Of a stretch of 64,000 nucleotides of DNA, positions 1 through 64,000 are shown one piece after another. The stretch is from Hahella sp. (GTDB lineage Bacteria; Pseudomonadota; Gammaproteobacteria; Pseudomonadales; Oleiphilaceae). The DNA is taken from NCBI GenBank assembly GCA_028280065.1, contig JANQMN010000035.1:1-64000 (forward strand), in the 5' to 3' direction. The stretch's first letter is position 1; every line of letters begins with the position of its first letter. A model generated the notes under the pieces. The model did no database searches. It saw only the letters and a list, made by a program, of their open reading frames with translations, and had not been told where the DNA came from. The position numbers were made by a program, and so were the translations under genes.

Positions 1-108
1 AGAGGGCGACAGAGTAAGTGTGGGAAGGTTAGTTAAATCTTGCAGGTGATGTTTGAGTCTTCAGGTAGGTACAGCCCCGCGCAGCGGCTTAGTTCAACAA
101 TATATTAT

Positions 109-131
109 TGAGCAAAACAATGTTTTGCTCA
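109..131. repeat. perfect 11-bp inverted repeat upstream of the flippase gene
   Basis: Two perfect 11-base arms (109-119 and 121-131) flank one central base, giving a near-continuous palindrome about 165 bp upstream of the flippase start. There is no T-run behind it, so it fits an operator for a dimeric regulator, or the remains of an upstream terminator, better than a complete intrinsic terminator. The rest of 1-297 shows no convincing gene. Short open frames at the left edge could be the tail of an upstream gene but are too short to judge. Confidence 0.5.
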
Positions 132-297
132 TTCCCACCACCTCGCTTTCAATGTCTTGAGATAGTTCAATTGATGCTGAGCAGCCCAGTATCCTATCAA
201 TATGACTCATGCCCGTGCATTGCCAGCAAATATGTCTAGAATTCCCTTGAGCACTAAAACACCGTTTTTTAACGGTAAAATTAGAAGAGTAAAGTAA

Positions 298-1758
298 ATG
301 TTAACCGTTGAACAAGGTATCGCAGCTAGTTTATATAACTTGTTAACCCAGGTTACCAGAAGGGTGATAGGCATATTCAGCCTGATGATATTGGCTAGAT
401 TGCTCACCCCTGAAGACTTTGGTCTAGTGGCAATAGCGCTTATTTTTTTAAATTTTGTTGATGTTATTTCTCAATCTGGGGGACGACAATACTTACTAAG
501 CAGAAATAATTTGGAAGACTATCAAGTTCATACTAATTGGACGATGAACTTCATTTTAAAAAACTCTTTAGCATTACTTTTAGCAATTTCTAGTTTATTT
601 GTTGCCGATTTTTATCAAGATGATAGGCTCGTTCCAATTATTTTGGTTTTGTCTCTTCAGGTATTTGTTCTTTCAATGCAAAGCCCTGGAATAATATATA
701 AGTATAAAAACCAGGATCTAAAGGCAATTATGCAGTGGAACCTAGTTTCGCGACTAGTTACTACCGGTATAACCATTTCCATAGCAGTCTTTTATAAATC
801 TTATTGGGCATTGATTATTGGCCAATTTATGGTCGCCTCTAGTACGGTTATTATGAGCTATGTTTTAGCACCAAAAGTACCAGTATTTTCCTTGTCAAAT
901 TTCAAACCTCAATGGAGTTTTTCCAAGTGGATTCTTCCGCAATCACTGGTTAACTTTGGAAAAACTCAGTTTGATACAATATATGTAAGCACTATATTCG
1001 ATAAAGCAGTTATGGGTGCCTACAACTCAATTAGATACTACGGAAACATTCCCGCAACAATGCTGGTTAAACCTGCATTTGGAACATTCCTTGCCCAAGC
1101 ATCACAGTTCAAAAATACGCCAAGTTATTTTGAAAAACAACTCCAAGTAGTTTTTTACCTGATTGGAATAATATGTTTTCCAATTATTTCACTTATATAC
1201 CAACAATATGACTTTTTGGTTCTTTTAATACTGGGGCAACAATGGATTGGATATGCGGAGCTATTAGGTGTATTTTCTTTTTTTACGATTGTTGTGGCAC
1301 TTAACCATGTGGTGGCCAACATAGCAATGCTAAAAGATAAGACTTTTATGCTGCTCTTATATTCTATTTTCGCAATGATAGTTCAGATAGTGGTTTTAGT
1401 AGCTGTGGATTTTGAAGATGTTTTTGAGTTGGCTAAATATAAGATAGCCATTGATATCTTTAGTGTATTTATATTTTTTGTGCTAGTTGTTTACTTGTTG
1501 GTGAGCAAGATTGCAGTATTGATCTTATCTTCTGTGATGTCGATCAGTGTTATATTTGTGTTGGTATCAGGCTTCATCGCACAACAAGTGTCTTTTTATA
1601 ACGTCTGGGTCAACTTTATTTTGCAGTGTACAATTACTTTATTCATATTTGGTTTATTGCATTTAGTCACAATTCTATTATTTAAAGATAAGGTTCATTG
1701 CTTTGCATATATTCATAATTTGATGTTAAAGCTTTTGAAGCTTAGTAAAGATACTTAA
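298..1758 (+). CDS. Wzx-like oligosaccharide flippase (MOP/polysaccharide synthase family)
   Basis: This 486-residue inner-membrane protein is hydrophobic throughout, with about 12-14 predicted membrane spans. Its N-terminal region has the layout of the lipopolysaccharide-biosynthesis/Wzx group of MOP exporters: an amphipathic start, then a span containing ARLLTPEDFG and a second containing a glycine pair (SGGRQ). Family members flip undecaprenyl-linked oligosaccharides across the inner membrane for O-antigen or exopolysaccharide assembly. The length is normal for the family. The ATG at 298 has a purine-rich GAAGAG stretch upstream. The gene is clearly more A/T-rich than the genes right of 20 kb, as is common for transferred polysaccharide genes. 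The neighbouring exosortase suggests it exports the exopolysaccharide that accompanies PEP-CTERM systems. The substrate cannot be read from the sequence. Confidence 0.85.
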   Translation: MLTVEQGIAASLYNLLTQVTRRVIGIFSLMILARLLTPEDFGLVAIALIFLNFVDVISQSGGRQYLLSRNNLEDYQVHTNWTMNFILKNSLALLLAISSLFVADFYQDDRLVPIILVLSLQVFVLSMQSPGIIYKYKNQDLKAIMQWNLVSRLVTTGITISIAVFYKSYWALIIGQFMVASSTVIMSYVLAPKVPVFSLSNFKPQWSFSKWILPQSLVNFGKTQFDTIYVSTIFDKAVMGAYNSIRYYGNIPATMLVKPAFGTFLAQASQFKNTPSYFEKQLQVVFYLIGIICFPIISLIYQQYDFLVLLILGQQWIGYAELLGVFSFFTIVVALNHVVANIAMLKDKTFMLLLYSIFAMIVQIVVLVAVDFEDVFELAKYKIAIDIFSVFIFFVLVVYLLVSKIAVLILSSVMSISVIFVLVSGFIAQQVSFYNVWVNFILQCTITLFIFGLLHLVTILLFKDKVHCFAYIHNLMLKLLKLSKDT

Positions 1759-1770
1759 TTAAGTATCTTT
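1747..1770 (+). terminator. probable terminator of the flippase gene (24-bp palindrome)
   Basis: A perfect 24-base palindrome (arms 1747-1758 and 1759-1770) overlaps the stop codon of the flippase gene and ends in three T. It can fold only with a tight loop and is A/T-rich, so it may be a weak, bidirectional terminator between this gene and the convergent methyltransferase gene. The rest of 1771-1939 shows nothing else. Confidence 0.5.
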
Positions 1771-1939
1771 GCCAACAGTGAGAACATTGAACATTGCAGT
1801 AAAGATGTAAGAGATGCGCCGTCAAATTTATAACCGATACCGAGTTTAACTATCGAGTAAATGCCTGGTATTGATCAAAAATTCGTGCAAACTCTAATTG
1901 TGCAGAAAGAGAGCGATTTATATACAGTCTCGACTTGGA

Positions 1940-2797
1940 TTAATGTGAAATGCCAATGATATCGTACTGTTGGTACTCAACCTGTTCATAAAAACGCTTT
2001 GAACGATCCAAAGTCATGTTGCCTTTTAGAGGAACTAGCCATTTGAAACTGCGGAGGTTTTCCGCTTTCGAAAAAATTCCTTCCGGTGTCAGATTTTCCC
2101 TGGAAAGAGTTGTTGGGTGAAGCTCGATAAATAGAATAACCTTACTTGCTTTGCTAATGGTATCCGAAGCACCAGCAAACATTTTTTGTTCTTGCCCCTC
2201 TACATCAACTTTAAGCACAATTGTCTCAGAGATTGGATAATCTAGTTGTGACGCGATCCGATCTACAGTTGTAACCTGGGTTTTACCTGATGCTGAAGTT
2301 TGAATATAGGCCTCATGATCTGAAGCAAGTTGCTGATTAAAAATCAAATCGGCAGAACCTTGATGGTCGGATATAGCGACGTTTAATAAAGCTTTTTTTG
2401 GCTTAAGTTTATTGATATTTTTATTTAGTATCTCGAATGAAATTGGATTCGGTTCCACAGCTATTAAGCTTGCTATGTTAGGGCAGTTGCCCACTAACAG
2501 TGCTGATACGACACCTATGTCTGCTCCCAGGTCGAATAGTGTAACTCGGTCATTTTCCCTGTTGATTGTTTCAATTAACGGATCTATTTCTTTTCGATAG
2601 TAATTCTCAGGACCATAGTCGAGCCAGAAGCACCATTGGTCCCACGGAACATAAAAGTTTTTTCCGTATAGATTGTGTTTAATTAGCCTGTTGCCATACC
2701 GAGCGAGAAATCGGCGATATAGCCAGTACTTTCCTGGAATTTCATATTTCTGCACCAAGACAAGCAATTGGTTGATAATCCAAGGAAAAGTTTTCAT
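1940..2797 (-). CDS. FkbM family SAM-dependent methyltransferase
   Basis: The 285-residue protein carries the FkbM-type fold. The SAM-binding motif DLGADIGVVS lies near residue 91, an acidic end of strand two (AVEPNP) follows near 113, and the family signature KVDVEGQEQ is near residue 200. FkbM enzymes O-methylate sugars, glycolipids or polyketides and are frequent in exopolysaccharide clusters. The start codon overlaps the last four bases of the exosortase gene upstream (2794-2797), so the two are almost certainly cotranscribed and translationally coupled. A role in methylating the exopolysaccharide or glycan associated with the exosortase is inferred from context only. Confidence 0.88.
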   Translation of the reverse strand: MKTFPWIINQLLVLVQKYEIPGKYWLYRRFLARYGNRLIKHNLYGKNFYVPWDQWCFWLDYGPENYYRKEIDPLIETINRENDRVTLFDLGADIGVVSALLVGNCPNIASLIAVEPNPISFEILNKNINKLKPKKALLNVAISDHQGSADLIFNQQLASDHEAYIQTSASGKTQVTTVDRIASQLDYPISETIVLKVDVEGQEQKMFAGASDTISKASKVILFIELHPTTLSRENLTPEGIFSKAENLRSFKWLVPLKGNMTLDRSKRFYEQVEYQQYDIIGISH

Positions 2798-4329
2798 TGG
2801 CGTTGTTCAAAAGGTAATACTGCAAGAACATCTGCATGGTGCTTCTCGGCTTTCGTACGGAGGAGGGCGAGTGCAGCCGCCTCAGAGTTATTGCTATCAA
2901 AAGAAAGGGAGTATGCGACGTAACCACCGGCTTTAGGTTTTCCCATGAGAGCATCAAACGTTTGCTTAAGCTTGATCTGCAGTTTGGAGCTTGATTGAAA
3001 ATTTTCAAGCAGGAAATAGCTTAAAACAACACGCTTTTGCCCTCCTGGCGTGGTAATGACTGACCCACTAAATGGCCCTGTGATGCTATCTGAGCCTATG
3101 GATTTTCTGGATAAAATATTCCACTTCTCGATATCGTAATCGCGATTGAGCGCAGAAATTAGTTCCCCTTCTGTGCGGCCACTATACCAAGCTAAATAAA
3201 CATCTATTTTTTGGTCTCCTTCCTGGAGATAGCCCGCCAGTTCCGCATCCGGATTTAGAATTCTTGGCTGCCAGTTTGGTGGCTTGTTGTCATAACTTTG
3301 TATCCAGGAGAAGGCCAAAGTTGCCTGGTAATCCGCTGACTTTTCAACACCAAAAGCAAGAATATAGATTTGTTGAGCTGCCAGAAAAAAAAGAATTATT
3401 GCTAAAGGCAGTTTGAATGTCGAGAGAATCCAATCAGACGAAGTTTTTTGTCGGGAATCCGTGGAAGATTCGGATGGCTGAAGACTTATGTTTTCTCTAC
3501 CGAACTCGCCGACCAGAATGAGTAGGAATAATACGATGCAGTAGAAAAACCATCCATAAATTAGGTGATCAGTGCCAACAGCGTGTTCCATGTCCGTAAG
3601 ATGGGCAACAAGAATAATGCCGTACACGCGAAAGATGTTTGCAACCATTGGCACTAATAATGCGACTACCCAGAAAACTGACTTCTTCCATAATTTTGTA
3701 TAGTTTAGGTGCGCATACAAGCTGCCGAACACCACCGATACAATGGTAAAACTAATACCGGAGCAGGCTTCAGCGACCAGAAAGCGTCCGTGTGGAATAT
3801 CGATGTATAAGCCATTTCGAAAGACGGGAACACCAGTGAGCTTCAGCAAAAATACGGACCATTCGGCAGCAATGTCCTGCAAGAAGGGGATTAACTGGTC
3901 ACCCGTAGGAATGGCAAAAACAAAGAAAAACAATGGGTAGGCGATGGTAAGCGCTACACGGACTCCAATACATAAGGCAATGGCAAGTGGCAAGAAACTA
4001 AATGCCGCCAGATGCTCAAGTAGTTGGATTTCTCCGAAGACGCCTAGGATGTATGCGAAGGATGTTAGCCCTAGCGGTGCTACAAGCAAAAGGTTTGGTT
4101 TCGGCTGTAGTTGTGCAAGGAAAAAACGTTGTCGATAAATTAGATATAAGGCGCCTGGGACAACGAATAGGCAGTGATTGAAAATCTCATTTCCTATCCA
4201 AATGTCATAAGCCGATGCTACGGCTGTCCAGAAACCGGCATACCAAGCAACAAGTAAACCGCAGAAGACAAGTGTGCTTAGCTTGTTGCGGCGAATGCTA
4301 GTGACAATTTCCCTAGTGAACTGAAACAA
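2794..4329 (-). CDS. xrtA: exosortase A (XrtA) with fused EpsI-type C-terminal domain
   Basis: This is the membrane transpeptidase-like enzyme that recognises PEP-CTERM tails, cuts them and passes the proteins on to the cell surface or matrix. The first ~290 residues form about eight membrane spans with the catalytic set expected for exosortases: Cys189 in EACSGISF, Arg234 in NIFRVYG and His255 in DHLIYGWFFY. After a last span near residue 310, the region to 511 resembles EpsI, which is fused to many XrtA proteins. The ATG at 4329 is the first plausible start. The gene overlaps the FkbM methyltransferase by four bases. PrsT, two associated acyltransferases and a PEP-CTERM substrate lie in the same window, which supports XrtA rather than another exosortase subtype. 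Confidence 0.93.
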   Translation of the reverse strand: MFQFTREIVTSIRRNKLSTLVFCGLLVAWYAGFWTAVASAYDIWIGNEIFNHCLFVVPGALYLIYRQRFFLAQLQPKPNLLLVAPLGLTSFAYILGVFGEIQLLEHLAAFSFLPLAIALCIGVRVALTIAYPLFFFVFAIPTGDQLIPFLQDIAAEWSVFLLKLTGVPVFRNGLYIDIPHGRFLVAEACSGISFTIVSVVFGSLYAHLNYTKLWKKSVFWVVALLVPMVANIFRVYGIILVAHLTDMEHAVGTDHLIYGWFFYCIVLFLLILVGEFGRENISLQPSESSTDSRQKTSSDWILSTFKLPLAIILFFLAAQQIYILAFGVEKSADYQATLAFSWIQSYDNKPPNWQPRILNPDAELAGYLQEGDQKIDVYLAWYSGRTEGELISALNRDYDIEKWNILSRKSIGSDSITGPFSGSVITTPGGQKRVVLSYFLLENFQSSSKLQIKLKQTFDALMGKPKAGGYVAYSLSFDSNNSEAAALALLRTKAEKHHADVLAVLPFEQRQ

Positions 4330-4540
4330 GTCTTTTACGTCCTTTTTCTCAAAAACAGCGTTAGATGAGGGCTAAACAATAGCAACTCAACCGTTACAGC
4401 CAAGCATCATTCCGCGTTTTTACTGTATTAGCAACCCTACTAAGCTTGTTATCGCACAATATGACATAAAATGCATTCTGAGAATTAGTCACTAAACAAG
4501 TAAATGTTATACTTGCCCGCTTTCATCAGGAAGTTCCCTA

Positions 4541-6307
4541 GTGTTCGATATCATCTTCGTTGCTTTTATTTCATTGCTTTCTCTGGGGTTGATGGCCAGC
4601 AACCGATATTCCTCCGATTTAGTGCTGGTTACGGCAGTTGCTATTTTGATTCTTTTCAATGTCTTGAAACCTGAGGAAGCATTGGCCGGATTTACTAATC
4701 CCGGACTGGTGACAATAGCTGTTTTATACGTTGTGGTGGCAGGATTACAAGCCACGGGAGCAGTTAGTTGGCTGAGCCAGTTTTTATTGGGGGTGCCGAA
4801 GAAACTCTCGTGGGCTTTACTGCGAATTTTAGTTGCCGCTATGTCGCTTAGTGCGTTTGTGAATAACAGTCCGGTAGTCGCCATATTTACCTCATCCATT
4901 CAAACATGGGCGAAAAGAACGCAATACCAAGCCTCTCAACTGTTAATGCCACTAAGTTACGCTGCAATTCTAGGGGGAACCTGTACACTAATCGGTACCA
5001 GTACCAACCTGGTTGTAGATGGCCTTGCAAAACAAAGCGGCATAGACGGCTTCGGCCTTTTTGACCTTGCGTATATAGGTATCCCAATCTGTCTTATTGG
5101 CCTTGTTTATTTACTAATATTCCCAAAATTTTTACTTCCGAATCGCCAGTCCGCAGAAGATCGGTTTGAAAATACCCGAGAGTATATGGTGCAAATGCGC
5201 GTTGAATCTGCTTCAGAGTTGGTCAATAGATCTATTGAAGAAGCTGGATTACGGCATTTGCCGGGTTTATTTTTGATTGAAATTAACCGAGGCAGTGAGG
5301 TTCTATCGGCAGTCGCACCATCCACCCGGATTCAAGCAGAAGACAAACTGGTATTTGTCGGCGCGGTGGAATCAGTGGTCGAACTTCGCAATATTCGCGG
5401 GTTAGTGGTCGATGATGATCAAAGTTTTAAGGTGCATGGTCAGAAAAGTGAAAGACGTTTGTTTGAAGCTGTTGTCGCTGCGGAAAACCCTATCGTTAGT
5501 AAAAGTATTCGCGTTTCCAGGTTTCGCCACCGATATAACGCTGCTGTTTTAGCTGTCGCCCGGAATGGGCAGCGGATTTCCGGGAAAGTCGGCGACATTG
5601 TGATTCAGCCTGGCGATATCCTGCTGCTAGAGGCGCAAAAGGGATTTCTATTTAAGTATCGCTATAGTAGGGACTTTCTATTGATTAATCGACTGGAGTC
5701 CGAGTCCGTTGGTGCTTATGAAAAGGCGCCTGTAGCGGCGGCTATTGTGGTGGCGATGGTTTTGCTCAATATTAGTGGACTATTTTCCATTCTTAATTCT
5801 GTGCTTCTCGCAGCAGGTGCGATGTTGCTAACAGGCTGTATAAATACTGAAACTGCCAGGAAATCAGTGGATTATCGTCTTCTTCTCACCATTGCGATGG
5901 CTTTTGGGCTGGGAATGGCAATACAAAAAACCGGGCTTGCTGAGATTGTGGTGGGTGGGTTGCGCCTCTATTCAGACGACAATCCTTGGCTGTTATTGAC
6001 TATGATTTACGTTATTACGGTCCTATTGACTGAAGTTGTAACGAATAATGCGGCGGCAATTGTAATGTTTCCAGTGGCGTTAGGAGCGGCGGAAAGCGGT
6101 GGATTGAGTCCATATCCATTCTTAGTGGCGGTGATGATTGCCGCGTCTGCGAGTTTTTTAACTCCTATTGGATACCAGACTAACCTTATGGTCCAGGGAC
6201 CAGGTGGGTATCGCTTCACAGATTACATCAAGCTAGGATTACCATTGAGTCTACTAGTGGGTATTACTGCTACCTTGCTTATTCCCATGGTGTGGCCATT
6301 TAGTTAG
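4541..6307 (+). CDS. SLC13/DASS-type anion permease with two RCK-C (TrkA-C) domains
   Basis: The 588-residue protein has two membrane halves separated by a soluble middle. The N-terminal half contains the signature-like SAFVNNSPVVA and the C-terminal half contains VVTNNAAAIV, matching the paired asparagine motifs of divalent-anion/sodium symporters. Residues ~205-375 look like two TrkA-C regulatory domains, a common arrangement in SLC13-like permeases of bacteria. The family moves dicarboxylates, sulfate or similar anions, and the substrate here is unknown. GTG at 4541 is the start. The gene is transcribed away from the exosortase gene across a 211-bp spacer in which I see no clear operator. 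Whether it belongs functionally to the exosortase locus is uncertain. Confidence 0.85.
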   Translation: MFDIIFVAFISLLSLGLMASNRYSSDLVLVTAVAILILFNVLKPEEALAGFTNPGLVTIAVLYVVVAGLQATGAVSWLSQFLLGVPKKLSWALLRILVAAMSLSAFVNNSPVVAIFTSSIQTWAKRTQYQASQLLMPLSYAAILGGTCTLIGTSTNLVVDGLAKQSGIDGFGLFDLAYIGIPICLIGLVYLLIFPKFLLPNRQSAEDRFENTREYMVQMRVESASELVNRSIEEAGLRHLPGLFLIEINRGSEVLSAVAPSTRIQAEDKLVFVGAVESVVELRNIRGLVVDDDQSFKVHGQKSERRLFEAVVAAENPIVSKSIRVSRFRHRYNAAVLAVARNGQRISGKVGDIVIQPGDILLLEAQKGFLFKYRYSRDFLLINRLESESVGAYEKAPVAAAIVVAMVLLNISGLFSILNSVLLAAGAMLLTGCINTETARKSVDYRLLLTIAMAFGLGMAIQKTGLAEIVVGGLRLYSDDNPWLLLTMIYVITVLLTEVVTNNAAAIVMFPVALGAAESGGLSPYPFLVAVMIAASASFLTPIGYQTNLMVQGPGGYRFTDYIKLGLPLSLLVGITATLLIPMVWPFS

Positions 6308-6312
6308 ATTCT

Positions 6313-6338
6313 ATTCCAGCTTATAAAATGGCTGGGAT
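6313..6338 (+). terminator. weak hairpin after the permease gene
   Basis: An 8-bp stem with one G-T pair (arms 6313-6320 and 6331-6338, 10-base loop) begins six bases after the permease stop. Only a short T-rich stretch follows, so this is a tentative terminator. The remainder of the spacer to 6500 holds no recognisable gene. Confidence 0.3.
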
Positions 6339-6500
6339 GTCATTTAATAGGGTAAACCCTGCAAAAGAAGGCCGCTCTGACCGGTTTATTAAGTGCACTG
6401 AGATATTGTCGGTGTGAATATTGAAGGTGCGGTTAATTCTGTTGTTCAGATTTTCGTGATTCTGAAATTTGTAAAAACATAGCCTTGCATGGCTAAAACC

Positions 6501-7616
6501 CTATTTGGGCCGGGTAATTTCATTCTTTGCAAAAAGGCTGCTTCCAAATAATGCTTCTAGGATAAGTTTGCCTCCTTTGGTAATCGTGTGAAAAAACAGA
6601 ATATGAAATGGCATTTTCAGTTTATGTCCACGAATAAACCCCAAAAATGCTGCTAGTTTGTAACCCGGCAGTGCAAAAAATGGGTGGTTCGGTGAAAGCA
6701 GGCGCAGGAAAATGTAGTCAAGTACCGGCATTGTCCAGGATCTATAGGGTTTCAGTTCTCGATACACCTCTATAGGTACCGGTGTGTTTAAGATTTTTTG
6801 GGTATATCGGCAAGCCAAATACAGCTCACCGGTAAATCCTGAAGTTTTTGCCATCGCAACCAACTTGGACCAGTAGGTGTTGTCTGCATTAGTCGTCATG
6901 AGAATATGCAAGTCTAACAAGTCCCTAAATCCATACTTGAAATCCTCATTAAAGAACAAGTGTACGAGGGAGTGCAGGGTCATGGCCTCCTTGGTAAAAG
7001 TCCAATGACCACTTTCAGAAAGTTCCACGTTGTTAAAAAAAACGGAGGAATCCGGTGCCCTGTTTGATACCGGTGGAACAATGTTGTGATGAATGTCTAG
7101 TACCGTGCCTCTCTCAGCATGTTTCATCGGTGGGATTTCGTGAGCCCAGGTCCGATAATATTTTTGGTCATAATCCGTCATTTTTTCGGGAAGCCATCCG
7201 TGAAGTGTTAGGTCTTTTTCGATGTTTTCTATGTGCTCTTTTGCGGTTAACACATCAATATCGCTGTAAGTTCTGCCAGCACCTACAGGGTGGCCGGATA
7301 GTGAGTAACCTGCGCCTTTTAAGAAAATGAACTGAGCATTGTACTTGGTGAGTTGCTTGGATAGTTGGCGAGCCTCAAACAGCACTTGGAGAGTTTGCTT
7401 CTCTGCAACAATTTCGGCATTAATCAAATGATGCTTAACATAATTATGAAGACTTTCAAATACCTGGAAATCTTTGAACCGAATTGCGTATCTTGCTAAA
7501 AGTTGTTGATGTCGGAGTGCGAGCACCACAAGTTGCCACTCTTTTAATGAAAGCTTTAGCGCGTCCTCCGGATTGGAGAAAAGTCTAATGAGAGTGTTCG
7601 CATCCATATCATGCAT
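6501..7616 (-). CDS. nucleotidyltransferase family protein (NTP_transf_5 type)
   Basis: The 371-residue protein has the pattern of the uncharacterised nucleotidyltransferase family PF14907: an LKGAGYSL block near residue 100, an Arg, then SDIDVL near residue 120, which supplies the metal-binding aspartates. A C-terminal helical region follows. It is the last gene of a four-gene minus-strand operon and its ATG overlaps the end of the HprK-related kinase gene by eight bases. Relatives of this family accompany HprK-like kinases and PqqD-like proteins, both in exosortase-bearing genomes and in some lasso-peptide clusters. It could transfer a nucleotide or nucleotidyl-activated group to the same target that the kinase acts on. 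That role is inference. Confidence 0.8.
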   Translation of the reverse strand: MHDMDANTLIRLFSNPEDALKLSLKEWQLVVLALRHQQLLARYAIRFKDFQVFESLHNYVKHHLINAEIVAEKQTLQVLFEARQLSKQLTKYNAQFIFLKGAGYSLSGHPVGAGRTYSDIDVLTAKEHIENIEKDLTLHGWLPEKMTDYDQKYYRTWAHEIPPMKHAERGTVLDIHHNIVPPVSNRAPDSSVFFNNVELSESGHWTFTKEAMTLHSLVHLFFNEDFKYGFRDLLDLHILMTTNADNTYWSKLVAMAKTSGFTGELYLACRYTQKILNTPVPIEVYRELKPYRSWTMPVLDYIFLRLLSPNHPFFALPGYKLAAFLGFIRGHKLKMPFHILFFHTITKGGKLILEALFGSSLFAKNEITRPK

Positions 7617-8496
7617 TGGCTATGATGTCTTCTTCTAGAAATTCTTTGACTTCTTCCAAATCGCTGTATTCGACTTCAAACACAGGAGCATCTTCTAAGA
7701 TATTGGATATGGTTTTGAAGCCTGTCGCTCCTATCACGCCGTAGTTGAAAGCGTTTGACGCAAATTCCATGAAACCTTCCGCCATCGTAAGTTTATAAAT
7801 TTTCAGTTCCGAACCCGCTTTGTATTTTGGGAAGACTATTCCACAAATTTTTGCAGGCGACTTGTGTTCTGACCAAGAAGGGTCAGGAGGAGAAAGATGA
7901 ATCACATCTCCCTTATGTGTATTTGGCGCAATCGAAGAGAATCTGTCGGCGGCAAACCACTTCTTGGCGATCTCAATAGAACGATTTTTAAGGCAAATTG
8001 GCCTTACAAAAGGGTAAACGGTATTGGAGTGGGGCTGAATAAGGGCCATTTCGTCGGAAAGCAGGCGCCAGTTTTTATAGACAAGATAGGCAGTGAGAGT
8101 GCTTTTTCCCGAACCGGGAGGCGCTGGAAATAGGATGGCTTTATTCTCTCTGGCCAGGACGGCGGAGTGGGTAATCACATGCTGCATTTCCATGGCTGCC
8201 ACGGTCCAGTTCATCCCCCATTCAAGAAGTGCATAGCCCTGATTAATTGCAAGAGGTTTGAATGGTTCCTTTTGGTCGCACAAGAAACGTGCCTGAGGTT
8301 TGACAATCTTGCGAACTCCAGAAGAGGAGATAGCGCTAACAGTGTAACTGCAGACCTTTGAGTTCTTGATTGATTCTCCATGGGAGACAATGCTGTCTGG
8401 ATAAATCCGGAATAGATTATCAACCACCAGCGGAATATTTGTATTGACCAGAAAACTAAATGGAGATAGGTCTATTGTAACCGGGACCGATTTCAA
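7609..8496 (-). CDS. HprK-related kinase A
   Basis: The 295-residue protein resembles the C-terminal catalytic half of HPr serine kinase/phosphorylase. It has a P-loop APPGSGKST at about residues 125-133, a following LSDEMALI segment equivalent to the SDD region of HprK, and a C-terminal part that could hold the remaining active-site loops. True HprK regulates HPr of the sugar phosphotransferase system. This group instead sits beside PqqD-like and nucleotidyltransferase genes, as here. No ATG or GTG is available between the previous in-frame stop and the conserved region, so TTG at 8496 was taken, with a weak GGA upstream. The 81-bp spacer to the PqqD-like gene and the 8-bp overlap with the nucleotidyltransferase gene indicate one operon. 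Confidence 0.85.
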   Translation of the reverse strand: MKSVPVTIDLSPFSFLVNTNIPLVVDNLFRIYPDSIVSHGESIKNSKVCSYTVSAISSSGVRKIVKPQARFLCDQKEPFKPLAINQGYALLEWGMNWTVAAMEMQHVITHSAVLARENKAILFPAPPGSGKSTLTAYLVYKNWRLLSDEMALIQPHSNTVYPFVRPICLKNRSIEIAKKWFAADRFSSIAPNTHKGDVIHLSPPDPSWSEHKSPAKICGIVFPKYKAGSELKIYKLTMAEGFMEFASNAFNYGVIGATGFKTISNILEDAPVFEVEYSDLEEVKEFLEEDIIANA

Positions 8497-8577
8497 GGGT
8501 GCTATCCAATTGCCAGGTTTTCCACTTTATGATTTGCAGTGCGATAAGTGGCGTTGACGGAAGTATAGATGGGGATG

Positions 8578-8820
8578 TCAGTCCTTGTTAAGTGCTGGGC
8601 TACTTTCAAGGATATCGTTTTTTAATAATATTCCTGCGATATCTTTGAGCTTTTGCTGTCTCTCTGTCTGATTATCGTAAACGTTTGAACCTAGATTGAG
8701 AATATCAGACAGTTCCTCAATACAAATGTACGAATGGCCCGAGCGCTCATCATATAAGACTGTCCCCGAGCCATCTGAAAAGGTATGTGAGTATACACCT
8801 TCTTGAATACTGAACTTGAT
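8578..8820 (-). CDS. HPr-rel-A system PqqD-like protein with non-standard start
   Basis: Reading the minus strand gives an 80-residue product with the shape of a PqqD-type winged helix: strands around FSIQEGVYSHTF and TVLYDERSGHSYIC, then a helix ELSDILNL. PqqD-like domains bind leader peptides and present them to modifying enzymes. The frame is closed by an in-frame stop 12 bases before the proposed start and contains no ATG, GTG or TTG. The only codon well placed after a Shine-Dalgarno-like AAGGA (nine bases away) is ATC at 8818-8820, one base from ATG. The gene may use a rare ATC start, may have just lost its ATG, or the base may be a sequencing error. It lies 81 bp before the HprK-related gene and 54 bp after the Tat-signal gene. 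Confidence 0.7.
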   Translation of the reverse strand: MKFSIQEGVYSHTFSDGSGTVLYDERSGHSYICIEELSDILNLGSNVYDNQTERQQKLKDIAGILLKNDILESSPALNKD

Positions 8821-8874
8821 CTTGCTTCGTCCTTAATTTCACTTGTGGTTTTTTAGGGAGCTAACCGAATTTGG

Positions 8875-9462
8875 CTAGCCCAATACCGTGCACGTACCGC
8901 CTTGATGACAAGAATTTAAAAAATCGTCTAGAAAGGCTGCCGTATTGAGTGGATTCTGTAGTGCCTCATTGTAAACATGTTTTGCATAGGACTTTGGATT
9001 TGAGAACGGATGGCCATCTGCTACCGGGTAGTAAACGGAATGAAATCCAGAATATGTGGCATTTAGGTACATAGCGACCAGCATTACATTAATATTGTTT
9101 GGGCCGGCAAAATTTGAGTCATTTAATACCACCTTAAGTTTACGATTCTTATCCGCATATCCTGCACTAACAATCAGTTTGCCCCCAAAAACGTAATTAA
9201 ATTTTTCTTCCTTTTCCGGCAGGCTATTAATTATACCTCGCCAGTAACCAGGTTTTTGCAACTGAATTGGGAATCCTCCCGCAAAGTCAGAGCCATGCCC
9301 GGACGCTACGATTGAAGCGGTAATTCCGATATTAGTAGCCCATACAGACTTACTTGAAAGTGCTGCAAGCGCAAATCCGGCTGCAGACCGCTGTAAGAAC
9401 TTACGTCTGCCATCACCATTTTCAATTGGTGCGTTTTGGCTGTCTTGATTGTTTGAGTCCAT
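8875..9462 (-). CDS. Tat-exported protein of unknown function
   Basis: The 195-residue protein begins with a polar stretch followed by GRRKFLQ (Arg19-Arg20), a hydrophobic segment and a likely cleavage site after SVWA near residue 42, which is a good twin-arginine signal. The mature part is about 150 residues with many Asn, Gly and Tyr and ends in CHQGGTCTVLG, with two cysteines close to the C-terminus. I do not recognise the family. It is the first gene of an operon with a PqqD-like protein, an HprK-related kinase and a nucleotidyltransferase. This makes it a candidate substrate of those enzymes, or a partner folded in the cytoplasm before export. ATG at 9462 has AGGG eight bases upstream. 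Confidence 0.75.
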   Translation of the reverse strand: MDSNNQDSQNAPIENGDGRRKFLQRSAAGFALAALSSKSVWATNIGITASIVASGHGSDFAGGFPIQLQKPGYWRGIINSLPEKEEKFNYVFGGKLIVSAGYADKNRKLKVVLNDSNFAGPNNINVMLVAMYLNATYSGFHSVYYPVADGHPFSNPKSYAKHVYNEALQNPLNTAAFLDDFLNSCHQGGTCTVLG

Positions 9463-9552
9463 GCTATTGCCCTAACGAAGCTGTATGATTTCCGAATTAT
9501 ACCTGATAGCTCAACTCGGAAAAGTAAAAGACTTAAATATATATACTGGCAA

Positions 9553-9567
9553 GCAATTTCTAAGCCA
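9553..9567 (-). promoter_or_regulatory. possible sigma-54 promoter of the Tat/PqqD/HprK operon
   Basis: On the minus strand the sequence TGGCTTAGAAATTGCT has the GG and GC doublets exactly ten bases apart, as required at -24/-12, with TGGC and TTGCT matching consensus and the central ACG missing. The predicted start is near 9541, about 80 bp before the first gene of the operon. It is weaker than the site at 14821 but has the same architecture. Confidence 0.4.
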
Positions 9568-9723
9568 TATATTAACTTGCTGATTTGATTGGCTCTTTCT
9601 AGATTGGCAGCATTGTTGTGTAAAAAAAATTGACGTCAAGAGGGCGAACAAATACATGTTTTTTAGGGGTCTTAAATTTGTTGTGTAAGATTGATAGTAG
9701 CGATTCACCAAAGGAAGTATGAA

Positions 9724-10530
9724 ATGGAAATTACGTTTTTTCTAAAAAAGCTTGTCGGGACAATGATTGCACCACTGCCAATTTGCCTGCTGCTTTTTTG
9801 TATTGCTATTTATTTCCTATATAGGAAGAAGGATCTGGTAAAAGGTCGGTTTTTCGTGTCGGTAGGAATGGTTGCGCTTTTAACGGTCTCGGTACCCCAA
9901 TTTTCGTTTTTTTTGTTGAGACCGATTGAGAGCCTGCACTCGAAATATGAGTATCAGTTGCAGACAGTTGATTCGATAGCTGTTCTAGGTTGCTGGAATA
10001 GTGAAGATCCTTCGTTACCTAAGACATCGAATGTTGCAACATGCTCCTTACGTCGAATAGTGGAGGCAACGCACCTATCCACGGTATATCCTGGTGCAAG
10101 AATTTATCTTTCCGGCCACCACTTGAAATATCATGAGAAATCCAACCCAGACTATCTAAAGGAAATCATGATTTCGCTGGGCGTTGAAAGTGACCGTATC
10201 GTTGTAGTTTCCGGAAGTAAAGACACAGAGAGAGAAGCGGTGCTATTGAAGCCGCATTTAAGTCACGCTAAAGACATACTGCTGGTCACCTCTGCCAGCC
10301 ATATGCAGAGGGCCAAGAAGATTTTTGATTCGCTGGGGTTGGTTGTCGTACCAGTACCCATAGACCACCATGCAATTCAAGGTAAAAGAATGTCTTATCA
10401 TCAGTTTGTGCCTTCATCGGGTGGACTGGCAATGTCTGAAAAAGCGCTCTATGAGTATCTTGGTAATACCTGGTGGCATGTACGAAAATTCTTAGGTTTG
10501 GTGGCGGATTCCTCATCAAACAGCGGCTAG
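9724..10530 (+). CDS. YdcF/ElyC-like DUF218 envelope protein
   Basis: The 268-residue protein has two N-terminal membrane spans (about residues 9-30 and 41-60), then a DUF218 domain: a nucleotide-like strand SIAVLGCW near 95, LSGHH near 135, TEREAVLL near 175 and LLVTSASHMQRA near 195. ElyC-type proteins act in envelope biogenesis, including peptidoglycan and undecaprenyl-phosphate-linked pathways. I chose ATG at 9724 over an upstream in-frame codon because AAGGAAG lies six bases before it and the hydrophobic helix starts there. The gene is divergent from the Tat-signal operon with 261 bp between starts. Its presence in an exopolysaccharide locus fits a lipid-carrier role, but that is inference. 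Confidence 0.8.
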   Translation: MEITFFLKKLVGTMIAPLPICLLLFCIAIYFLYRKKDLVKGRFFVSVGMVALLTVSVPQFSFFLLRPIESLHSKYEYQLQTVDSIAVLGCWNSEDPSLPKTSNVATCSLRRIVEATHLSTVYPGARIYLSGHHLKYHEKSNPDYLKEIMISLGVESDRIVVVSGSKDTEREAVLLKPHLSHAKDILLVTSASHMQRAKKIFDSLGLVVVPVPIDHHAIQGKRMSYHQFVPSSGGLAMSEKALYEYLGNTWWHVRKFLGLVADSSSNSG

Positions 10531-10813
10531 TAGTAGCTACCTGATTCCTTAGCCAGGTTAATTGCTCAAGAGTGGTTGTCTCTTGAAAGTTGTTCAATTA
10601 GTAAACATAACTTGCTGTTATTTATTGTAGTTTTGTAAATTTTTCGGTAATTGGGTTTCACAAAATGCTTCGTGAAGGTAAACTCCTGAGAAAAATTATA
10701 AATCTTCAGGGTTGTACGCAGAAAAATGTTAATTACGGTGGTTCGTTGAGGGATCGTCGAATCGCAAAGCGTCGTAGAAAGATACCTATAAAACCAAGTA
10801 CAGGACCTCCGCT

Positions 10814-11536
10814 TTGCTAGCAGAAAGTTACCTTCCAAACCCTATTCAAAACAATTTTTCACTATTTCTAGATGCCAATTCTTCCAGTACTTCCATTAGC
10901 ATCCATAAGGCTGTTAGTGATGAGATGGTGGGCGTATGTAAGAGAATTCGATTTGAAGTGTATTGCCAACAGCTTCATTTTGAGAATCCCGAAAGCTTTC
11001 CAAACCACAAGGAAGAAGATGATTTCGATGCTATTTCTCAGCACTTTTTAATTAAGAATGAGAAAACCAATAAATACATTGCTACCCTCAGGTTTGTGAT
11101 TCCGCGCTTCAATGCCTTCGGACTGATTCCGCTAGAGAGGCATTATCAAGGGCATTACATGGACTCCAAGTTCAATCCAGTTAATTTGGCAACTGGTAGT
11201 TATATGGAAGTTTCAAGACTTGCAATTCTTAGGGAAACAGGATCACGAAGGAAGTTTTCGGCAGATGTAGCCAGGGTTCTGTATTTGCTGTCACTGGCCT
11301 TTTTCAATGCCAATGAGCATTTGCAGAGTGCTTTTTGTTTCATGGACAAGCGTTTGGCTAGGAGACTCAATATGGTGGGTATTCCCTTTATCCAAATTGG
11401 TTCCGAGGTCGATTTTAAGGGGGCTAGAGCTCCGTTTTGCGTGTTTAAACATTCAACTAGCCACAATGTAAGTAGCTGTTCTAGAGCGCTGTATAGCTCT
11501 ATAAGAGCACAAAGCCACATATTAAAAGCCTGTTAG
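10814..11536 (+). CDS. PEP-CTERM/exosortase-associated acyltransferase, copy 1
   Basis: The 240-residue product matches the autoinducer-synthase-like acyltransferases that occur with exosortases (TIGR03694 type). It has IRFEVYCQQLHFE at about residues 45-57, an acidic EEDDFDAIS segment near 70, an IATLRFVI strand near 92 and a SRLAILRE block near 134. LuxI-type enzymes use the equivalent regions to bind an acyl donor. The product of the exosortase-linked family is not known. The apparent start is TTG at 10814 with AGGA eight bases before it. The next ATG (residue 38) would remove part of the N-terminus. It converges on a second, divergent copy that ends 49 bp away. The 283-bp spacer upstream shows no clear promoter. 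Confidence 0.82.
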   Translation: MLAESYLPNPIQNNFSLFLDANSSSTSISIHKAVSDEMVGVCKRIRFEVYCQQLHFENPESFPNHKEEDDFDAISQHFLIKNEKTNKYIATLRFVIPRFNAFGLIPLERHYQGHYMDSKFNPVNLATGSYMEVSRLAILRETGSRRKFSADVARVLYLLSLAFFNANEHLQSAFCFMDKRLARRLNMVGIPFIQIGSEVDFKGARAPFCVFKHSTSHNVSSCSRALYSSIRAQSHILKAC

Positions 11537-11584
11537 AGGCTTGATTAGCGTACAGCCAAATAAAGTAGTGAAGCTAGATTTATT

Positions 11585-12391
11585 TTAAAGCTGTTTCAAA
11601 ATAGCTTTCTGGATGGAGACTTCCAGAGCTTTAAAACCAGGTTTAAGATTGGCGAGGAAGATTTTCGGGTTGATATAGTAAGGTGCTCTTTGCCCGTGAT
11701 AATTGACTGTTGGGCCTATTTGCTCGAACTTAATGCCAATCAATGCCATGCTGCGGGCAAGACGGGGTTCCATCATTACATACACATGTTTTCTGGATCT
11801 TTCAATGGTGATGCCTCCTGCAGCCAAATAAAGGCCTACTGAAATAAATGGAAAACACCGTAGTTCTTGCTCAGAGTATGTCTCCTCGTTAATAACACCC
11901 GTTGCTGCGCCTTGAAATTTGTCGGATTTCCGTCTTCTGAACTTTGAAAGCACTGCTAGTCTTGATATTTCCACTATTTCCGTTGGTTCAAATTTGTCCG
12001 GATTAAGCGCATGTTCCTGGTAAGTGTGAGAGCAATACTTTTGAATCGGCAGGAGCTCTTCTTTATCTCGCGGGCAAACTACCCTTACACAACCCGTGAA
12101 GCTATTTGATGGAAGATGTTTTACCATGCAAAACTCTGAAAAAGCATCGCAATAGTCCTTTTCCATCTTATCCGGTTTTGGTTCTTCAAATCCTAGTTCT
12201 TCACAATAAACTTCGTGTCGTATTTCAAAGACGCGTCTTCTCAGTTCGTCGTTATTTGCAATTACAGGCTCAAGGAATCGTTCAAAGTGCGTTGCAATAG
12301 ACTCTACTTCTTGGTCGACTTTGTTGGCTATCATGCCGCCCATGAGTTTTCCGCCAACTTTTGTTTGGGCGAATCTTTTAAGTAGGCTCAT
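11585..12391 (-). CDS. PEP-CTERM/exosortase-associated acyltransferase, copy 2
   Basis: This 268-residue protein is a diverged paralogue of the adjacent acyltransferase. Shared blocks include RRRVFEIRHEVYCEELGFE near residue 52, the acidic EKDYCDAFSEF near 80, FTGCVRVVCP near 98 and VEISRLAVLSKFRR near 140. It has an extra N-terminal segment of about 35 residues (with LMGGMIANK) and a basic insertion. The two genes face each other tail to tail, so they are not in one operon and could be expressed under different conditions. Two members so close suggest either neofunctionalisation or two acyl substrates. ATG at 12391 is the first start in frame. Confidence 0.82.
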   Translation of the reverse strand: MSLLKRFAQTKVGGKLMGGMIANKVDQEVESIATHFERFLEPVIANNDELRRRVFEIRHEVYCEELGFEEPKPDKMEKDYCDAFSEFCMVKHLPSNSFTGCVRVVCPRDKEELLPIQKYCSHTYQEHALNPDKFEPTEIVEISRLAVLSKFRRRKSDKFQGAATGVINEETYSEQELRCFPFISVGLYLAAGGITIERSRKHVYVMMEPRLARSMALIGIKFEQIGPTVNYHGQRAPYYINPKIFLANLKPGFKALEVSIQKAILKQL

Positions 12392-12571
12392 GCAGAAGTG
12401 TTCCTGTGAAATTGTTTTGATGTAAGCGTTTGAATCCCTTCTGTCTTAAGTATCTTCAGCTATATTCAATTAGTCAGTATAGTCAGGACCCATTTGTAGG
12501 TAAATGGGGCAATCTGTTTTAAGTTTTTGCAAGAGCAATATTGAATCGCTATTTGAATCTCAGGAACATCT

Positions 12572-14206
12572 ATGAATCTACATCAAATTATTAGTGAAGC
12601 TTTCCAAGGAGAGTCTTCAGTAGAGCTGATTCTTGAAAAAGAGACGATCTCAAAAAACTACGAAAGAAACGCTATTGGCGTACCCGTTACGGTAGCGGCT
12701 GTTGTAAAAGTAGCTGACAGAAGACCGATACATCAGTTGGTTTCTTTAGCGAATGAGTTCAACTTTGTTATCCAACCGATTAGTTCGGGGCGGAATTGGG
12801 GGTATGGTAGCTTGAATCCCGTCAACGATGGTCGTGATTTGGTGGTGTTGGACTTAAGCGGCATGAGGAAGATTGTTCCAACGAGTAAAGAGCTCGGTTT
12901 AATTACATTGGAGCCGGGTGTAACTCAACAACAACTATACGAGTATTTAGAGAAAGAGGGGTGGGAATGTATGGCGCCTGTAACAGGAGCAGGCCCATAC
13001 TGTAGTATTGTGGGTAATGCACTTGAGAGAGGTTATGGGATTACTCCGAATACTGATCATTTCGGTGCATTGACAGCTTTGAAGGCTATTCTGCCTCATC
13101 CGGATTTGTGTGGTGAAGAATACTGTTCTGCAGTATCTAGTATGGATCAGTCTGGTGATGATTTTATAGATAAGACTTTTAAGTACGGTGTCGGTCCTTA
13201 TATTGATGGGCTTTTTACCCAGTCCAGTCTTGGAATTGTCATTGAGGCTACATTTCGTCTAGCAAGAAAACCTGAAGGCTTCGCCTCGTTTTATGTGCGT
13301 TGCTTTAACGAAGGACAGCTACCGGCTGCAGTTGATTTTGTGCGAACCACGTTAAGGGATTTTGAAGGAGTTGTAGGCTCGATAAATCTAATGGATAGGC
13401 GTCGTGTGCTGTCAATGGTTGCTGAAAATCCCAATGGGCCAGGCAGCCATCAAGTAATGACGGATGAACAAGTCGATAGATTGGCTAAACAACATGATGT
13501 TCCTGAATGGTTAATAGTTGGTTCAATTTACGGGAAAAAACCGTTGGTTAGGGCTGCAAAATCCTTAATCCGCAAGTCTGCAAAACAATTTTGTGATCAA
13601 ATTCTGTTTTCGGATTCTTTGTTGTTAACGCTTGGGAAGTTAATAACAGCTTGGTTTCCTTACGGCAAGCTCGCTGCGATAGGTAAACAGCTTAAATCTT
13701 TGCAAGAGGGTATAGACATTATGTTAGGTAAGCCGAACCAAGTGGCATTACCTTTAGCGTATTGGAGGAATCCGAGAGTTGAGCCGGATAAGCTTAAGGA
13801 GTTAAATCCTGCACAAGATGAGTGTGGATTGCTTTGGTATGCGCCGCTTGTCGCCATGAATACGGCAAAGATACAGGAGTTTATTGAGCATATTCGTACT
13901 ACTACTCCCAAATATGGGATTGAGCCGTTGATAACTTTTACAAACTTAAAACATGATTGGATCGATTCTACGATTCCAATAATCTACGACATAAAAAACC
14001 CCGATTCAAAAAGCGATGCTGATGCCTGTCTATCCGAGCTTTTTGAAGAAGGCTGCAAAAAGGGATTCATCCCTTACAGGTTTAATGTAAAACAACAAAG
14101 CTCTGTGCTGAATCCAAAGCATATGCATTGGCTAACCTGTAATTTAGTTCAAATGGCCCTGGATTCGAATAATATCCTAGCGGCTGGACGTTACCATCCA
14201 AAGTAG
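12572..14206 (+). CDS. VAO/PCMH-family FAD-binding oxidoreductase
   Basis: The 544-residue enzyme has the FAD-binding layout of vanillyl-alcohol oxidase and p-cresol methylhydroxylase relatives. There is a PISSGRNWGYGS pyrophosphate-binding block at residues 69-80, a second FAD contact region ITLEPGVTQQQLYEYL near 110, a GNALERGYGITP block near 148 and the C-terminal tail LDSNNILAAGR typical of the family. These enzymes oxidise phenolic or other small alcohols and need FAD, sometimes covalently bound. The substrate here is unknown. ATG at 12572 follows AGGA by seven bases. No metabolic partner lies beside it, and its place inside an exosortase locus is unexpected. It diverges from acyltransferase copy 2 across a 180-bp spacer. 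Confidence 0.83.
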   Translation: MNLHQIISEAFQGESSVELILEKETISKNYERNAIGVPVTVAAVVKVADRRPIHQLVSLANEFNFVIQPISSGRNWGYGSLNPVNDGRDLVVLDLSGMRKIVPTSKELGLITLEPGVTQQQLYEYLEKEGWECMAPVTGAGPYCSIVGNALERGYGITPNTDHFGALTALKAILPHPDLCGEEYCSAVSSMDQSGDDFIDKTFKYGVGPYIDGLFTQSSLGIVIEATFRLARKPEGFASFYVRCFNEGQLPAAVDFVRTTLRDFEGVVGSINLMDRRRVLSMVAENPNGPGSHQVMTDEQVDRLAKQHDVPEWLIVGSIYGKKPLVRAAKSLIRKSAKQFCDQILFSDSLLLTLGKLITAWFPYGKLAAIGKQLKSLQEGIDIMLGKPNQVALPLAYWRNPRVEPDKLKELNPAQDECGLLWYAPLVAMNTAKIQEFIEHIRTTTPKYGIEPLITFTNLKHDWIDSTIPIIYDIKNPDSKSDADACLSELFEEGCKKGFIPYRFNVKQQSSVLNPKHMHWLTCNLVQMALDSNNILAAGRYHPK

Positions 14207-14779
14207 TGCGACTAAGAATAGTGGATTTGTGGTATGAATTTTACGTGAGACTGAGTTTTGTTGTTTATTAAACTGTTTCAGGGTTGATAAAGGTTAGTCC
14301 AACTAGAGTCTTTGGATGGTATGTGAGCCTCACAGCATAGGCTAAGGCGGGGTTTTAGGGGTGCAGTGATAGAGGTTTTTGGACAATAGTATAGAGTTGG
14401 TAAGCCGAAGTAGCTTGAATTAAGTAGGTTCCGTCCTCAATGCGCTAAACTTTATCTGGTTGGAATCGTTTGCCAAAAAATTTGACATCTCAACGTAAAC
14501 GCCATTACGGGTGTTTTGAGCGCCAATATTTTTGCTTGTTCGCTCTAACTTCCTTATTTTCCGTGCCAAAGTGCTATCGGTAGTCTTTAAATCAAAAGTT
14601 ATGACGGGCTTGGCTAGGGAACTCCGTTCGCGCTCCTGGGTAGAGTACGGGATAAAACCTCGCATTAACTGCAACGTAGCAACTTACTAGGACTGAAACG
14701 AGTTTGTCACTCCCATTTATTCAAGATGATGTCAGTATAATTTACATTTATACGTAGTTGAAGACTTTTCGATTATTGA
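14207..14779. other. long A/T-rich spacer with no convincing gene
   Basis: The stretch between the flavoenzyme and the promoter region of the PEP-CTERM gene holds one minus-strand open frame of 84 codons (14420-14674) that would need a TTG or a later ATG without a Shine-Dalgarno sequence and matches no family I know. I regard it as non-coding or decayed DNA, possibly linked to the transposon remnant 1 kb further on. Confidence 0.4.
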
Positions 14780-14798
14780 TGAATTTGAAAAATTCATA
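14780..14798. promoter_or_regulatory. inverted repeat upstream of the sigma-54 promoter
   Basis: Perfect 8-base arms (14780-14787 and 14791-14798) flank GAA. The repeat is centred about 35 bp upstream of the -24 element of the PEP-CTERM promoter. It could bind an activator or repressor of the exosortase regulon, but its closeness to the promoter is unusual for a sigma-54 enhancer site. Confidence 0.35.
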
Positions 14799-14820
14799 TA
14801 ATACAGTCGGTTATGGGTTT

Positions 14821-14836
14821 TGGTACGAGCTTTGCT
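14821..14836 (+). promoter_or_regulatory. sigma-54 promoter of the PEP-CTERM gene
   Basis: TGGTACGAGCTTTGCT matches the sigma-54 consensus TGGCACG-N4-TTGCW at all but one conserved position, with GG (14822-14823) and GC (14834-14835) separated by exactly ten bases. Transcription would start near 14847, leaving a ~60-base leader. PEP-CTERM genes of XrtA systems are known to be controlled by the PrsK/PrsR two-component pair acting with sigma-54, so this site is strong evidence for membership in that regulon. Confidence 0.75.
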
Positions 14837-14909
14837 TTTGTTTGACTGAGAGCGACAACCTTTAAACAAATGTAGTCAGTTTTCCTGTGAAATTTAGGAG
14901 CAATTTGAA

Positions 14910-15665
14910 ATGAGATTAAGTAAGAAATTAGTAAGCGCAGCAGTAGGAGCTGGCTTCCTGTTAAGTGGTGGCGCAAACGCACTCATAATCGATGGAGTTG
15001 ATGTGCCTAATATCATTACGGAGTTCGATAGCGGTAGTTTTGCACAAGAGATCACGGTCGATACCTTGCTAGGATCGGGTTCCTTGACTGCATGGGGTGA
15101 AGTTACTGGCTTCAACAATATTTCGTATGATGTGTGCCCTGGGTGCCAGCTAACGTATTCCGTGACCTCAGATTACACTACGGATTCAGTTAGTATTCCC
15201 GGTACTACAATTTTTAGTGGCGGTGTCGTTAGCCTATTTGTAGATTCTTCGACTGCTTATGATCCTTTGGATCAATCCAGTGCAGAAGATGGCTCCGTAT
15301 GGCTAACCCTGACTGGGCATGAGTTCGCTATTGATTCAACTCTGCTGGGTGAATTAAACGTGCTTGGTGGAGGCGGTGCTACTGCATTTTTCGATGTTGT
15401 CCTAGATGGCAGCTTCCAATCTGAGGCATTCGATACGGACACTATTGCTGTCCCCAATGGAACTACTGCTGACTTCTCTTATGGATCCAGTCTCTTAACT
15501 GGTAGCACAGTTGAAACTGATAATGGAGATGGTACTGTAACTTTTTACAGCACTGGCTCTGCTGATCTTGCGGGCTTTGCTGAAGTGCCTGAACCTGCTT
15601 CTATCGCTCTTCTTGGAATGGGCCTATTAGGATTAGGTGCAGCATCACGAAAAAGAAAAGCCTAA
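14910..15665 (+). CDS. PEP-CTERM sorting-domain protein
   Basis: The 251-residue secreted protein is a likely substrate of the exosortase in this window. It has an N-terminal signal peptide (KKLVSAAVGAGFLLSGGANA, cleavage near residue 25) and a classic PEP-CTERM tail at residues 226-251: VPEPAS, a hydrophobic span ending LLGLGAAS, and a basic RKRKA end. The mature body is rich in Ser, Thr, Asp and Gly, acidic, and carries one CPGC pair near residue 75. ATG at 14910 has AGGAG nine bases upstream. A strong sigma-54 promoter precedes it and a strong terminator follows, so it is a single-gene unit. Such proteins are often matrix or floc components. No enzymatic domain is visible. Confidence 0.93.
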   Translation: MRLSKKLVSAAVGAGFLLSGGANALIIDGVDVPNIITEFDSGSFAQEITVDTLLGSGSLTAWGEVTGFNNISYDVCPGCQLTYSVTSDYTTDSVSIPGTTIFSGGVVSLFVDSSTAYDPLDQSSAEDGSVWLTLTGHEFAIDSTLLGELNVLGGGGATAFFDVVLDGSFQSEAFDTDTIAVPNGTTADFSYGSSLLTGSTVETDNGDGTVTFYSTGSADLAGFAEVPEPASIALLGMGLLGLGAASRKRKA

Positions 15666-15687
15666 TTAGTAGTGGACACTGCGTAAT

Positions 15688-15720
15688 CAACAAGCCCAAC
15701 AGTAACTGTTGGGTTTGTTG
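15688..15720 (+). terminator. strong hairpin terminator of the PEP-CTERM gene
   Basis: Two 15-base arms (15688-15702 and 15706-15720) pair with one G-T and enclose a TAA loop, 22 bases after the stop codon. The stem is long and stable. The T-tract is interrupted but present in the descending arm. Confidence 0.75.
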
Positions 15721-16204
15721 CTTAATAGGATCATAAGATCCCTCTTAGATAGTCAAATCACCCGCAACAGTATAGACGCACTTCTGTCAATCTCATCGCT
15801 CTTGTTCTCAGTTTTTACATTGGCTGTACGGCACTTTTTCAAGTTTGCCAAAATCAATCGGTGGCTAAAAACCTTCAAACGTGAAAGGATCGTTCACGAA
15901 AATGCTGATAGTCTTCACTTATTTTTCAATCAGTTAGATGCCTTGGACAGTTTCTGTGAAGATGGCCGATTACCTATCTCTAACATTCTGTCAGAGCATA
16001 TTGCTAAAACCATTGCCATTGCGCGTAAAAACTTCCTCTGTGCTAATACCCAATCCGGTCGCATGGCTAGTTGAAAAAATTTACTCGGTTCTTCTTACCG
16101 CCGCCTAGCATGATCTGGAACCAATGCAATATCTCACCCTTGTCTTAGCCAAACATCAAAAAAATCAAAGTCTCGACACTCATACTGCCTTGGAATTTGG
16201 ATAA
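15709..16204 (+). pseudogene. decayed IS66-family transposase C-terminus
   Basis: The frame ending at 16074 carries the conserved tail of IS66 transposases: FFNQLDALDSFCEDGRLPI near residue 74, then NILSEHIAKTIAIARKNFL. IS66 proteins show GRLPIDNN..E..IR....RKNWL there. A frameshift at about 16070 moves the match into the next frame (KIYSVLLTAA), which is interrupted by a TAG and continues as HDLEPMQYLTLVLAKH to a stop at 16202-16204. The N-terminal two thirds of the transposase and the terminal repeats are missing. It is a relic of an insertion between the PEP-CTERM gene and prsT. The remaining bases to 16320 show nothing recognisable. Confidence 0.75.
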
Positions 16205-16320
16205 AGAGCGGCTTAATGCACCAGGCTTCCATGCCTAGCGTTTGAAGGGAAGAGCTGTTGTCACGTCAAGGATGAAAACCCAGCTATACCTACGCTGTAG
16301 TGTTGTGAGATTTGTCCTGG

Positions 16321-19104
16321 TTACAATTTCTTAAGTAGAGCCCGTGCATCTGTTTTTCCAGGAAAGTCTTGCTCAACTATAGCGAGGAGTAAATTCTTGG
16401 CCTTTTGATTGTTGCCCTTTTCTTTAAGTGCCATCGCATAGTGGAAGGCGATAGTGGGTTCTTCAGGCTTAAGTTCATGTGCCGTATTTAATAATTCGAC
16501 GGCATTGTCTACTTCACCTGCTCGTAGCAGTAAATATCCGAGAGTATCTAAAATTTGTGGGGTGTTAGGGCGCAACTTATTTGCCTGACTTGCATAGTCG
16601 ATTGCTTGAGTAAGCTTGCCTTGTTCGCCTAGCAGCCATGCAAGGTTGTTCAATGCGATGAAGTTTTGGTTATTTGTTTCAATTAATTGCTCATATTGTT
16701 GTATGGCTTCATTTTGATTAGTATTAAGTCCTATATTTGCCAAGAATAACCTTGCAGGTTGGTCGTCCGGATTCTCTGCTAACCAATCACGTATTACTTC
16801 CTTAGCTTTAACTGTATTCCCCAGTTGATTGTGTAACTCTGCGATACCGATTATTGAACGAGTCGACGGTGTTATTTCATGTAATCTGAGAAAGTGCTTA
16901 AGTGCGCGTTGAAAATCTGACTTCCTTGCATAATGGCGGCCCTGAAGTGCCTCAAGTCTTGGATCGCTTCCATATTCGCTTTCATGTCTTGCAATTTTGG
17001 ATAAAGCTTGTTGTTCTCTTCCTGTCTGAAGCAGTAATTGAATTTCATTAAACTTTAGCGTTTCACTGCCTGGTAGTTCGGAAATTCCATTCTGTACAGT
17101 TGTTAATGCATTTCGGTTCTGACCAAGATTTTGGTAAAGGCCAGCAAGAAACTGATAAGCAGTTTGTGATTTCGGAGATGCTGAAACCCAGTTCTTAGCG
17201 TAGGGAATGGCTTCTTCTGTACGGCCGATTTTGGCAAACATGCGTGCCATACCAATCTGGGCATTTGAATATTGAGGTGAATCGCTCTTAATGTTATTAA
17301 GCAAGGCTGTGGCTTTTTCAATATTGCGGTTATCCATATGCAGGCGGGCCAATACTAATTTCAAGCCATCATTTTCGCTATTCTCACTAACTATTTTAGA
17401 TACTCGATCAATAGCCTGCTGTTGTTCCCCTCGCTGCTTAGCCAATTGATAATAAATGCCGAGAGCTTTACCATCCGTTGGTAACAATGAAAGTACTTTA
17501 TCGTTATAGGTGTTTACTTGATCAAAGTTCTTTTCTAAAGCTGCCAAATCAACTAGTTTTCTATAAATGGGTGCCCTGGTTTCCGTTTTCTCTAAAGCTA
17601 ATGTAAGAGTTTGTTTTGCTTTTAACAGATTTCCTGTCTCCTTTTGAACTTCAGCGAGCAAAATATATCCTTCCAAATTATCGGGCTCTAGAGCTATAAG
17701 GTCGTTGGCGGTTTTAACGGCTGCATCAGAGTTTCCTGATTGAAGATAATTTCGTGCAAGTGCTGCCCGAGCCCAAAAAGAGCCTTTATCTTGTTCCAGG
17801 GCTTTTTCTAAATCAGCTAAGCCTGATACGTCATTTTGCTGAAGTTTTAGAATACCTAGTCGAGTTAAGACATCCGCGTTGTCGGGATTCAATCCAGCTG
17901 CAGTTTCAAACAGAGAGACGGCTTCGTCTATTTCACCTTTACGTGCCAATTCGCTTCCGTATGAGGATAGTAATGCTTCATCTCCTTGTTTTAGAGTTCC
18001 AATAGACTCAACTATGGTTTCTGCTGAGTTGGAGTATCCTAACTTAAACTCTGCATAAGAAAGCATCCTGTGAGCCATATGGTCTGGTTTAATAAAGCTT
18101 TTAACGGATCTAAGCCTATCACTGGCGACTGTCCAGTTCTTTAAATAAAAGTTCGCAATGCCTGAAATAAGCTTAGCCTCTTTATTAACTTCACTGAGAG
18201 TCAATGCCTTTTCAGCATGTTCTCTCGCACTTTCAAAGTCCCTTATTTGTAGTCGAATACGTGCCTTAATTAAATTCGAAAATAAGTGTTTGGGTGCGGC
18301 TTTTAGAACGGTATTAATATTCTTTTCAGCTTCATCCAACTGTTTGTTAACCAGATATACTCGAGATGCATTGATATACAGGTCTAGTCGATTGGGTTCT
18401 AATTCAATTGCTTTATTAACCGACTGAATTGCCGGTTCGATGTTTCTGAGGGCAAGAAATGCTTTGCTTTGAAGAATGTAAGCTTCTGTTATTTCAGGGT
18501 TTTTGCTGTTTATCTCACTAATAATGGCTAAAGCGTCATCGTAGTTCTCGAATAAGGCGTAGAGGTAAGCTTTTGCCAACATACCTGAAATAGAGTTCGG
18601 AGCTGTATTTGCAGCGGATTCAAAAATTGCTTCTGCCTCTTTAGCTTTCCCCAGGTTTAGCTGTGAAATGCCTTTATAGAGTAAACCGGTAGCAGTTTCC
18701 TCACCCAATAAGTGATCGAGATCTACCTTTAATACGTCATCATAGCGGTACTGATAATACATGGCCCTGATAAGTGGAATAGTTGTTTTATCCTCAGGAA
18801 TGCCAAGTTCTACTGCAAGAGAAAGCTCTTTTTCTGCTGCAGCACCCAACTGGGCTTTTAGGTAACGGAGTCCAAGCAGATACCTTGCTTCTGCATTCTC
18901 CGGATTCTGCTGCAATGTATTTTTTAATTCGATTTCATAAGACTGCATGTTTCCTTCTGCAGCATACTTCTTGGCAGAGGCAAGATACTCCTCGTCGGTC
19001 TTTTCTGCTTCACAAGCGGTTAATAGAAATACTGATAGCAAGATTATTGATAGAGCAGCCAGCTTTGAATGATTTTTGACCTGAAGGATAGGAGAGCCTT
19101 CCAT
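16321..19104 (-). CDS. prsT: PrsT, XrtA/PEP-CTERM system TPR-repeat lipoprotein
   Basis: The 927-residue protein begins with a lipoprotein signal (hydrophobic stretch ending LLTAC, with Cys at about residue 31), so the mature protein should be lipid-anchored in the envelope facing the periplasm. Nearly all the rest is a chain of about 20 tetratricopeptide repeats, seen as recurring A..YL..G....A.......P.N patterns. The length, lipobox and repeat content match PrsT, a marker of XrtA systems that probably helps export or assemble PEP-CTERM proteins or the associated polysaccharide. ATG at 19104 follows GGAG by six bases. The gene is divergent from a secreted serine protease gene (153-bp spacer). 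prsK and prsR, often nearby, are not in the window. Confidence 0.92.
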   Translation of the reverse strand: MEGSPILQVKNHSKLAALSIILLSVFLLTACEAEKTDEEYLASAKKYAAEGNMQSYEIELKNTLQQNPENAEARYLLGLRYLKAQLGAAAEKELSLAVELGIPEDKTTIPLIRAMYYQYRYDDVLKVDLDHLLGEETATGLLYKGISQLNLGKAKEAEAIFESAANTAPNSISGMLAKAYLYALFENYDDALAIISEINSKNPEITEAYILQSKAFLALRNIEPAIQSVNKAIELEPNRLDLYINASRVYLVNKQLDEAEKNINTVLKAAPKHLFSNLIKARIRLQIRDFESAREHAEKALTLSEVNKEAKLISGIANFYLKNWTVASDRLRSVKSFIKPDHMAHRMLSYAEFKLGYSNSAETIVESIGTLKQGDEALLSSYGSELARKGEIDEAVSLFETAAGLNPDNADVLTRLGILKLQQNDVSGLADLEKALEQDKGSFWARAALARNYLQSGNSDAAVKTANDLIALEPDNLEGYILLAEVQKETGNLLKAKQTLTLALEKTETRAPIYRKLVDLAALEKNFDQVNTYNDKVLSLLPTDGKALGIYYQLAKQRGEQQQAIDRVSKIVSENSENDGLKLVLARLHMDNRNIEKATALLNNIKSDSPQYSNAQIGMARMFAKIGRTEEAIPYAKNWVSASPKSQTAYQFLAGLYQNLGQNRNALTTVQNGISELPGSETLKFNEIQLLLQTGREQQALSKIARHESEYGSDPRLEALQGRHYARKSDFQRALKHFLRLHEITPSTRSIIGIAELHNQLGNTVKAKEVIRDWLAENPDDQPARLFLANIGLNTNQNEAIQQYEQLIETNNQNFIALNNLAWLLGEQGKLTQAIDYASQANKLRPNTPQILDTLGYLLLRAGEVDNAVELLNTAHELKPEEPTIAFHYAMALKEKGNNQKAKNLLLAIVEQDFPGKTDARALLKKL

Positions 19105-19257
19105 TTTTTTCTCCGCAATAATGAGGGTTTTTTATTATTGGTTTGTTCGATTCAATGTATAAGCATGGTGGATTGTAACGCTAGATTAGGCAGTATTAAA
19201 CCATTAAAGCTATGTTACGATGGCTTCATTAGTCGATTTTTATTGCTGGAGTTATCC

Positions 19258-20016
19258 ATGCTGCGAATAATGAGACCTGCTCTAGGATTTGGGTTGCTTT
19301 TACAGGTGTTTAGCGTCATTTTTGCGAATGCTTCGCTTCCGGACACCATCAAAAAGATTGAACCTTCCATAGTCGGTGTCGGCAGTTTCAATCCATTGGC
19401 AACACCTAGAGTTCAACTGAAGGGAACCGGATTCGCGATAAAGAATGGCCGCCAAGTTGTTACCAACTTTCACGTCGTTGCACCCATCCTGGCTGAAGAT
19501 AGCTCCAAAGTCGTGATAATGGTCGGCACTGGTCCTAAAGCACAAGTTTTTTCAGCAAAGCTTGAAGCACAGAAAGAAGAATACGATCTGGCGGTACTCA
19601 GCTTCGAAGGTAAAGCACTGCCAACATTGAAACTTAGCCAGCGAACGCTTGAAGAAGGCGAACAAATCGCCTTTACGGGATTCCCTATTGGCGCTGTACT
19701 TGGTCTCTACCCGGTTACACATAGAGGCATCATCAGTAGCGTTACGCCAGTCGCTGTGCCGGCGAATACGGCGAAAGGATTAACTGCCGATGTTGTCAGA
19801 CGTTTGCGTAACCCCTATTTCGTTTATCAGTTAGACGCCACGGCCTATCCTGGCAACAGTGGTAGCCCACTTTATGACCAAGCTACCGGTGAAGTCGTTG
19901 GCGTGATCAACAAAGTATTTGTGAAACGCAGCAAGGAGGCTGTGCTTAGTGATCCGAGCGGGATAACCTATGCTATTCCCGCCAAGTTCGTAAAGGAGCT
20001 GTTGGATGAACTTTAG
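19258..20016 (+). CDS. secreted trypsin-like serine protease (S1 family)
   Basis: The 252-residue product has an N-terminal signal peptide (LGFGLLLQVFSVIFANA) and a trypsin-fold body with the full triad visible: His in TNFHVVAP, Asp in EYDLAVLSF and Ser in PGNSGSPLYD. There is no PDZ domain, so it is a minimal DegP/HhoA-like or single-domain periplasmic protease rather than HtrA itself. I set the start at ATG 19258, preceded by TGGAG, because an upstream in-frame extension lacks a ribosome-binding site and would bury the signal peptide. It stands divergent from prsT, which hints at a shared envelope function, but composition here returns to that of the rest of the chromosome. Confidence 0.87.
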   Translation: MLRIMRPALGFGLLLQVFSVIFANASLPDTIKKIEPSIVGVGSFNPLATPRVQLKGTGFAIKNGRQVVTNFHVVAPILAEDSSKVVIMVGTGPKAQVFSAKLEAQKEEYDLAVLSFEGKALPTLKLSQRTLEEGEQIAFTGFPIGAVLGLYPVTHRGIISSVTPVAVPANTAKGLTADVVRRLRNPYFVYQLDATAYPGNSGSPLYDQATGEVVGVINKVFVKRSKEAVLSDPSGITYAIPAKFVKELLDEL

Positions 20017-20056
20017 GGGTACTGGCCCACTAAAAGAAGCACAAGATCGATAACGA

Positions 20057-20548
20057 TCAATTCCCCTTGATATCCGCCACCGTAATAAGCTGTCTGAACA
20101 TTTTACACCAAACCACGATGGCGTGATTTTCCAGCATACCGTTCCCGTCAACTGAATACACTTGGCTTCCGGTAAAGCTCTTTAGTCGACTAAGTTCATT
20201 TGCCGAGTCGGGATCAAATTGACTCTTATCGGTAATATTCTGCTTTTCTATCAGGTAAATATGATAGTCGGGCCCGGGACCGACCTGAAAATCTGCTTCT
20301 AGCTGAAATTCGGTGGTTGAGCCTGATTGATAGACACTGAGTGAACCTTTGCCCCAATGAACGGTGTCGCTAGGATCCGGATGAATGAAGGTGCCTTTCC
20401 CAATCAGGGCTTTACTGGCGATATCCGTAACCTTTTCGTTTACTTCAGCGGGCGGAAACCAGAAGGGGTAGTAAAAAAGCACTGCACCTCCGCCGACTGC
20501 GCCTCCTATAATAGCGCCGAAAATAAAGATGAATAGATTCTTGATCAT
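20057..20548 (-). CDS. DM13 domain membrane-anchored protein
   Basis: The 163-residue protein has one N-terminal membrane anchor (residues 5-27, glycine-rich) and an extracytoplasmic DM13 domain: GKGTFIHP near 51, HWGKGSLSVYQ, LEADFQVGPGPDYHIYL near 85-103 and a C-terminal VVWCKMF with the single conserved cysteine. DM13 domains are proposed to take part in redox or electron-transfer reactions at the cell surface. It lies on the strand opposite the protease, tail to tail, and just downstream of the AraC-type regulator, from which it is separated by 24 bp, suggesting cotranscription. Confidence 0.82.
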   Translation of the reverse strand: MIKNLFIFIFGAIIGGAVGGGAVLFYYPFWFPPAEVNEKVTDIASKALIGKGTFIHPDPSDTVHWGKGSLSVYQSGSTTEFQLEADFQVGPGPDYHIYLIEKQNITDKSQFDPDSANELSRLKSFTGSQVYSVDGNGMLENHAIVVWCKMFRQLITVADIKGN

Positions 20549-20572
20549 TTGGCCTCTCCGATATTTTTAGTG

Positions 20573-21583
20573 TTAGGCACTGGTTTTGGCTTCCCGATAT
20601 TCACCGGGGGTCAGGCCAGTCCATTTCTTAAATGCCCGATGAAACGTGCTCGGCTCGGTGAACCCTACCTTGAAAGCAATTTCGTTAATCGAAATTTCCT
20701 GTCTAGCCAGGTGGTAGAGCGCAACATCGCGGCGCATGTTGTCTTTAATTTCCTGATAAGAAGTATTTTCGTCTTTAAGTCGCCTTCGCAAGGTTTGCGG
20801 GCTGACATTCAGATTGGTTGATACGAACTCGAAATCAGGTAACGCCTGACTGAGATCTTTGCCGATCAATGCCCGAATTCGAGCGGTATAAGTTGTAGAG
20901 TCGTCTGGTTTGGCAAGAAGATCGGCGGGCGAGCATTTTAGAAATTCTTTTAATGCCAGTTCGTCTTGAATGATTGGAAGGCTTAAGAAGCGCCGATTAA
21001 AAATCATCCGTGTATCAGGCTGATCAAACAGCAGTGGCGAGTTGAATAAATGCCGGTATTCACTCGCGTGCGGGGGTTCACTGTAATTAAAGTGCGTGGC
21101 GTCCAGGATGATGCGCTGGCCGGTCAGCCAACAAGCAAGTCGATGCCAAATCACCAGAAGGCTTTCCTGTAAAAAATGATAAGGATCGTTTAAGACAGCC
21201 TCCGGCGTAACAATGAGTTTTGCTTGTTCACCTTCAATCCGCAGATCCATTGTGATTGGTTTATCAAACAAGGAGTAAAAAGCACTGGCTTTATGGAAGA
21301 CGCTTTCCAAGCTAGTGCAGTGGATAATCAAGTAGCAGGCAGTGGCAAAGGTACCGGGTTTTTGCTTGGTATTTGCAAAACCCATGAGTTCGTCTTCCAA
21401 CACGGCCCACATTTTCTGAATAAAGGCGGTGTACTGGAGCCCGGTTACCCTGGCTTTCGGATTGACAACGACATCGGCGGGAATACCAACACTCCTTAAA
21501 ATCGGTTCCATCGGTATCCCTTGGAGTTCAGCGCCTTTAAGTGCGGCTTTCACAAAATGGCTGGAAACAGTAATTTTATCCAC
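20573..21583 (-). CDS. AraC family transcriptional regulator
   Basis: The 336-residue protein has an N-terminal arabinose-binding-type domain (PF12625-like, residues ~20-205) and a C-terminal AraC double helix-turn-helix (~235-330) with SPQTLRRRLKDENTSYQEI and VGFTEPSTFHRAFKKWTGLTPGEYR. Regulators of this subgroup often control lipid or aromatic compound use. It is divergent from an AMACR/CaiB-type CoA enzyme gene with a 195-bp shared spacer, so it is the likely regulator of that gene. I could not pick out a clear operator pair by eye. Confidence 0.88.
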   Translation of the reverse strand: MDKITVSSHFVKAALKGAELQGIPMEPILRSVGIPADVVVNPKARVTGLQYTAFIQKMWAVLEDELMGFANTKQKPGTFATACYLIIHCTSLESVFHKASAFYSLFDKPITMDLRIEGEQAKLIVTPEAVLNDPYHFLQESLLVIWHRLACWLTGQRIILDATHFNYSEPPHASEYRHLFNSPLLFDQPDTRMIFNRRFLSLPIIQDELALKEFLKCSPADLLAKPDDSTTYTARIRALIGKDLSQALPDFEFVSTNLNVSPQTLRRRLKDENTSYQEIKDNMRRDVALYHLARQEISINEIAFKVGFTEPSTFHRAFKKWTGLTPGEYREAKTSA

Positions 21584-21778
21584 TGGGTAATCGCAAAATA
21601 TTGGGTTTATTCGGTATACAGCGATGCAAATTGCTAATGGTAATGGATTTTTTGCCCATTGTGGGATTATTGGTTCTAAGGATTAATGGCGAGCGGTGTT
21701 ATTTAAGAAGCAAATAGCCATAAGCCCAACGATTTTTGTCGCTTCGAGGTGATGAAATAGAATTTCCCGGTAAAAACA

Positions 21779-22960
21779 ATGACCGCATTATTAGAAGGCT
21801 TAAAGATTCTCGACTTCAGTACCCTGTTACCAGGTCCTTGCGCAACGATGATGCTGGCCGACATGGGGGCGCAAGTGCTACGCGTCGAATCGCCAAACCG
21901 ATTGGATTTATTGCGAATGATGGCTCCCAAACAGGGCCAGACTTCTGCCAGCCATGCGTACTTGAACCGTTCGAAGCGTTCGTTGGCGCTGGATCTGAAG
22001 AAGCCTGGCGCTGCAGAAATTATTTATCAATTGATTGAAACCTATGATGTTATTGTCGAGCAGTTCAGACCTGGAGTCATGCAACGGTTAGGCCTTGATT
22101 TTCAAACATTGAAAGCTAAAAAACCGAACTTGATTTATTGCTCCATCACCGGATTTGGCCAGACGGGACCGTTGAAGGATAGACCTGGGCACGACATTAA
22201 TTATCTGGCTCTCTCAGGAGTCAGCAGTTATACAGGCAGTAAGGAGGGCGGCCCTGCTCCGGTTGGGGTCCAAATAGCCGATGTCGCCGGAGGTTCTCAT
22301 CATGCGGTAATGGGAATTTTGGCAGCGGTTATTAAACGAATGAGAACGGGGGAAGGGGAATATATTGATGTTTCCATGGCCGATGCTTCTCTCGCACTTA
22401 ATCATATGTCGATGGCCGGCTTTCTTGCTGATGGACAAGATCCCGGCTGGGAAGATCAGCTCCTGAATGGTGCCGGTATCTATGATTATTATGAAACCGC
22501 CGATAAACGTTACTTGGCGGTGGGCGCTTTGGAACCGCAATTCGTTCAGCAATTATGCAGCGTATTGGGAATCCCCAACCAAGCGAGTTTGCTGATAAGC
22601 CAAAAAACCGCGGACCAGCAGAAGGCTAAGCAACTGCTTCGGCGCTGCTTTATCCAAAGAACGCTTGGAGAATGGCAGGAAAAGTTTGCGGGTTTTGAAG
22701 CCTGTGTCGAACCCGTTCTTCGCTTTAGCGAGGCTCTGGAACATCCGCATTTTGCATCCCGAAAATTGATTTGTGAGGTACAAGATGCGGAAGATAACCG
22801 CCATTCCCAACTCGCACATCCGATAAAATATGAAGGTTACCAAAGTGAACCAGCCTTTAGCGGCGTAGCGCTAGGTGCTCATACCGTTGAAGTGATGGAA
22901 GAATTAGGGAAATCTCAGGAAGAAGTTGCGCTTTTGCGGAAATCGGGAGTGTTCGGATAG
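21779..22960 (+). CDS. CaiB/BaiF family CoA enzyme, alpha-methylacyl-CoA racemase-like
   Basis: The 393-residue protein belongs to the family III CoA-transferase fold. It carries GPCATMMLADMGA near residue 18 and the PGHDINYLALSG block near 138, whose His-Asp pair, together with the later IADVAGG aspartate, corresponds to the catalytic His/Asp of alpha-methylacyl-CoA racemase. That favours racemisation of 2-methyl-branched acyl-CoAs over formyl- or carnitine-CoA transfer. Length is normal. ATG at 21779 is the first in-frame start. It is transcribed alone, divergent from an AraC regulator, and fits with the fatty-acid oxidation pair 4 kb away. Confidence 0.86.
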   Translation: MTALLEGLKILDFSTLLPGPCATMMLADMGAQVLRVESPNRLDLLRMMAPKQGQTSASHAYLNRSKRSLALDLKKPGAAEIIYQLIETYDVIVEQFRPGVMQRLGLDFQTLKAKKPNLIYCSITGFGQTGPLKDRPGHDINYLALSGVSSYTGSKEGGPAPVGVQIADVAGGSHHAVMGILAAVIKRMRTGEGEYIDVSMADASLALNHMSMAGFLADGQDPGWEDQLLNGAGIYDYYETADKRYLAVGALEPQFVQQLCSVLGIPNQASLLISQKTADQQKAKQLLRRCFIQRTLGEWQEKFAGFEACVEPVLRFSEALEHPHFASRKLICEVQDAEDNRHSQLAHPIKYEGYQSEPAFSGVALGAHTVEVMEELGKSQEEVALLRKSGVFG

Positions 22961-23064
22961 TTTGAGGATTTGCGATTGTAGGGTAGTTGGCTATTGGAAT
23001 AAGGACAGTCGGAGTACATTTGTCTAGGATAATAAAATTACTTCTACATATAACGCAAGAATAT

Positions 23065-23916
23065 TCAGTCTTCGTCTCTTGTGCTTCGGTCTTTCTTACT
23101 ATCTTTGCTCTCTTCGGCCTCTTCTTCGTTTTCATCTATATGTTCGGATTTTCTCTTTGCCGATTTTTCTTTGTTCCCGTTCTCTTTTTCTTCGTCAAAC
23201 TCGACATTTTCCGCTTCTGCGATGAAATGCAGCGCCATTTCGAAGGCATTTTGAGTGAAAGCTAGTACTTTTTCGTACCCGTCGTCCGATAGCTTCCGAG
23301 CGGCATCGTGACGGCGGTAGATATTGATGAATTTTCGTTCTCTTTCATATTGCAGCGGCAGTCGGCCTAATCCCCAATCATTGAGAATTTTCCAAACTTC
23401 AGGGTTATAGGTCCGGGTATAGCGCAATATGAAAGGAACTGGATCATTTCTTGCGAGTAACGCAGCCAAACGCAGGATAAGTTCAAAAGAAAGGGTGGCG
23501 GTACCGTTTTCCACTGCTTCCAGGAGCGATTTGTCTTTTAGATTGATGGCCTCGCTCAACTCGTGAATTGTCAATCCGGCGACTTCACGTAAATCTTTCA
23601 GTGACTGTCCGGCGGCAACCATGACTTTCAATTGGTCCTGGCTTTTCAGAATGGTTTTGCCGACTTTAATGCCGCCGTCGGTAGTACGGCGGGCCATTCT
23701 AAATGCAGAACTGGTTATGCCACTGATGCGATTAAACCAGCTATCCTCCTTTTCAGACGCTTTCTTGTCCTGTTTGGTACGCCCGTTGGATTTGCCGGAG
23801 GAACGTTGAGCATTCTGTGCGCTCTGCACCTTTGAAGTTTCCTTGCGCTTGGAAGAAGATTTGGAGTCGTCTGTATCCTTATCTTCGACAGGTTCGGTTT
23901 TGTCAAAATCGCTCAT
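23065..23916 (-). CDS. charged protein with central helix-turn-helix domain
   Basis: The 283-residue protein has three parts. Residues 1-60 are Lys/Asp/Ser/Glu-rich and probably disordered. The middle (~95-165) is an XRE/HTH_3-like fold with LKDLREVAGLTIHELSEAINLKDKSLLEAVENG. Residues ~235-283 are a second acidic-basic low-complexity tail. The region between (~165-230) contains conserved-looking aromatic residues (LRYTRTYNPEVWKILNDWGL). I do not recognise the full family. It could be a DNA-binding regulator with flexible tails. It is a single-gene unit converging on the CoA enzyme gene and lying downstream of prc. Confidence 0.75.
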   Translation of the reverse strand: MSDFDKTEPVEDKDTDDSKSSSKRKETSKVQSAQNAQRSSGKSNGRTKQDKKASEKEDSWFNRISGITSSAFRMARRTTDGGIKVGKTILKSQDQLKVMVAAGQSLKDLREVAGLTIHELSEAINLKDKSLLEAVENGTATLSFELILRLAALLARNDPVPFILRYTRTYNPEVWKILNDWGLGRLPLQYERERKFINIYRRHDAARKLSDDGYEKVLAFTQNAFEMALHFIAEAENVEFDEEKENGNKEKSAKRKSEHIDENEEEAEESKDSKKDRSTRDED

Positions 23917-24000
23917 ACTTTAGGGCGCCATAGTGAAGCTTATGTTTCAATGATGGTATAACGGCGCGTGAAGTCAAATTAAGGACAGTCTCAAAAATGA

Positions 24001-24036
24001 AAAAACCACGCGTCGGTTGGTCCAAGGCGTGGTTTT
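24001..24036 (-). terminator. terminator of prc
   Basis: Arms 24002-24011 and 24027-24036 form a perfect 10-bp stem. On the minus strand it is followed by a T-rich run (TTT then TTTTT after a short break), 17 bases beyond the prc stop codon. It is a good intrinsic terminator and could act weakly in the other direction. Confidence 0.75.
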
Positions 24037-24053
24037 CAATTAGGCATTAAAAG

Positions 24054-26180
24054 TCAGGAGTTATTATCGGCAACCATGGGAGAAGTCTGCAGGATATCAA
24101 CGAGAATTTCCCCGCTTTCCTTCGCGACAAAATCTAATTCTTCATCGTTGTTGGTAGTTGCCGCCTGTTCTTCAAGATAGGTCTCATAAGCTTCATAGCT
24201 TTCAAAAACCGGCTTATCTTTGGCCTCTCGGCGCAAGTTTACATAAGCCAACTCTTCCTTGCGTAAATCTTCCAATTCCGCTTTTCTGGCTTCGGTATTA
24301 AGGGATACCGCCTTTTGCTGTTTGACTGCATTGATAAAATCGATTTCCTTTAGCAGCGCCTGGTACTCCGGATGCTTCTCCATGCGATTCTGGTGGGATT
24401 TTTGCACTTCGCCAAGCAGTAAATCAAAGTTGCCGTATTTGCGATGGGCAACGGAATTAATTTGATCCCAGGGCAGTGCTTCCTCGAGAGCATCTTCACC
24501 GATTTCTGTCTTATCCACGGGAGAGGGTAAAAGAATATCCGGAATTACGCCTTTATGCTGGGTGCTACCACCTGAGATTCGATAAAATTTGGCTTCGGTG
24601 ATTTTCAGATGCCCGTGGCTTAACGGCTTCACTGACTGCACTGTGCCTTTGCCAAAAGTCTGGTCGCCGATGACGACGCCCCGGCCATAGTCCTGGATCG
24701 CCGCGGCAAATATTTCAGAAGCGGATGCGCTCATTCTATTGACCAGAACCGCAAGCGGGCCGGTATAGGCAACGCCTTCGTCATTGTCGTCAAACACCCG
24801 CACCATGTTGTTCAGGCCGCGGACCTGCACCGCCGGTCCTTGGTCGATAAACAGGCCGGTGAGCTGGATTGCTTCGGTAAGCGAGCCACCGCCGTTATCT
24901 CGAAGGTCAACCACTAAACCATCGATCTGATGATTGGTTTTGAGTTTTTTTACAATGTCGGCCACATCACGGGTAGTGCTCTTGTAATTCGGGTCGCCAC
25001 GGGACATGGCGTCGAAATCAGCATAGAAAGTCGGAAGCTCAATGACGCCAATGGAATATTTACGGTTATCCCGGTCTAACTCAATGACATCGTATTTGGC
25101 AGACTGGTCTTCCAGCTCGACACGGTCACGCACGATTTGAATAAGGTCGGTGTCGGCTTCAGATTTGGCCTTCGCCGGGATAACTTCCAGTTTGACCAGA
25201 GTTCTTGGAGCCCCTCGAATCAGGGAAACTACATCCTCCAAGCGCCACCCCACCACATCGACAATCTCGCCTTCTTTACCTTGGCCTACGCCTACTATGC
25301 GGTCGGCCGGGCGCAACTGACCCTGTTTATCAGCTGGTCCTTCAGAAATCAACCGCACGACTTTAGTGAACTCGTCGTCCGTTTGCAGTACCGCACCGAT
25401 ACCCTCTAAAGACAGCGACATGCTGATTTTAAAGTTTTCACTATTCCGCGGAGACATGTATTGGGTGTGTGGGTCATAGAGATTGGTAACCACATTCATA
25501 AACACTTGGAATGCATCTTCAGATTTTGCCTGTTGAATGCGTTTTACCTGGGATTGAAAACGCTTGGTCAACATGGAGGAAATTTCTTCGTCCGTTTTAT
25601 CGGAAAGACGCTGGTTTAGAATCGAGTTCTTCAACCGTAACCGCCAAAGATCCTTCAACTCGGCAATATCCTTCGCCCATGGCTGGGATTCGCGGTCAAG
25701 GATCAGGCGCTCCGTTTTGTTGAAATCAAGCTTATCGATACCCTTATCCAGCAGTTCAAGGGCAAACTGCTGGCGTTCCACAACCCGCTGTTGAAAACGA
25801 TTGTAGATGTCGAATGCCGGCTTCAGTTCAGCGGATTTGATCGCCTTATCCAGGGTATAGCGATAACGTTCGAAATCTTCCAGGTCCTGTCGGGTAAAAT
25901 AGAGTTTTTGCGAATCGAGAAATTCGATGTAATTATCGAGAATGGCAGATGACAGTTTGTCGTCAATAGATTGTTTTCGGTAGTGGGCGTATTCCAATTG
26001 CCGGATAATTTCCTTGACGGCGCGTTCCTGTGCGGGCAAAGGTTCAAGGGTTGGACTATTAAAGTCGATGTCTTTGTTGGGAACATTGGCAGCCGATACG
26101 CTTTGTAGGGTTCCCAATAGCAACAGGCAAATGCCCATCCACAACTTCAGGATTGCGATTGCAGGTTGATTGAATCTCAC
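24054..26180 (-). CDS. prc: Prc (Tsp) carboxy-terminal processing protease
   Basis: The 708-residue periplasmic protease has a signal peptide (cleavage after SVSAA near residue 30), a helical N-terminal domain, a PDZ domain (~235-330, SLEGIGAVLQ onward), the S41 catalytic core and a C-terminal domain of the Prc type. The catalytic Ser lies in RMSASASEIF and the Lys in GDQTFGKGTVQ. Prc cuts proteins with non-polar C-termini, such as PBP3 and lipoproteins, and controls peptidoglycan hydrolases. The length is close to E. coli Prc. The gene has a strong terminator after it and a 539-bp upstream spacer. Confidence 0.95.
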   Translation of the reverse strand: MRFNQPAIAILKLWMGICLLLLGTLQSVSAANVPNKDIDFNSPTLEPLPAQERAVKEIIRQLEYAHYRKQSIDDKLSSAILDNYIEFLDSQKLYFTRQDLEDFERYRYTLDKAIKSAELKPAFDIYNRFQQRVVERQQFALELLDKGIDKLDFNKTERLILDRESQPWAKDIAELKDLWRLRLKNSILNQRLSDKTDEEISSMLTKRFQSQVKRIQQAKSEDAFQVFMNVVTNLYDPHTQYMSPRNSENFKISMSLSLEGIGAVLQTDDEFTKVVRLISEGPADKQGQLRPADRIVGVGQGKEGEIVDVVGWRLEDVVSLIRGAPRTLVKLEVIPAKAKSEADTDLIQIVRDRVELEDQSAKYDVIELDRDNRKYSIGVIELPTFYADFDAMSRGDPNYKSTTRDVADIVKKLKTNHQIDGLVVDLRDNGGGSLTEAIQLTGLFIDQGPAVQVRGLNNMVRVFDDNDEGVAYTGPLAVLVNRMSASASEIFAAAIQDYGRGVVIGDQTFGKGTVQSVKPLSHGHLKITEAKFYRISGGSTQHKGVIPDILLPSPVDKTEIGEDALEEALPWDQINSVAHRKYGNFDLLLGEVQKSHQNRMEKHPEYQALLKEIDFINAVKQQKAVSLNTEARKAELEDLRKEELAYVNLRREAKDKPVFESYEAYETYLEEQAATTNNDEELDFVAKESGEILVDILQTSPMVADNNS

Positions 26181-26719
26181 ATTAGCACCACTCTTTGTTT
26201 TGGCTGGTTACGTTCCGTCGCTGATAACCAAAATTGAATACCAAACTTTCGGCCTTCAAGTAATCCTCAAATGCTTATTCAGGGTTCGACCGGGCATTTG
26301 TAGAGATACTGTCACGCTTAACTCTACCTTAGATTCTAGGGTACGTAAAAAATTCCCTCTAGAGTCAGATATTAAGACTTTGTAAAAATTATAGTGTTTT
26401 TGAACAAGGTCTCGTCATCAAATTTGCGGAAATTTACCTGAAATTACAAGCTGACTGACGAAATTTGTAGAATTTGCCCGCAAATTAGCGCTTTTTGGAC
26501 GAGCAATCGCCTATTTGCCGTGAAACAGAACGAAAAGTTGTGCGAGACAGCCGGGGGAAGGCTTAGTTGAAATATGGCCATCGTCATTGTTACAGCCGAA
26601 AAACCAACAGACAGGGTACTAAAAGCCTGGTTTGGTTGTTACCAAATGCTCAGTATGTAACCCGTGCTGTCGGTTATTCAAGCGTAATCCAAAGGTTTGG
26701 CGCGGCGCTATTGTTGCCA
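26181..26719. other. 539-bp spacer between prc and the fatty-acid oxidation operon
   Basis: It must hold the promoter of prc. It is A/T-rich around 26340-26470, with several short AAATTTG/AAATTAC repeats. I find no start codon with a ribosome-binding site leading to a plausible protein, and no RNA gene. Short open frames on the plus strand run into fadB-like coding sequence antisense and are not supported. Confidence 0.4.
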
Positions 26720-28873
26720 CTATTCGAAAGATTCGTTTTGCTCCGCTTTTTCAACCAGCAATGACGGCGGCGCAAAACGCTTGCCGTGGCGTTCGCTCAG
26801 TTGCTGGGCGCGTTCCGTGAATTGGCGCAAGCCATATTGATTGGCGTACTGGACAGCGCCTCCGCTCCAGGGAGCGAAGCCCAGGCCAAAGATACTGCCG
26901 ATATTGGCGTCTCGCACACTCAGAAGCACGTCTTCTTCCAGGCAACGGATTGTTTCGATCGTTTGAATAAACAGCAGCCGCTCTTTAATTTCTTCCAGGT
27001 CTACTGACTCAGTTTTGGCCGACTGGGTAAAATGTTCTGTCAGTCCGGTCCACAAGTGCTTTCTACCCTTATTTGGATAATCGTAAAAACCTGCGCCCTT
27101 GGCTTTTCCAGGACGTGCATATTCGTCAACCATGCGGTCAATAATTGCTTCGGCGGGGTGGGCTTGCCAGGTTTGCCCCTGACTTTCCACATCTTTTTTG
27201 CTTTGGTTTCGAATATGCTGCATCAAGGTCAGGCTGACTTCATCGGAAACCGCCAAAGGTCCTACCGGCATGCCGGCAAGCACAGCGGCATTTTCGATGG
27301 CTGCTGCCGGAACACCTTCTGCCAGCATGGCGATGCCTTCATTAACATAGGTGCCGAATACCCTTGAGGTGAAAAAACCTCGGCTGTCATTGACGACAAT
27401 TGGCGTTTTATTGATCTGCAGGACAAAGTCGAAGGCTTTTGCCAGGGTTTCATCGGATGTTTGCCGGCCTCTGATAATTTCTACCAGCGGCATTTTGTCT
27501 ACCGGGGAAAAGAAGTGAAGGCCGACAAACTTCTCGGCATTAGCCGACGCTTCTGCCAATTGGGTAATAGGAATGGTCGAGGTATTAGAAGCAAAATAAC
27601 CCTGTTCGCATAGTAATGGCTCGGTTTCTTGGGTGACTTTGGCTTTTAACCGGCTGTCTTCAAACACGGCTTCGATGATCAAATCGCAGGCTTGCAATGC
27701 TGCCTGCTCAAATGTAGGCGTGATGCGATCCAGCGTTAATTTTGCTTCGTCTGCCGAAATGCGGCCTCTGCTTTGTTTTTTGCCTAGCAGTTGTTCGGAG
27801 TATTGCTTTCCTTTTGCAGCGGCTTCCTGGCTCACATCCTTGAGAACCACATCGATTCCTCGAGTTGCGCAGGCATAGGCGATACCGGATCCCATCATGC
27901 CGGCACCAAGAACTCCGACTTTGCTGACTTTGTTCGTTGGGAAATCGGCCGGTCTGCTTTTACCTGCCTTGATGTCGTTGAGCTGAAACCAGAAAGTACC
28001 GATCATATTCTTCGACACTCGACCACAGGCAAGTTCGGTGAAATAGCGGCGCTCAATGCGCAGTGCCGTATCGAAATCCACCTGAGTTCCTTCAACCACG
28101 GCGGATAAAATTGCCTCCGGAGCCGGATAGCAACCTTTGGTTTTCGCCTTCAGCATGGCCGGCGCGATGGCTAACATCTGCGCCACTTTGGGAGAAGAAG
28201 GTGAACCACCGGGAATTTTGTAACCTTTGACATCCCAAGGCTGTTTTGGCATGGGATTGGCCGTAATCCAGGCTTCGGCGGCTGCCTGAAGGTCTTCCTG
28301 GCTTGCTACGAGTTGATGGATCAAGCCGAGTTGTTGGGCTTTCCTGGGCGAGACTTTTTTGCCTTCGAGTAGCAGGGGTAATGCTCTTTCAATCCCCAGA
28401 TATCTTGGCAGCCGGGTTGTTCCACCGCCGCCTGGCAGCAGGCCAAGGGTAACCTCCGGCAGGCCCAACTGAATTCGATCGTCATTAACCGCCACCCGGC
28501 CATGACAACAAAGTGCCAGTTCCCAGCCACCACCCAATGCCGCACCATTTATAGCGGCCACTACCGGGATACCCAGGGTTTCAAGTGTGCGCATGGGGTT
28601 GCTGATAGTCGTTTCCAGCATAGTGAAAAATTCTTCGGCGCGATCCGGAGTCACCGCAACCAGCTCCCGCAAATCGCCACCCGCAAAGAATGTTTTTTTG
28701 GCGGAACTGAGTATCACGCCTTTGATACTGTCCTTTTCGTTAACGATGCGTTCAATAGCAGCAGAGAATGCCGAGCGGAAATCAGCATTCATGGTATTGG
28801 CGGACTGGCCCGGCATGTCCATGGTTAGCGTGACAATGTTATTGGAATTTTTCTCGAAGCGTATGGCTGTCAT
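26720..28873 (-). CDS. FadB/FadJ-like enoyl-CoA hydratase/3-hydroxyacyl-CoA dehydrogenase
   Basis: The 717-residue two-domain enzyme carries a crotonase domain (residues ~5-190, with AAINGAALGGGWELAL and LPEVTLGLLPGGGGTTRLPR holding the two catalytic glutamates) and a 3-hydroxyacyl-CoA dehydrogenase half starting with the NAD-binding GVLGAGMMGSGIA near 320, followed by HFFSPVDKMPLVEII. It performs the second and third steps of beta-oxidation. Size and order match the FadB/FadJ alpha subunit. The thiolase gene lies 35 bp upstream on the same strand, giving a two-gene operon whose products should form the alpha2beta2 complex. Confidence 0.93.
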   Translation of the reverse strand: MTAIRFEKNSNNIVTLTMDMPGQSANTMNADFRSAFSAAIERIVNEKDSIKGVILSSAKKTFFAGGDLRELVAVTPDRAEEFFTMLETTISNPMRTLETLGIPVVAAINGAALGGGWELALCCHGRVAVNDDRIQLGLPEVTLGLLPGGGGTTRLPRYLGIERALPLLLEGKKVSPRKAQQLGLIHQLVASQEDLQAAAEAWITANPMPKQPWDVKGYKIPGGSPSSPKVAQMLAIAPAMLKAKTKGCYPAPEAILSAVVEGTQVDFDTALRIERRYFTELACGRVSKNMIGTFWFQLNDIKAGKSRPADFPTNKVSKVGVLGAGMMGSGIAYACATRGIDVVLKDVSQEAAAKGKQYSEQLLGKKQSRGRISADEAKLTLDRITPTFEQAALQACDLIIEAVFEDSRLKAKVTQETEPLLCEQGYFASNTSTIPITQLAEASANAEKFVGLHFFSPVDKMPLVEIIRGRQTSDETLAKAFDFVLQINKTPIVVNDSRGFFTSRVFGTYVNEGIAMLAEGVPAAAIENAAVLAGMPVGPLAVSDEVSLTLMQHIRNQSKKDVESQGQTWQAHPAEAIIDRMVDEYARPGKAKGAGFYDYPNKGRKHLWTGLTEHFTQSAKTESVDLEEIKERLLFIQTIETIRCLEEDVLLSVRDANIGSIFGLGFAPWSGGAVQYANQYGLRQFTERAQQLSERHGKRFAPPSLLVEKAEQNESFE

Positions 28874-28908
28874 CGGTTGCCCCCTCTATTTGTAATGGTC
28901 TTTTTGGT

Positions 28909-30129
28909 TTAAATGCGTTCGATTATGGTGGCGATTCCCATGCCTCCACCCACACAGAGAGTGGCGAGACCATAGCGTTGTTTTCGATGTTCCAGCTCAT
29001 CAAGCAGGGTTCCCAATATCATCGCACCGGTAGCGCCCAGGGGATGCCCCATGGCGATGGCACCGCCGTTGACATTCACTTTCTCATCCGGGACACCAAG
29101 CTCCCTCTGAAACTTCATAACTACTGCGGCAAATGCTTCGTTCACTTCGAACAGATCAATATCATCTACAGAGAGTCCCGCTTTTTCTAAAGCTAGACGG
29201 GATGCCGGGGCAGGGCCGGTAAGCATGATGGTCGGGTCGGTGCTGGTAACGGCGGCGGCGACTATGCGCGCTCTCGGCGTCAGACCCAAGGCATTGCCTT
29301 TGGCTTCGCTGCCAATCAACATGGCAGTTGCGCCATCCACAATCCCGGAACTGTTTCCTGGCGTATGCACATGTCGAATGGCTTCGACCTGGGGATACTT
29401 TTCCCGGGGAATCACATCAAAGCCCATTTCTCCCATCAATTGGAAAGACGGATTCAGTTTACCTAATCCCTCTTGCGTGGTGTCCGGCCTGACGAGTTCG
29501 TCACTCGTCAAGATGCTTAAGCCATTCTGGTCCTTCACGGGGATAATGGATTTACTGAATTTATTTTGCTCCCAGGCGGCACTGGCTTTCTTTTGAGAAT
29601 GCAATGCGAACGCATCCACTTGATCTCGGGTAAAACCTTCCAGGGTGGCAATCAAATCAGCACTTATCCCTTGGGGAATAAAGCCGGTCTTCAAGTTTGT
29701 CGCAGGATCCAATGCCCAAGCACCGCCGTCACTGCCCATCGGGACTCTCGACATCGACTCAACACCTCCTGCAACCACCAGGTCTTCCCAGCCGGAACGT
29801 ACTTTCATCGCCGCCAAATTGACGGCTTCCAAGCCTGATGCGCAAAACCGATTCAGAGTGACACCGGGAACCTTTTCGTCCCAATCCGCAACAAATGTGG
29901 CTGTTTTGGCGATGTCGGCGCCTTGATCGCCGATGGCTGTTACGCAACCCATGACAATATCGTTAACTTCCCGGGTGTCCAGGCCGTTGCGTTCTTTTAA
30001 GGCTTTTAGCGTGGCTGCAAGCAAGTTGACGGCTTTAACTTCATATAAGGAGCCATCCTTTTTTCCCTTACCCCGCGGGGTACGCACCGCGTCGAAGATG
30101 TATGCCTGGTTATGGTTGGAATAGGACAT
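28909..30129 (-). CDS. acetyl-CoA C-acyltransferase (FadA/FadI-like thiolase)
   Basis: The 406-residue thiolase has the nucleophilic cysteine in [12 protein letters not shown] near residue 95, the NEAFAA motif near 335, the GHPLGATGA histidine near 365 and the second cysteine in LCVGGGMG near 395. It performs the last step of beta-oxidation with the protein encoded 35 bp downstream. ATG at 30129. The 290-bp upstream spacer (30130-30419) contains an imperfect inverted repeat around 30160-30205 that could be an operator, but I cannot assign it to a regulator. Confidence 0.93.
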
Positions 30130-30419
30130 AATGGTGACCTTTCAGTATGCGTCGTGCTGACGGGTCTTTGCGGCCTACCGGTTTTGAGAACCGCCCGTAA
30201 AGACGCCAGATGTTGTTGTTATGGTCGGCTAAGGTAACCAAACCGGTGCGTCTCTGAAATGACGGGATGCGTCAAAGCCATTGGCGAAACCGCTCAGTAT
30301 TGCCTTTGAAGGCCGTGCATTTATGCCGAATGGCGGTTTTTTATCTCTGGACTAGACTGTAGAAATTGCATATATATTTCCAGATCTGCTATTGCTAATT
30401 CGGTATACAGGAAGCCCTT

Positions 30420-30686
30420 ATGTCAATTCTCGACAATGTTTACAACTACTATGAAAAATTGGTGCTGGAAGAACTGGCGGCGCAAACGGAAAATCAGACG
30501 CGCGATGAGGAGTTTCTCACCGACACTGCCTGTGTCGCATTGAACCATCTGCCTGCCAGGTATTTTCGCCATGGGGTGGATATGGCGTTTTACCTTTCTT
30601 CGGACGACTTCTTAAATATGAAAAAAGAAGCTGAAAGCGCGGTGAGAGGTGCGTTGGAGCATATGGAAAAGAGTGATCGGCAATAG
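30420..30686 (+). CDS. late competence development ComFB family protein
   Basis: The 88-residue protein matches the ComFB family: an N-terminal helix NVYNYYEKLVLEEL and the core DTACVALNHLPARYFRHGVDMAFYL (residues ~37-60), where members have a conserved aspartate, ALN, LPPRY and a hydrophobic end. The cysteines seen in many members are mostly absent. ComFB proteins of cyanobacteria have been reported to bind cyclic dinucleotides. ATG at 30420 follows AGGAAG. It converges on a PilZ gene 38 bp away. Confidence 0.82.
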   Translation: MSILDNVYNYYEKLVLEELAAQTENQTRDEEFLTDTACVALNHLPARYFRHGVDMAFYLSSDDFLNMKKEAESAVRGALEHMEKSDRQ

Positions 30687-30724
30687 CCCGGTTGCTTGTT
30701 CACCGGCTGCCTGCTCCGGCAGCC

Positions 30725-31054
30725 CTAGTCGGCAAACGGGTCGTAATCGTCTTCTTCCTCTTCCGTGGCTTGCGCAGGGGGATTGTGCTCAAGTAGAAAT
30801 TTTACGCCGACGCCTTCGGTTTCGATGCGTACTACCTCACTTTCCACCGGTTCCGGCGACTCGCCGGGCAGGCCTAGCACGCGTAGTTTGATTCGAGCGC
30901 GTAGTTCGGGACAGGTTTCTTCATCGGTCAAAACAAACGCGCCACGGTCGGAAATGTCCCGGGTCTTCGTCAGTACGGTACCCTTTTTCGGATCGGTCAT
31001 TTCGACCTTAAGGTTCGCCGGTATTCGTGGTGAGTCACGTTTTTCGTCTGGCAT
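30725..31054 (-). CDS. PilZ domain protein
   Basis: The 109-residue protein is almost only a PilZ domain: the RxxxR-type motif (KRDSPR, residues 5-10), a DISDRG match to D/NxSxxG near 33, and a final GVGVKF strand near residue 87, followed by an acidic tail of about 20 residues (EEEEDD). Both parts of the c-di-GMP-binding signature are present, so binding is likely. It probably acts as an adaptor in motility, adhesion or matrix control. It is convergent with ComFB. Confidence 0.88.
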   Translation of the reverse strand: MPDEKRDSPRIPANLKVEMTDPKKGTVLTKTRDISDRGAFVLTDEETCPELRARIKLRVLGLPGESPEPVESEVVRIETEGVGVKFLLEHNPPAQATEEEEDDYDPFAD

Positions 31055-31263
31055 GTGATTCGCCTTCTGACGGTATTTGTTGATAGGAGCACCTCGTTTT
31101 CACAAGGCACTCTTGTCAGCTTTATAGAATAGAGTTTAGACAGCTTTTAGAAAAATACGGTAGACGATTGTATTCTTTATGTAACCTGCAACGCTGAAAT
31201 GGAGTTTTCGTTGCAGATTGTATTGAGTGTATTCCCTTGCGTTACCTTGCTAAGGAAAGAACC

Positions 31264-31557
31264 TTACTTTTGTTGTTTCTCTGCAAATTGTTGCGTGGCC
31301 GAGTCCGAAGCAGGAGTTTGATACTTGGCTTTCCATTCCGGGTAGGGCATACCATAAACGATTTCCCGCGCTTCAAGATCTTCTAGATTCACGCCACGCT
31401 CTTCGGCTGCAGCGCGATACCATTTGCTGAGGCAATTGCGGCAAAAACCCGCCAAATTCATTAAATCGATATTCTGCACCTGGGTATTTTCCTGCAGGTG
31501 TGTTACTAACTTTCGAAAAACGGCTGCTTCTATTTCTGTTTGGGTGGATTTATCCAT
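31264..31557 (-). CDS. DUF1244 family protein
   Basis: The 97-residue protein matches the DUF1244 family of proteobacteria: AVFRKLVTHLQEN, NIDLMNLAGFCRNCLSKWYR (residues ~29-48, with a CRNC pair) and EIVYGMPYPEWKAKYQ. The function is unknown. The C-terminal Gln-rich end is variable. ATG at 31557. It is a single-gene unit; the 209-bp spacer to the PilZ gene shows nothing specific. Confidence 0.88.
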   Translation of the reverse strand: MDKSTQTEIEAAVFRKLVTHLQENTQVQNIDLMNLAGFCRNCLSKWYRAAAEERGVNLEDLEAREIVYGMPYPEWKAKYQTPASDSATQQFAEKQQK

Positions 31558-31742
31558 GATTATTCTCGATTTGATTTAAATTTTGTTTACATTTGGGACA
31601 TGATACTGAAAAGTCATCGTATCGGCGATTAGCCGATACCGCATCCCATTGACTAATATTATTCGACGTTCGCGGTAGATTAATTCCCCCCAAAAGCACG
31701 ATTTAGTTGCAAGCGTACCTGAATCTCCTGCGAAACCTGCGC

Positions 31743-31748
31743 TATAAT
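31743..31748 (+). promoter_or_regulatory. possible -10 element of the ccm operon
   Basis: A perfect TATAAT lies 98 bp before ccmA. A poor -35 candidate (CTGAAT at about 31719-31724) sits 18 bases upstream. It is the best sigma-70-like site in the 288-bp spacer between DUF1244 and ccmA. Confidence 0.4.
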
Positions 31749-31845
31749 GCGCCCCGTTTTTTTGGCATGGCAAGAAACATTGAGCAGTCCGGCCATAAGA
31801 GTGTGCGCAAGTGCCTTTTTCAGGAGTAGGTGATCCCAGTAATTT

Positions 31846-32475
31846 ATGGCATCTGATTCAATATTGTTAACAGCCGAAGAACTTTTTTGTGAAAGGGATG
31901 ACCGGGTACTTTTTGAGAATCTTAATTTTTCTGTAAAGGCCGGTGAGATTCTACGGGTTGAAGGTCCTAACGGCGCTGGCAAGACAACCTTGTTGAAAAT
32001 TGTTTGCGGATTAATGCCGTTGCGGGATGGCGAATTATTCTGGAAACAGCAACGCCTAGCGGATGTGGAACAGGATTTTCACCGGAACTTGCTCTTTTTA
32101 GGGCATAAAACCGGCATAAAAGGGGATTTGACGCCGCTGGAAAACCTGAAGCATTGGAGTAATGCAAGGCTATATTGTACTGACCGTGAGCTTATGGACG
32201 CATTGGCGAAGGTCGGATTGGAGGGATATGAGTATTCCGCCTGCCACAGTTTGTCAGCAGGCCAACAACGTCGGGCGGCGCTGGCCCGCTTGCATCTAGC
32301 CGGCGTCCCGCTTTGGATATTGGATGAAGCCTTTACCGCCATTGACAAACAAGGCGTGGCAGAACTGGAACAATGGATTTCGGCCCATGCCCTGGAAGGA
32401 GGCGCGGTAATTTTGACCACCCATCATGTGTTTCAGAGTGAAGCGCCTGTCAAACGTATAGTATTGGGACAGTGA
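31846..32475 (+). CDS. ccmA: CcmA, heme exporter ATP-binding protein
   Basis: The 209-residue ABC ATPase has a Walker A GPNGAGKTT (residues ~39-47), a Q-loop region, the signature LSAGQQRR near 145 and a Walker B LWILDEAF near 165. The short length with no extra domains, and the position at the head of ccmBCDEFGHI, identify it as CcmA. It powers release of holo-CcmE from the CcmABCD complex during cytochrome c maturation. It begins the nine-gene operon. Confidence 0.95.
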   Translation: MASDSILLTAEELFCERDDRVLFENLNFSVKAGEILRVEGPNGAGKTTLLKIVCGLMPLRDGELFWKQQRLADVEQDFHRNLLFLGHKTGIKGDLTPLENLKHWSNARLYCTDRELMDALAKVGLEGYEYSACHSLSAGQQRRAALARLHLAGVPLWILDEAFTAIDKQGVAELEQWISAHALEGGAVILTTHHVFQSEAPVKRIVLGQ

Positions 32476-32574
32476 GGACGCACGGCATTGTTGGAAGATA
32501 GGAAAAGTCCAGGCATTTCGCAGACGGCCCGTTCCGCTACCGCGCACATTGAAAATCCCGGGGTCTTGGCAAGT

Positions 32575-33234
32575 ATGCTGGGAATTATCCGACGCGACCT
32601 TTTACTGGCGTTTCGCAGGCGCCAGGATCTGGCGAATCCGCTGGTGTTCTTTGTTATTGTTATCACGCTGTTTCCCCTTGGCGTTTCGCCGGAAAAATCT
32701 TTTCTCGCCTCAGCCGCCGCCGGCGTGATTTGGGTGGCGGCGTTGCTGGCCACACTGTTGTCGCTGGATAGTTTGTTTCGAGCCGATTATGAGGATGGCG
32801 CGCTTGAGCAACTGTTATTGATTCCCCAACCGCTGTTCCTGCTGGTGCTTGGCAAGGTCTTGGCCTATTGGCTGGTTACCGGCGTGCCTCTCATTCTGTT
32901 GAGCCCGTTGTTGGCGATTATGCTGCATTTGGACGTTCAGCTATTACCCGTACTGTTGCTCTCATTGCTCTTGGGAACACCGGTTTTGAGTCTGATCGGT
33001 GCTATCGGTGCAGCCTTGACCGTTGGCTTGCGATTTGGCGGCGTACTGCTTTCCTTGTTGATTTTGCCTCTTTATATACCGGTCCTGATATTCGGGACCG
33101 GAACTGTGCAGGCAGCCGCCAATGGAATGCCGGTGCAAGGTTCAATGGCAATGATGGGAGCTCTGTTATTGTTTGCCTTAGTGACGACGCCATTTGCCGC
33201 TGCCGCCGGGCTGCGAATAAGTATTGCGAACTGA
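32575..33234 (+). CDS. ccmB: CcmB, heme exporter permease
   Basis: The 219-residue, six-span membrane protein starts LGIIRRDLLLAFRRRQDLANPLVFF and contains the conserved block LFPLGVSPE near residue 40. I chose ATG 32575 because the product then matches the usual ~220-residue length. An in-frame TTG at 32488 with AGGA upstream would add 29 non-hydrophobic residues. It forms the membrane part of the CcmAB complex with CcmC and CcmD. It follows ccmA within the operon. Confidence 0.92.
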   Translation: MLGIIRRDLLLAFRRRQDLANPLVFFVIVITLFPLGVSPEKSFLASAAAGVIWVAALLATLLSLDSLFRADYEDGALEQLLLIPQPLFLLVLGKVLAYWLVTGVPLILLSPLLAIMLHLDVQLLPVLLLSLLLGTPVLSLIGAIGAALTVGLRFGGVLLSLLILPLYIPVLIFGTGTVQAAANGMPVQGSMAMMGALLLFALVTTPFAAAAGLRISIAN

Positions 33235-33333
33235 AGAAGGAAATTAGGCGGTCAGTTTGATTATAATGGCCGGCCCTGATGCAATGGATTTAAAAATCTC
33301 TTTGCGAGTGATTAGTCTAGATGAGAGTCGCAT

Positions 33334-34110
33334 GTGTCGAACTTGATAGTGGGATTTAAACGTTGGTTTCACCAATGGGGGTCGCCTCGCTGGTTTTACG
33401 AACGTAGCTGGATTTGGTCAAAGTGGTTGGGTCTGATCGCCTTGCTGTGTTTGCCTGTCGGTATTGTATGGGGGTTGGTATTTGCGCCGGAAGACTACCA
33501 ACAGGGCAATAGTTTTCGGATTATATACCTGCACGTACCTGCTGCGGTGCTTGCGCAATCCTGCTACATGATCATGGCCGCTGCCGGGCTGGTTAGCCTG
33601 GTCTGGAAAATGAAAGTTGCGGATGTGATATTGAAGTGTGCGGCTCCTATCGGCGCTTCATTTTGCTTCTTGGCACTGTTTACCGGCGCCGTATGGGGTA
33701 AACCGACCTGGGGAACCTGGTGGGTATGGGATGCGCGTTTAACCTCCATGCTGATTTTATTGTTTCTCTACTTCGGCATCATTGCTCTTGAAGCGGCGAT
33801 TCAGGATAAGATTACCGCGGCCCGTGCGGCAGCGCTTTTGGCCATTGTCGGCGTGATTAACATCGTGATTATAAAAAAATCCGTGGAATGGTGGAACACC
33901 TTGCATCAGCCGGCCACCTTCAAGCTTACGGAAAAGCCCGCCATGCCCGCTGAAATGTGGATGCCGTTGCTAATCGTCGTCATCGGCACCTATGCCTACT
34001 TCGGATACAGCCTTTTCTTACGTAGCCGTAATGAGATTCTACTGCGGGAACGCCGTACCCTATGGGTTCGGGAAATAGTCCAGTCGACACACGCAAGGAG
34101 TTCATTATAA
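33334..34110 (+). CDS. ccmC: CcmC, heme handling protein
   Basis: The 258-residue, six-span protein contains the tryptophan-rich heme-binding motif [13 protein letters not shown] near residue 128, with flanking histidines in YLHVPAA near 71 and LHQPATF near 190 that would ligate heme. CcmC loads heme onto CcmE with CcmD. The start is GTG at 33334. The 99-bp spacer after ccmB contains no gene. Confidence 0.95.
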
Positions 34111-34112
34111 AG

Positions 34113-34307
34113 ATGGCATTTTCCAGCCTTCAGGATTTCCTCGCCATGGGCGGGCATGGTATCTATGTCTGGTTGGCCTACGCTGCCGGCTTGATCGTGT
34201 TTAGCTATAACCTGGTTTCACCTACATTAGCTAAGCGGTATCTTTTTCGCCGGTTGCAACAGCAGATCAGACGAGAGCAATCGACATCGCAAACACCTAA
34301 GACGTAA
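34113..34307 (+). CDS. ccmD: CcmD, heme exporter accessory protein
   Basis: The 64-residue protein has a short N-terminal periplasmic piece (FLAMGGHGIYVWLAY), one membrane span and a basic cytoplasmic tail, the normal form of CcmD. ATG 34113 starts just after the ccmC stop. A longer frame beginning inside ccmC is possible but has no reason to be used. It stabilises CcmC-CcmE. Confidence 0.9.
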   Translation: MAFSSLQDFLAMGGHGIYVWLAYAAGLIVFSYNLVSPTLAKRYLFRRLQQQIRREQSTSQTPKT

Positions 34308-34324
34308 TCTGAGACAGCCAATAA

Positions 34325-34762
34325 ATGCACCCAAAACGTAAACAACGCTTGATCATCGTACTTTTCATTTTTTTCGGAGTTTCCTCCGCCATAGCCCTGG
34401 CGCTTTATGCCATGAGCCAAAATATCAATCACTTTTATGATCCGTCGCAGATCGATGAGGGCGAAGCGCCCGTCGATCAGCGCATTCGCATTGGCGGTTT
34501 GGTGGTTGAAGGATCGGTGCTGCGCACGTCTGATACTTTGGATGTACAGTTTGATATTACCGACTTCCGGGCCAGCGTCACTGTCGCTTACTCAGGAATA
34601 TTGCCGGATCTGTTCAGAGAGGGCCAGGGAATTGTAACCACCGGCCGTTTGGACCAGTTCGGCGTATTTCGGGCTGAAGAAGTCCTGGCGAAACATGATG
34701 AAAACTACATGCCGCCGGAAGTGCAACGGTCTTTGGACAAAGCCCACGCCTATGCCGAGTAA
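34325..34762 (+). CDS. ccmE: CcmE, periplasmic heme chaperone
   Basis: The 145-residue protein has one N-terminal membrane anchor and the OB-fold body with [11 protein letters not shown] and the covalent heme-binding site [14 protein letters not shown] (His at about residue 126, Tyr four residues later). This is the standard HxxxY type. It lies 17 bp after ccmD. Confidence 0.95.
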
Positions 34763-34811
34763 CTGATAATCCTCATAAAGGTAACTAGTTTGTCACTACG
34801 GGAAATGAAAC

Positions 34812-36833
34812 ATGATCGCTGAGTTGGGACACTATGCATTGATATTGAGCTTTTGCCTGGCGTTGCTGCTTTCCGTGGTGCCCCTGCTCGGCGCTTGGTG
34901 GCAGGATGAGGTTTGGATGCGGTTTTCGAGGCCGCTGGCACTAACCCAGGTGGTATTGGTATTCGCCTCGTTTGTAGCGCTGACGACTTGTTTTTTGATC
35001 GACGATTTTTCCGTTCAATATGTGGCCGGCCACTCGAATTCCCTGTTGCCCTGGTACTACAAGATGAGCGCAGTATGGGGCGGTCACGAAGGCTCGCTGT
35101 TACTTTGGGCGTTGATTTTGGCAGGCTGGACAGCCGCCGTCGCCCGTTTTAGCCGGCAATTGCCTCTACCGATGATCAGCCGCGTGTTAGGCGTGCTCGG
35201 CATTGTGAATATCGGCTTCTTGTCCTTTATATTGCTGACCTCTAATCCGTTTAATCGCTATTTGCCCAATTTTCCCCCGGACGGCGTTGACCTTAATCCG
35301 TTGTTGCAGGATTTCGGTTTGATTGTTCATCCTCCCATGCTCTACATGGGATACGTGGGCTTCTCGGTGGCCTTCGCGTTCGCTATTGCAGCCTTGTTAA
35401 GCGGCCGCTTGGACGCAACCTGGGCGCGTTGGTCCCGGCCTTGGACCACAGTAGCCTGGGCTTTCCTTACCCTGGGAATTTCCTTGGGAAGCTGGTGGGC
35501 CTATTACGAGTTGGGTTGGGGCGGCTGGTGGTTTTGGGATCCTGTGGAGAATGCATCCCTGATGCCTTGGCTGGCGGGCACAGCGCTGATGCACTCCCTG
35601 GCAGTGACCGAAAAACGCGGGGTGTTTAAAAGTTGGACGGTGCTGTTGGCGATCTTTACTTTTTCTCTGAGCCTGCTCGGAACATTCCTTGTGCGGTCGG
35701 GAATTCTTACCTCGGTCCACGCGTTTGCCAGTGATCCGGAACGGGGGCGCTACGTCCTGATGCTGTTACTGATTACCATCGGCGGATCATTGCTCATTTA
35801 TGCCCTTAGAGCACCGGTAGTAATGAGCCGTATAGGCTTTAGCGAGCGGTCTCGGGAAATCTTTCTGTTATTGAACAACATCATATTGATGGTTGCCACG
35901 CTGACAGTGTTAGGAGGGACCTTGTTTCCGTTGGGCGCCGAATATTTCGGTTACGAAGTCTCTGTCGGAGCTCCCTATTTCAATCTGATGTTCGCATTCT
36001 TAGTGCCCCTGCTGGTGCTGATTATGGGTGTCGGCATATACAGTCAATGGAAAGATACCAAGCCCGGTGTATTAGTCCGGAAAATTCCATTGTTGGCGGT
36101 TGTCAGTTTGCCTGTCAGCCTCCTGGTTCCTTGGCTTTACGGAGAAATGGCTTTCCTTGCCGTCGTCGGTGTTTTTATCGCTACTTGGCTGACCATGGCT
36201 ACGGCGCGGGATGTAATTCAGAAATCTTCTTCCAAGAAGGGTTATATTCGCGGTTGGTTGAAAACCTCAAGAAGCTTCAAAGGCATGGTGTTAGGACATT
36301 TGGGGCTCGCTGTTACCATTATGGGAGCAACCATTGTTTCACACTATAACGTGGAAAAGGATGTCCGCATGGAGCCCGGTACCATCGTGACGGTTGCGGG
36401 TTACCAACTGGAACTAGTGAAGTTTGACAAATATCGCGGACCGAATTTTCTAAGTGAACGTGCCGAAGTGCGGGTCCGAAATTCTGCCGGCAGGGAAGTC
36501 TCGACCCTGTTCCCTGAAAAACGCCGCTACACCGTTTCCGGCAGTGTGATGACAGAAGCGGGAATCGATCCGGGATTGTTCAGGGATGTATACGTTTCTA
36601 TGGGCGAACTGGTGGCAGATGATGCGTGGGCGATGCGTGTGCAGTATAAACCTTTGGTTCGTTGGCTATGGCTAGGCTCGATATTCATGGGATGGGGTGG
36701 GCTTTTGGCGGTTGCGGATTCCCGCTATCGTGTACGTCTTCGTCAACGGCTTGGCAACGATACTCGCAAATTGGAAGCGGAAGTCGGGATTACCGGAAAA
36801 GCAGCCCCTTTCGCACGCGGGGAGGCTGGATGA
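34812..36833 (+). CDS. ccmF: CcmF, cytochrome c heme lyase subunit
   Basis: The 673-residue protein has about 15 membrane spans and the WWD motif WGGWWFWDPVENASLMPWL near residue 236, with HP/H residues on neighbouring loops (LIVHPPMLYMGY near 173). Near the C-terminus is a large periplasmic domain (~510-610). CcmF attaches heme to apocytochromes with CcmH/I. Its stop codon overlaps the start of ccmG in ATGA. Confidence 0.95.
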   Translation: MIAELGHYALILSFCLALLLSVVPLLGAWWQDEVWMRFSRPLALTQVVLVFASFVALTTCFLIDDFSVQYVAGHSNSLLPWYYKMSAVWGGHEGSLLLWALILAGWTAAVARFSRQLPLPMISRVLGVLGIVNIGFLSFILLTSNPFNRYLPNFPPDGVDLNPLLQDFGLIVHPPMLYMGYVGFSVAFAFAIAALLSGRLDATWARWSRPWTTVAWAFLTLGISLGSWWAYYELGWGGWWFWDPVENASLMPWLAGTALMHSLAVTEKRGVFKSWTVLLAIFTFSLSLLGTFLVRSGILTSVHAFASDPERGRYVLMLLLITIGGSLLIYALRAPVVMSRIGFSERSREIFLLLNNIILMVATLTVLGGTLFPLGAEYFGYEVSVGAPYFNLMFAFLVPLLVLIMGVGIYSQWKDTKPGVLVRKIPLLAVVSLPVSLLVPWLYGEMAFLAVVGVFIATWLTMATARDVIQKSSSKKGYIRGWLKTSRSFKGMVLGHLGLAVTIMGATIVSHYNVEKDVRMEPGTIVTVAGYQLELVKFDKYRGPNFLSERAEVRVRNSAGREVSTLFPEKRRYTVSGSVMTEAGIDPGLFRDVYVSMGELVADDAWAMRVQYKPLVRWLWLGSIFMGWGGLLAVADSRYRVRLRQRLGNDTRKLEAEVGITGKAAPFARGEAG

Positions 36834-37375
36834 AACGGTTTTTATTGTTTCTGCCGCTAATTGTCGCTGCCGGAATCTTTTTCTTATTCAGCCAGATGCT
36901 GGAACACGATCCGAATGAGTTGCAGTTGGCGCGTAAGGATAAACCGGTGCCTGCCTTCGCACTGCCGGCACTACGGGATGCATCGAGAATCCTTACGGAA
37001 CAGAATCTGCGTGGTGAGCCGATGTTGGTCAACGTCTGGGCGACCTGGTGTCCTTCCTGTCATGTCGAGCACCCGTACCTTAATAAGTTGGCAAAACAAT
37101 ATGGCGTTAAGGTAGTCGGTCTCAACTATAAAGATGAGCGTGAAGAAGCCCTGAAATGGTTGGCTCGACTAGGCGATCCCTATGTATTCAATATTTTTGA
37201 TGAAGACGGGCGGTTAGGTCTTGATCTCGGGGTTTACGGTGCGCCGGAGACTTATCTGGTGGATGCCGGAGGAATAATTCGATACCGCCACGTCGGTGTG
37301 GTAGACGATAAAGTCTGGCATGAGATACTTCTGCCGCGGATGCAGGAAGCGGGCTGGCAGGGGGCTGAATCGTGA
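36830..37375 (+). CDS. ccmG: CcmG/DsbE thiol:disulfide oxidoreductase
   Basis: The 181-residue, membrane-anchored thioredoxin-fold protein has the WCPSC active site near residue 75 and the cis-proline region YGAPETYLVD near 145. It keeps the cysteines of apocytochrome c or CcmH reduced. I set the start at ATG 36830, preceded by GGAGG and overlapping the ccmF stop. Confidence 0.94.
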   Translation: MKRFLLFLPLIVAAGIFFLFSQMLEHDPNELQLARKDKPVPAFALPALRDASRILTEQNLRGEPMLVNVWATWCPSCHVEHPYLNKLAKQYGVKVVGLNYKDEREEALKWLARLGDPYVFNIFDEDGRLGLDLGVYGAPETYLVDAGGIIRYRHVGVVDDKVWHEILLPRMQEAGWQGAES

Positions 37376-37854
37376 ATTTGAATATTTCGAGATTGCTGCT
37401 GGCCGGAATGATAGTGCTGGCCTGTCAAAGCGCTCATGCTTTAGAGCCTTATGAATTTCCGGACGAACAAACCCGTTTGCGTTTTCAAGAGCTGACCTAT
37501 GAGCTTCGCTGCCCCAAATGTCAAAATCAAAATATTGCCGATTCTAATGCACCGATTGCAAAGGATCTGCGCCAGGAAGTGCATCGACTGCTTGAGGAAG
37601 GCAAGCGAGACGATGAGATAGTGTACTACCTGGTCGAACGGTATGGCGATTTTATTCGCTATCGGCCGCCATTTTCATTAAATACGGCCTTATTATGGCT
37701 GACACCGATCGTACTTGTGGTAGTCGGTGTCGGCGTCGCACTGTGGTTGGGTAGGCGTCGGAAAGTTACCAGCAACGGCGCGGATGATTTGTCACCGGAA
37801 GAAGAGGAACGGTTGGCCCGAATTCTGCGCGCGCAGGACCGAACATTCGAATGA
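37372..37854 (+). CDS. ccmH: CcmH, cytochrome c maturation redox protein
   Basis: The 160-residue protein has a signal peptide, the LRCPKCQNQNIADS motif near residue 45 with the redox-active CxxC, and one C-terminal span. This is the short CcmH (CycL) form, with the TPR part encoded separately by the next gene. GTG 37372 overlaps the ccmG stop. Confidence 0.93.
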   Translation: MNLNISRLLLAGMIVLACQSAHALEPYEFPDEQTRLRFQELTYELRCPKCQNQNIADSNAPIAKDLRQEVHRLLEEGKRDDEIVYYLVERYGDFIRYRPPFSLNTALLWLTPIVLVVVGVGVALWLGRRRKVTSNGADDLSPEEEERLARILRAQDRTFE

Positions 37855-37902
37855 GTTCTGCGTTCCCTGTATTTTTCTTTTTGTAGTAATGGAATCCAAT
37901 AA

Positions 37903-39171
37903 ATGTATTTCTTGTGGGTAGGTTTTGCGGTATTGACCTTATTGGCTTTGCTGATGGTCTTAATGCCGGTTATCAGTGCACTTCGTAAGCCCTTGAAAAC
38001 ACCCGGCACTGACGCTCAAGAAACAAATCTGCTGTTGTTTCGGGACAGGTTGGCAGAACTTCAGCGAGATATGGATGCAGGCCGATTATCCGCGGACGAG
38101 TTTACAGGACTAAAAACAGAGCTGGAAAAAAGTCTGTTAAATGACCTGCCGGGTCCTGCTACAGACAACAAGGCGACCAGACAAACCAGCCACCCGTTAC
38201 GCTCATATGCGTTGATTATTCTCTGTGCCGTGTTCATTCCGGTGACTGCCGTGGGCCTCTATACCGCACTGGGAGATTACAACGGATTACAGCAAGCTCA
38301 TTGGAGCCAGGAAACCCGCCAGGAACTGAGCGGTTTGGGCTCGGATATGAACGCGATGCTAGCGCGTCTCGAACAGCGGTTAGCGGACAATCCGGCTCAA
38401 ATTGAAGGCTGGATTATGCTCGGGCAATCCTACATGGGATTGGAGAGGTACGCGGAAGCCAGCCAAGCGTATCGGCAACTCGCAACGCAGTTGCAGACGC
38501 AGGGAGAAGACCCGGCGCCGGCCTATGGTTTATTGGCACAGGCATTGTATTTCAATACCGGGCACATTTCCGAGGTCGTCCAACAAGCGATTGACCAGGC
38601 GTTGGCTGCCAATCCGGAAGAAACCAATACCTTGAGTTTATTGGGAATTGCGGCTTTTCAAGAAAACCGGTTCGAGCAAGCGATTGCGTACTGGCAGCAG
38701 GTTTTGCAAATCAGCCCCAATGATCCCAGTGCAGCAGCTTTGCGCAATGGTATTGCCAGGGCGGAACAGCTAATTGAGCAACAGGCCGCACAGGCTGATG
38801 CGCCAAGCCAAACCGCCGGAGATGGAGCACAGTTGCAAGTGCAGCTGACTCTTGCAGCAGACCTGGCAGGCCAGGCAAATCCCGACGATGAAATCTTTGT
38901 GTTAGCCAGACCTCCGGGTACCCGTATGCCGGTTGCGGTCACGAAACTGCGGGTAGCTGAGTTACCCTTGGAGATCACCCTTACAGATGCGATGTCGATG
39001 GGACCGATGGGCAAGTTGTCCGCAACGGAACAGGTAGAAGTGGTTGCCAGAATATCCAAGAACGGGACGCCGCAACCGCAGTCCGGGGACTTCGAAGGGA
39101 TCGTCGGACCGATTACTCCGGCGCAACAACAAGGCCCGGTGACGCTGGAAATCAATCAAATGATTCCATGA
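37903..39171 (+). CDS. ccmI: CcmI (CycH), TPR subunit of cytochrome c maturation
   Basis: The 422-residue protein has two N-terminal spans (residues ~3-22 and 100-120) with a CcmI-1 helical cytoplasmic loop, a block of TPR repeats (~145-290, including IEGWIMLGQSYMGLERYAEASQAY), and a C-terminal beta-rich domain. It binds the C-termini of apocytochromes. It ends the ccm operon. No strong terminator follows in the 167-bp spacer. Confidence 0.92.
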   Translation: MYFLWVGFAVLTLLALLMVLMPVISALRKPLKTPGTDAQETNLLLFRDRLAELQRDMDAGRLSADEFTGLKTELEKSLLNDLPGPATDNKATRQTSHPLRSYALIILCAVFIPVTAVGLYTALGDYNGLQQAHWSQETRQELSGLGSDMNAMLARLEQRLADNPAQIEGWIMLGQSYMGLERYAEASQAYRQLATQLQTQGEDPAPAYGLLAQALYFNTGHISEVVQQAIDQALAANPEETNTLSLLGIAAFQENRFEQAIAYWQQVLQISPNDPSAAALRNGIARAEQLIEQQAAQADAPSQTAGDGAQLQVQLTLAADLAGQANPDDEIFVLARPPGTRMPVAVTKLRVAELPLEITLTDAMSMGPMGKLSATEQVEVVARISKNGTPQPQSGDFEGIVGPITPAQQQGPVTLEINQMIP

Positions 39172-39338
39172 CCAGGAGTCCATTGCCCAGGATTTTCTGC
39201 ATTTGTAAGCGATATCTCACAAAAACAGCAGATTTATCCTATAGTGCCGCTGCAAGTTCTTCATTAAAATGTTCGCCTCAATTGCAAATAGTCTAATCAC
39301 CTGCCGTTTTCAGGTTGTTTGTTGTCAAGGAGGATTGC

Positions 39339-39806
39339 ATGAACTATCTCACTTTGCGGTTTTTATTCGGGCTTCTTAACGGCGTTGTCGGCGTTGGAGC
39401 GCTTCTACTCGTTCTTTTTTCTCAACTAATGCTGAAACCTTCTGAATGGGTTTTTGTGGTTTTTGCCTTCTTATTAATTTCTCTGGGTCTGGGCGGTAAA
39501 ACCTATCTCAAAGCGAAGTATGCGAGCCTGATCAGTAATAATTTCACGCCTTCGCGAAAAATGCGCGGGATTGGTATAGCCATGGTGGCTGGCGGGATAT
39601 TGCTGATGGTGCCTACCTGCATAAAGTTGCTGAGCGGTTTGCCGATAGTCGCCAACGGGTTAGCCGAAGGTAGTTTTCATCCCATGCTTTGGATCAAGAT
39701 ATTGCTGTCGCTGTCGGCAATGTTGGCACCGGCGATGATATTATTGCTATCCGGCGTAAAAACTCATCGGCGGCACCAGCTTTCAATTTCCATGGAGCTT
39801 TGTTGA
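39339..39806 (+). CDS. small four-span membrane protein of unknown function
   Basis: The 155-residue protein has about four membrane spans (residues ~8-28, 35-53, 78-98 and 118-140) separated by short basic loops. It has no motif I recognise. ATG 39339 was chosen because a near-perfect AAGGAGG lies just upstream. It may be cotranscribed with the following sensor kinase gene. Confidence 0.65.
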   Translation: MNYLTLRFLFGLLNGVVGVGALLLVLFSQLMLKPSEWVFVVFAFLLISLGLGGKTYLKAKYASLISNNFTPSRKMRGIGIAMVAGGILLMVPTCIKLLSGLPIVANGLAEGSFHPMLWIKILLSLSAMLAPAMILLLSGVKTHRRHQLSISMELC

Positions 39807-39938
39807 GCGACTTCCGGATTAGTTTGCGGGATTCTTTCGCGGCCACGGAAGGCCTTGGCAAAACGACTGTTTCTGCGGGTTGCATATTCCTGGCCGCAAC
39901 TCTATTCTTTCCATAAATCCCCCACGGTTCATAGACCC

Positions 39939-41543
39939 ATGGCAGACCGTTACCTTTCTGCTGCCAGTGAAGAAGCCGATGTGCTCGTCGTCGAACAGGA
40001 TGAACAGCAATCCGATTTGCTCTGCATGCTGCTGGCGCAAGCGGGTTATCGGATATCCAGTTGTGACACTGGCAAGGAAGCATTGGAAGTCGCTCCGGAA
40101 CTTTTACCGGGTCTGATATTGCTGGCTGTATCGCTGCCTGACATGGATGGTTTTACCGTCTGTCAGCAGCTGAAGCAAATTGAGCAAGTCTCCCGTATTC
40201 CCGTAATATTTATGGCGGACAGCCAAAATCACGAGTTGGAAGAAAAAGGCTTCGAGTTTGGTGGCATAGATTTTATCTATCGGCCTACCAACGACAAAGT
40301 GCTTCTAGCCCGCATCCGTACTCAGTTGGAGCTGAAATCCCATCAGGATGCGCTTGAAAAACTGGTCAGAGTCAGAACCGATACCTTGAACCAGGCCCTA
40401 CAGGAACTGTCGCACAGCAATCGCTCGAAAGACCGCTTTCTGGATACAATCAGCCACGAACTCCGCACACCCCTGAACGGCATCAGCGGAGGAGTGCAAC
40501 TGTTGAATCAAACCCGCCTGGCGCCCTCCCAGGCTCAATACCTGCAAGTCATTCAAAAGTCATCAACTCACCTCAGCAGTCTGTTAGAAAGCATCTTGGA
40601 TTTTTCCGAAGCCAGTGCCAATTCGCTGGTGCTGCAAACCACGCCTATAAACCTAGTAAACTTGTTACATGAAGTCAGTTTGCTAGCCTCCCAGCGTTGT
40701 CGGGAAAAGGGACTCTACTATGAAAGCTACATCGCGCCGGATGTCAGCCAAAAACTGTTGGGCGACGGTCAGAAATTGCGGCGGCTGTTGTTCCACGTTT
40801 TAGACAATGCGGTAAAGTTTACCTCCAAGGGTAAGGTCCATCTGCAGGCGGATGAATATTTTGACGGCGTAAAACATTGGCTGCAGGTACAGGTTGTGGA
40901 TACTGGTGTGGGCATCTCCGAAGGTAAGAAAAATGCCTTGTTCGCTCCGTTTCACCAACTGGATAGCGCGTTCAATCGGCAGCATGGCGGTTTGGGGATC
41001 GGGTTGCCGATCTGCCATGCATTTTGCGAGCTGATGGGCGGGCAGATCAATATTGATGCTCAACAAGGCGTGGGAACGGTAGTGGAAATTTCTCTTCCGT
41101 TTAAGCCATACCCGACTATTTCGGAAACTAACGAAGCCAGTGCGGCGCCGAAGAAGAAAGGAAAACGAAAGTGCAAGACTGTGCTTGTGGTCGAAGACAA
41201 TCGGGTTAATCAAATGGTCCAAAAGGGCATTCTCACAAAATTGGGATATGAGACGGTGTTTGCGGAAAACGGACAAGAAGCGCTGGATCAGGTACAGAAA
41301 GAGGACTTTCTCGCCATTCTGATGGATTGCCAAATGCCGATTATGGATGGCTTCGAGGCGACAAGGAAAATCCGGACTCTCGATACCACCGCCAGCAAGC
41401 TGCCTATTATCGCGATCACCGCCAATGCCATGTCGGGCGATCGTCAGCGATGCCTTGATTCGGGAATGGACGATTATCTTGCCAAGCCCGTCAAAATGGA
41501 TGAGCTAAAAGACAAGTTGCAACGGTGGATTGCAACCTATTAA
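39939..41543 (+). CDS. hybrid histidine kinase: pseudo-receiver, kinase, receiver
   Basis: The 534-residue soluble protein has an N-terminal receiver fold (residues ~12-130), a dimerisation/phospho-acceptor domain with His173 in ISHELRTPLN, an HATPase domain (~270-395, with N-box FHVLDNAVKF and GLGIGLPI) and a C-terminal receiver (~410-530) with the full set: VEDN, Asp463 in LMDCQMP and Lys516 in LAKP. The first receiver has Ala63 where the phospho-acceptor Asp should be (LLAVSLPDMDG) and Arg115 in place of the conserved Lys, so it cannot be phosphorylated normally. ATG 39939 is used. A longer start would only add residues before the receiver. No membrane span or input sensor is visible. Confidence 0.87.
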   Translation: MADRYLSAASEEADVLVVEQDEQQSDLLCMLLAQAGYRISSCDTGKEALEVAPELLPGLILLAVSLPDMDGFTVCQQLKQIEQVSRIPVIFMADSQNHELEEKGFEFGGIDFIYRPTNDKVLLARIRTQLELKSHQDALEKLVRVRTDTLNQALQELSHSNRSKDRFLDTISHELRTPLNGISGGVQLLNQTRLAPSQAQYLQVIQKSSTHLSSLLESILDFSEASANSLVLQTTPINLVNLLHEVSLLASQRCREKGLYYESYIAPDVSQKLLGDGQKLRRLLFHVLDNAVKFTSKGKVHLQADEYFDGVKHWLQVQVVDTGVGISEGKKNALFAPFHQLDSAFNRQHGGLGIGLPICHAFCELMGGQINIDAQQGVGTVVEISLPFKPYPTISETNEASAAPKKKGKRKCKTVLVVEDNRVNQMVQKGILTKLGYETVFAENGQEALDQVQKEDFLAILMDCQMPIMDGFEATRKIRTLDTTASKLPIIAITANAMSGDRQRCLDSGMDDYLAKPVKMDELKDKLQRWIATY

Positions 41544-41689
41544 TTGGCGGCGCACTTTGTTAGGCTGGCGAGTTACCGGCGGCCAACTTGGTTGCGATTA
41601 TCTGGTCTCTTTTGGATAGCTGTGCTGCTCTTGCCCATTGTGCAAAATTGACTTTATTACCCTCGGCTGAATGAATAAAGGACAGCTAT

Positions 41690-42148
41690 ATGATTGAAGA
41701 TAACAAAGTAGTAACGATCGATTATACCCTGAAAGATGATGCCGACACGGTGTTGGACACCTCTGAGGGCCGCGAGCCTTTGGTGTATCTTCACGGCGCG
41801 AGCAACATTATTCCGGGTTTGGAAAAGGCGTTGTCCGGCATGACGGTTGGCGATGACTTTGAAGTTACCGTTGAACCGGTGGAAGCTTATGGTGAATATA
41901 ATCCGGAAATGGTGCAACAAGTGCCCAAGGATGCTTTTCAGGGAGTAGAAGAGATTGAACCCGGCATGCGGTTTAACGCGCAAGGCGCTCAAGGACCTAT
42001 CCAGGTAGTCGTCACAAATGTGGACGAGGCGCAAGTGACCGTTGACGCAAATCATCCCTTGGCGGGGAAGATCTTAAACTTCAACGGTACGATTCGCGAC
42101 GTTCGGGATGCTTCCGATGAGGAAATTGAGCACGGCCACGCACACTAG
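41690..42148 (+). CDS. SlyD-like FKBP-type peptidyl-prolyl isomerase
   Basis: The 152-residue protein has the FKBP catalytic halves (VTIDYTLKDDADTVLDTS near the start and PLVYLHGASNIIPGLEKALSGM near residue 30) interrupted by the insert-in-flap chaperone domain (~70-125), as in SlyD. The metal-binding C-terminal tail is reduced to EHGHAH, so nickel storage is probably minor. ATG at 41690. Confidence 0.88.
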   Translation: MIEDNKVVTIDYTLKDDADTVLDTSEGREPLVYLHGASNIIPGLEKALSGMTVGDDFEVTVEPVEAYGEYNPEMVQQVPKDAFQGVEEIEPGMRFNAQGAQGPIQVVVTNVDEAQVTVDANHPLAGKILNFNGTIRDVRDASDEEIEHGHAH

Positions 42149-42162
42149 CGATTTGCAGTGGT

Positions 42163-43044
42163 CTAGCGCAATAATAAAAGGGGTTTCTTGGTTTTTTGCA
42201 GCATTTTTGCAGTGAAACTACCCATCAGAAGCCCTCTGATCCGTGTATGGCTAAAAGCGCCCATCACCATCAAATCAATCGATTCCCGTAATTGATAATC
42301 TGCCAGGGCTTCGTCGATTCGGCCATGCAGCTGCACCGCCTTGGCTTCCACGCCACTCTCGCTTAGTCTGTTCAGTGCTTGCTGCTGATATTCCGGAACG
42401 ACACCGGGATCTGAGGTGACTGTAACCAGGTCGCATTTGGCCTGTTTAAAGAGCGGACTCCAGGCCACCATTTCGAGTGCTTTGCGGGCAGCGGGGCTGT
42501 CATCGAAGGCCAGCATCACGTGCTTGGGTTCCGAAAATCCACCATTGACTACCAGAATCGGCTTATGTAATGCGCGGATAGTTGCTTCCAGTTGAGTGCC
42601 AATGCCGGTTTGGTCGGCTTCATGCTGCTCGCCCCGGATGCCGATGACCAGCACCCGGATCTGTGGCTCCAGGTCGACCAGCGCTTCCGGCAACGTCCCA
42701 TGGCGTTGACTGGAGTAAACCTGATTGACACCGGAGATCTTCGCCTGCTGTTTTGCTTCCTTAAGCATCAGGTTGCCTTGCTTGATCAGCAGCCTGCTGC
42801 GATTCTGTTCGACCTCTGTGAGTTCCTTGAGTAACTCTTCGGAACTGCCAAGACCGATAGCGCCGGTCAAATCCGAGACCGCTGGATTTCTGCCGTGCTC
42901 GATGGTGTGTAACAGATGCAAGGGTGCATCGGCGGTACGGGCGATCCAGTAGGCATAATCGCAAACCGCCTGACTCAGAGACGACTCGTCAATACCCGCT
43001 AGAACCAGACTGTTTGTATCTACCATATTGGTTGCTTCACCCAT
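42163..43044 (-). CDS. tandem universal stress protein
   Basis: The 293-residue protein has two USP domains. The first begins LVLAGIDESSLSQAV. The second (~150-293) begins HVMLAFDDSPAARKA and ends with the nucleotide-binding motif VMGAFSHTRIRGLLMGSFTAKML. Its ATG overlaps the stop codon of the SulP gene upstream (43042-43046), so production is coupled to the transporter. It may sense ATP and regulate the transporter; this is inferred. Confidence 0.88.
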   Translation of the reverse strand: MGEATNMVDTNSLVLAGIDESSLSQAVCDYAYWIARTADAPLHLLHTIEHGRNPAVSDLTGAIGLGSSEELLKELTEVEQNRSRLLIKQGNLMLKEAKQQAKISGVNQVYSSQRHGTLPEALVDLEPQIRVLVIGIRGEQHEADQTGIGTQLEATIRALHKPILVVNGGFSEPKHVMLAFDDSPAARKALEMVAWSPLFKQAKCDLVTVTSDPGVVPEYQQQALNRLSESGVEAKAVQLHGRIDEALADYQLRESIDLMVMGAFSHTRIRGLLMGSFTAKMLQKTKKPLLLLR

Positions 43045-44537
43045 TAGTGACCTCCGAGAACTTTTTCGATTTGATCGGGCTTATCATGCACGCCAAAACG
43101 GTCAACGATGGTTTCGCTAGCTTCGTTCAAGCCGATCACTTCCACTTCCGCCCCTTCCCGGCGGAACTTCAGGACCGCCATATCCAAGGCATGGACACCG
43201 GTGATATCCCAGAAATGCGCGGCAGTCAGGTCAATGACAATTTTTTCAACGGCTTCTTTAAAATCGAATTGATCGACAAACTTATCGGCCGAATTAAAGA
43301 ATATTTGGCCATGCACGCTATATCTGCGGGTACTGCTATCTTCGTCCAGTTTGGATTCCACATACATAAAGTGACTGACTTTGTTGGCAAAGAACAGGGC
43401 GGCTAACAACACGCCAGCAAACACGCCGAACGCGAGATTGTGGGTCCACACCACGACAACCACGGTTGAAATCATGACGATATTGGTGGAAAGCGGGTAA
43501 GTGCGCAAATTTTTTATCGAACTCCAGTCGAAGGTGCCTATCGACACCATGATCATTACGGCAACTAATGCCGCCATGGGAATCTCACTTACCCATTCGT
43601 TCATGAAAACCACCAGAACCAGCAACACGCTACCGGCAACCAAAGTGGAGAGCCTGCCGCGTCCGCCGGACTTTACGTTGATCACCGATTGACCAATCAT
43701 GGCGCATCCCGCCATTCCACCTAGCAGACCTGCGCTGATATTGGCAACGCCCTGACCCTTGCATTCGCGGTTTTTGTCGCTTTTGGTATCGGTGAGGTCA
43801 TCGACGATGGTTGCTGTCATTAGTGATTCCAACAGACCGACGACCGCCAATGCGGCGGCATAAGGAAAGATAATTTTAAGCGTTTCAAGATTAAGGGGCA
43901 CGTCGGGCCATAGGAAAATCGGCAGGGTGTCGGGTAGCTCCCCCATATCTCCGACGGTGCGGATATCTAAACCGGCAAACATGGCGAAGGCCGTACAGGC
44001 CAATATGCAGATCAACGGTGAGGGGACGATTTTACCGACCACCGGTAAGTGCGGGAACAGGTAAATAATCGCCAGTCCCGCACCGGTCATGGCATAAACA
44101 TGCCAGGTCACATCCGTTAACTCCGGTAACTGCGCCAGGAAGATGAGAATCGCCAGGGCGTTAACGAAACCGGTGACCACTGAACGGGAGACAAAGCTCA
44201 TCAAACTGCCTAGTTTCAGCGCCCCCATCAGGATCTGCAGGACGCCGGTTAATAGGGTTGCCGCGAGCAGGTACTGTAGCCCATGTTCCTTGACCAGGCT
44301 GACCATTAGCAGTGCCATTGCCCCGGTAGCGGCAGAAATCATTCCCGGGCGTCCGCCGACGAAGGCGATAACCACAGCGATGCAAAAGGAGGCATATAGG
44401 CCTACTTTGGGATCGACACCGGCAATAATGGAGAAGGCGATCGCTTCGGGAATTAGTGCCAGGGCAACAACTAATCCGGCCAGAATATCGCCGCGCAGAT
44501 TTCCGAACCAATCCTGTTTAGTAGAAGATAGAAGCAT
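43044..44537 (-). CDS. SulP family inorganic anion transporter with STAS domain
   Basis: The 497-residue transporter has the SulP core (about 10-14 spans over residues 1-385, with [16 protein letters not shown] near residue 20 and the [20 protein letters not shown] block near 270) and a C-terminal STAS domain (~390-490). Members carry sulfate, bicarbonate or other anions. Substrate cannot be fixed here, though pairing with a USP is known for bicarbonate-type SulP genes. ATG 44537. The 300-bp upstream spacer has a short GC-rich hairpin at 44774-44801 but no gene. Confidence 0.88.
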
Positions 44538-44841
44538 AATGAACTCATTAATTTCGGGAGTTGTTCATGACCTCTACCTGGACGGCTGAATCGAATGGGC
44601 TATTCGCTTTTGCAAAGTTGAATGCCGATTATGCAATTGCAATCAAGTAAATCTTCAATATGATAATGCTGCTTAAGTTCACTGAGGCTGTAGGATGATC
44701 CTGCGAACCACTTCGTAACCTTAGGCAAATACCAAGTTGAACAAGCACTCGTGTCTATTTGAGGAGGTGATGAGCGGGCGGCAGTCTAACGACTGACCCG
44801 CGCAGCTTGAATACGCAATTGGGCTTACCCGAAGACTTTTG

Positions 44842-45210
44842 CTACACCTGTTCGCAAGTGAGGGATGCTGGTCTATGCTCCGGAAACTTCAATATGGTTC
44901 CGGCTTTGAAGTAGTCTTTGTCATAATTCAGAAAAGCCTGAAGCGCCTTATCCAGATGCCAGAATTTTTCCTGCATCATATCCGTCAGGGATAACATGGC
45001 GTCGACGGCATTGGTGGATTGTGCGCGCTCCAGTTGAATTCTGTGGTGCAGCGCCTCAATCCGCGCTTTGTATCGAGGATCGGCTTTGTTGACAAGATCT
45101 TCACTTAGCCTGGTTTGCAGTTTATCCAGTTGCTCCGGCGCTTCCTTAGCCATTTTGATGAGTTCATCGACACTGGGCATTTCCGGTTGAATTTGTTTGA
45201 CGATTTTCAC
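44842..45210 (-). CDS. DUF3135-like small protein
   Basis: The 122-residue, mostly helical protein resembles DUF3135: PSVDELIKMAKEAPEQLDKLQTRL, then ARIEALHHRIQLERAQ and a final helix with MLSLTDMMQEKFW. The function is unknown. GTG 45210 follows AAGGAG by seven bases. It lies 34 bp after the next gene on the same strand, so the two form a small operon. Confidence 0.7.
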   Translation of the reverse strand: MKIVKQIQPEMPSVDELIKMAKEAPEQLDKLQTRLSEDLVNKADPRYKARIEALHHRIQLERAQSTNAVDAMLSLTDMMQEKFWHLDKALQAFLNYDKDYFKAGTILKFPEHRPASLTCEQV

Positions 45211-45244
45211 GCTTATCTCCTTATGCCAAATTGAGCTGGTTGGT

Positions 45245-45490
45245 TCAGCTCAAAACTACTTGTTCTTCCTTCAACAGAGCACGGATGAATATTCTTCGCG
45301 CCTCGTTGGATTCCAGTTCCGAGAACTTTTCGTGAAGCCGATTGCAGTAATTTTCGAGTTTTGTGGGTAACTTGTTCCCGGTAGAAGATTTGTAGGCCTG
45401 CTGGGAACGTTCGATAAATTCGTTGCGTCCAAGTGGCTTGATAAACAAGCCTGCGGTAAGTAATAGTTTTGCGAGTTGTTCCGATTGCAT
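45245..45490 (-). CDS. small conserved-looking protein of unknown function
   Basis: The 81-residue helical protein has an N-terminal amphipathic helix and a basic middle (SSTGNKLPTKLENYCNRLHE). I recognise no family. ATG 45490 has GGAG six bases upstream, and it precedes a DUF3135-like gene by 34 bp. The good ribosome-binding site and operon setting support it as real. Confidence 0.6.
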   Translation of the reverse strand: MQSEQLAKLLLTAGLFIKPLGRNEFIERSQQAYKSSTGNKLPTKLENYCNRLHEKFSELESNEARRIFIRALLKEEQVVLS

Positions 45491-45962
45491 AACGTCTCCA
45501 AGGTCAACACGCTGTATATTGGCTGACTACTGCTAATATATTGATATCAGCATAAATGGTGCCAATGTGTCACGTAATCGCCCGATCTGCTCATTTCAAC
45601 TTTTTTAGTTCTCTAACTCTCTGAAAATAATAGGATTATGATAATTAGTTGAGTAGGGTAAAGGCCGCTAGGCAAGAAATGATACCGACGATAAATGGCG
45701 CTAACAGAATTGAGATTTCCAGGCTTTCGCAAAGCGATGAATCGAATCGCCCTAACTTGGTGCGTTTCACGACAACGAACTCCTTATGCTGCATTGAATT
45801 CATTTGCTGGGCCACCCATGTGCCTCAAACCCAATTTCACGCCTTTCTCCGGCGCAGAATAATCCATTGATAAATTATTTTTGTTGTCATGTTTACCCTA
45901 ATCAAACACCCAAAATATTGCAGAAATGTGACATGGAGTTTTGTAAGGCGCAAAAAATCAAA
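45491..45962. other. spacer upstream of the small operon
   Basis: About 470 bp, A/T-rich, containing the promoter of the two small genes. A plus-strand open frame of 73 codons (45649-45870) needs a TTG start with no Shine-Dalgarno, and I do not support it. No RNA gene was seen. Confidence 0.35.
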
Positions 45963-45981
45963 AGCCGACGTCAAGTCGGCT
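45963..45981 (-). terminator. terminator of the gene at 46051-46806
   Basis: A 7-bp perfect stem (arms 45963-45969 and 45975-45981) with a 5-base loop is followed on the minus strand by TTTTGATTTTTT. It lies 70 bp past the stop codon of the gene it ends. Confidence 0.65.
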
Positions 45982-46050
45982 AATGGATAAATATGGAGCG
46001 GATTGAAACGGTGGGCCGTTTTTCTTTCCGCCCGGATCGATCAACGATGA

Positions 46051-46806
46051 TTAGGTGGATGCCATCTTGGAAAAAATCCAGTAGCCTGCTTCGTCGCTGT
46101 CCATCGCTTTAATGGCCATCATTTCGTCATGGCTCCATAACTCTGCGACAATATCCTGCGCCAGGTTGCAGTGGCAGGAAACCAGATGCACTGTCAATGC
46201 CTGAGCCATAAAATGTCTTTCCTTGCCGCGCTTGCCGGTCAATCGCTTGTAGATGCTGCGCATGCCTTCTTCGGCAGTAGTGCATAAGCCGCCGAGCAGT
46301 GGCACAACCTCTTCGCCCTTACGGCGCAGTTTGCGCTTTTTCTGCATGATGATATAAGGCAGGACTTTGTTCAGAATGTATTGGTGCTCGTCATGATCGC
46401 CTTCGCAAAACTTCACTCCGGTTTGCGCTTGGATCTTTTCGAGGTTTTTAATGTGGCTGATCGTCTTGTAAACCGAGACGCCCGCCAACGCAGAATTTCC
46501 AAGTGCCGCCGCGCCTGCCACGGCAACAGCGCCGACGCCTGTTGCCGAGAGTGCCACGGTTCCCCCGGCCAGGGCGGTATACCCCATCGTGGCAAAGCCG
46601 GTATTGGTAGCTGTCTGAAATGCCGAAGAGCCCACATTGAGACCGGTTTTGGCAACCGTTTTGGCCATTCCCCAATCGCCGTGTTTGTGTGAATGGGAGT
46701 GAATACTCTTCACATGCCCCCAGTTATGCATATCGCAATCAGATTTATCGAACCAATTCCGATCCACATGGTTGATTGCGTTATATAGCTTATCGCCTAA
46801 TCCCAT
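46051..46806 (-). CDS. uncharacterised protein with His-rich N-terminus and Gly/Ala-rich hydrophobic centre
   Basis: The 251-residue protein has a histidine-rich N-terminal part (HSHSHKHGDW near residue 40), a hydrophobic Gly/Ala-rich centre (~80-115) that could insert in a membrane, a basic stretch (MQKKRKLRRKGEE near 155) and a helical C-terminus. The family is not recognised. I chose ATG 46806 because GGAGGAG lies five bases upstream, over a TTG eight codons earlier. It is followed by a terminator and so is a single-gene unit. Confidence 0.65.
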   Translation of the reverse strand: MGLGDKLYNAINHVDRNWFDKSDCDMHNWGHVKSIHSHSHKHGDWGMAKTVAKTGLNVGSSAFQTATNTGFATMGYTALAGGTVALSATGVGAVAVAGAAALGNSALAGVSVYKTISHIKNLEKIQAQTGVKFCEGDHDEHQYILNKVLPYIIMQKKRKLRRKGEEVVPLLGGLCTTAEEGMRSIYKRLTGKRGKERHFMAQALTVHLVSCHCNLAQDIVAELWSHDEMMAIKAMDSDEAGYWIFSKMAST

Positions 46807-46935
46807 AAACTCCTCCGGGTACAATTGCAAACTGACTGATAGGTTAAAAAAGGATTCGAAAGTATAAGCGATAGTGCATCAGGTATACCGTCACCAAGAT
46901 GCAAAAAAATGCAAAAATCTACGTGTATTTACGGA

Positions 46936-48828
46936 CTAACGAAACACAATCTTGTTGCGTCCCGTAGATTTAGCGGTGTATAGGGCTTCGTCGGCGCGGC
47001 GGTAGATACTGGTTACGGTGTCATCAGGTTGATTGATTGTAAAACCGATGCTCACCCGGCAATTGGGTTCTTCCTTGGCGGAAGCAATGAGCATCCTGAC
47101 CCGCTCCATAACCATGGCTCCACTTTGTTGATTCTCGTCCAACAGGATAATGGCGAATTCCTCTCCTCCAAGGCGGGCAACAATATCGATTTCGCGAATT
47201 TCGCCTTTTATTGTTGAGGCTACCCGTTGAATGACCTTGTCTCCTACATCGTGGCCATAACTATCGTTAATATGCTTGAATAGATCGATATCCAATAGAC
47301 CGAACACCAGGTTTTTTTCCGGGTGGCGACGGCAAATGGCGAGTTGGTTGTTTAACGCCTGATCGAAATACCGTCGGTTATAAATATTGGTCAGCGGGTC
47401 GGTTACAGCCAGGCGTTCGAGCTCTTGCTCCAGGGCCTTACGTTCGGAAATATCGATAAAGTTGGCGATGTAGTGGGTTGTTTGCTTGGAGTTGCGCAAT
47501 CTGACGGCATTTACTTCCAAGTGTTCGGTAATCAAAGAGCCGTCTTTGCGCTTATTGATCATTTCCCCTTCCCAACGGCCCTCGTTTGTCAGGGACCGCC
47601 AGAAACCTTCGAAAAAGCTGTCTTCGTGCTGGCCGGATTTCAAAATATTGTGTGTTTTACCCATCACTTCGTCACGGCTATAGCCTGTGGACTTGGTAAA
47701 GGCTTCATTGACGAATACGATGTTTCCGTTGGCGTCGGTTATGGTGCAGGCTGCCATGGCCCTGGACGCTACCAATGCCAGGAGTTCGGTGGCGCGTTGC
47801 TGATTGCGGCGCTGCAGGGATTGGGCCATAGGAAATGACAGCAACAATAATATCAAACCTAGCCAAAGCAAGGCTTTGCGTTCGGAACGGTATTCCTTGC
47901 CCGTCTGCGCTTGAATATTGTCGTCGTTAAGCGTAACCAGCAGTGTTTCCGGGACGGTGGTTTCCCGGCCCATGTGGACATTGAAGGTGGCATGGATGAA
48001 TAATTGGTCCTTCATCCTCAGGGAGCCGGATTTAGAGAATTTGATGGCCGCGGCGACCTGTGGGTGAAGTTGGTTCAAGTTCCGGTCCCCACGTTCCTCT
48101 ATGCTAAAACCGAAGGCTTTATCCTGCTTGGGCGTCCAGAGATAGTACCCTTCCTGGTCAAGAGATTCGACTAAAAAACGACGATCGATATTCGCTGTCA
48201 GCTCAGCCAAAATTTCATGCATATCCAGATAAATAACCAGGTAACCGAAGCGTTTGGCATCGAAAACAACAGGTGTAATGAGCCGGTGAGCCCGCTGGTA
48301 AGGCTCGACTGGCTGGCCGAACTCTTCCTCCAGTTCAAAGCCGATAGCGACGACTTCACCATCTTTTAACTGAGTCGCGCGTTCGAAATAATCCTGGGCA
48401 CCTTGATACTGAAATTGCGGCGGGATGATCGCCCGGCGGTTTTTCTTATCGTAATCTACCGCCGCAAGTTCCCAGCCTTCCACATCGAGGAAACGGATTT
48501 TCTTCCAGCCGTCGAAAAAACCGATCACTTCCAACCAGTTTTCTATAAGCGAGTCGCGATCTCTGGGCCGGTTTGAGTTGGCATAATTTTGTAACAGCCG
48601 GGAGTGGGCGATGACTCCCAGTAATCCCACAAACTCGCTGCTGCGCAGCTCAAGATTGGCTGTTACGACACTTAATTTGCTGGAGACATTGTCAATTATT
48701 CTGGTTTCAGTCTCGGAAAACTGGCGGTTTTGCACCCACGAGAAAAGCCCAAGCCAGATCACGCTGAGAATACCCAGGATGATCAGCCAGTAGGCGAAAA
48801 TCGATTGTTTAATTTTCTCTTCGAGCAT
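46936..48828 (-). CDS. membrane diguanylate cyclase with periplasmic sensor and PAS domain
   Basis: The 630-residue protein has an N-terminal span, a periplasmic sensor of ~260 residues, a second span (~310-330), a PAS domain (~345-465, with ITDANGNIVFVNEAFTKSTGYS) and a GGDEF domain (~470-630). The catalytic motif is GGEEF, and the product-inhibition site RxxD (REID) sits five residues before it, so the cyclase is probably active and feedback-controlled. It makes c-di-GMP, for which the PilZ protein at 30.7 kb is one possible receptor. Confidence 0.92.
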   Translation of the reverse strand: MLEEKIKQSIFAYWLIILGILSVIWLGLFSWVQNRQFSETETRIIDNVSSKLSVVTANLELRSSEFVGLLGVIAHSRLLQNYANSNRPRDRDSLIENWLEVIGFFDGWKKIRFLDVEGWELAAVDYDKKNRRAIIPPQFQYQGAQDYFERATQLKDGEVVAIGFELEEEFGQPVEPYQRAHRLITPVVFDAKRFGYLVIYLDMHEILAELTANIDRRFLVESLDQEGYYLWTPKQDKAFGFSIEERGDRNLNQLHPQVAAAIKFSKSGSLRMKDQLFIHATFNVHMGRETTVPETLLVTLNDDNIQAQTGKEYRSERKALLWLGLILLLLSFPMAQSLQRRNQQRATELLALVASRAMAACTITDANGNIVFVNEAFTKSTGYSRDEVMGKTHNILKSGQHEDSFFEGFWRSLTNEGRWEGEMINKRKDGSLITEHLEVNAVRLRNSKQTTHYIANFIDISERKALEQELERLAVTDPLTNIYNRRYFDQALNNQLAICRRHPEKNLVFGLLDIDLFKHINDSYGHDVGDKVIQRVASTIKGEIREIDIVARLGGEEFAIILLDENQQSGAMVMERVRMLIASAKEEPNCRVSIGFTINQPDDTVTSIYRRADEALYTAKSTGRNKIVFR

Positions 48829-48899
48829 GCAATAAAGATTAGCCTACAGAAGGAGTGGAGGCGTATTTAATCCAATCGCAATGGGAAATTCCAGTGAAT

Positions 48900-49529
48900 T
48901 TACTTGGTACCGAATATTTTATCTCCGGCGTCACCCAAACCTGGCAAGATATAACCCTTTTCGTTGAGGCGATCGTCCAGGGAAGCGACATAAATATCGA
49001 CATCCGGGTGGCGCTCCTGCAGTTTTGCGACCCCTTCCGGCGCGGCGACTAAAAACAATCCCTTGATTTGCTGACAGCCTCGCGATTTTAACAGGTCAAC
49101 CGTGGCCAGCAGTGTGCCTCCGGTGGCCAGCATGGGATCGAGAATCAATGCGGTGCGTTGCCCGATATCGCTGGCAAGTTTATCGAAATAGGCAACTGGC
49201 TCCAGGGTTTCTTCATTGCGATAAAAACCAACGACACTAATTTTTGCACTGGGAATCAATTGTACGACCCCGTCCAGCATTCCTAGTCCGGCTCGAAGAA
49301 TTGGCACCAAGGTGATTTTTTTCCCTTTGATGCTTGCCACTTTAATCGGCTTATCTTCCCAACCGACAACTTCCGTTGATTCAGTGGCCAGATCCCGGGT
49401 CGCTTCATAGGTCAGGAGGCTGCCTATTTCCGCACATAGCTCGCGAAAATGTTTGGTGCTTATGTCCTTTTCCCGCATCAGTCCGAGTTTGTGTTGGACC
49501 AGGGGATGAGATATTTCGTGCACGGCCAT
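48900..49529 (-). CDS. upp: uracil phosphoribosyltransferase
   Basis: The 209-residue enzyme makes UMP from uracil and PRPP. It shows the PRPP-binding [10 protein letters not shown] near residue 130, the [13 protein letters not shown] block near 75 and the uracil-binding C-terminus [17 protein letters not shown]. Length equals E. coli Upp. ATG 49529. It lies just downstream of the MidA-like gene on the same strand. Confidence 0.96.
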
Positions 49530-49563
49530 TGCTGTTTAGGTTCCTTGCTTTGGATAATAGATG

Positions 49564-51222
49564 TCAGAGTTTAGCTAAAATTTGTTGTTGCCGATCTAAT
49601 AGCGCTTGTCGTTGACTTGCTTCCCTGTCATTGGCGAGACCCACTGCGATTGCCTGCAGGGCCGCTTCATAACGTCCAAAAGACTCTTGGGCACAGGCAA
49701 GACGCAAATTACTGGCGCTGTCTTTAGGGTTAATGCTAAGCGCTTGGTTATACGCCGCATGCGCATCTTGTTGACGGCCCATGGCATAGTAACAGTCGCC
49801 CAAGATATCCCAAAGCCAAGTGCTGTACCAGGGGTTCATTTTAAGGGCGTGTTGTATTAGTGGTAAGGCTTTCTCGGGTTCGTTGAGCTGGTGGCGAAGA
49901 AATTCTGCGACTTCGGCCAACAAAAACCAATCGTGGGTACAATGCGGTAAGCCGAGCTGATAGTAGTTCAGGGCATCGTAGCGGCGGCCTTGGTTCGCAA
50001 GTTCCCGGGCATCATCAAAAGGCGAAAGAAACGTGGACTCGGCTGCAAGACTAAAGTGGCGTTCAAATGCACTGATTGCATTGCTGTCGTTGGTTTTAAG
50101 CAAGAGCCTTGAGTGCAGCGTTACTTTGTCGTCGTCATTGGGTTTGACACAGACAAAGCCGATGTCCGACAGGCAGAATTCGAGGATCGGAAAATTGATA
50201 TCCATTGCTAAGGTATGGCCGTAGCGTTTACTCTGCAGTTTCTTGGCCATTTCTTCACCACTCACCGGGCCATAATCATTGATTAAGACATGGCCCTCGT
50301 CGCGCAGATATTGGGATAGTTCATGAAGACAAGCCACCGCGCCGTGATTGACCGCCATACCGGTTCGAACTTCGTTGTTAATAATCCAGTCGCGCACGAC
50401 GGATGGTATTAGTTCCGAACTCTGGATGGGCGCATAGCGAAAAGTCCGTTCGAAAATCGGCGCAAGAGATACCAGTTCGGCTGTCCGTTGAGGGTCTTTT
50501 GAGTGACATGCAGCCTCAATTTCGTCTTTGCTCAATTGGGTGAATCTTGGCAAGACTTTTGGGTCCAGCGATAGTGTTGTACGTACCTGAAGTTCCTGAA
50601 AGCCAGTGTCTGTATACTGAATGACACTGTAAGGCAACACGTCGAGCACATAGTTGCAATAAATGGCCATTAAATCTTTGCTCGGACAGTATTGCTCCGC
50701 AAAACCTTTGCCAATAGGCATTTGTATACAGGTAACATGCCCTTGATGTTGTTCAAATATGCCTCGTGTTTGCCAATCCTTTACCGATTGTGCCGAGCCA
50801 TCGGATACAAACATGTTTAGGCGTTGATAGTAGTCGGTACCCGCCTCGATACAGAGTGCTTTGAAATTGTCGAGCAAGAATCGGGCAAACAATCCTGACC
50901 CTGCACCGAGTTCCAGAACTTCAATTTTGGTATCCGGAGAGAGGTTTCCACAGCAGTCAAACAACAATAAGGCCGCTTTACGGGAAAGCCGGCCGCTGCT
51001 GGTGATATAAAAAGGCACACTGGCGATGGCGAACGGCGATACGCCCTGATGGTCCCAGGCGAGCTTCGCCAGGGTCCATTCCAAACTCGATGCAACCGGC
51101 GTGAAATCTTGCAGTTTAATTCGTTCATCGCCCAACGCTGCTATAGAGTCTTGGAGTACCAGAGTATCTTGGACGGAATCAGTAGATGCTGTCAGTCTTT
51201 CCAGTGTAGATTGCGTTATCAC
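49564..51222 (-). CDS. MidA-like SAM-dependent methyltransferase with C-terminal TPRs
   Basis: The 552-residue protein has a SAM-binding motif VLELGAGSGLFARFLL near residue 98, a YCNYVLDVLPYSVIQ segment near 190 that parallels the EVLDALP motif of MidA/NDUFAF7 arginine methyltransferases, and a post-catalytic block GHVLINDYGPVSGEE near 310. The last ~130 residues are TPR-like repeats. MidA relatives methylate a protein arginine in complex I assembly. The TPR fusion suggests a different protein partner. Confidence 0.72.
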   Translation of the reverse strand: MITQSTLERLTASTDSVQDTLVLQDSIAALGDERIKLQDFTPVASSLEWTLAKLAWDHQGVSPFAIASVPFYITSSGRLSRKAALLLFDCCGNLSPDTKIEVLELGAGSGLFARFLLDNFKALCIEAGTDYYQRLNMFVSDGSAQSVKDWQTRGIFEQHQGHVTCIQMPIGKGFAEQYCPSKDLMAIYCNYVLDVLPYSVIQYTDTGFQELQVRTTLSLDPKVLPRFTQLSKDEIEAACHSKDPQRTAELVSLAPIFERTFRYAPIQSSELIPSVVRDWIINNEVRTGMAVNHGAVACLHELSQYLRDEGHVLINDYGPVSGEEMAKKLQSKRYGHTLAMDINFPILEFCLSDIGFVCVKPNDDDKVTLHSRLLLKTNDSNAISAFERHFSLAAESTFLSPFDDARELANQGRRYDALNYYQLGLPHCTHDWFLLAEVAEFLRHQLNEPEKALPLIQHALKMNPWYSTWLWDILGDCYYAMGRQQDAHAAYNQALSINPKDSASNLRLACAQESFGRYEAALQAIAVGLANDREASQRQALLDRQQQILAKL

Positions 51223-51273
51223 GCTAGTGGGCCTCCAAAATGATGTTGCCGCATGAAAGTGCAGAGTTTGGTG

Positions 51274-51321
51274 GGTGGTAACCCGTCAAAGACCAGCTAC
51301 TTGTCATGATGGGTTGCCACC
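51274..51321. repeat. inverted repeat upstream of the MidA-like gene
   Basis: Arms of 11 bases (51274-51284 and 51311-51321) pair with one G-T mismatch around a 26-base loop, about 50 bp before the start of the methyltransferase gene. It could be an operator, an attenuator or a terminator of read-through from upstream. The rest of the 344-bp spacer (51223-51566) shows no gene. Confidence 0.4.
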
Positions 51322-51566
51322 AGCGTGGCCCGACCCATACTACCCGACTCGGCAAGATTAGGCATTATCAAGTTGAGTAAGAACCAGGATCGATGGGCAT
51401 GAAAATCTCTCTTATGAGTCAAATATGACCGGATAGTGAGTGGTTCGAGGATACCCTTTTTATGTCGCTACCGGTTACTCAATGTCGGTAAAGCCTAGCA
51501 ACAATCCGGGGTACTGTGAATGCCAAAAACCCTCTTCAGATTGCGTTAACGGATTGTTATATAGAG

Positions 51567-52235
51567 CTAGTCTGCCGGACGAACGGGTCTTCCCGCTTGG
51601 TTTAAGATATCCAGTATCAACGTTAAGCGTTGTGAGCTGGTTCTGGACTCTAGAATACGTTGCTGCAGATCCGTTTCCAGGCGAAGAAATTGAAACAGAT
51701 CAAAACTGTATTCCGTAGGTGTTTTTTCTACCCATCCGGGTGATTGGAGCATTTCCGTCATTCCAGGTAAATGCCCTAACATGGCGATTAAGCGATGTTG
51801 GACTTTGTCTTTGAGATCAAGCGACTTTTCCCGATTTTCCGAAGTTTCAGGTAAATCTTCAAAGTGGTGGCACCGGTAAATGCTGAAAGGCAGGGTTTGA
51901 ATCGGTTCAAGGGCCTGAAGCCGGACATTTGCCTGTAGCGTTACGCGCAAGCGTCCATCGTTGAGGATTTCGTCAATCCGGCAGCGGCCAGCCGAGAAAA
52001 TCCGCAGAGGTTTATAGGTTGCTTGGTTGGTATTCAATGCCTCTTCCATCGTCTGTCCAGGCTTCGAAGGTTTGATCAACTTTTCGACATGGCACACGCC
52101 CAGTAACAAACCCGTTTCCGCGCATTGCTTTACCATCGTGCGGTATCTTGGTTCGAAAACATGGAGTGGAAATTCAGTTCCCGGAAAAACGACACAGTTC
52201 GGAATGGGAAACAGGGCAACGTCAACTGTCTTCAT
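51567..52235 (-). CDS. Lon-substrate-binding-domain protein
   Basis: The 222-residue protein corresponds to the stand-alone LAN/Lon N-terminal domain: VALFPIPNCVVFPGTEFPLHVFEPRYRTMV near residue 5, IGVCHVEK-like LLGVCHVEKL near 45 and a regular helical C-terminus. It lacks the AAA and protease domains of Lon. Such proteins may act as adaptors; function unproven. ATG 52235 was chosen because the conserved domain begins there. A TTG 23 codons upstream has no support. Confidence 0.83.
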   Translation of the reverse strand: MKTVDVALFPIPNCVVFPGTEFPLHVFEPRYRTMVKQCAETGLLLGVCHVEKLIKPSKPGQTMEEALNTNQATYKPLRIFSAGRCRIDEILNDGRLRVTLQANVRLQALEPIQTLPFSIYRCHHFEDLPETSENREKSLDLKDKVQHRLIAMLGHLPGMTEMLQSPGWVEKTPTEYSFDLFQFLRLETDLQQRILESRTSSQRLTLILDILNQAGRPVRPAD

Positions 52236-52416
52236 TGAAGTTTTGTCTGCAGAATCGTAGTAACTGTAGAGTAGATAGTTAGGTTGTCTACGTAGATGCC
52301 GCAATTTTAGACCGGCAACCTGACGTCAGGGTAATCAAGGTTGGGAACAAGCCAGCGCTTCATGTAAGCTACCCGCCTAATATTTTTTCCCCCTTGGTTG
52401 AATAATCCTACACCCA

Positions 52417-54153
52417 ATGAATATACAGCAATTACTTTTAGAACGTTTTCAAGCTGCCATGACGGCAATTGGCGCACCTGCAGGTTCTCCGGTGCCCCTG
52501 ACCAGAAGCACTAAACCTGAATTTGGCGAGTACCAGTTCAATGGTGCGATGCCCCTGGCCAAGCGTTTGAAAAAGAATCCCCGGGAAATAGCCGGACAAT
52601 TGGTGAACGCCGTTAACCTGGAAGGCATTGCCACTAAGTTAGAGGTTGCAGGGCCTGGTTTTATCAATATTCATCTCGACAATGCCTGGCTCCAGTCGGC
52701 AGTGGCAACTGCTTCTATGGATGACCGGCTAGGCTTTGTTTCTCAATCGGCAGAGACGGTGGTGGTCGATTACTCGGCCCCCAATCTGGCGAAGGAAATG
52801 CATGTCGGTCACCTGCGTTCGACGATTATTGGCGATGCCGTGGTTAAGGTCCTCGAGTTTCTTGGACACAAGGTTATACGGCAAAATCATATGGGCGACT
52901 GGGGCACCCAATTCGGCATGTTGTTAGCCCATCTTAGTGACCGCCTGGCTGCCAACGAGGTGGCGGAGACTGCCTTGGCGGATCTCGAAGCATTCTACCG
53001 TGAGGCCAAGGTTCGCTTTGACGACGAAGACGGATTTGCCGACCGAGCCCGGGAATACGTGGTGAAACTGCAAGGAGGCGATCCCGAGTTTCTAGCTTTG
53101 TGGCAGCAGTTCATCGATATTTCCATCGCCCATAGTCAGGAAATTTATGACCGGTTAGGCGTCAGCTTAGGCCCGGATCACGTGATGGGGGAAAGCGCTT
53201 ACAACGATGATTTGGCAGCGGTCATCCAAGATCTTCAGGAGCGTGGTATTGCCGTCGAAGATCAAGGCGCTCAAGTTGTTTTTCTGGACGAAATGAAGAA
53301 CAAAGAGGGCCAACCCGCCGCCTATATTGTGCAGAAATCCGGGGGAGGCTATCTCTATTCGACCACGGATCTGGCGGCTATTCGGTATCGCGTCGGCAAG
53401 TTGGGCGCAGACCGCATCCTGATCTTCACCGATGCGCGACAAGCGCTTCATTTTAAGCAGACCGAAATCGTTGCACGTAAAGCCGGGTTCTTTAATGAGA
53501 ACACAAGTTATGAGCACTGCCCGTTCGGCATGATGCTGGGGAAAGACGGCAAACCTTTTAAAACCCGGACTGGCGGCACGGTAAAACTGACCGAGCTGAT
53601 TGATGAAGCGGTTGAAAGAGCGAATGACCTGCTCCAAAAACGTGAGTCCGAGCTAACCGATGCTGAACGGTTGGAAGTGGGTCGTAAAGTGGGCGTTGGT
53701 TCAGTGAAATATGCGGATTTGAGTAAAAACCGCACCACTGACTACGTCTTCGACTGGGATACCATGCTGAGTTTTGAAGGCAACACCGCGCCATATCTGC
53801 AATATGCCTATACCCGGGTACGCAGTATTTTTCGCAAGGCAGGAACTGCGCCGGAAGATCTCACTTGCGAAGTAATGCTTGTTGAAATTCAGGAACGCAG
53901 TCTCGCGGTCAAGCTCCTGCAGTACCAGGAAGCGATTGAGCAGGTCGCCAAAGAGGCTCAGCCACACTTGCTTTGCACATACCTATACGAGCTGTCCAGC
54001 CTGTTTATGAGCTTCTATGAAGCTTGCCCAATCCTTAAATCCGATGTTGAACCTTCGGTGCGGGACAGCCGGCTTGTATTGGCGAAGTTGACTGCAGATA
54101 CCATCCAGCATGGATTGGCCTCACTCGGCATCGAAACCATGGAACGGATGTAG
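52417..54153 (+). CDS. argS: arginyl-tRNA synthetase
   Basis: The 578-residue class I synthetase has an N-terminal additional domain, the HIGH-type motif HVGH at about residue 130 in [13 protein letters not shown], and a C-terminal anticodon-binding domain ending EMLSQGLxxLGIE-like [17 protein letters not shown]. The length is normal. ATG 52417. It is divergent from the Lon-domain gene. Confidence 0.96.
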
Positions 54154-54187
54154 GCGAGCAACGATTGTAAGAAAACAGCAATATAGC

Positions 54188-54241
54188 AAAGTAAGAAAGG
54201 CTATGAGGTTCTTGCTACAAGCACCTCGCTAAGTAAGAAAA
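54188..54241. repeat. hairpin flanked by direct repeats after argS
   Basis: A 10-bp stem with one mismatch (arms 54205-54214 and 54218-54227, 3-base loop) is bracketed by two copies of AAGTAAGAAA (about 54190-54199 and 54231-54240). It lies between the argS stop and the SDR start and probably ends argS transcription, although no T-run follows on the plus strand. Confidence 0.4.
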
Positions 54242-54271
54242 AATAGGGTTGATAAAGAGGAAACTAAATTC

Positions 54272-54970
54272 ATGGCAACTGTCTTGATAACAGGTGGAAA
54301 TCGGGGAATCGGGTTAGAGTTTGTACGACAGTACCTGGCCGGCGGTGACCAGGTTATTGCAACCGCGCGCAGCGTAAGTACGTGCGCAAAACTACAGGAA
54401 CTGGGGCAGGGCAAAAATGCCGGTAGACTCACTATTCTGCCTTTGGAGGTGACAGATCCCCAATCTCGAACAGATTTCCTGAAGCGGCTGGGGCAGCAGG
54501 CGATTGATCTTTTTATTAATAATGCCGGCATCTACGGGCCAAAGAGCATGCCGCTCGGTGAGGTGGATGAACAGGAATGGATCAAGGTATTACAAGTCAA
54601 TACCATCGCTCCGCTTAAGCTGGCTGAACTGCTTCGAGGTAACCTAAGTCGGGGCCAACGCCCGGTAATAGCAATATTGAGCAGCAAAATGGGCTCGATG
54701 GCCGATAACACCTCCGGCGGTTCCTATATTTATCGATCCTCTAAAGCCGCAGTGAATGCAGTGACGAAGAGTCTGGCAGTGGATCTGGCAGACGATGGCA
54801 TTAGCGTTGTGGCTTTGCATCCGGGCTGGGTGCAAACGGATATGGGCGGTCCGAATGCACTGATTGATGTCGCTACCAGTGTCAGTGGCATGAAAAATGT
54901 GTTAGACGCTTTGGACCCCAGTCTAACAGGGCATTTTATTAACTATGATGGCGCCACTATTCCTTGGTAG
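54272..54970 (+). CDS. short-chain dehydrogenase/reductase (SDR)
   Basis: The 232-residue classical SDR has the NAD(P)-binding TGGNRGIGLEFV at residues 7-18, INNAGIYG near 83 and the catalytic Tyr-x-x-x-Lys in YRSSKAAVN near 150. The sequence resembles the C-factor/sniffer group. The substrate is unknown. ATG 54272 follows GAGGA. Confidence 0.9.
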   Translation: MATVLITGGNRGIGLEFVRQYLAGGDQVIATARSVSTCAKLQELGQGKNAGRLTILPLEVTDPQSRTDFLKRLGQQAIDLFINNAGIYGPKSMPLGEVDEQEWIKVLQVNTIAPLKLAELLRGNLSRGQRPVIAILSSKMGSMADNTSGGSYIYRSSKAAVNAVTKSLAVDLADDGISVVALHPGWVQTDMGGPNALIDVATSVSGMKNVLDALDPSLTGHFINYDGATIPW

Positions 54971-54996
54971 TTAAATAAGCCTGGTGGTTTATCCTT

Positions 54997-55701
54997 CTAT
55001 TCTGCAGCCAGTGCTGAAGTCCCGGTTATTCTGTCCTCAACCAAAGGCTTCAGCTTCGGCAACACATTTTTAGCAATTAACGGTTGTGCCGCCGCCGTTG
55101 GGTGGATGCCGTCTGCCTGCATCATATTGGGTTGCAAGGCGATACCTTCCAGCAAAAAAGGTACGACCGGTATTGAAAATTCCTCGCCAAGCTCTTGATA
55201 AGTGAGGAAAAAGTCTTCTGTGTAACGCGGTCCGTAGTTAGGCGGGATGCGCATGCCCAGCAACATGACGCTTGTACCTTTAGCTTGCGCCTGCAAAATG
55301 ATTTCACGCAGGTTGTTGCGCATGGTTTTTATCGGGAAACCTCTGAGTCCGTCGTTGCCCCCTAACTCCAGTACCAGCACTTCCGGTTCATGCCGCTCTA
55401 GCAGCCCCGCAATACGCGCACGTCCACCACCCGTGGTTTCGCCGGATATGCTGGCGTTTATGATCTTGGTCGGCGCCCCAAGCGCAGAGAGGTCGTTTGC
55501 CAGATGATTTAGCCAACTGGCCTCTTGCGGGATCCCGTAAGCGGCGCTGAGACTGTCCCCAAGAACCAGAATTTTTACCGCATCCGGTTTGGCATCCGTC
55601 GCAGAGTTGGCTGGGTTGGCAACAAAAATCAGGAGAACCAGTAGAAATTTCGAAACCAGACCCATATTTAACCCATAATGTGTGGTCTGTAATTTTGTCA
55701 T
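54997..55701 (-). CDS. TesA-like SGNH esterase (acyl-CoA thioesterase I/arylesterase)
   Basis: The 234-residue periplasmic enzyme has a signal peptide (GLVSKFLLVLLIFVANPANSA) and the SGNH blocks LVLGDSLSAAYG, GGGRARI, LGGNDGLRG and DGIHPTAAAQ, giving Ser, Gly, Asn and His/Asp of the active site. It hydrolyses fatty acyl thioesters or aryl esters. ATG 55701 was chosen for the AAGG eight bases before it. A further upstream start adds a tail without signal character. As in many proteobacteria, it is divergent from the YbbA/YbbP operon. Confidence 0.88.
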   Translation of the reverse strand: MTKLQTTHYGLNMGLVSKFLLVLLIFVANPANSATDAKPDAVKILVLGDSLSAAYGIPQEASWLNHLANDLSALGAPTKIINASISGETTGGGRARIAGLLERHEPEVLVLELGGNDGLRGFPIKTMRNNLREIILQAQAKGTSVMLLGMRIPPNYGPRYTEDFFLTYQELGEEFSIPVVPFLLEGIALQPNMMQADGIHPTAAAQPLIAKNVLPKLKPLVEDRITGTSALAAE

Positions 55702-55894
55702 GTACCGTACCTTAAATTGAACTTTGTGGAGATTGGATAAACGAATGCCGGTTGATGGTAAATACTGATAACCTGGCACTCAGTTCACATTATCGGAATC
55801 ACAGTAAAAGTTACGGTATAGAGATACGCATAGATCGTCCAGCCCTTATAGGCGGCGTCTTACATAATGGTAATTTTCAACTAGGAAGCAATGC

Positions 55895-56596
55895 ATGAAG
55901 TCTGAACCGGTGTTGAGTTCTCGTGATTTAAACAAATTCGTAAAAAGTGGCTCAACCCGCTTGGATATTCTGAAGGGAATTCACCTGGAAATCGCGGCCG
56001 GGGAATCCGTCGCCATCATCGGTCGATCCGGCTCCGGTAAAACCACACTTTTGAGCATCCTTGCGGGATTGGATTTGGCCTCTGCCGGGCAGGTTCTCAT
56101 GTTGGGCCAGGATCTTTCTAACTTGACGGAAGATCAAAGGGCGGCGTTACGCGCCCAGCATGTCGGGTTTGTTTTCCAGTCTTTTCAGTTAGTGCCGACC
56201 ATGACTGCCCTGGAAAATGTTATGTTACCTCTTGACTTGGCCGGCGTTGAAAATAGCCGGGACCGGGCCATGCAGTGGCTGTCTAAAGTAGGCTTGGAAA
56301 GCCGCGCCCAACATTATCCCAAACAACTCTCCGGCGGCGAGCAGCAGCGGGTTGCCGTTGCGCGAGCCTTTGTGACCCACCCGAATATACTTTTCGCGGA
56401 CGAGCCTACCGGCAATCTGGATATTCATACCGGCGCCATGATCATGGATTTGCTGTTCGACCTGAATAAGGAGGAGGGGACGACACTTATTCTGGTTACC
56501 CATGATGTTGAGTTGGCCAAGCGCTGTGATCGGTCGTTGACGCTGACTGAAGGCGTGCTCGACGAAGAAGATTACCAGCCGGCAGAGGCGGTTTAA
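55895..56596 (+). CDS. YbbA-like ABC transporter ATP-binding protein
   Basis: The 233-residue ATPase has a Walker [10 protein letters not shown] near residue 45, the signature [10 protein letters not shown] near 145 and Walker [12 protein letters not shown] near 165, typical of LolD/MacB/YbbA. Pairing with the large permease next to it and the divergent TesA-like gene identifies it as YbbA-type. It likely moves hydrophobic or lipid-linked compounds. ATG 55895 with AGGAAG. Confidence 0.92.
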
Positions 56597-56597
56597 C

Positions 56598-59123
56598 ATG
56601 CATTCTTCCAGTAATTTATTGCAACTCTGGCTGCGCGAATGGCGCCAGCCATCGTTTCGCCTGCTGTGGGTGGCCTTGTTCGTGGCAGTGCTTACCGTCG
56701 CCTCGATTACCGCATTTACTGCCAGATTGAAGATGGTGTTCGACGATGGTGCGGCGCGTTTCCTGGGGGGCGACCAGGCCGTCGAATCCACCCGCAGAAT
56801 GCCGGAAGGCTGGCCGGTTTTGGCTGCCGAAAACGGATTGCAAAGCGGGTTGATTCTGCAGTTTGCTACCATGCTGCGAGGTATCGGCGAGGCTGCGGAA
56901 GACCAATATCAATTGGTGGCAGTCAAAGCGGTGAATAACGGTTATCCCTTAAAAGGCGAGGTTGGCATTAGCGAGACGCCAAGCGGCGATATGGAAACCG
57001 TGCATCGCGGTCCCGGCCCCGGAGAGATTTGGTTAGCTCCTCGGTTATTCGATGCCTTCGGAGTGCAAGTCGGTGATCAGGTTGCCATCGGGCAAACGCC
57101 GTTGACTATTAAAGCAGTCATTCAAAAAGAACCCGACCCAAATTTTTCCTTCGTGAATGTTGCGCCCAGAGTATTGATGCATTTCGATGATGTGGCCTCT
57201 ACAGGCGTGGTGCAACCCGGAAGCCGGCTCAGTTATCGGCTTTTACTGGCAGGCGATGACCTTGCATTGAAAAACTTTAATAGAGCCATAGAACCGCAGA
57301 TGACGGTATCTGACAAGATCGTCCGGGTTCGCGAAGGCAGTCCGGCCGTATCGAATGCCATCGATAAGGCGGAACGCTATCTACTGTTGGGGAGCGTCTT
57401 AGGTGTTTTGTTGGCAGCAGTGGCGCTGACTATTACCGCGCAGTTTTACGCGCAGCAGCAGAAGGATACCGTTGCACTGCTAAAAACCTTAGGCAGTCAA
57501 ACCAAGCAGCTGTCCTATCGGTATGCCGGCATGTTGGGATTGTCTTCGGTCACTGCGATTGCGGCGGGACTGACAGCGGGCTGGATGGCCGAACGTTGGA
57601 TCGCCTGGTCACTGCGTGATCTATTACCGCCCCTGTCCTCCGGGCTGCCCTTGACTTGGGTGTGGTTGCCCATTGTTACTTTGGTAATCGTCCTTGTGGC
57701 ATTCGCCTGGCCCGTTTTTTGGAGTCTTTGTAAAGAACCGCCTATGATTATCCTGCGGCAGGGCGTGGCCAGTGCCGACATGCAGCGGCTATTGGGTTTC
57801 TCCTGGCAGCGCCTGTTGATAGCCGCCGTCGGTTTCGGCTTGTTGCTCTGGATTTACAGCGGCGAGCCGATGATTGTGCTGGCAATTCTGATTGGCTTGG
57901 GCGCAATGATTGCCGTGGCGACCCTATTGATGCGCTTTTGGTTGATGGTGAATCCGCCGAAGGTTACGCTGGTTCCCGGCGCCCTGCGCGCGGGTACCGA
58001 GCAATTGAAACGCCGCCCCTGGTCTACCGTACCGCACATTCTAGCGCTGGGCAGCGCCTGGTCACTGTTAATCACGTTGTTCCTGGTGCGAACTGAACTT
58101 ATCGACAATTGGCAGGCGCAAATACCTGAAAATGCACCGAACCACTTTTTAGTCAATGTTGCCGAATATGAAGTCGAGCCCATTCAGCAACTGATTAAAG
58201 AAAACGGTATCAGCGCCGCACCGCTGTATCCCATGGTAAGGGGACGCCTAACCCATATCAACGATGTTGAAGTGAAAGTCGCCGTCACTAAAGAGGAAGA
58301 AGTCGGTGCTCTGAATAGAGAACTTAACCTAACCTGGATGGAGCAGCTACCAGCGGACAATAAATTGCTGGAAGGGCAGTGGTGGTCTTCACAAAACAGT
58401 AATGCCTCGGGTGTTTCTATCGAGAGCCAATTGGCGGGAAGATTGGGTGTCGGTTTGGGAGATCGTTTACGATTTACTATCGGTGACCGTGCCACGGAAG
58501 TGGATATCACCAGTATTCGCAGTGTCCAGTGGGATAGCCTCAAGCCTAACTTCTATTTTGCCTTTGAACCGGGGGCATTGGATGATTTCGCCGCGATCTA
58601 TATCACCAGTGCTTTTATCACGCCTGAACAGAAGAACCTGATCAATCGGATCAATCGGGATTTCCCAACCGTGTCAGTGCTGGAACTGGATCAGTTTGTT
58701 GTGAAAATTCGTGAGGTTATCGCTCAGGTAACCATGGCCATCGAAGCGCTGCTGATTCTTATCTTCGCCGCGGCCCTATTGGTGGTGGCAGCCCTGCTTG
58801 CCCGTGAAGTTCCGGTTCGACAAGCGGAAACCGCTCTCTATCGGGCATTGGGCGCTCATAGGAAAGTTGTGGTTCAGGCGATATTTGGCGAGTTTGCCTT
58901 GATCGGGGCGATTTCCGGTGTGCTTGGCATTATTGTCGCCGAAGCCGTTGCCGGGTTCCTCCAGTATCGAATGTTCGAGCTGCCCTTTACGCCTCACCTG
59001 GGCGTTTGGGCGCTGATTCCGTTGATCAGTGCTTTCGGGACCGCTTACTATGCCCGTTGGCGGTTACAACAGGTGTTAAGCACTCCTCCCCATCGGGCCT
59101 TGCAGACAGGATTTGCCGAATAG
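56598..59123 (+). CDS. YbbP-like FtsX/MacB-type ABC permease
   Basis: The 841-residue permease has two FtsX-like transmembrane modules. The first span lies at residues ~20-40, then comes a large periplasmic domain, three spans (~255-400), further spans (~410-470 and 490-510), a second periplasmic part and three C-terminal spans (~715-830). This is the duplicated form of YbbP. It begins two bases after ybbA and is cotranscribed with it. Confidence 0.9.
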   Translation: MHSSSNLLQLWLREWRQPSFRLLWVALFVAVLTVASITAFTARLKMVFDDGAARFLGGDQAVESTRRMPEGWPVLAAENGLQSGLILQFATMLRGIGEAAEDQYQLVAVKAVNNGYPLKGEVGISETPSGDMETVHRGPGPGEIWLAPRLFDAFGVQVGDQVAIGQTPLTIKAVIQKEPDPNFSFVNVAPRVLMHFDDVASTGVVQPGSRLSYRLLLAGDDLALKNFNRAIEPQMTVSDKIVRVREGSPAVSNAIDKAERYLLLGSVLGVLLAAVALTITAQFYAQQQKDTVALLKTLGSQTKQLSYRYAGMLGLSSVTAIAAGLTAGWMAERWIAWSLRDLLPPLSSGLPLTWVWLPIVTLVIVLVAFAWPVFWSLCKEPPMIILRQGVASADMQRLLGFSWQRLLIAAVGFGLLLWIYSGEPMIVLAILIGLGAMIAVATLLMRFWLMVNPPKVTLVPGALRAGTEQLKRRPWSTVPHILALGSAWSLLITLFLVRTELIDNWQAQIPENAPNHFLVNVAEYEVEPIQQLIKENGISAAPLYPMVRGRLTHINDVEVKVAVTKEEEVGALNRELNLTWMEQLPADNKLLEGQWWSSQNSNASGVSIESQLAGRLGVGLGDRLRFTIGDRATEVDITSIRSVQWDSLKPNFYFAFEPGALDDFAAIYITSAFITPEQKNLINRINRDFPTVSVLELDQFVVKIREVIAQVTMAIEALLILIFAAALLVVAALLAREVPVRQAETALYRALGAHRKVVVQAIFGEFALIGAISGVLGIIVAEAVAGFLQYRMFELPFTPHLGVWALIPLISAFGTAYYARWRLQQVLSTPPHRALQTGFAE

Positions 59124-59126
59124 ACG

Positions 59127-60389
59127 GTGGGACAAGCAGCCGCTAAATATCTCGCCAGATACGGAGCTGAGGAGCTTCAATATCTGGCGCCTCTGTTTGC
59201 CGATCCGCAGGTAAAGGAGCTGCGCTGGCAAAACGTTTTAGCCATCCCTGTCTTCGCCGAAACATTGGATGATCTCCTCGCAGTGACGTCGGAGTTGTCC
59301 GATTCCGAGCAAAATTTCCTGCAGATCTGGGTTTTTAACGCCAATGTTGTGGCTACTGACGAGCAAGTAACGGCTACCCGGCAATGCATGCTCGCGGTTA
59401 AACAAATGGCTGGCCGGATAATCGAGGCGGGTACTCTCGCACTATGCCGACTTAAGGCTACCTGGATATTAGTGGTAGATCGGTGTAGTCCTGGCAATCA
59501 ACTCAAAGCCAAGCAGGGAGTGGGCATTGCGCGGAAAATTGCTGGTGATCTAGCGTTAGAAGTCCAGAGTTTGGGATTTATCACCGGTTCTTGGCTTGCC
59601 TATACCGATGCGGATGCCCGTCTACCGGAAGATTATTGGCAGCGAGTAGAAACTGTTCCGGCAAATGTCGCTGGATTTGTTTTCCCAAATATTCATTTGC
59701 CCGAAGGCAGTCAGATGCAACGGGCCTTAATCAATCAATACCAACAGTGGTTGGATGCTTATGTCGAAGGGTTGAAGAGTGCCGGATCTCCCTATGCGTT
59801 TCATACCATTGGCAGCACCATGGGATGTTCGCTGGAACATTATGCGCGGGTGCGGGGCATACCGGACCGTCTTGCGGGAGAAGACTTTTATTTCCTCAAT
59901 AAACTGGCCAAAACCGGGCAAATACACCGGCTTGCGGGAGCACCGATTCGTCTGAGCGGCCGCTTGAGTGACCGGGTGCCCTTCGGAACAGGGCCGGCAT
60001 TGACCAAAGCCATAACGAATCGTGAGATGCAGGGTGTGATTACCGGCTACCATCCGTTGAGTTATCAACTTTTAGCCTTGCTGCTGACCGGCGTGGAGAA
60101 TATTTGGTCAGATGGAAAATCGCGCATAGTTACTAACCTGGATGCAATTGGCGCCGCAATGGATAACTTATTGATAAAGGAAAATATCGATTTCCCGGAG
60201 TCATCCGGAGCATACTTTGAGTCGGTAAAAATGGCGCTTATGCTTGCAGGTTTTATGGCAAAATCGAAAACGAAAGAGAGCTTCGTGCGTCATTTTCATC
60301 ACTGGTTCGATGCCTTTCGAACTTTAAAATTCATTCATTGGTGGCGTGACCATGGCTTGCAGGAGATACCGGTAGATGGCCTCAATTGA
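59127..60389 (+). CDS. glycosyltransferase-like protein (GT-A fold)
   Basis: The 420-residue protein has a VLAIPVFAE start near residue 37 and the metal-binding-type DADARLPEDYW near 160, followed by FVFPNIHL and the acceptor-base-like GEDFYFLNKL near 250, all as in family 2 glycosyltransferases. No membrane span is seen. GTG 59127 lies three bases after the permease stop, without a good ribosome-binding site, so translation is probably coupled. The last 14 bases overlap the hydrolase gene. Function inferred from fold motifs only. Confidence 0.7.
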   Translation: MGQAAAKYLARYGAEELQYLAPLFADPQVKELRWQNVLAIPVFAETLDDLLAVTSELSDSEQNFLQIWVFNANVVATDEQVTATRQCMLAVKQMAGRIIEAGTLALCRLKATWILVVDRCSPGNQLKAKQGVGIARKIAGDLALEVQSLGFITGSWLAYTDADARLPEDYWQRVETVPANVAGFVFPNIHLPEGSQMQRALINQYQQWLDAYVEGLKSAGSPYAFHTIGSTMGCSLEHYARVRGIPDRLAGEDFYFLNKLAKTGQIHRLAGAPIRLSGRLSDRVPFGTGPALTKAITNREMQGVITGYHPLSYQLLALLLTGVENIWSDGKSRIVTNLDAIGAAMDNLLIKENIDFPESSGAYFESVKMALMLAGFMAKSKTKESFVRHFHHWFDAFRTLKFIHWWRDHGLQEIPVDGLN

Positions 60390-61329
60390 AACTTCCATTG
60401 AATCGGCGTCGGCTAGGTTGGAATTCCCAGGCCAGTTGCCGGAGCAGCTTCATGCTTGGCAGAGCCAGCCGCACAATGGACTGACGCTGCGCGGTCAACG
60501 TAGTCAGCCCAAGGGTAGATCCCTCGTACATTTTTTACATGGCAATGGTTTTTGCGGCTTAAGCTATTGGCCCATGCTCGAAAAGCTTGTTGTCGAATAT
60601 GATCTGTTTATCCATGATATTCAGGGCCATGGCGATAGCGATGTCGGGGATTGTTTCCTGGGTTGGAATGAAAATGCCGTTTTGGTTCAGAAAGTCTGGA
60701 CGGAGTTTTCAAGCGACTATCAAAATGGTGATTTGATCGGTATAGGGCACAGCCTCGGTGGAGTAATCACTGCACTCATGGCTGCCGAACATCCTTCAAT
60801 GTTTTCCCGTCTAATCCTCTTGGATCCGGTAATCTTTACTCCCAAAATGCTTTTGGGAATGCAGCTGTTCAAGTTCCTGCGGCTAAAAAACCCGAACCCA
60901 CTGGCTAAAAAAGCCCAGCGCCGACGGAACGGTTGGTCATCCCGGCAAGAAGCCTTTTCCGATTTCGTCGGACGCGGGATTTTTAAAGGCTGGCACGATG
61001 CCGCACTGCAGGCGCATGTCGAGTTCGCGCTTTGCGAACAGGCAGACGAACTTGTCGCCCTCAAATGCCCACCACAGCGAGAAGCCGAAATATTTTCCAC
61101 TTTCCCCCGTAAACTTTGGACCGCGCTTTCCGGAATTACCGTTCCGGTACACATTATCTATGGCAAAGACACGTATCCTTTTGTGAAAGACGCGGTTGCG
61201 CTACTACAAAAAAGAAATCACCGGGTGTCATCGGAGGAATTACCGGGCGGCCATTGTTTTATGCAGGAATATCCGGATTTGGCTGCATCGGCTATTCTTT
61301 CATCATTATCCACAAACGGAGCTGGCTGA
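60376..61329 (+). CDS. alpha/beta hydrolase
   Basis: The 317-residue protein has the oxyanion-loop HGNGFCG near residue 55, the nucleophile elbow GIGHSLGG near 121 and a C-terminal GGHCFMQEYP with the catalytic histidine. An acidic residue for the triad is likely in DTYPF near 270. It could be an esterase, lipase or thioesterase. It overlaps the upstream gene by 14 bp and lies in the same operon as two hotdog thioesterases. Confidence 0.82.
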   Translation: MASIETSIESASARLEFPGQLPEQLHAWQSQPHNGLTLRGQRSQPKGRSLVHFLHGNGFCGLSYWPMLEKLVVEYDLFIHDIQGHGDSDVGDCFLGWNENAVLVQKVWTEFSSDYQNGDLIGIGHSLGGVITALMAAEHPSMFSRLILLDPVIFTPKMLLGMQLFKFLRLKNPNPLAKKAQRRRNGWSSRQEAFSDFVGRGIFKGWHDAALQAHVEFALCEQADELVALKCPPQREAEIFSTFPRKLWTALSGITVPVHIIYGKDTYPFVKDAVALLQKRNHRVSSEELPGGHCFMQEYPDLAASAILSSLSTNGAG

Positions 61330-61333
61330 CACT

Positions 61334-61858
61334 ATGCTGCATGAGGAAACCTGGAACAACGATCCACAGTTGCATGGCAAGGTTGGCAGATTCATCGGTT
61401 CGCTGAAACAGTGTAAGGAACTGCAAATGCAAGTGATGACTGCCAGCCCCCGAGGGCTCGAACTGGAGCTGCCATATTCCAACACCATTGTGGGAAATAT
61501 TGATTCCGGCGTGATTCATGGCGGCGCAATAACTACTCTGATGGATACCGCCTCCGGAGGGAGCGTACTCTGTTGTCTGCCGGAACTGGAACTTTGTCCG
61601 ACGCTGGACTTGCGAGTGGATTATATGCGCACGGCGATGCCCGGACAGCCTATCTTTGCCCGTGCTGTGTGCTACCGGATTACCACGACCATAATTTTCA
61701 CCCGCTGTGAGGCGTTTCAACGCTCTCCCTTGAAACCTATTGCGCATTGTGTCGCTACTTTTATGCGTATCGGACGAGAGGCATCCCCCCAATGGTTCTG
61801 GGACCAAATAGAAGGCAAAGCTGACGATTCGCCTTTACCGCAGGGTGGGGAGGAATAG
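61334..61858 (+). CDS. PaaI-type hotdog thioesterase, copy 1
   Basis: The 174-residue protein has the hotdog motif NIDSGVIHGGAITTLMDTASG near residue 55, with the catalytic-type aspartate in MDTA, followed by LDLRVDYMRTAMPGQ. PaaI relatives hydrolyse acyl- or aryl-CoA thioesters. ATG 61334 begins four bases after the hydrolase stop. An upstream in-frame ATG would read through the end of the hydrolase gene in another frame and is unlikely. Confidence 0.85.
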   Translation: MLHEETWNNDPQLHGKVGRFIGSLKQCKELQMQVMTASPRGLELELPYSNTIVGNIDSGVIHGGAITTLMDTASGGSVLCCLPELELCPTLDLRVDYMRTAMPGQPIFARAVCYRITTTIIFTRCEAFQRSPLKPIAHCVATFMRIGREASPQWFWDQIEGKADDSPLPQGGEE

Positions 61859-61860
61859 AC

Positions 61861-62313
61861 GTGTCGGAGCTTAACCGAATTCTCTGTAAATCCCGCGAGT
61901 GCGGCGACTACAATCTTCTGCTCAATTCCATACCATATGCAAACTCCCTAGGTGTTTACTGCAAGCAATTTGGCAACGAGGTGGTTTTTGCTCTACCCAA
62001 ACGGGAGCAAAACTTGGGTAACCCCATACTTCCCGCTATTCATGGTGGTGTGATCGGTGGTTTTATGGAAATTGCCGCCGCTTTTCATTTGATGATATTT
62101 CTGGAAACGGATGCACTGCCGAAGATTGTCGACTTCTCTCTAGATTACCTGCGTGCCGGTTTGTATCGCGAAACCTTTGCCGAATGCGAATTAACCCGGC
62201 AAGGCAAACGGGTGGCCAACGTCAATGTGACTGCATGGCAGACGAAAAAAACGGATCCCATTGCCTTGGCCAGGGCGCACTTCCTGTTCAGTCGGGATGA
62301 GAATCAATCGTGA
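61861..62313 (+). CDS. PaaI-type hotdog thioesterase, copy 2
   Basis: The 150-residue protein is a second, diverged hotdog protein: AIHGGVIGGFMEIAAAFHL near residue 60, with Glu in the place of the usual catalytic Asp, and VDFSLDYLRAGL near 88. It starts at GTG 61861, two bases after the first copy ends, so the two are cotranscribed and may form a heterodimer. Direct substrate evidence is lacking. Confidence 0.83.
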   Translation: MSELNRILCKSRECGDYNLLLNSIPYANSLGVYCKQFGNEVVFALPKREQNLGNPILPAIHGGVIGGFMEIAAAFHLMIFLETDALPKIVDFSLDYLRAGLYRETFAECELTRQGKRVANVNVTAWQTKKTDPIALARAHFLFSRDENQS

Positions 62314-62437
62314 TCGAGTGATTCTCGCTGGTTTATTTCTTGGAAAATTGATCTGCGGATTTGCATGTACGTTCAAATCTTGAACATTAAATACCTATGG
62401 CCTAGCCTGAAGAGGTTACTCACTAGAGGAGAATCAA

Positions 62438-62878
62438 ATGGAATTTAGAAAAGTATTGGTGCCAATTGATTTCTCCAAGGGGTCAACGGAAGCCCTCGAG
62501 GTAAGTCTGGCACATTTCGCAAATGCTCAAATCTTCGTTCTCCATGTTATTGACACGAATCAGAGTGATATTGTGTTTGAGGATGAAATTAGCAATGAGT
62601 TCCAAAGCAAGATTCAAGATGCAGCGTATCAGAAGCTGAAAAGTCAGTTGGAGGCGCGGCCAAACTACGATGGTAAACTGGAGCCTATCGTGCGCGCCGG
62701 GCGGCCGGTGAATGTCATCCTGGAAACGGCCAAGAGTTATGAGGCCGACCTCATTGTGATGGGTTCGCACGGCAACACCAGCATCACCAGAACCTTTTTC
62801 GGACACACGACATACCACGTATCCAGGAAAGCGGAATGTTCGACTTGGGTGATTAAGGGCGAGAGTACCAAAAACTAA
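62438..62878 (+). CDS. universal stress protein
   Basis: The 146-residue single-domain USP begins VLVPIDFSKGS and ends with the nucleotide-binding motif MGSHGNTSITRTFFGHTTYHV. It should bind ATP. ATG 62438 follows AGGAG. It forms its own unit after the operon. Confidence 0.92.
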   Translation: MEFRKVLVPIDFSKGSTEALEVSLAHFANAQIFVLHVIDTNQSDIVFEDEISNEFQSKIQDAAYQKLKSQLEARPNYDGKLEPIVRAGRPVNVILETAKSYEADLIVMGSHGNTSITRTFFGHTTYHVSRKAECSTWVIKGESTKN

Positions 62879-62916
62879 CGTTGATGCGGACTTGCGACTC
62901 GTTCCAAGTCTGTTGG

Positions 62917-64000
62917 TCATGGGTTCGCATAGTTTGGATTTGGCCAGCTCATTGTTGCAAATACGATGCACATTTCATCCGAGGAACCGTCTCCCCAGGT
63001 GACATCCACAGGTGTCAACAAGGGCTGCCACGGATTGCCGGTACTGTTGTCGTAAATACATTCCACCCGAAAACGGTCTCCCGGATGGATCTCGATAGGA
63101 TCCTTATAACGGTAAATGGTCTGCCATTCGAAGTTCCAACGGGGTAGGTAGAGCACCTCTTCGACTGAGCCGTCTGTCCTGGCAATTTCCAAAGAGATTT
63201 CTTTACCCAGATAATGCTGATGAGGCGTGGCGCCGATCATCATCAGGTCAAAGTTGGTGCTGAAGTAGTCGTCGATAAACAAACTGCCGAAACCAATGGC
63301 GCCATAGCTTTGACCCTCAATGTGATAACTGTCTCCGGCAGGAATGTATAGGTCGAGATCCACTACGGGAATAATCTGAATTAGTTCCCGGGGCTCGCCT
63401 TGGGTAAACCAAAGTCGCACTTCCGATGCATCCTGGTCGTTAGGTTGCGGAAGGTTGTAGTGCATCTGAACCGAAATCAACGTTCCCGGCTCCAGTAAAA
63501 TACCCGCCTGCTCGTATTCATTCGGAACCGCGCCGGGAGCCCAGCCGCCTATTCCCGACGCGAGATTCACCTGGCCGGAGGAGAGGTCCACGCTAGCATT
63601 GATAATCTCATCCGGCAGCGGTCCGCCAAAACAGTTATAACCCTCTCCCGGAATGCTGTCCGCATATTCCTGTATGGCGGCAGCCAAGTCCGGCGCAATG
63701 GCGTAGATGATGACATGATGGTCGATACGCGGATTGCCGGGAATAACCTCGCTTGCCTTGACATATCGCTTGGTGGTGAGTTGCGGGTCAAAAAGGAAAC
63801 ACCGGTATAAATCCGTTTCGCCGTTCTGCAGAAAGTCTCCGGGAGTGAAATCCGGAACCCTGGCGGTCCAATCAGGAGTGCCCTCAACGGCAGGAATTTC
63901 AACCTCAAATGCACGACTTTGGCCGGTTTCGCCTTCCGGCGCTCCGTTTTCTACCCATAGCTGAATGCGGTTGATTTCGGCTTCGGTCAAACCGAGAAAA
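62917..64000 (-). CDS. copper type II monooxygenase-like protein (partial, right edge)
   Basis: At least 360 residues are visible, reading in from the right edge, so the N-terminus lies outside the window. The visible part begins with a LTEAEINRIQLWVENGAPEG segment, typical of the end of a cytochrome c-like or DUF1592-type helper region, and continues with a beta-rich domain containing RIDHHVIIY and HQHYLGKE. The latter resembles the histidine-rich copper sites of type II ascorbate-dependent monooxygenases. The start used here is not real, since the frame continues upstream to the edge. The role is unknown; it is probably periplasmic. Confidence 0.7.
   Translation of the reverse strand, partial: FLGLTEAEINRIQLWVENGAPEGETGQSRAFEVEIPAVEGTPDWTARVPDFTPGDFLQNGETDLYRCFLFDPQLTTKRYVKASEVIPGNPRIDHHVIIYAIAPDLAAAIQEYADSIPGEGYNCFGGPLPDEIINASVDLSSGQVNLASGIGGWAPGAVPNEYEQAGILLEPGTLISVQMHYNLPQPNDQDASEVRLWFTQGEPRELIQIIPVVDLDLYIPAGDSYHIEGQSYGAIGFGSLFIDDYFSTNFDLMMIGATPHQHYLGKEISLEIARTDGSVEEVLYLPRWNFEWQTIYRYKDPIEIHPGDRFRVECIYDNSTGNPWQPLLTPVDVTWGDGSSDEMCIVFATMSWPNPNYANP

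Follow-up and report, generated by a model that had tools for sequence, protein, structure and literature searches.

The closest published relatives of the gene set described here are the linear polyphosphorylated peptides (LPPs), RiPPs of Bacillota (PMC13381572). In the accessible part of that report, the kinase LppK phosphorylates core Ser3 with RRE and NTP-transferase partners, and LPP precursors span 35-200 residues. Lasso peptides such as paeninodin and pseudomycoidin provide a second comparison, and the available text of PMC9266682 links PsmN to hexoses on phosphoserine. A third is the HPr-rel-A system (TIGR04352, TIGR04353), although the NCBIfam names of its matches give no substrate. 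Searches of open-access PMC returned nothing on an HprK-related kinase with PqqD or an exosortase, on PqqD with an exosortase, on a lasso peptide with HprK plus a nucleotidyltransferase, on an RRE with twin-arginine plus kinase, or on TIGR04352, TIGR04353 or their family names. HPr-rel-A and HPr kinase are absent among the matches listed, and the terms HPr and PqqD do not occur in the accessible text of PMC1569441.

The window analyzed here, a 64,000-nucleotide stretch of DNA from Hahella sp., carries a four-gene set on the minus strand: a Tat-signal protein of 195 aa (8875..9462), which is the proposed substrate; a PqqD-like adaptor (8578..8820); an HprK-related kinase A with a TTG start (7609..8496); and an NTP_transf_5 nucleotidyltransferase-like enzyme (6501..7616). 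A first-pass annotation had read these genes as an RRE-guided system that modifies the Tat protein. Its Tat, kinase and NTP_transf_5 genes are all open frames at these positions, with an 8-bp overlap between the last two, and the PqqD-like gene is borne out by congener matches, profile and predicted fold. Exosortase A (XrtA) is also encoded on the minus strand, at 2794..4329 (TIGR03109, 288 bits). Comparable gene sets are found in more than 100 other bacterial genomes, where the Tat partners fall into two architectures: class A, to which the window protein belongs, and class B, whose mature part is unrelated.

Compared with the LPP pathway, as far as the accessible text of PMC13381572 describes it, the window shares a discrete RRE, an HprK-like kinase and an NTP transferase. 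The phosphoserine of LPPs lies near the core N terminus, just after a signal-peptidase-type cleavage, as is proposed here, and LPP genes are likewise found in polysaccharide loci. The LPP pathway brings along an SpI-like peptidase of its own together with an MsbA-like transporter, and its leader carries a [Y/W]xxP motif. No such peptidase or transporter was recognized by eye among the open frames near the operon or in the biggest clusters of flanking genes at the scanned loci (best 80 of 413). Here the leader would be the Tat signal, the general signal peptidase is presumed to act, and a predicted folded domain can form part of the substrate.

The lasso systems in the available text of PMC9266682 also combine an HprK-like kinase acting on serine with a hexose-linked NTP-transferase homologue and an RRE of the same fold (B1), and the C-terminal Ser of paeninodin resembles the C-terminal Ser motif of class B partners. 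Unlike lasso precursors, the substrates proposed here are Tat proteins that range in length from about 75 to 285 aa, and neither a macrolactam cyclase nor a B2 protease was recognized by eye among the open frames in the first 16 kb of the window. With the HPr-rel-A system, the set shares a kinase above cut-off, NTP_transf_5 and, in several relatives, a PqqD-like protein above cut-off. It differs in that the PqqD-like protein of the window fails TIGR04353 and in that none of the Tat partners tested exceeds the cut-off of a Pfam or NCBIfam family.

The kinase scores 292 bits against TIGR04352 (cut-off 200), and its P-loop, PPGSGKST, lies at 8098-8121. Across seven kinases, the P-loop, a His and an S-D-E are invariant, and the kinase profile aligns weakly to HPr kinase (E 0.03). 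The nucleotidyltransferase matches PF14907 with 138 bits against a cut-off of 31, and G114 R115, D119, D121 and D174 are invariant in 19 rows; its profile finds no match among PDB sequences.

The adaptor frame has no ATG, GTG or TTG start, opening after a TAA and apparently beginning with ATC. The window protein is divergent, with no Pfam or NCBIfam match at E<=1, TIGR04353 (PqqD_rel_X) included, and the adaptors of L033 and L032 give no TIGR04353 match at E<=0.1; those of L038, L060, L031, L180 and L264 exceed its cut-off. The window adaptor shares 30% identity with congener PqqD-like proteins (E 7e-5 and 1.6e-5). Its predicted model (mean pLDDT 74) gives as best PDB matches TbiB1 with leader, at TM 0.66-0.71 and E 0.0018-0.037, none below 0.001, and the family profile finds TfuB1 (E 2e-4) and TbiB1 (E 0.0023). 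Model and profile together support a predicted RRE fold of the lasso-peptide type. L190, a kinase frame of divergent sequence, is also picked up by the PqqD-like profile (E 9e-4) and appears to be an RRE-kinase fusion.

The first-pass annotation had suggested a neighborhood survey of kinase loci for the Tat protein, and the two do co-occur: of 138 distinct loci with the kinase, 131 have such a protein next to it, including L035, which is partly masked. Six loci away from contig ends (L047, L243, L244, L251, L256 and L266) have no recognizable Tat neighbor. When 369 genomes were drawn evenly across the class, 40 of 41 kinases had a Tat neighbor, and the 41st sat at a contig end; a draw at phylum level gave 61 kinases above cut-off, of which 40 loci were fetched. 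An idea that the Tat family occurs only in the window was discarded, as its members adjoin kinases at other loci. Only the PqqD-like gene (85/88 loci, by profile) and NTP_transf_5 (87/88) are as constant beside the kinase. These 88-locus counts replace a flank clustering of the scan loci, which are the best 80 among 413 confirmed relatives and biased towards class A, because that clustering was crude: some kinases were pushed out by a frame running antisense to them (52/80), and the PqqD-like proteins were split (17). The class of Tat partner also tracks the kinase tree, requiring 9 label changes where shuffled labels need 38.1 on average, and none of 200 shuffles is as low; the labels were assigned by the analyst from locus surveys, with L035 counted as class A. 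Together with the RRE fold and the LPP precedent, these comparisons strongly support the neighboring Tat protein as the putative substrate of the RRE-guided kinase/NTP-transferase system.

In the window Tat protein, the signal peptide spans residues ~1-42 (9337..9462, minus strand), with RR at 19-20 and a cleavage probably after VWA, and it may double as the RRE leader. It scores 16.6 bits, just below the TIGR01409 cut-off of 16.7; TatC is present in the genome. Directly behind the signal lies an S-x3-S-G motif, I-T-A-S50-I-V-A-S54-G-H-G-S58 (codons 47-58; 9289..9324, minus strand), whose conservation makes it the candidate modification site. S-x3-S stands behind the signal peptide, with spacing fixed at 4, in 86/86 class A discovery proteins, a count that omits L035 and L047, the latter having no Tat protein. 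An 85-row realignment, which leaves out L052 (cut by the contig start), has only four invariant columns: the two arginines of the twin-arginine pair, S50 and S54. A looser control discriminates weakly: when S-x3-S may fall at any place within 40 residues, and with some RR mis-assigned, it occurs in 83/86 proteins against 44% of shuffles.

The motif is kept in 33 of 36 held-out class A proteins: in 32 of them at the aligned columns and in L169 as judged by eye. This set derives from 39 loci, two of which were already in discovery, while L177 has only the domain and no Tat signal, giving 35 plus L259. The first serine is not absolute, since L175 has Thr in its place, L258 lacks the pattern at the motif columns, and L259, which has no profile match, shows a serine spacing of three by eye. 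The model of the window Tat protein predicts the motif stretch with low confidence, as if flexible. A fold search with this model against the PDB gives a best match no better than E 3.8, and the family profile finds only chance-level matches among PDB sequences.

A Cys precedes the motif serine in 78/86 class A proteins and is missing in the window and its two congeners; a lipoprotein reading of this Cys was rejected, as the lipobox [LVI][ASTVI][GAS]C occurs in 0/86. The [Y/W]xxP motif to which lasso and LPP RREs bind occurs in just 3/86 class A leaders, so recognition here would have to rely on another motif. A T-L stretch in the leader is a lead only, because the control offered too few other Tat signals (of its 7 ORFs, 5 belong to the system) and the searches required T/S-[LIVM] at that place.

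Class B proteins carry their conserved serine at the other end. Among 30 proteins found without use of the motif, 26 end in C-x-x-S-[FILV], compared with 2.8% of shuffled tails. Taken with the class A serines, this motif makes serine the common denominator of the two architectures.

The pathway best suited to these observations, and one we consider probable from comparative sequence data, is a RiPP-like modification of a full-sized Tat protein. The RRE would bind the N-terminal region of the pre-protein, with the Tat signal peptide serving as a RiPP-type leader, and would present the flexible segment behind it to the kinase. The kinase would then phosphorylate one or both motif serines, S50 and S54, and perhaps S58. 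NTP_transf_5 may then cap the phosphate, probably with a sugar or nucleotide; this step is the least certain, because deletion of lppN had no effect in a heterologous test described in the accessible text of PMC13381572. Finally, Tat would export the decorated protein and signal peptidase would free its N terminus, probably in that order, leaving the modified serine some residues in.

The first-pass annotation had placed the modification on the cysteines of the C-terminal tail, CHQGGTCTVLG (8878..8910, minus strand). Both cysteines and this ending are present in the window protein, and a conserved C-x-x-S is found at the C terminus of class B proteins beside other kinases. Across class A, however, only 4/86 proteins, three of them from the genus of the window, have at least two Cys among their 15 final residues, and a C-terminal CxxS[FILVA] occurs in 0/86, while the characterized HprK-like relatives modify serine in the accessible texts of PMC13381572 and PMC9266682. 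The tail is thus not a family feature, and modified cysteines there are very improbable. The proposed RRE-guided action on the Tat neighbor stands, supported by its recurrence, the kinase tree and the RRE fold, and the S-x3-S behind the signal peptide replaces the tail as candidate site.

An unlikely but more plausible reading is that RRE, kinase and transferase act on another small precursor peptide, or on a sugar or lipid, and that the Tat protein does no more than partner the product in the periplasm. Published RRE systems do work on peptides, in the parts of PMC13381572 and PMC9266682 available; exosortases accompany most kinase-bearing genomes (below), with at least two class B loci adjoining XrtA-system genes; and 23/80 loci (best 80 of 413) have a gene for a trypsin-like protein in their flanks, so other partners exist. 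Against this, the Tat gene is as constant beside the kinase as the adaptor and transferase genes are, its architecture switches together with the kinase clade, and some class B Tat proteins are precursor-sized (L180, ~75 aa). Slightly less probable still is a regulatory kinase whose phosphorylation of the Tat protein is reversible and checks the quality or timing of export, leaving the exported form without a permanent modification. The distant relative HPr kinase bears the name kinase/phosphorylase, and an unphosphorylated precursor is poorly cleaved according to the accessible text of PMC13381572, but here an exported substrate travels with kinase, RRE and transferase, and the relatives in the available text of PMC9266682 yield stable phospho- or glyco-phosphoserine.

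If the Tat protein is indeed phosphorylated as proposed, the HPr-rel-A system would acquire a substrate together with a candidate site. RRE-guided phosphoserine chemistry, known for lasso and LPP precursors from the accessible parts of PMC13381572 and PMC9266682, would then extend to Tat-exported proteins. The two serine motifs can also be used to seek such substrates in other genomes. A surface or exopolysaccharide-related role for the modified protein may be envisaged, which would connect exosortase/exopolysaccharide bacteria with protein modification in a way open to test. More tentatively, HprK_rel_A and related HprK-like kinases could mark a widespread, unrecognized class of RRE-guided proteins with a Tat leader. 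These would be phosphorylated on serines of an N-terminal S-x3-S-G or a C-terminal C-x-x-S-[FILV] and capped by NTP_transf_5 with a sugar or nucleotide, and the resulting exported glyco-phosphoproteins would prime exopolysaccharide, or become attached to it, in bacteria that carry an exosortase.

The described recurrence of HPr-rel-A sets beside exosortases holds at genome level and within this genus, but rarely locally among the loci scanned. Exosortase-like genes occur in only 1/80 fetched stretches (best 80 of 413), in a scan whose profile from three XrtA sequences has limited sensitivity, and an obligate local exosortase neighbor was therefore rejected. An exosortase is present in 38/41 kinase-bearing genomes of the even class draw and in all three genomes of the window's genus with a kinase above cut-off. 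In two congeners (L033 and L034), the XrtA gene directly follows the nucleotidyltransferase gene.

The unit under study comprises four minus-strand genes: a Tat-signal protein (8875-9462), a PqqD-like protein (8578-8820), an HprK-related kinase (7609-8496; TIGR04352, 292 bits, cut-off 200) and an NTP_transf_5 protein (6501-7616; PF14907, 138 bits, cut-off 31), the last two sharing 8 bp. The kinase and nucleotidyltransferase assignments are firm. The Tat signal scores just under the TIGR01409 cut-off (16.6 against 16.7), beyond this signal the protein matches nothing in Pfam or NCBIfam, and TatC is found in the genome. The PqqD-like protein matches no Pfam or NCBIfam library model and can be aligned with its counterparts in congeners. 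Its frame opens after a TAA with ATC as first codon, preceded by an AAGGA-like stretch, and an ATG, GTG or TTG start was not found. The apparent kinase start (8496) is TTG; in the congener loci L033 and L034, both genes begin with ATG. The ATC and TTG codons are either rare starts that would hold the enzyme below substrate level, or sequence error.

Genome surveys link the Tat protein closely to the kinase. The kinase family HprK_rel_A exceeds its cut-off in 8 of 58 related genomes, including three of the seven in the window's genus. In six of the seven other related genomes with the kinase, a Tat-signal protein gene precedes the PqqD-like and kinase genes, and the seventh locus (L035) is partly masked at a contig end. 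A kinase alignment scan of 84,980 species, with one genome per species, gave at least 413 confirmed relatives; the best 80 of these 413, seven loci from relatives and the window itself formed an 88-locus set. With iterated profiles, a Tat-family member was identified at 87 of the 88 loci (exception L047), NTP_transf_5 at 87 (the L035 stretch ends before the gene) and the PqqD-like family at 85 (exceptions the window, L032 and L047). The Tat profile matched 88 of 11,894 open frames.

A less biased sample came from 369 genomes drawn evenly across the class. Of these, 41 have TIGR04352 over cut-off and 37 have a Tat-profile match (E<=1e-5); both occur in 32 (Fisher p 1e-32). By coordinates, the Tat match in 31 of these 32 shares contig and strand with the kinase and precedes it by at most about 1.1 kb; the remaining genome, G072, has a domain-only match away from it. 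Individual inspection of G072 and the nine kinase genomes lacking a Tat-profile match showed that nine of the ten have another kind of Tat-signal protein in this position, and the tenth locus, L181, stops at a contig end. Thus 40 of the 41 kinase genomes have a Tat neighbour. Five genomes match the Tat profile without an over-cut-off kinase: four (G137, G141, G156 and G271) lack the signal part, and in G240 the Tat peptide has a divergent kinase nearby, together with a PqqD-like gene. In a draw across the phylum, the kinase exceeds its cut-off in 61 of 398 genomes, and the 40 of these 61 that were examined comprise nine with the window's type of Tat partner (class A), 26 with a second type (class B) and five without a recognisable Tat protein. 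Across all samples there are 138 distinct kinases, of which 131 have a Tat-signal protein as neighbour: 96 of class A and 35 of class B. The other seven, including L181, have none. The first-pass annotation had proposed an RRE-guided modification system with the Tat protein as substrate and named missing co-occurrence with the kinase as its refutation; the central proposal withstands this comparison, with the modification itself still resting on inference.

Class A proteins share a layout of signal peptide, short Ser/Gly-rich segment and a domain of the form C-x-G-x-[ST]-P-G-[YF]-W-K...W-P...L-N-A. Two serines at a spacing of four (S-x3-S) occur in all 86 class A proteins of the discovery set and, together with the RR pair, form the most conserved columns. 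A separate 85-row alignment has exactly four invariant columns, R19, R20, S50 and S54 in window numbering, and a third serine (S58) is conserved in 88%. Among 36 held-out Tat-signal class A proteins, 32 have serine at both columns and L169 shows the motif by eye, giving 33; the exceptions are L175 (Thr at the first serine), L258 (no fit) and L259 (spacing of three). A cysteine lies at most six residues before the first serine in 78 of the 86, the window and two congeners being among the eight without it. In 70 of 86, T-[LVI] stands close to where the hydrophobic region ends, and class B examples look similar; this stretch is a tentative lead. In the predicted structure of the window's protein, helices lie between residues 71 and 185 and the serines fall within a low-confidence stretch (35-62), fitting a flexible modification site. 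The C-terminal cysteine tail, to which the earlier reading had pointed, does not survive as the target; the S-x3-S motif behind the signal peptide is the candidate site suggested by conservation. At L195 in genome G137, the PGYWK-type domain ends a 650-aa frame without a Tat-signal part, and the domain is therefore separable from the modification motif. Separately, L194 in genome G352 encodes an additional class A Tat protein that carries S-G-x2-S-G-N, and shows no kinase-profile match in the stretch examined; this genome has a kinase on another contig, making the protein a candidate in-trans substrate.

Class B extends the proposal to a second substrate architecture. Its mature part is unrelated to that of class A, and seven proteins tested gave no Pfam match. 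Thirty of the 35 class B proteins were found without using their tails, and 26 of these 30 carry C-x-x-S-[FILV] in the last 22 residues (shuffled tails, 2.8%), as in ...SCWTSFY (L238), ...SCWNSFMQP (L234) and ...TCFASLQYRR (L263); L178, L179, L182 and L186 are not exact matches. On the kinase tree, substrate class changes nine times, against a shuffled mean of 38.1, and 0 of 200 shuffles were as low. Such clustering is as expected for cognate pairs, and near relatives would also produce it.

Searched against PDB sequences, a profile of the PqqD-like family matches TfuB1 (E 2e-4) and TbiB1 (E 0.0023), both of them lasso-peptide RREs. The model of the window's protein (mean pLDDT 74) best matches TbiB1 with bound leader peptide (TM 0.71, E 0.0018), followed by PqqD (E 0.16). 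Leader recognition must differ from that of known RREs, because their [Y/W]xxP motif occurs in only 3 of 86 class A leaders. The kinase P-loop GSGKST, one His and an S-D-E are invariant in seven of seven sequences, and HPr kinase/phosphorylase gives a weak alignment to the kinase profile (E 0.03). The NTP_transf_5 family conserves GR-x3-D-x-D and a third Asp, the arrangement found in active nucleotidyltransferases.

Popov et al. 2026 (PMC13381572) describe, for LPP RiPPs of Bacillota, a kinase that adds up to four phosphates to core Ser3, directly after the cleavage site, and report no effect of removing the NTP transferase in their host. According to a review (PMC9266682), PadeK phosphorylates the C-terminal Ser of the paeninodin precursor and PsmN is responsible for hexoses on phosphoserine, the possibility that PsmN is a nucleotidyltransferase being left open there. 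Class A, with Ser behind the signal peptide, resembles the former arrangement (PMC13381572), and class B, with a C-terminal Ser, the paeninodin type (PMC9266682). Read most economically, the Tat signal would also serve as the leader, and the motif serine would be phosphorylated and then capped. No published HprK_rel_A substrate was found in the open-access PMC literature, and we infer the modification from conservation and these characterised relatives.

Divergent HprK-like kinases with NTP-transferase-like genes occur at L190, L191, L193 and L196. The kinase frame of L190, which is under the cut-off, matches the PqqD-like profile (E 9e-4), and those of L191 and L193 resemble it on visual inspection. 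At L193 and L196, a Tat-signal peptide is encoded immediately upstream. The RRE, kinase and Tat theme may extend past TIGR04352.

In the class draw, exosortase (PF09721) occurs in 38 of 41 kinase genomes versus 79 of 328 others (p 4e-18). XrtA directly follows NTP_transf_5 in L033 and L034; in the window, a plus-strand membrane-protein gene (4541-6307, transporter-like by eye) lies between them. Elsewhere exosortase is usually not local to the kinase: a profile of three sequences found an exosortase-like gene within the examined stretch at 1 of 80 scan loci, and at none of the 50 second-set loci. Two class B loci adjoin XrtA-system genes: L232 has TIGR03088 over cut-off, and in L233 TIGR03108 is the best match, though under its cut-off, in a frame truncated where the stretch ends. 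The commonest other real gene flanking the 80 loci encodes a trypsin-like protein, present at 23 loci in a cluster whose median position is about 2.6 kb ahead of the kinase. It may serve the system as a maturation protease. The window carries a homologue, trypsin-like by eye, at 19069-20016 (best listed match 49% identity), and a TPR-type, PrsT-like protein at 16321-19104, with homologues in 15 of the 80 loci. Near the operon, two exosortase-system acyltransferases (10814-11536 and 11585-12391; TIGR03694, both over cut-off) lie on opposite strands.
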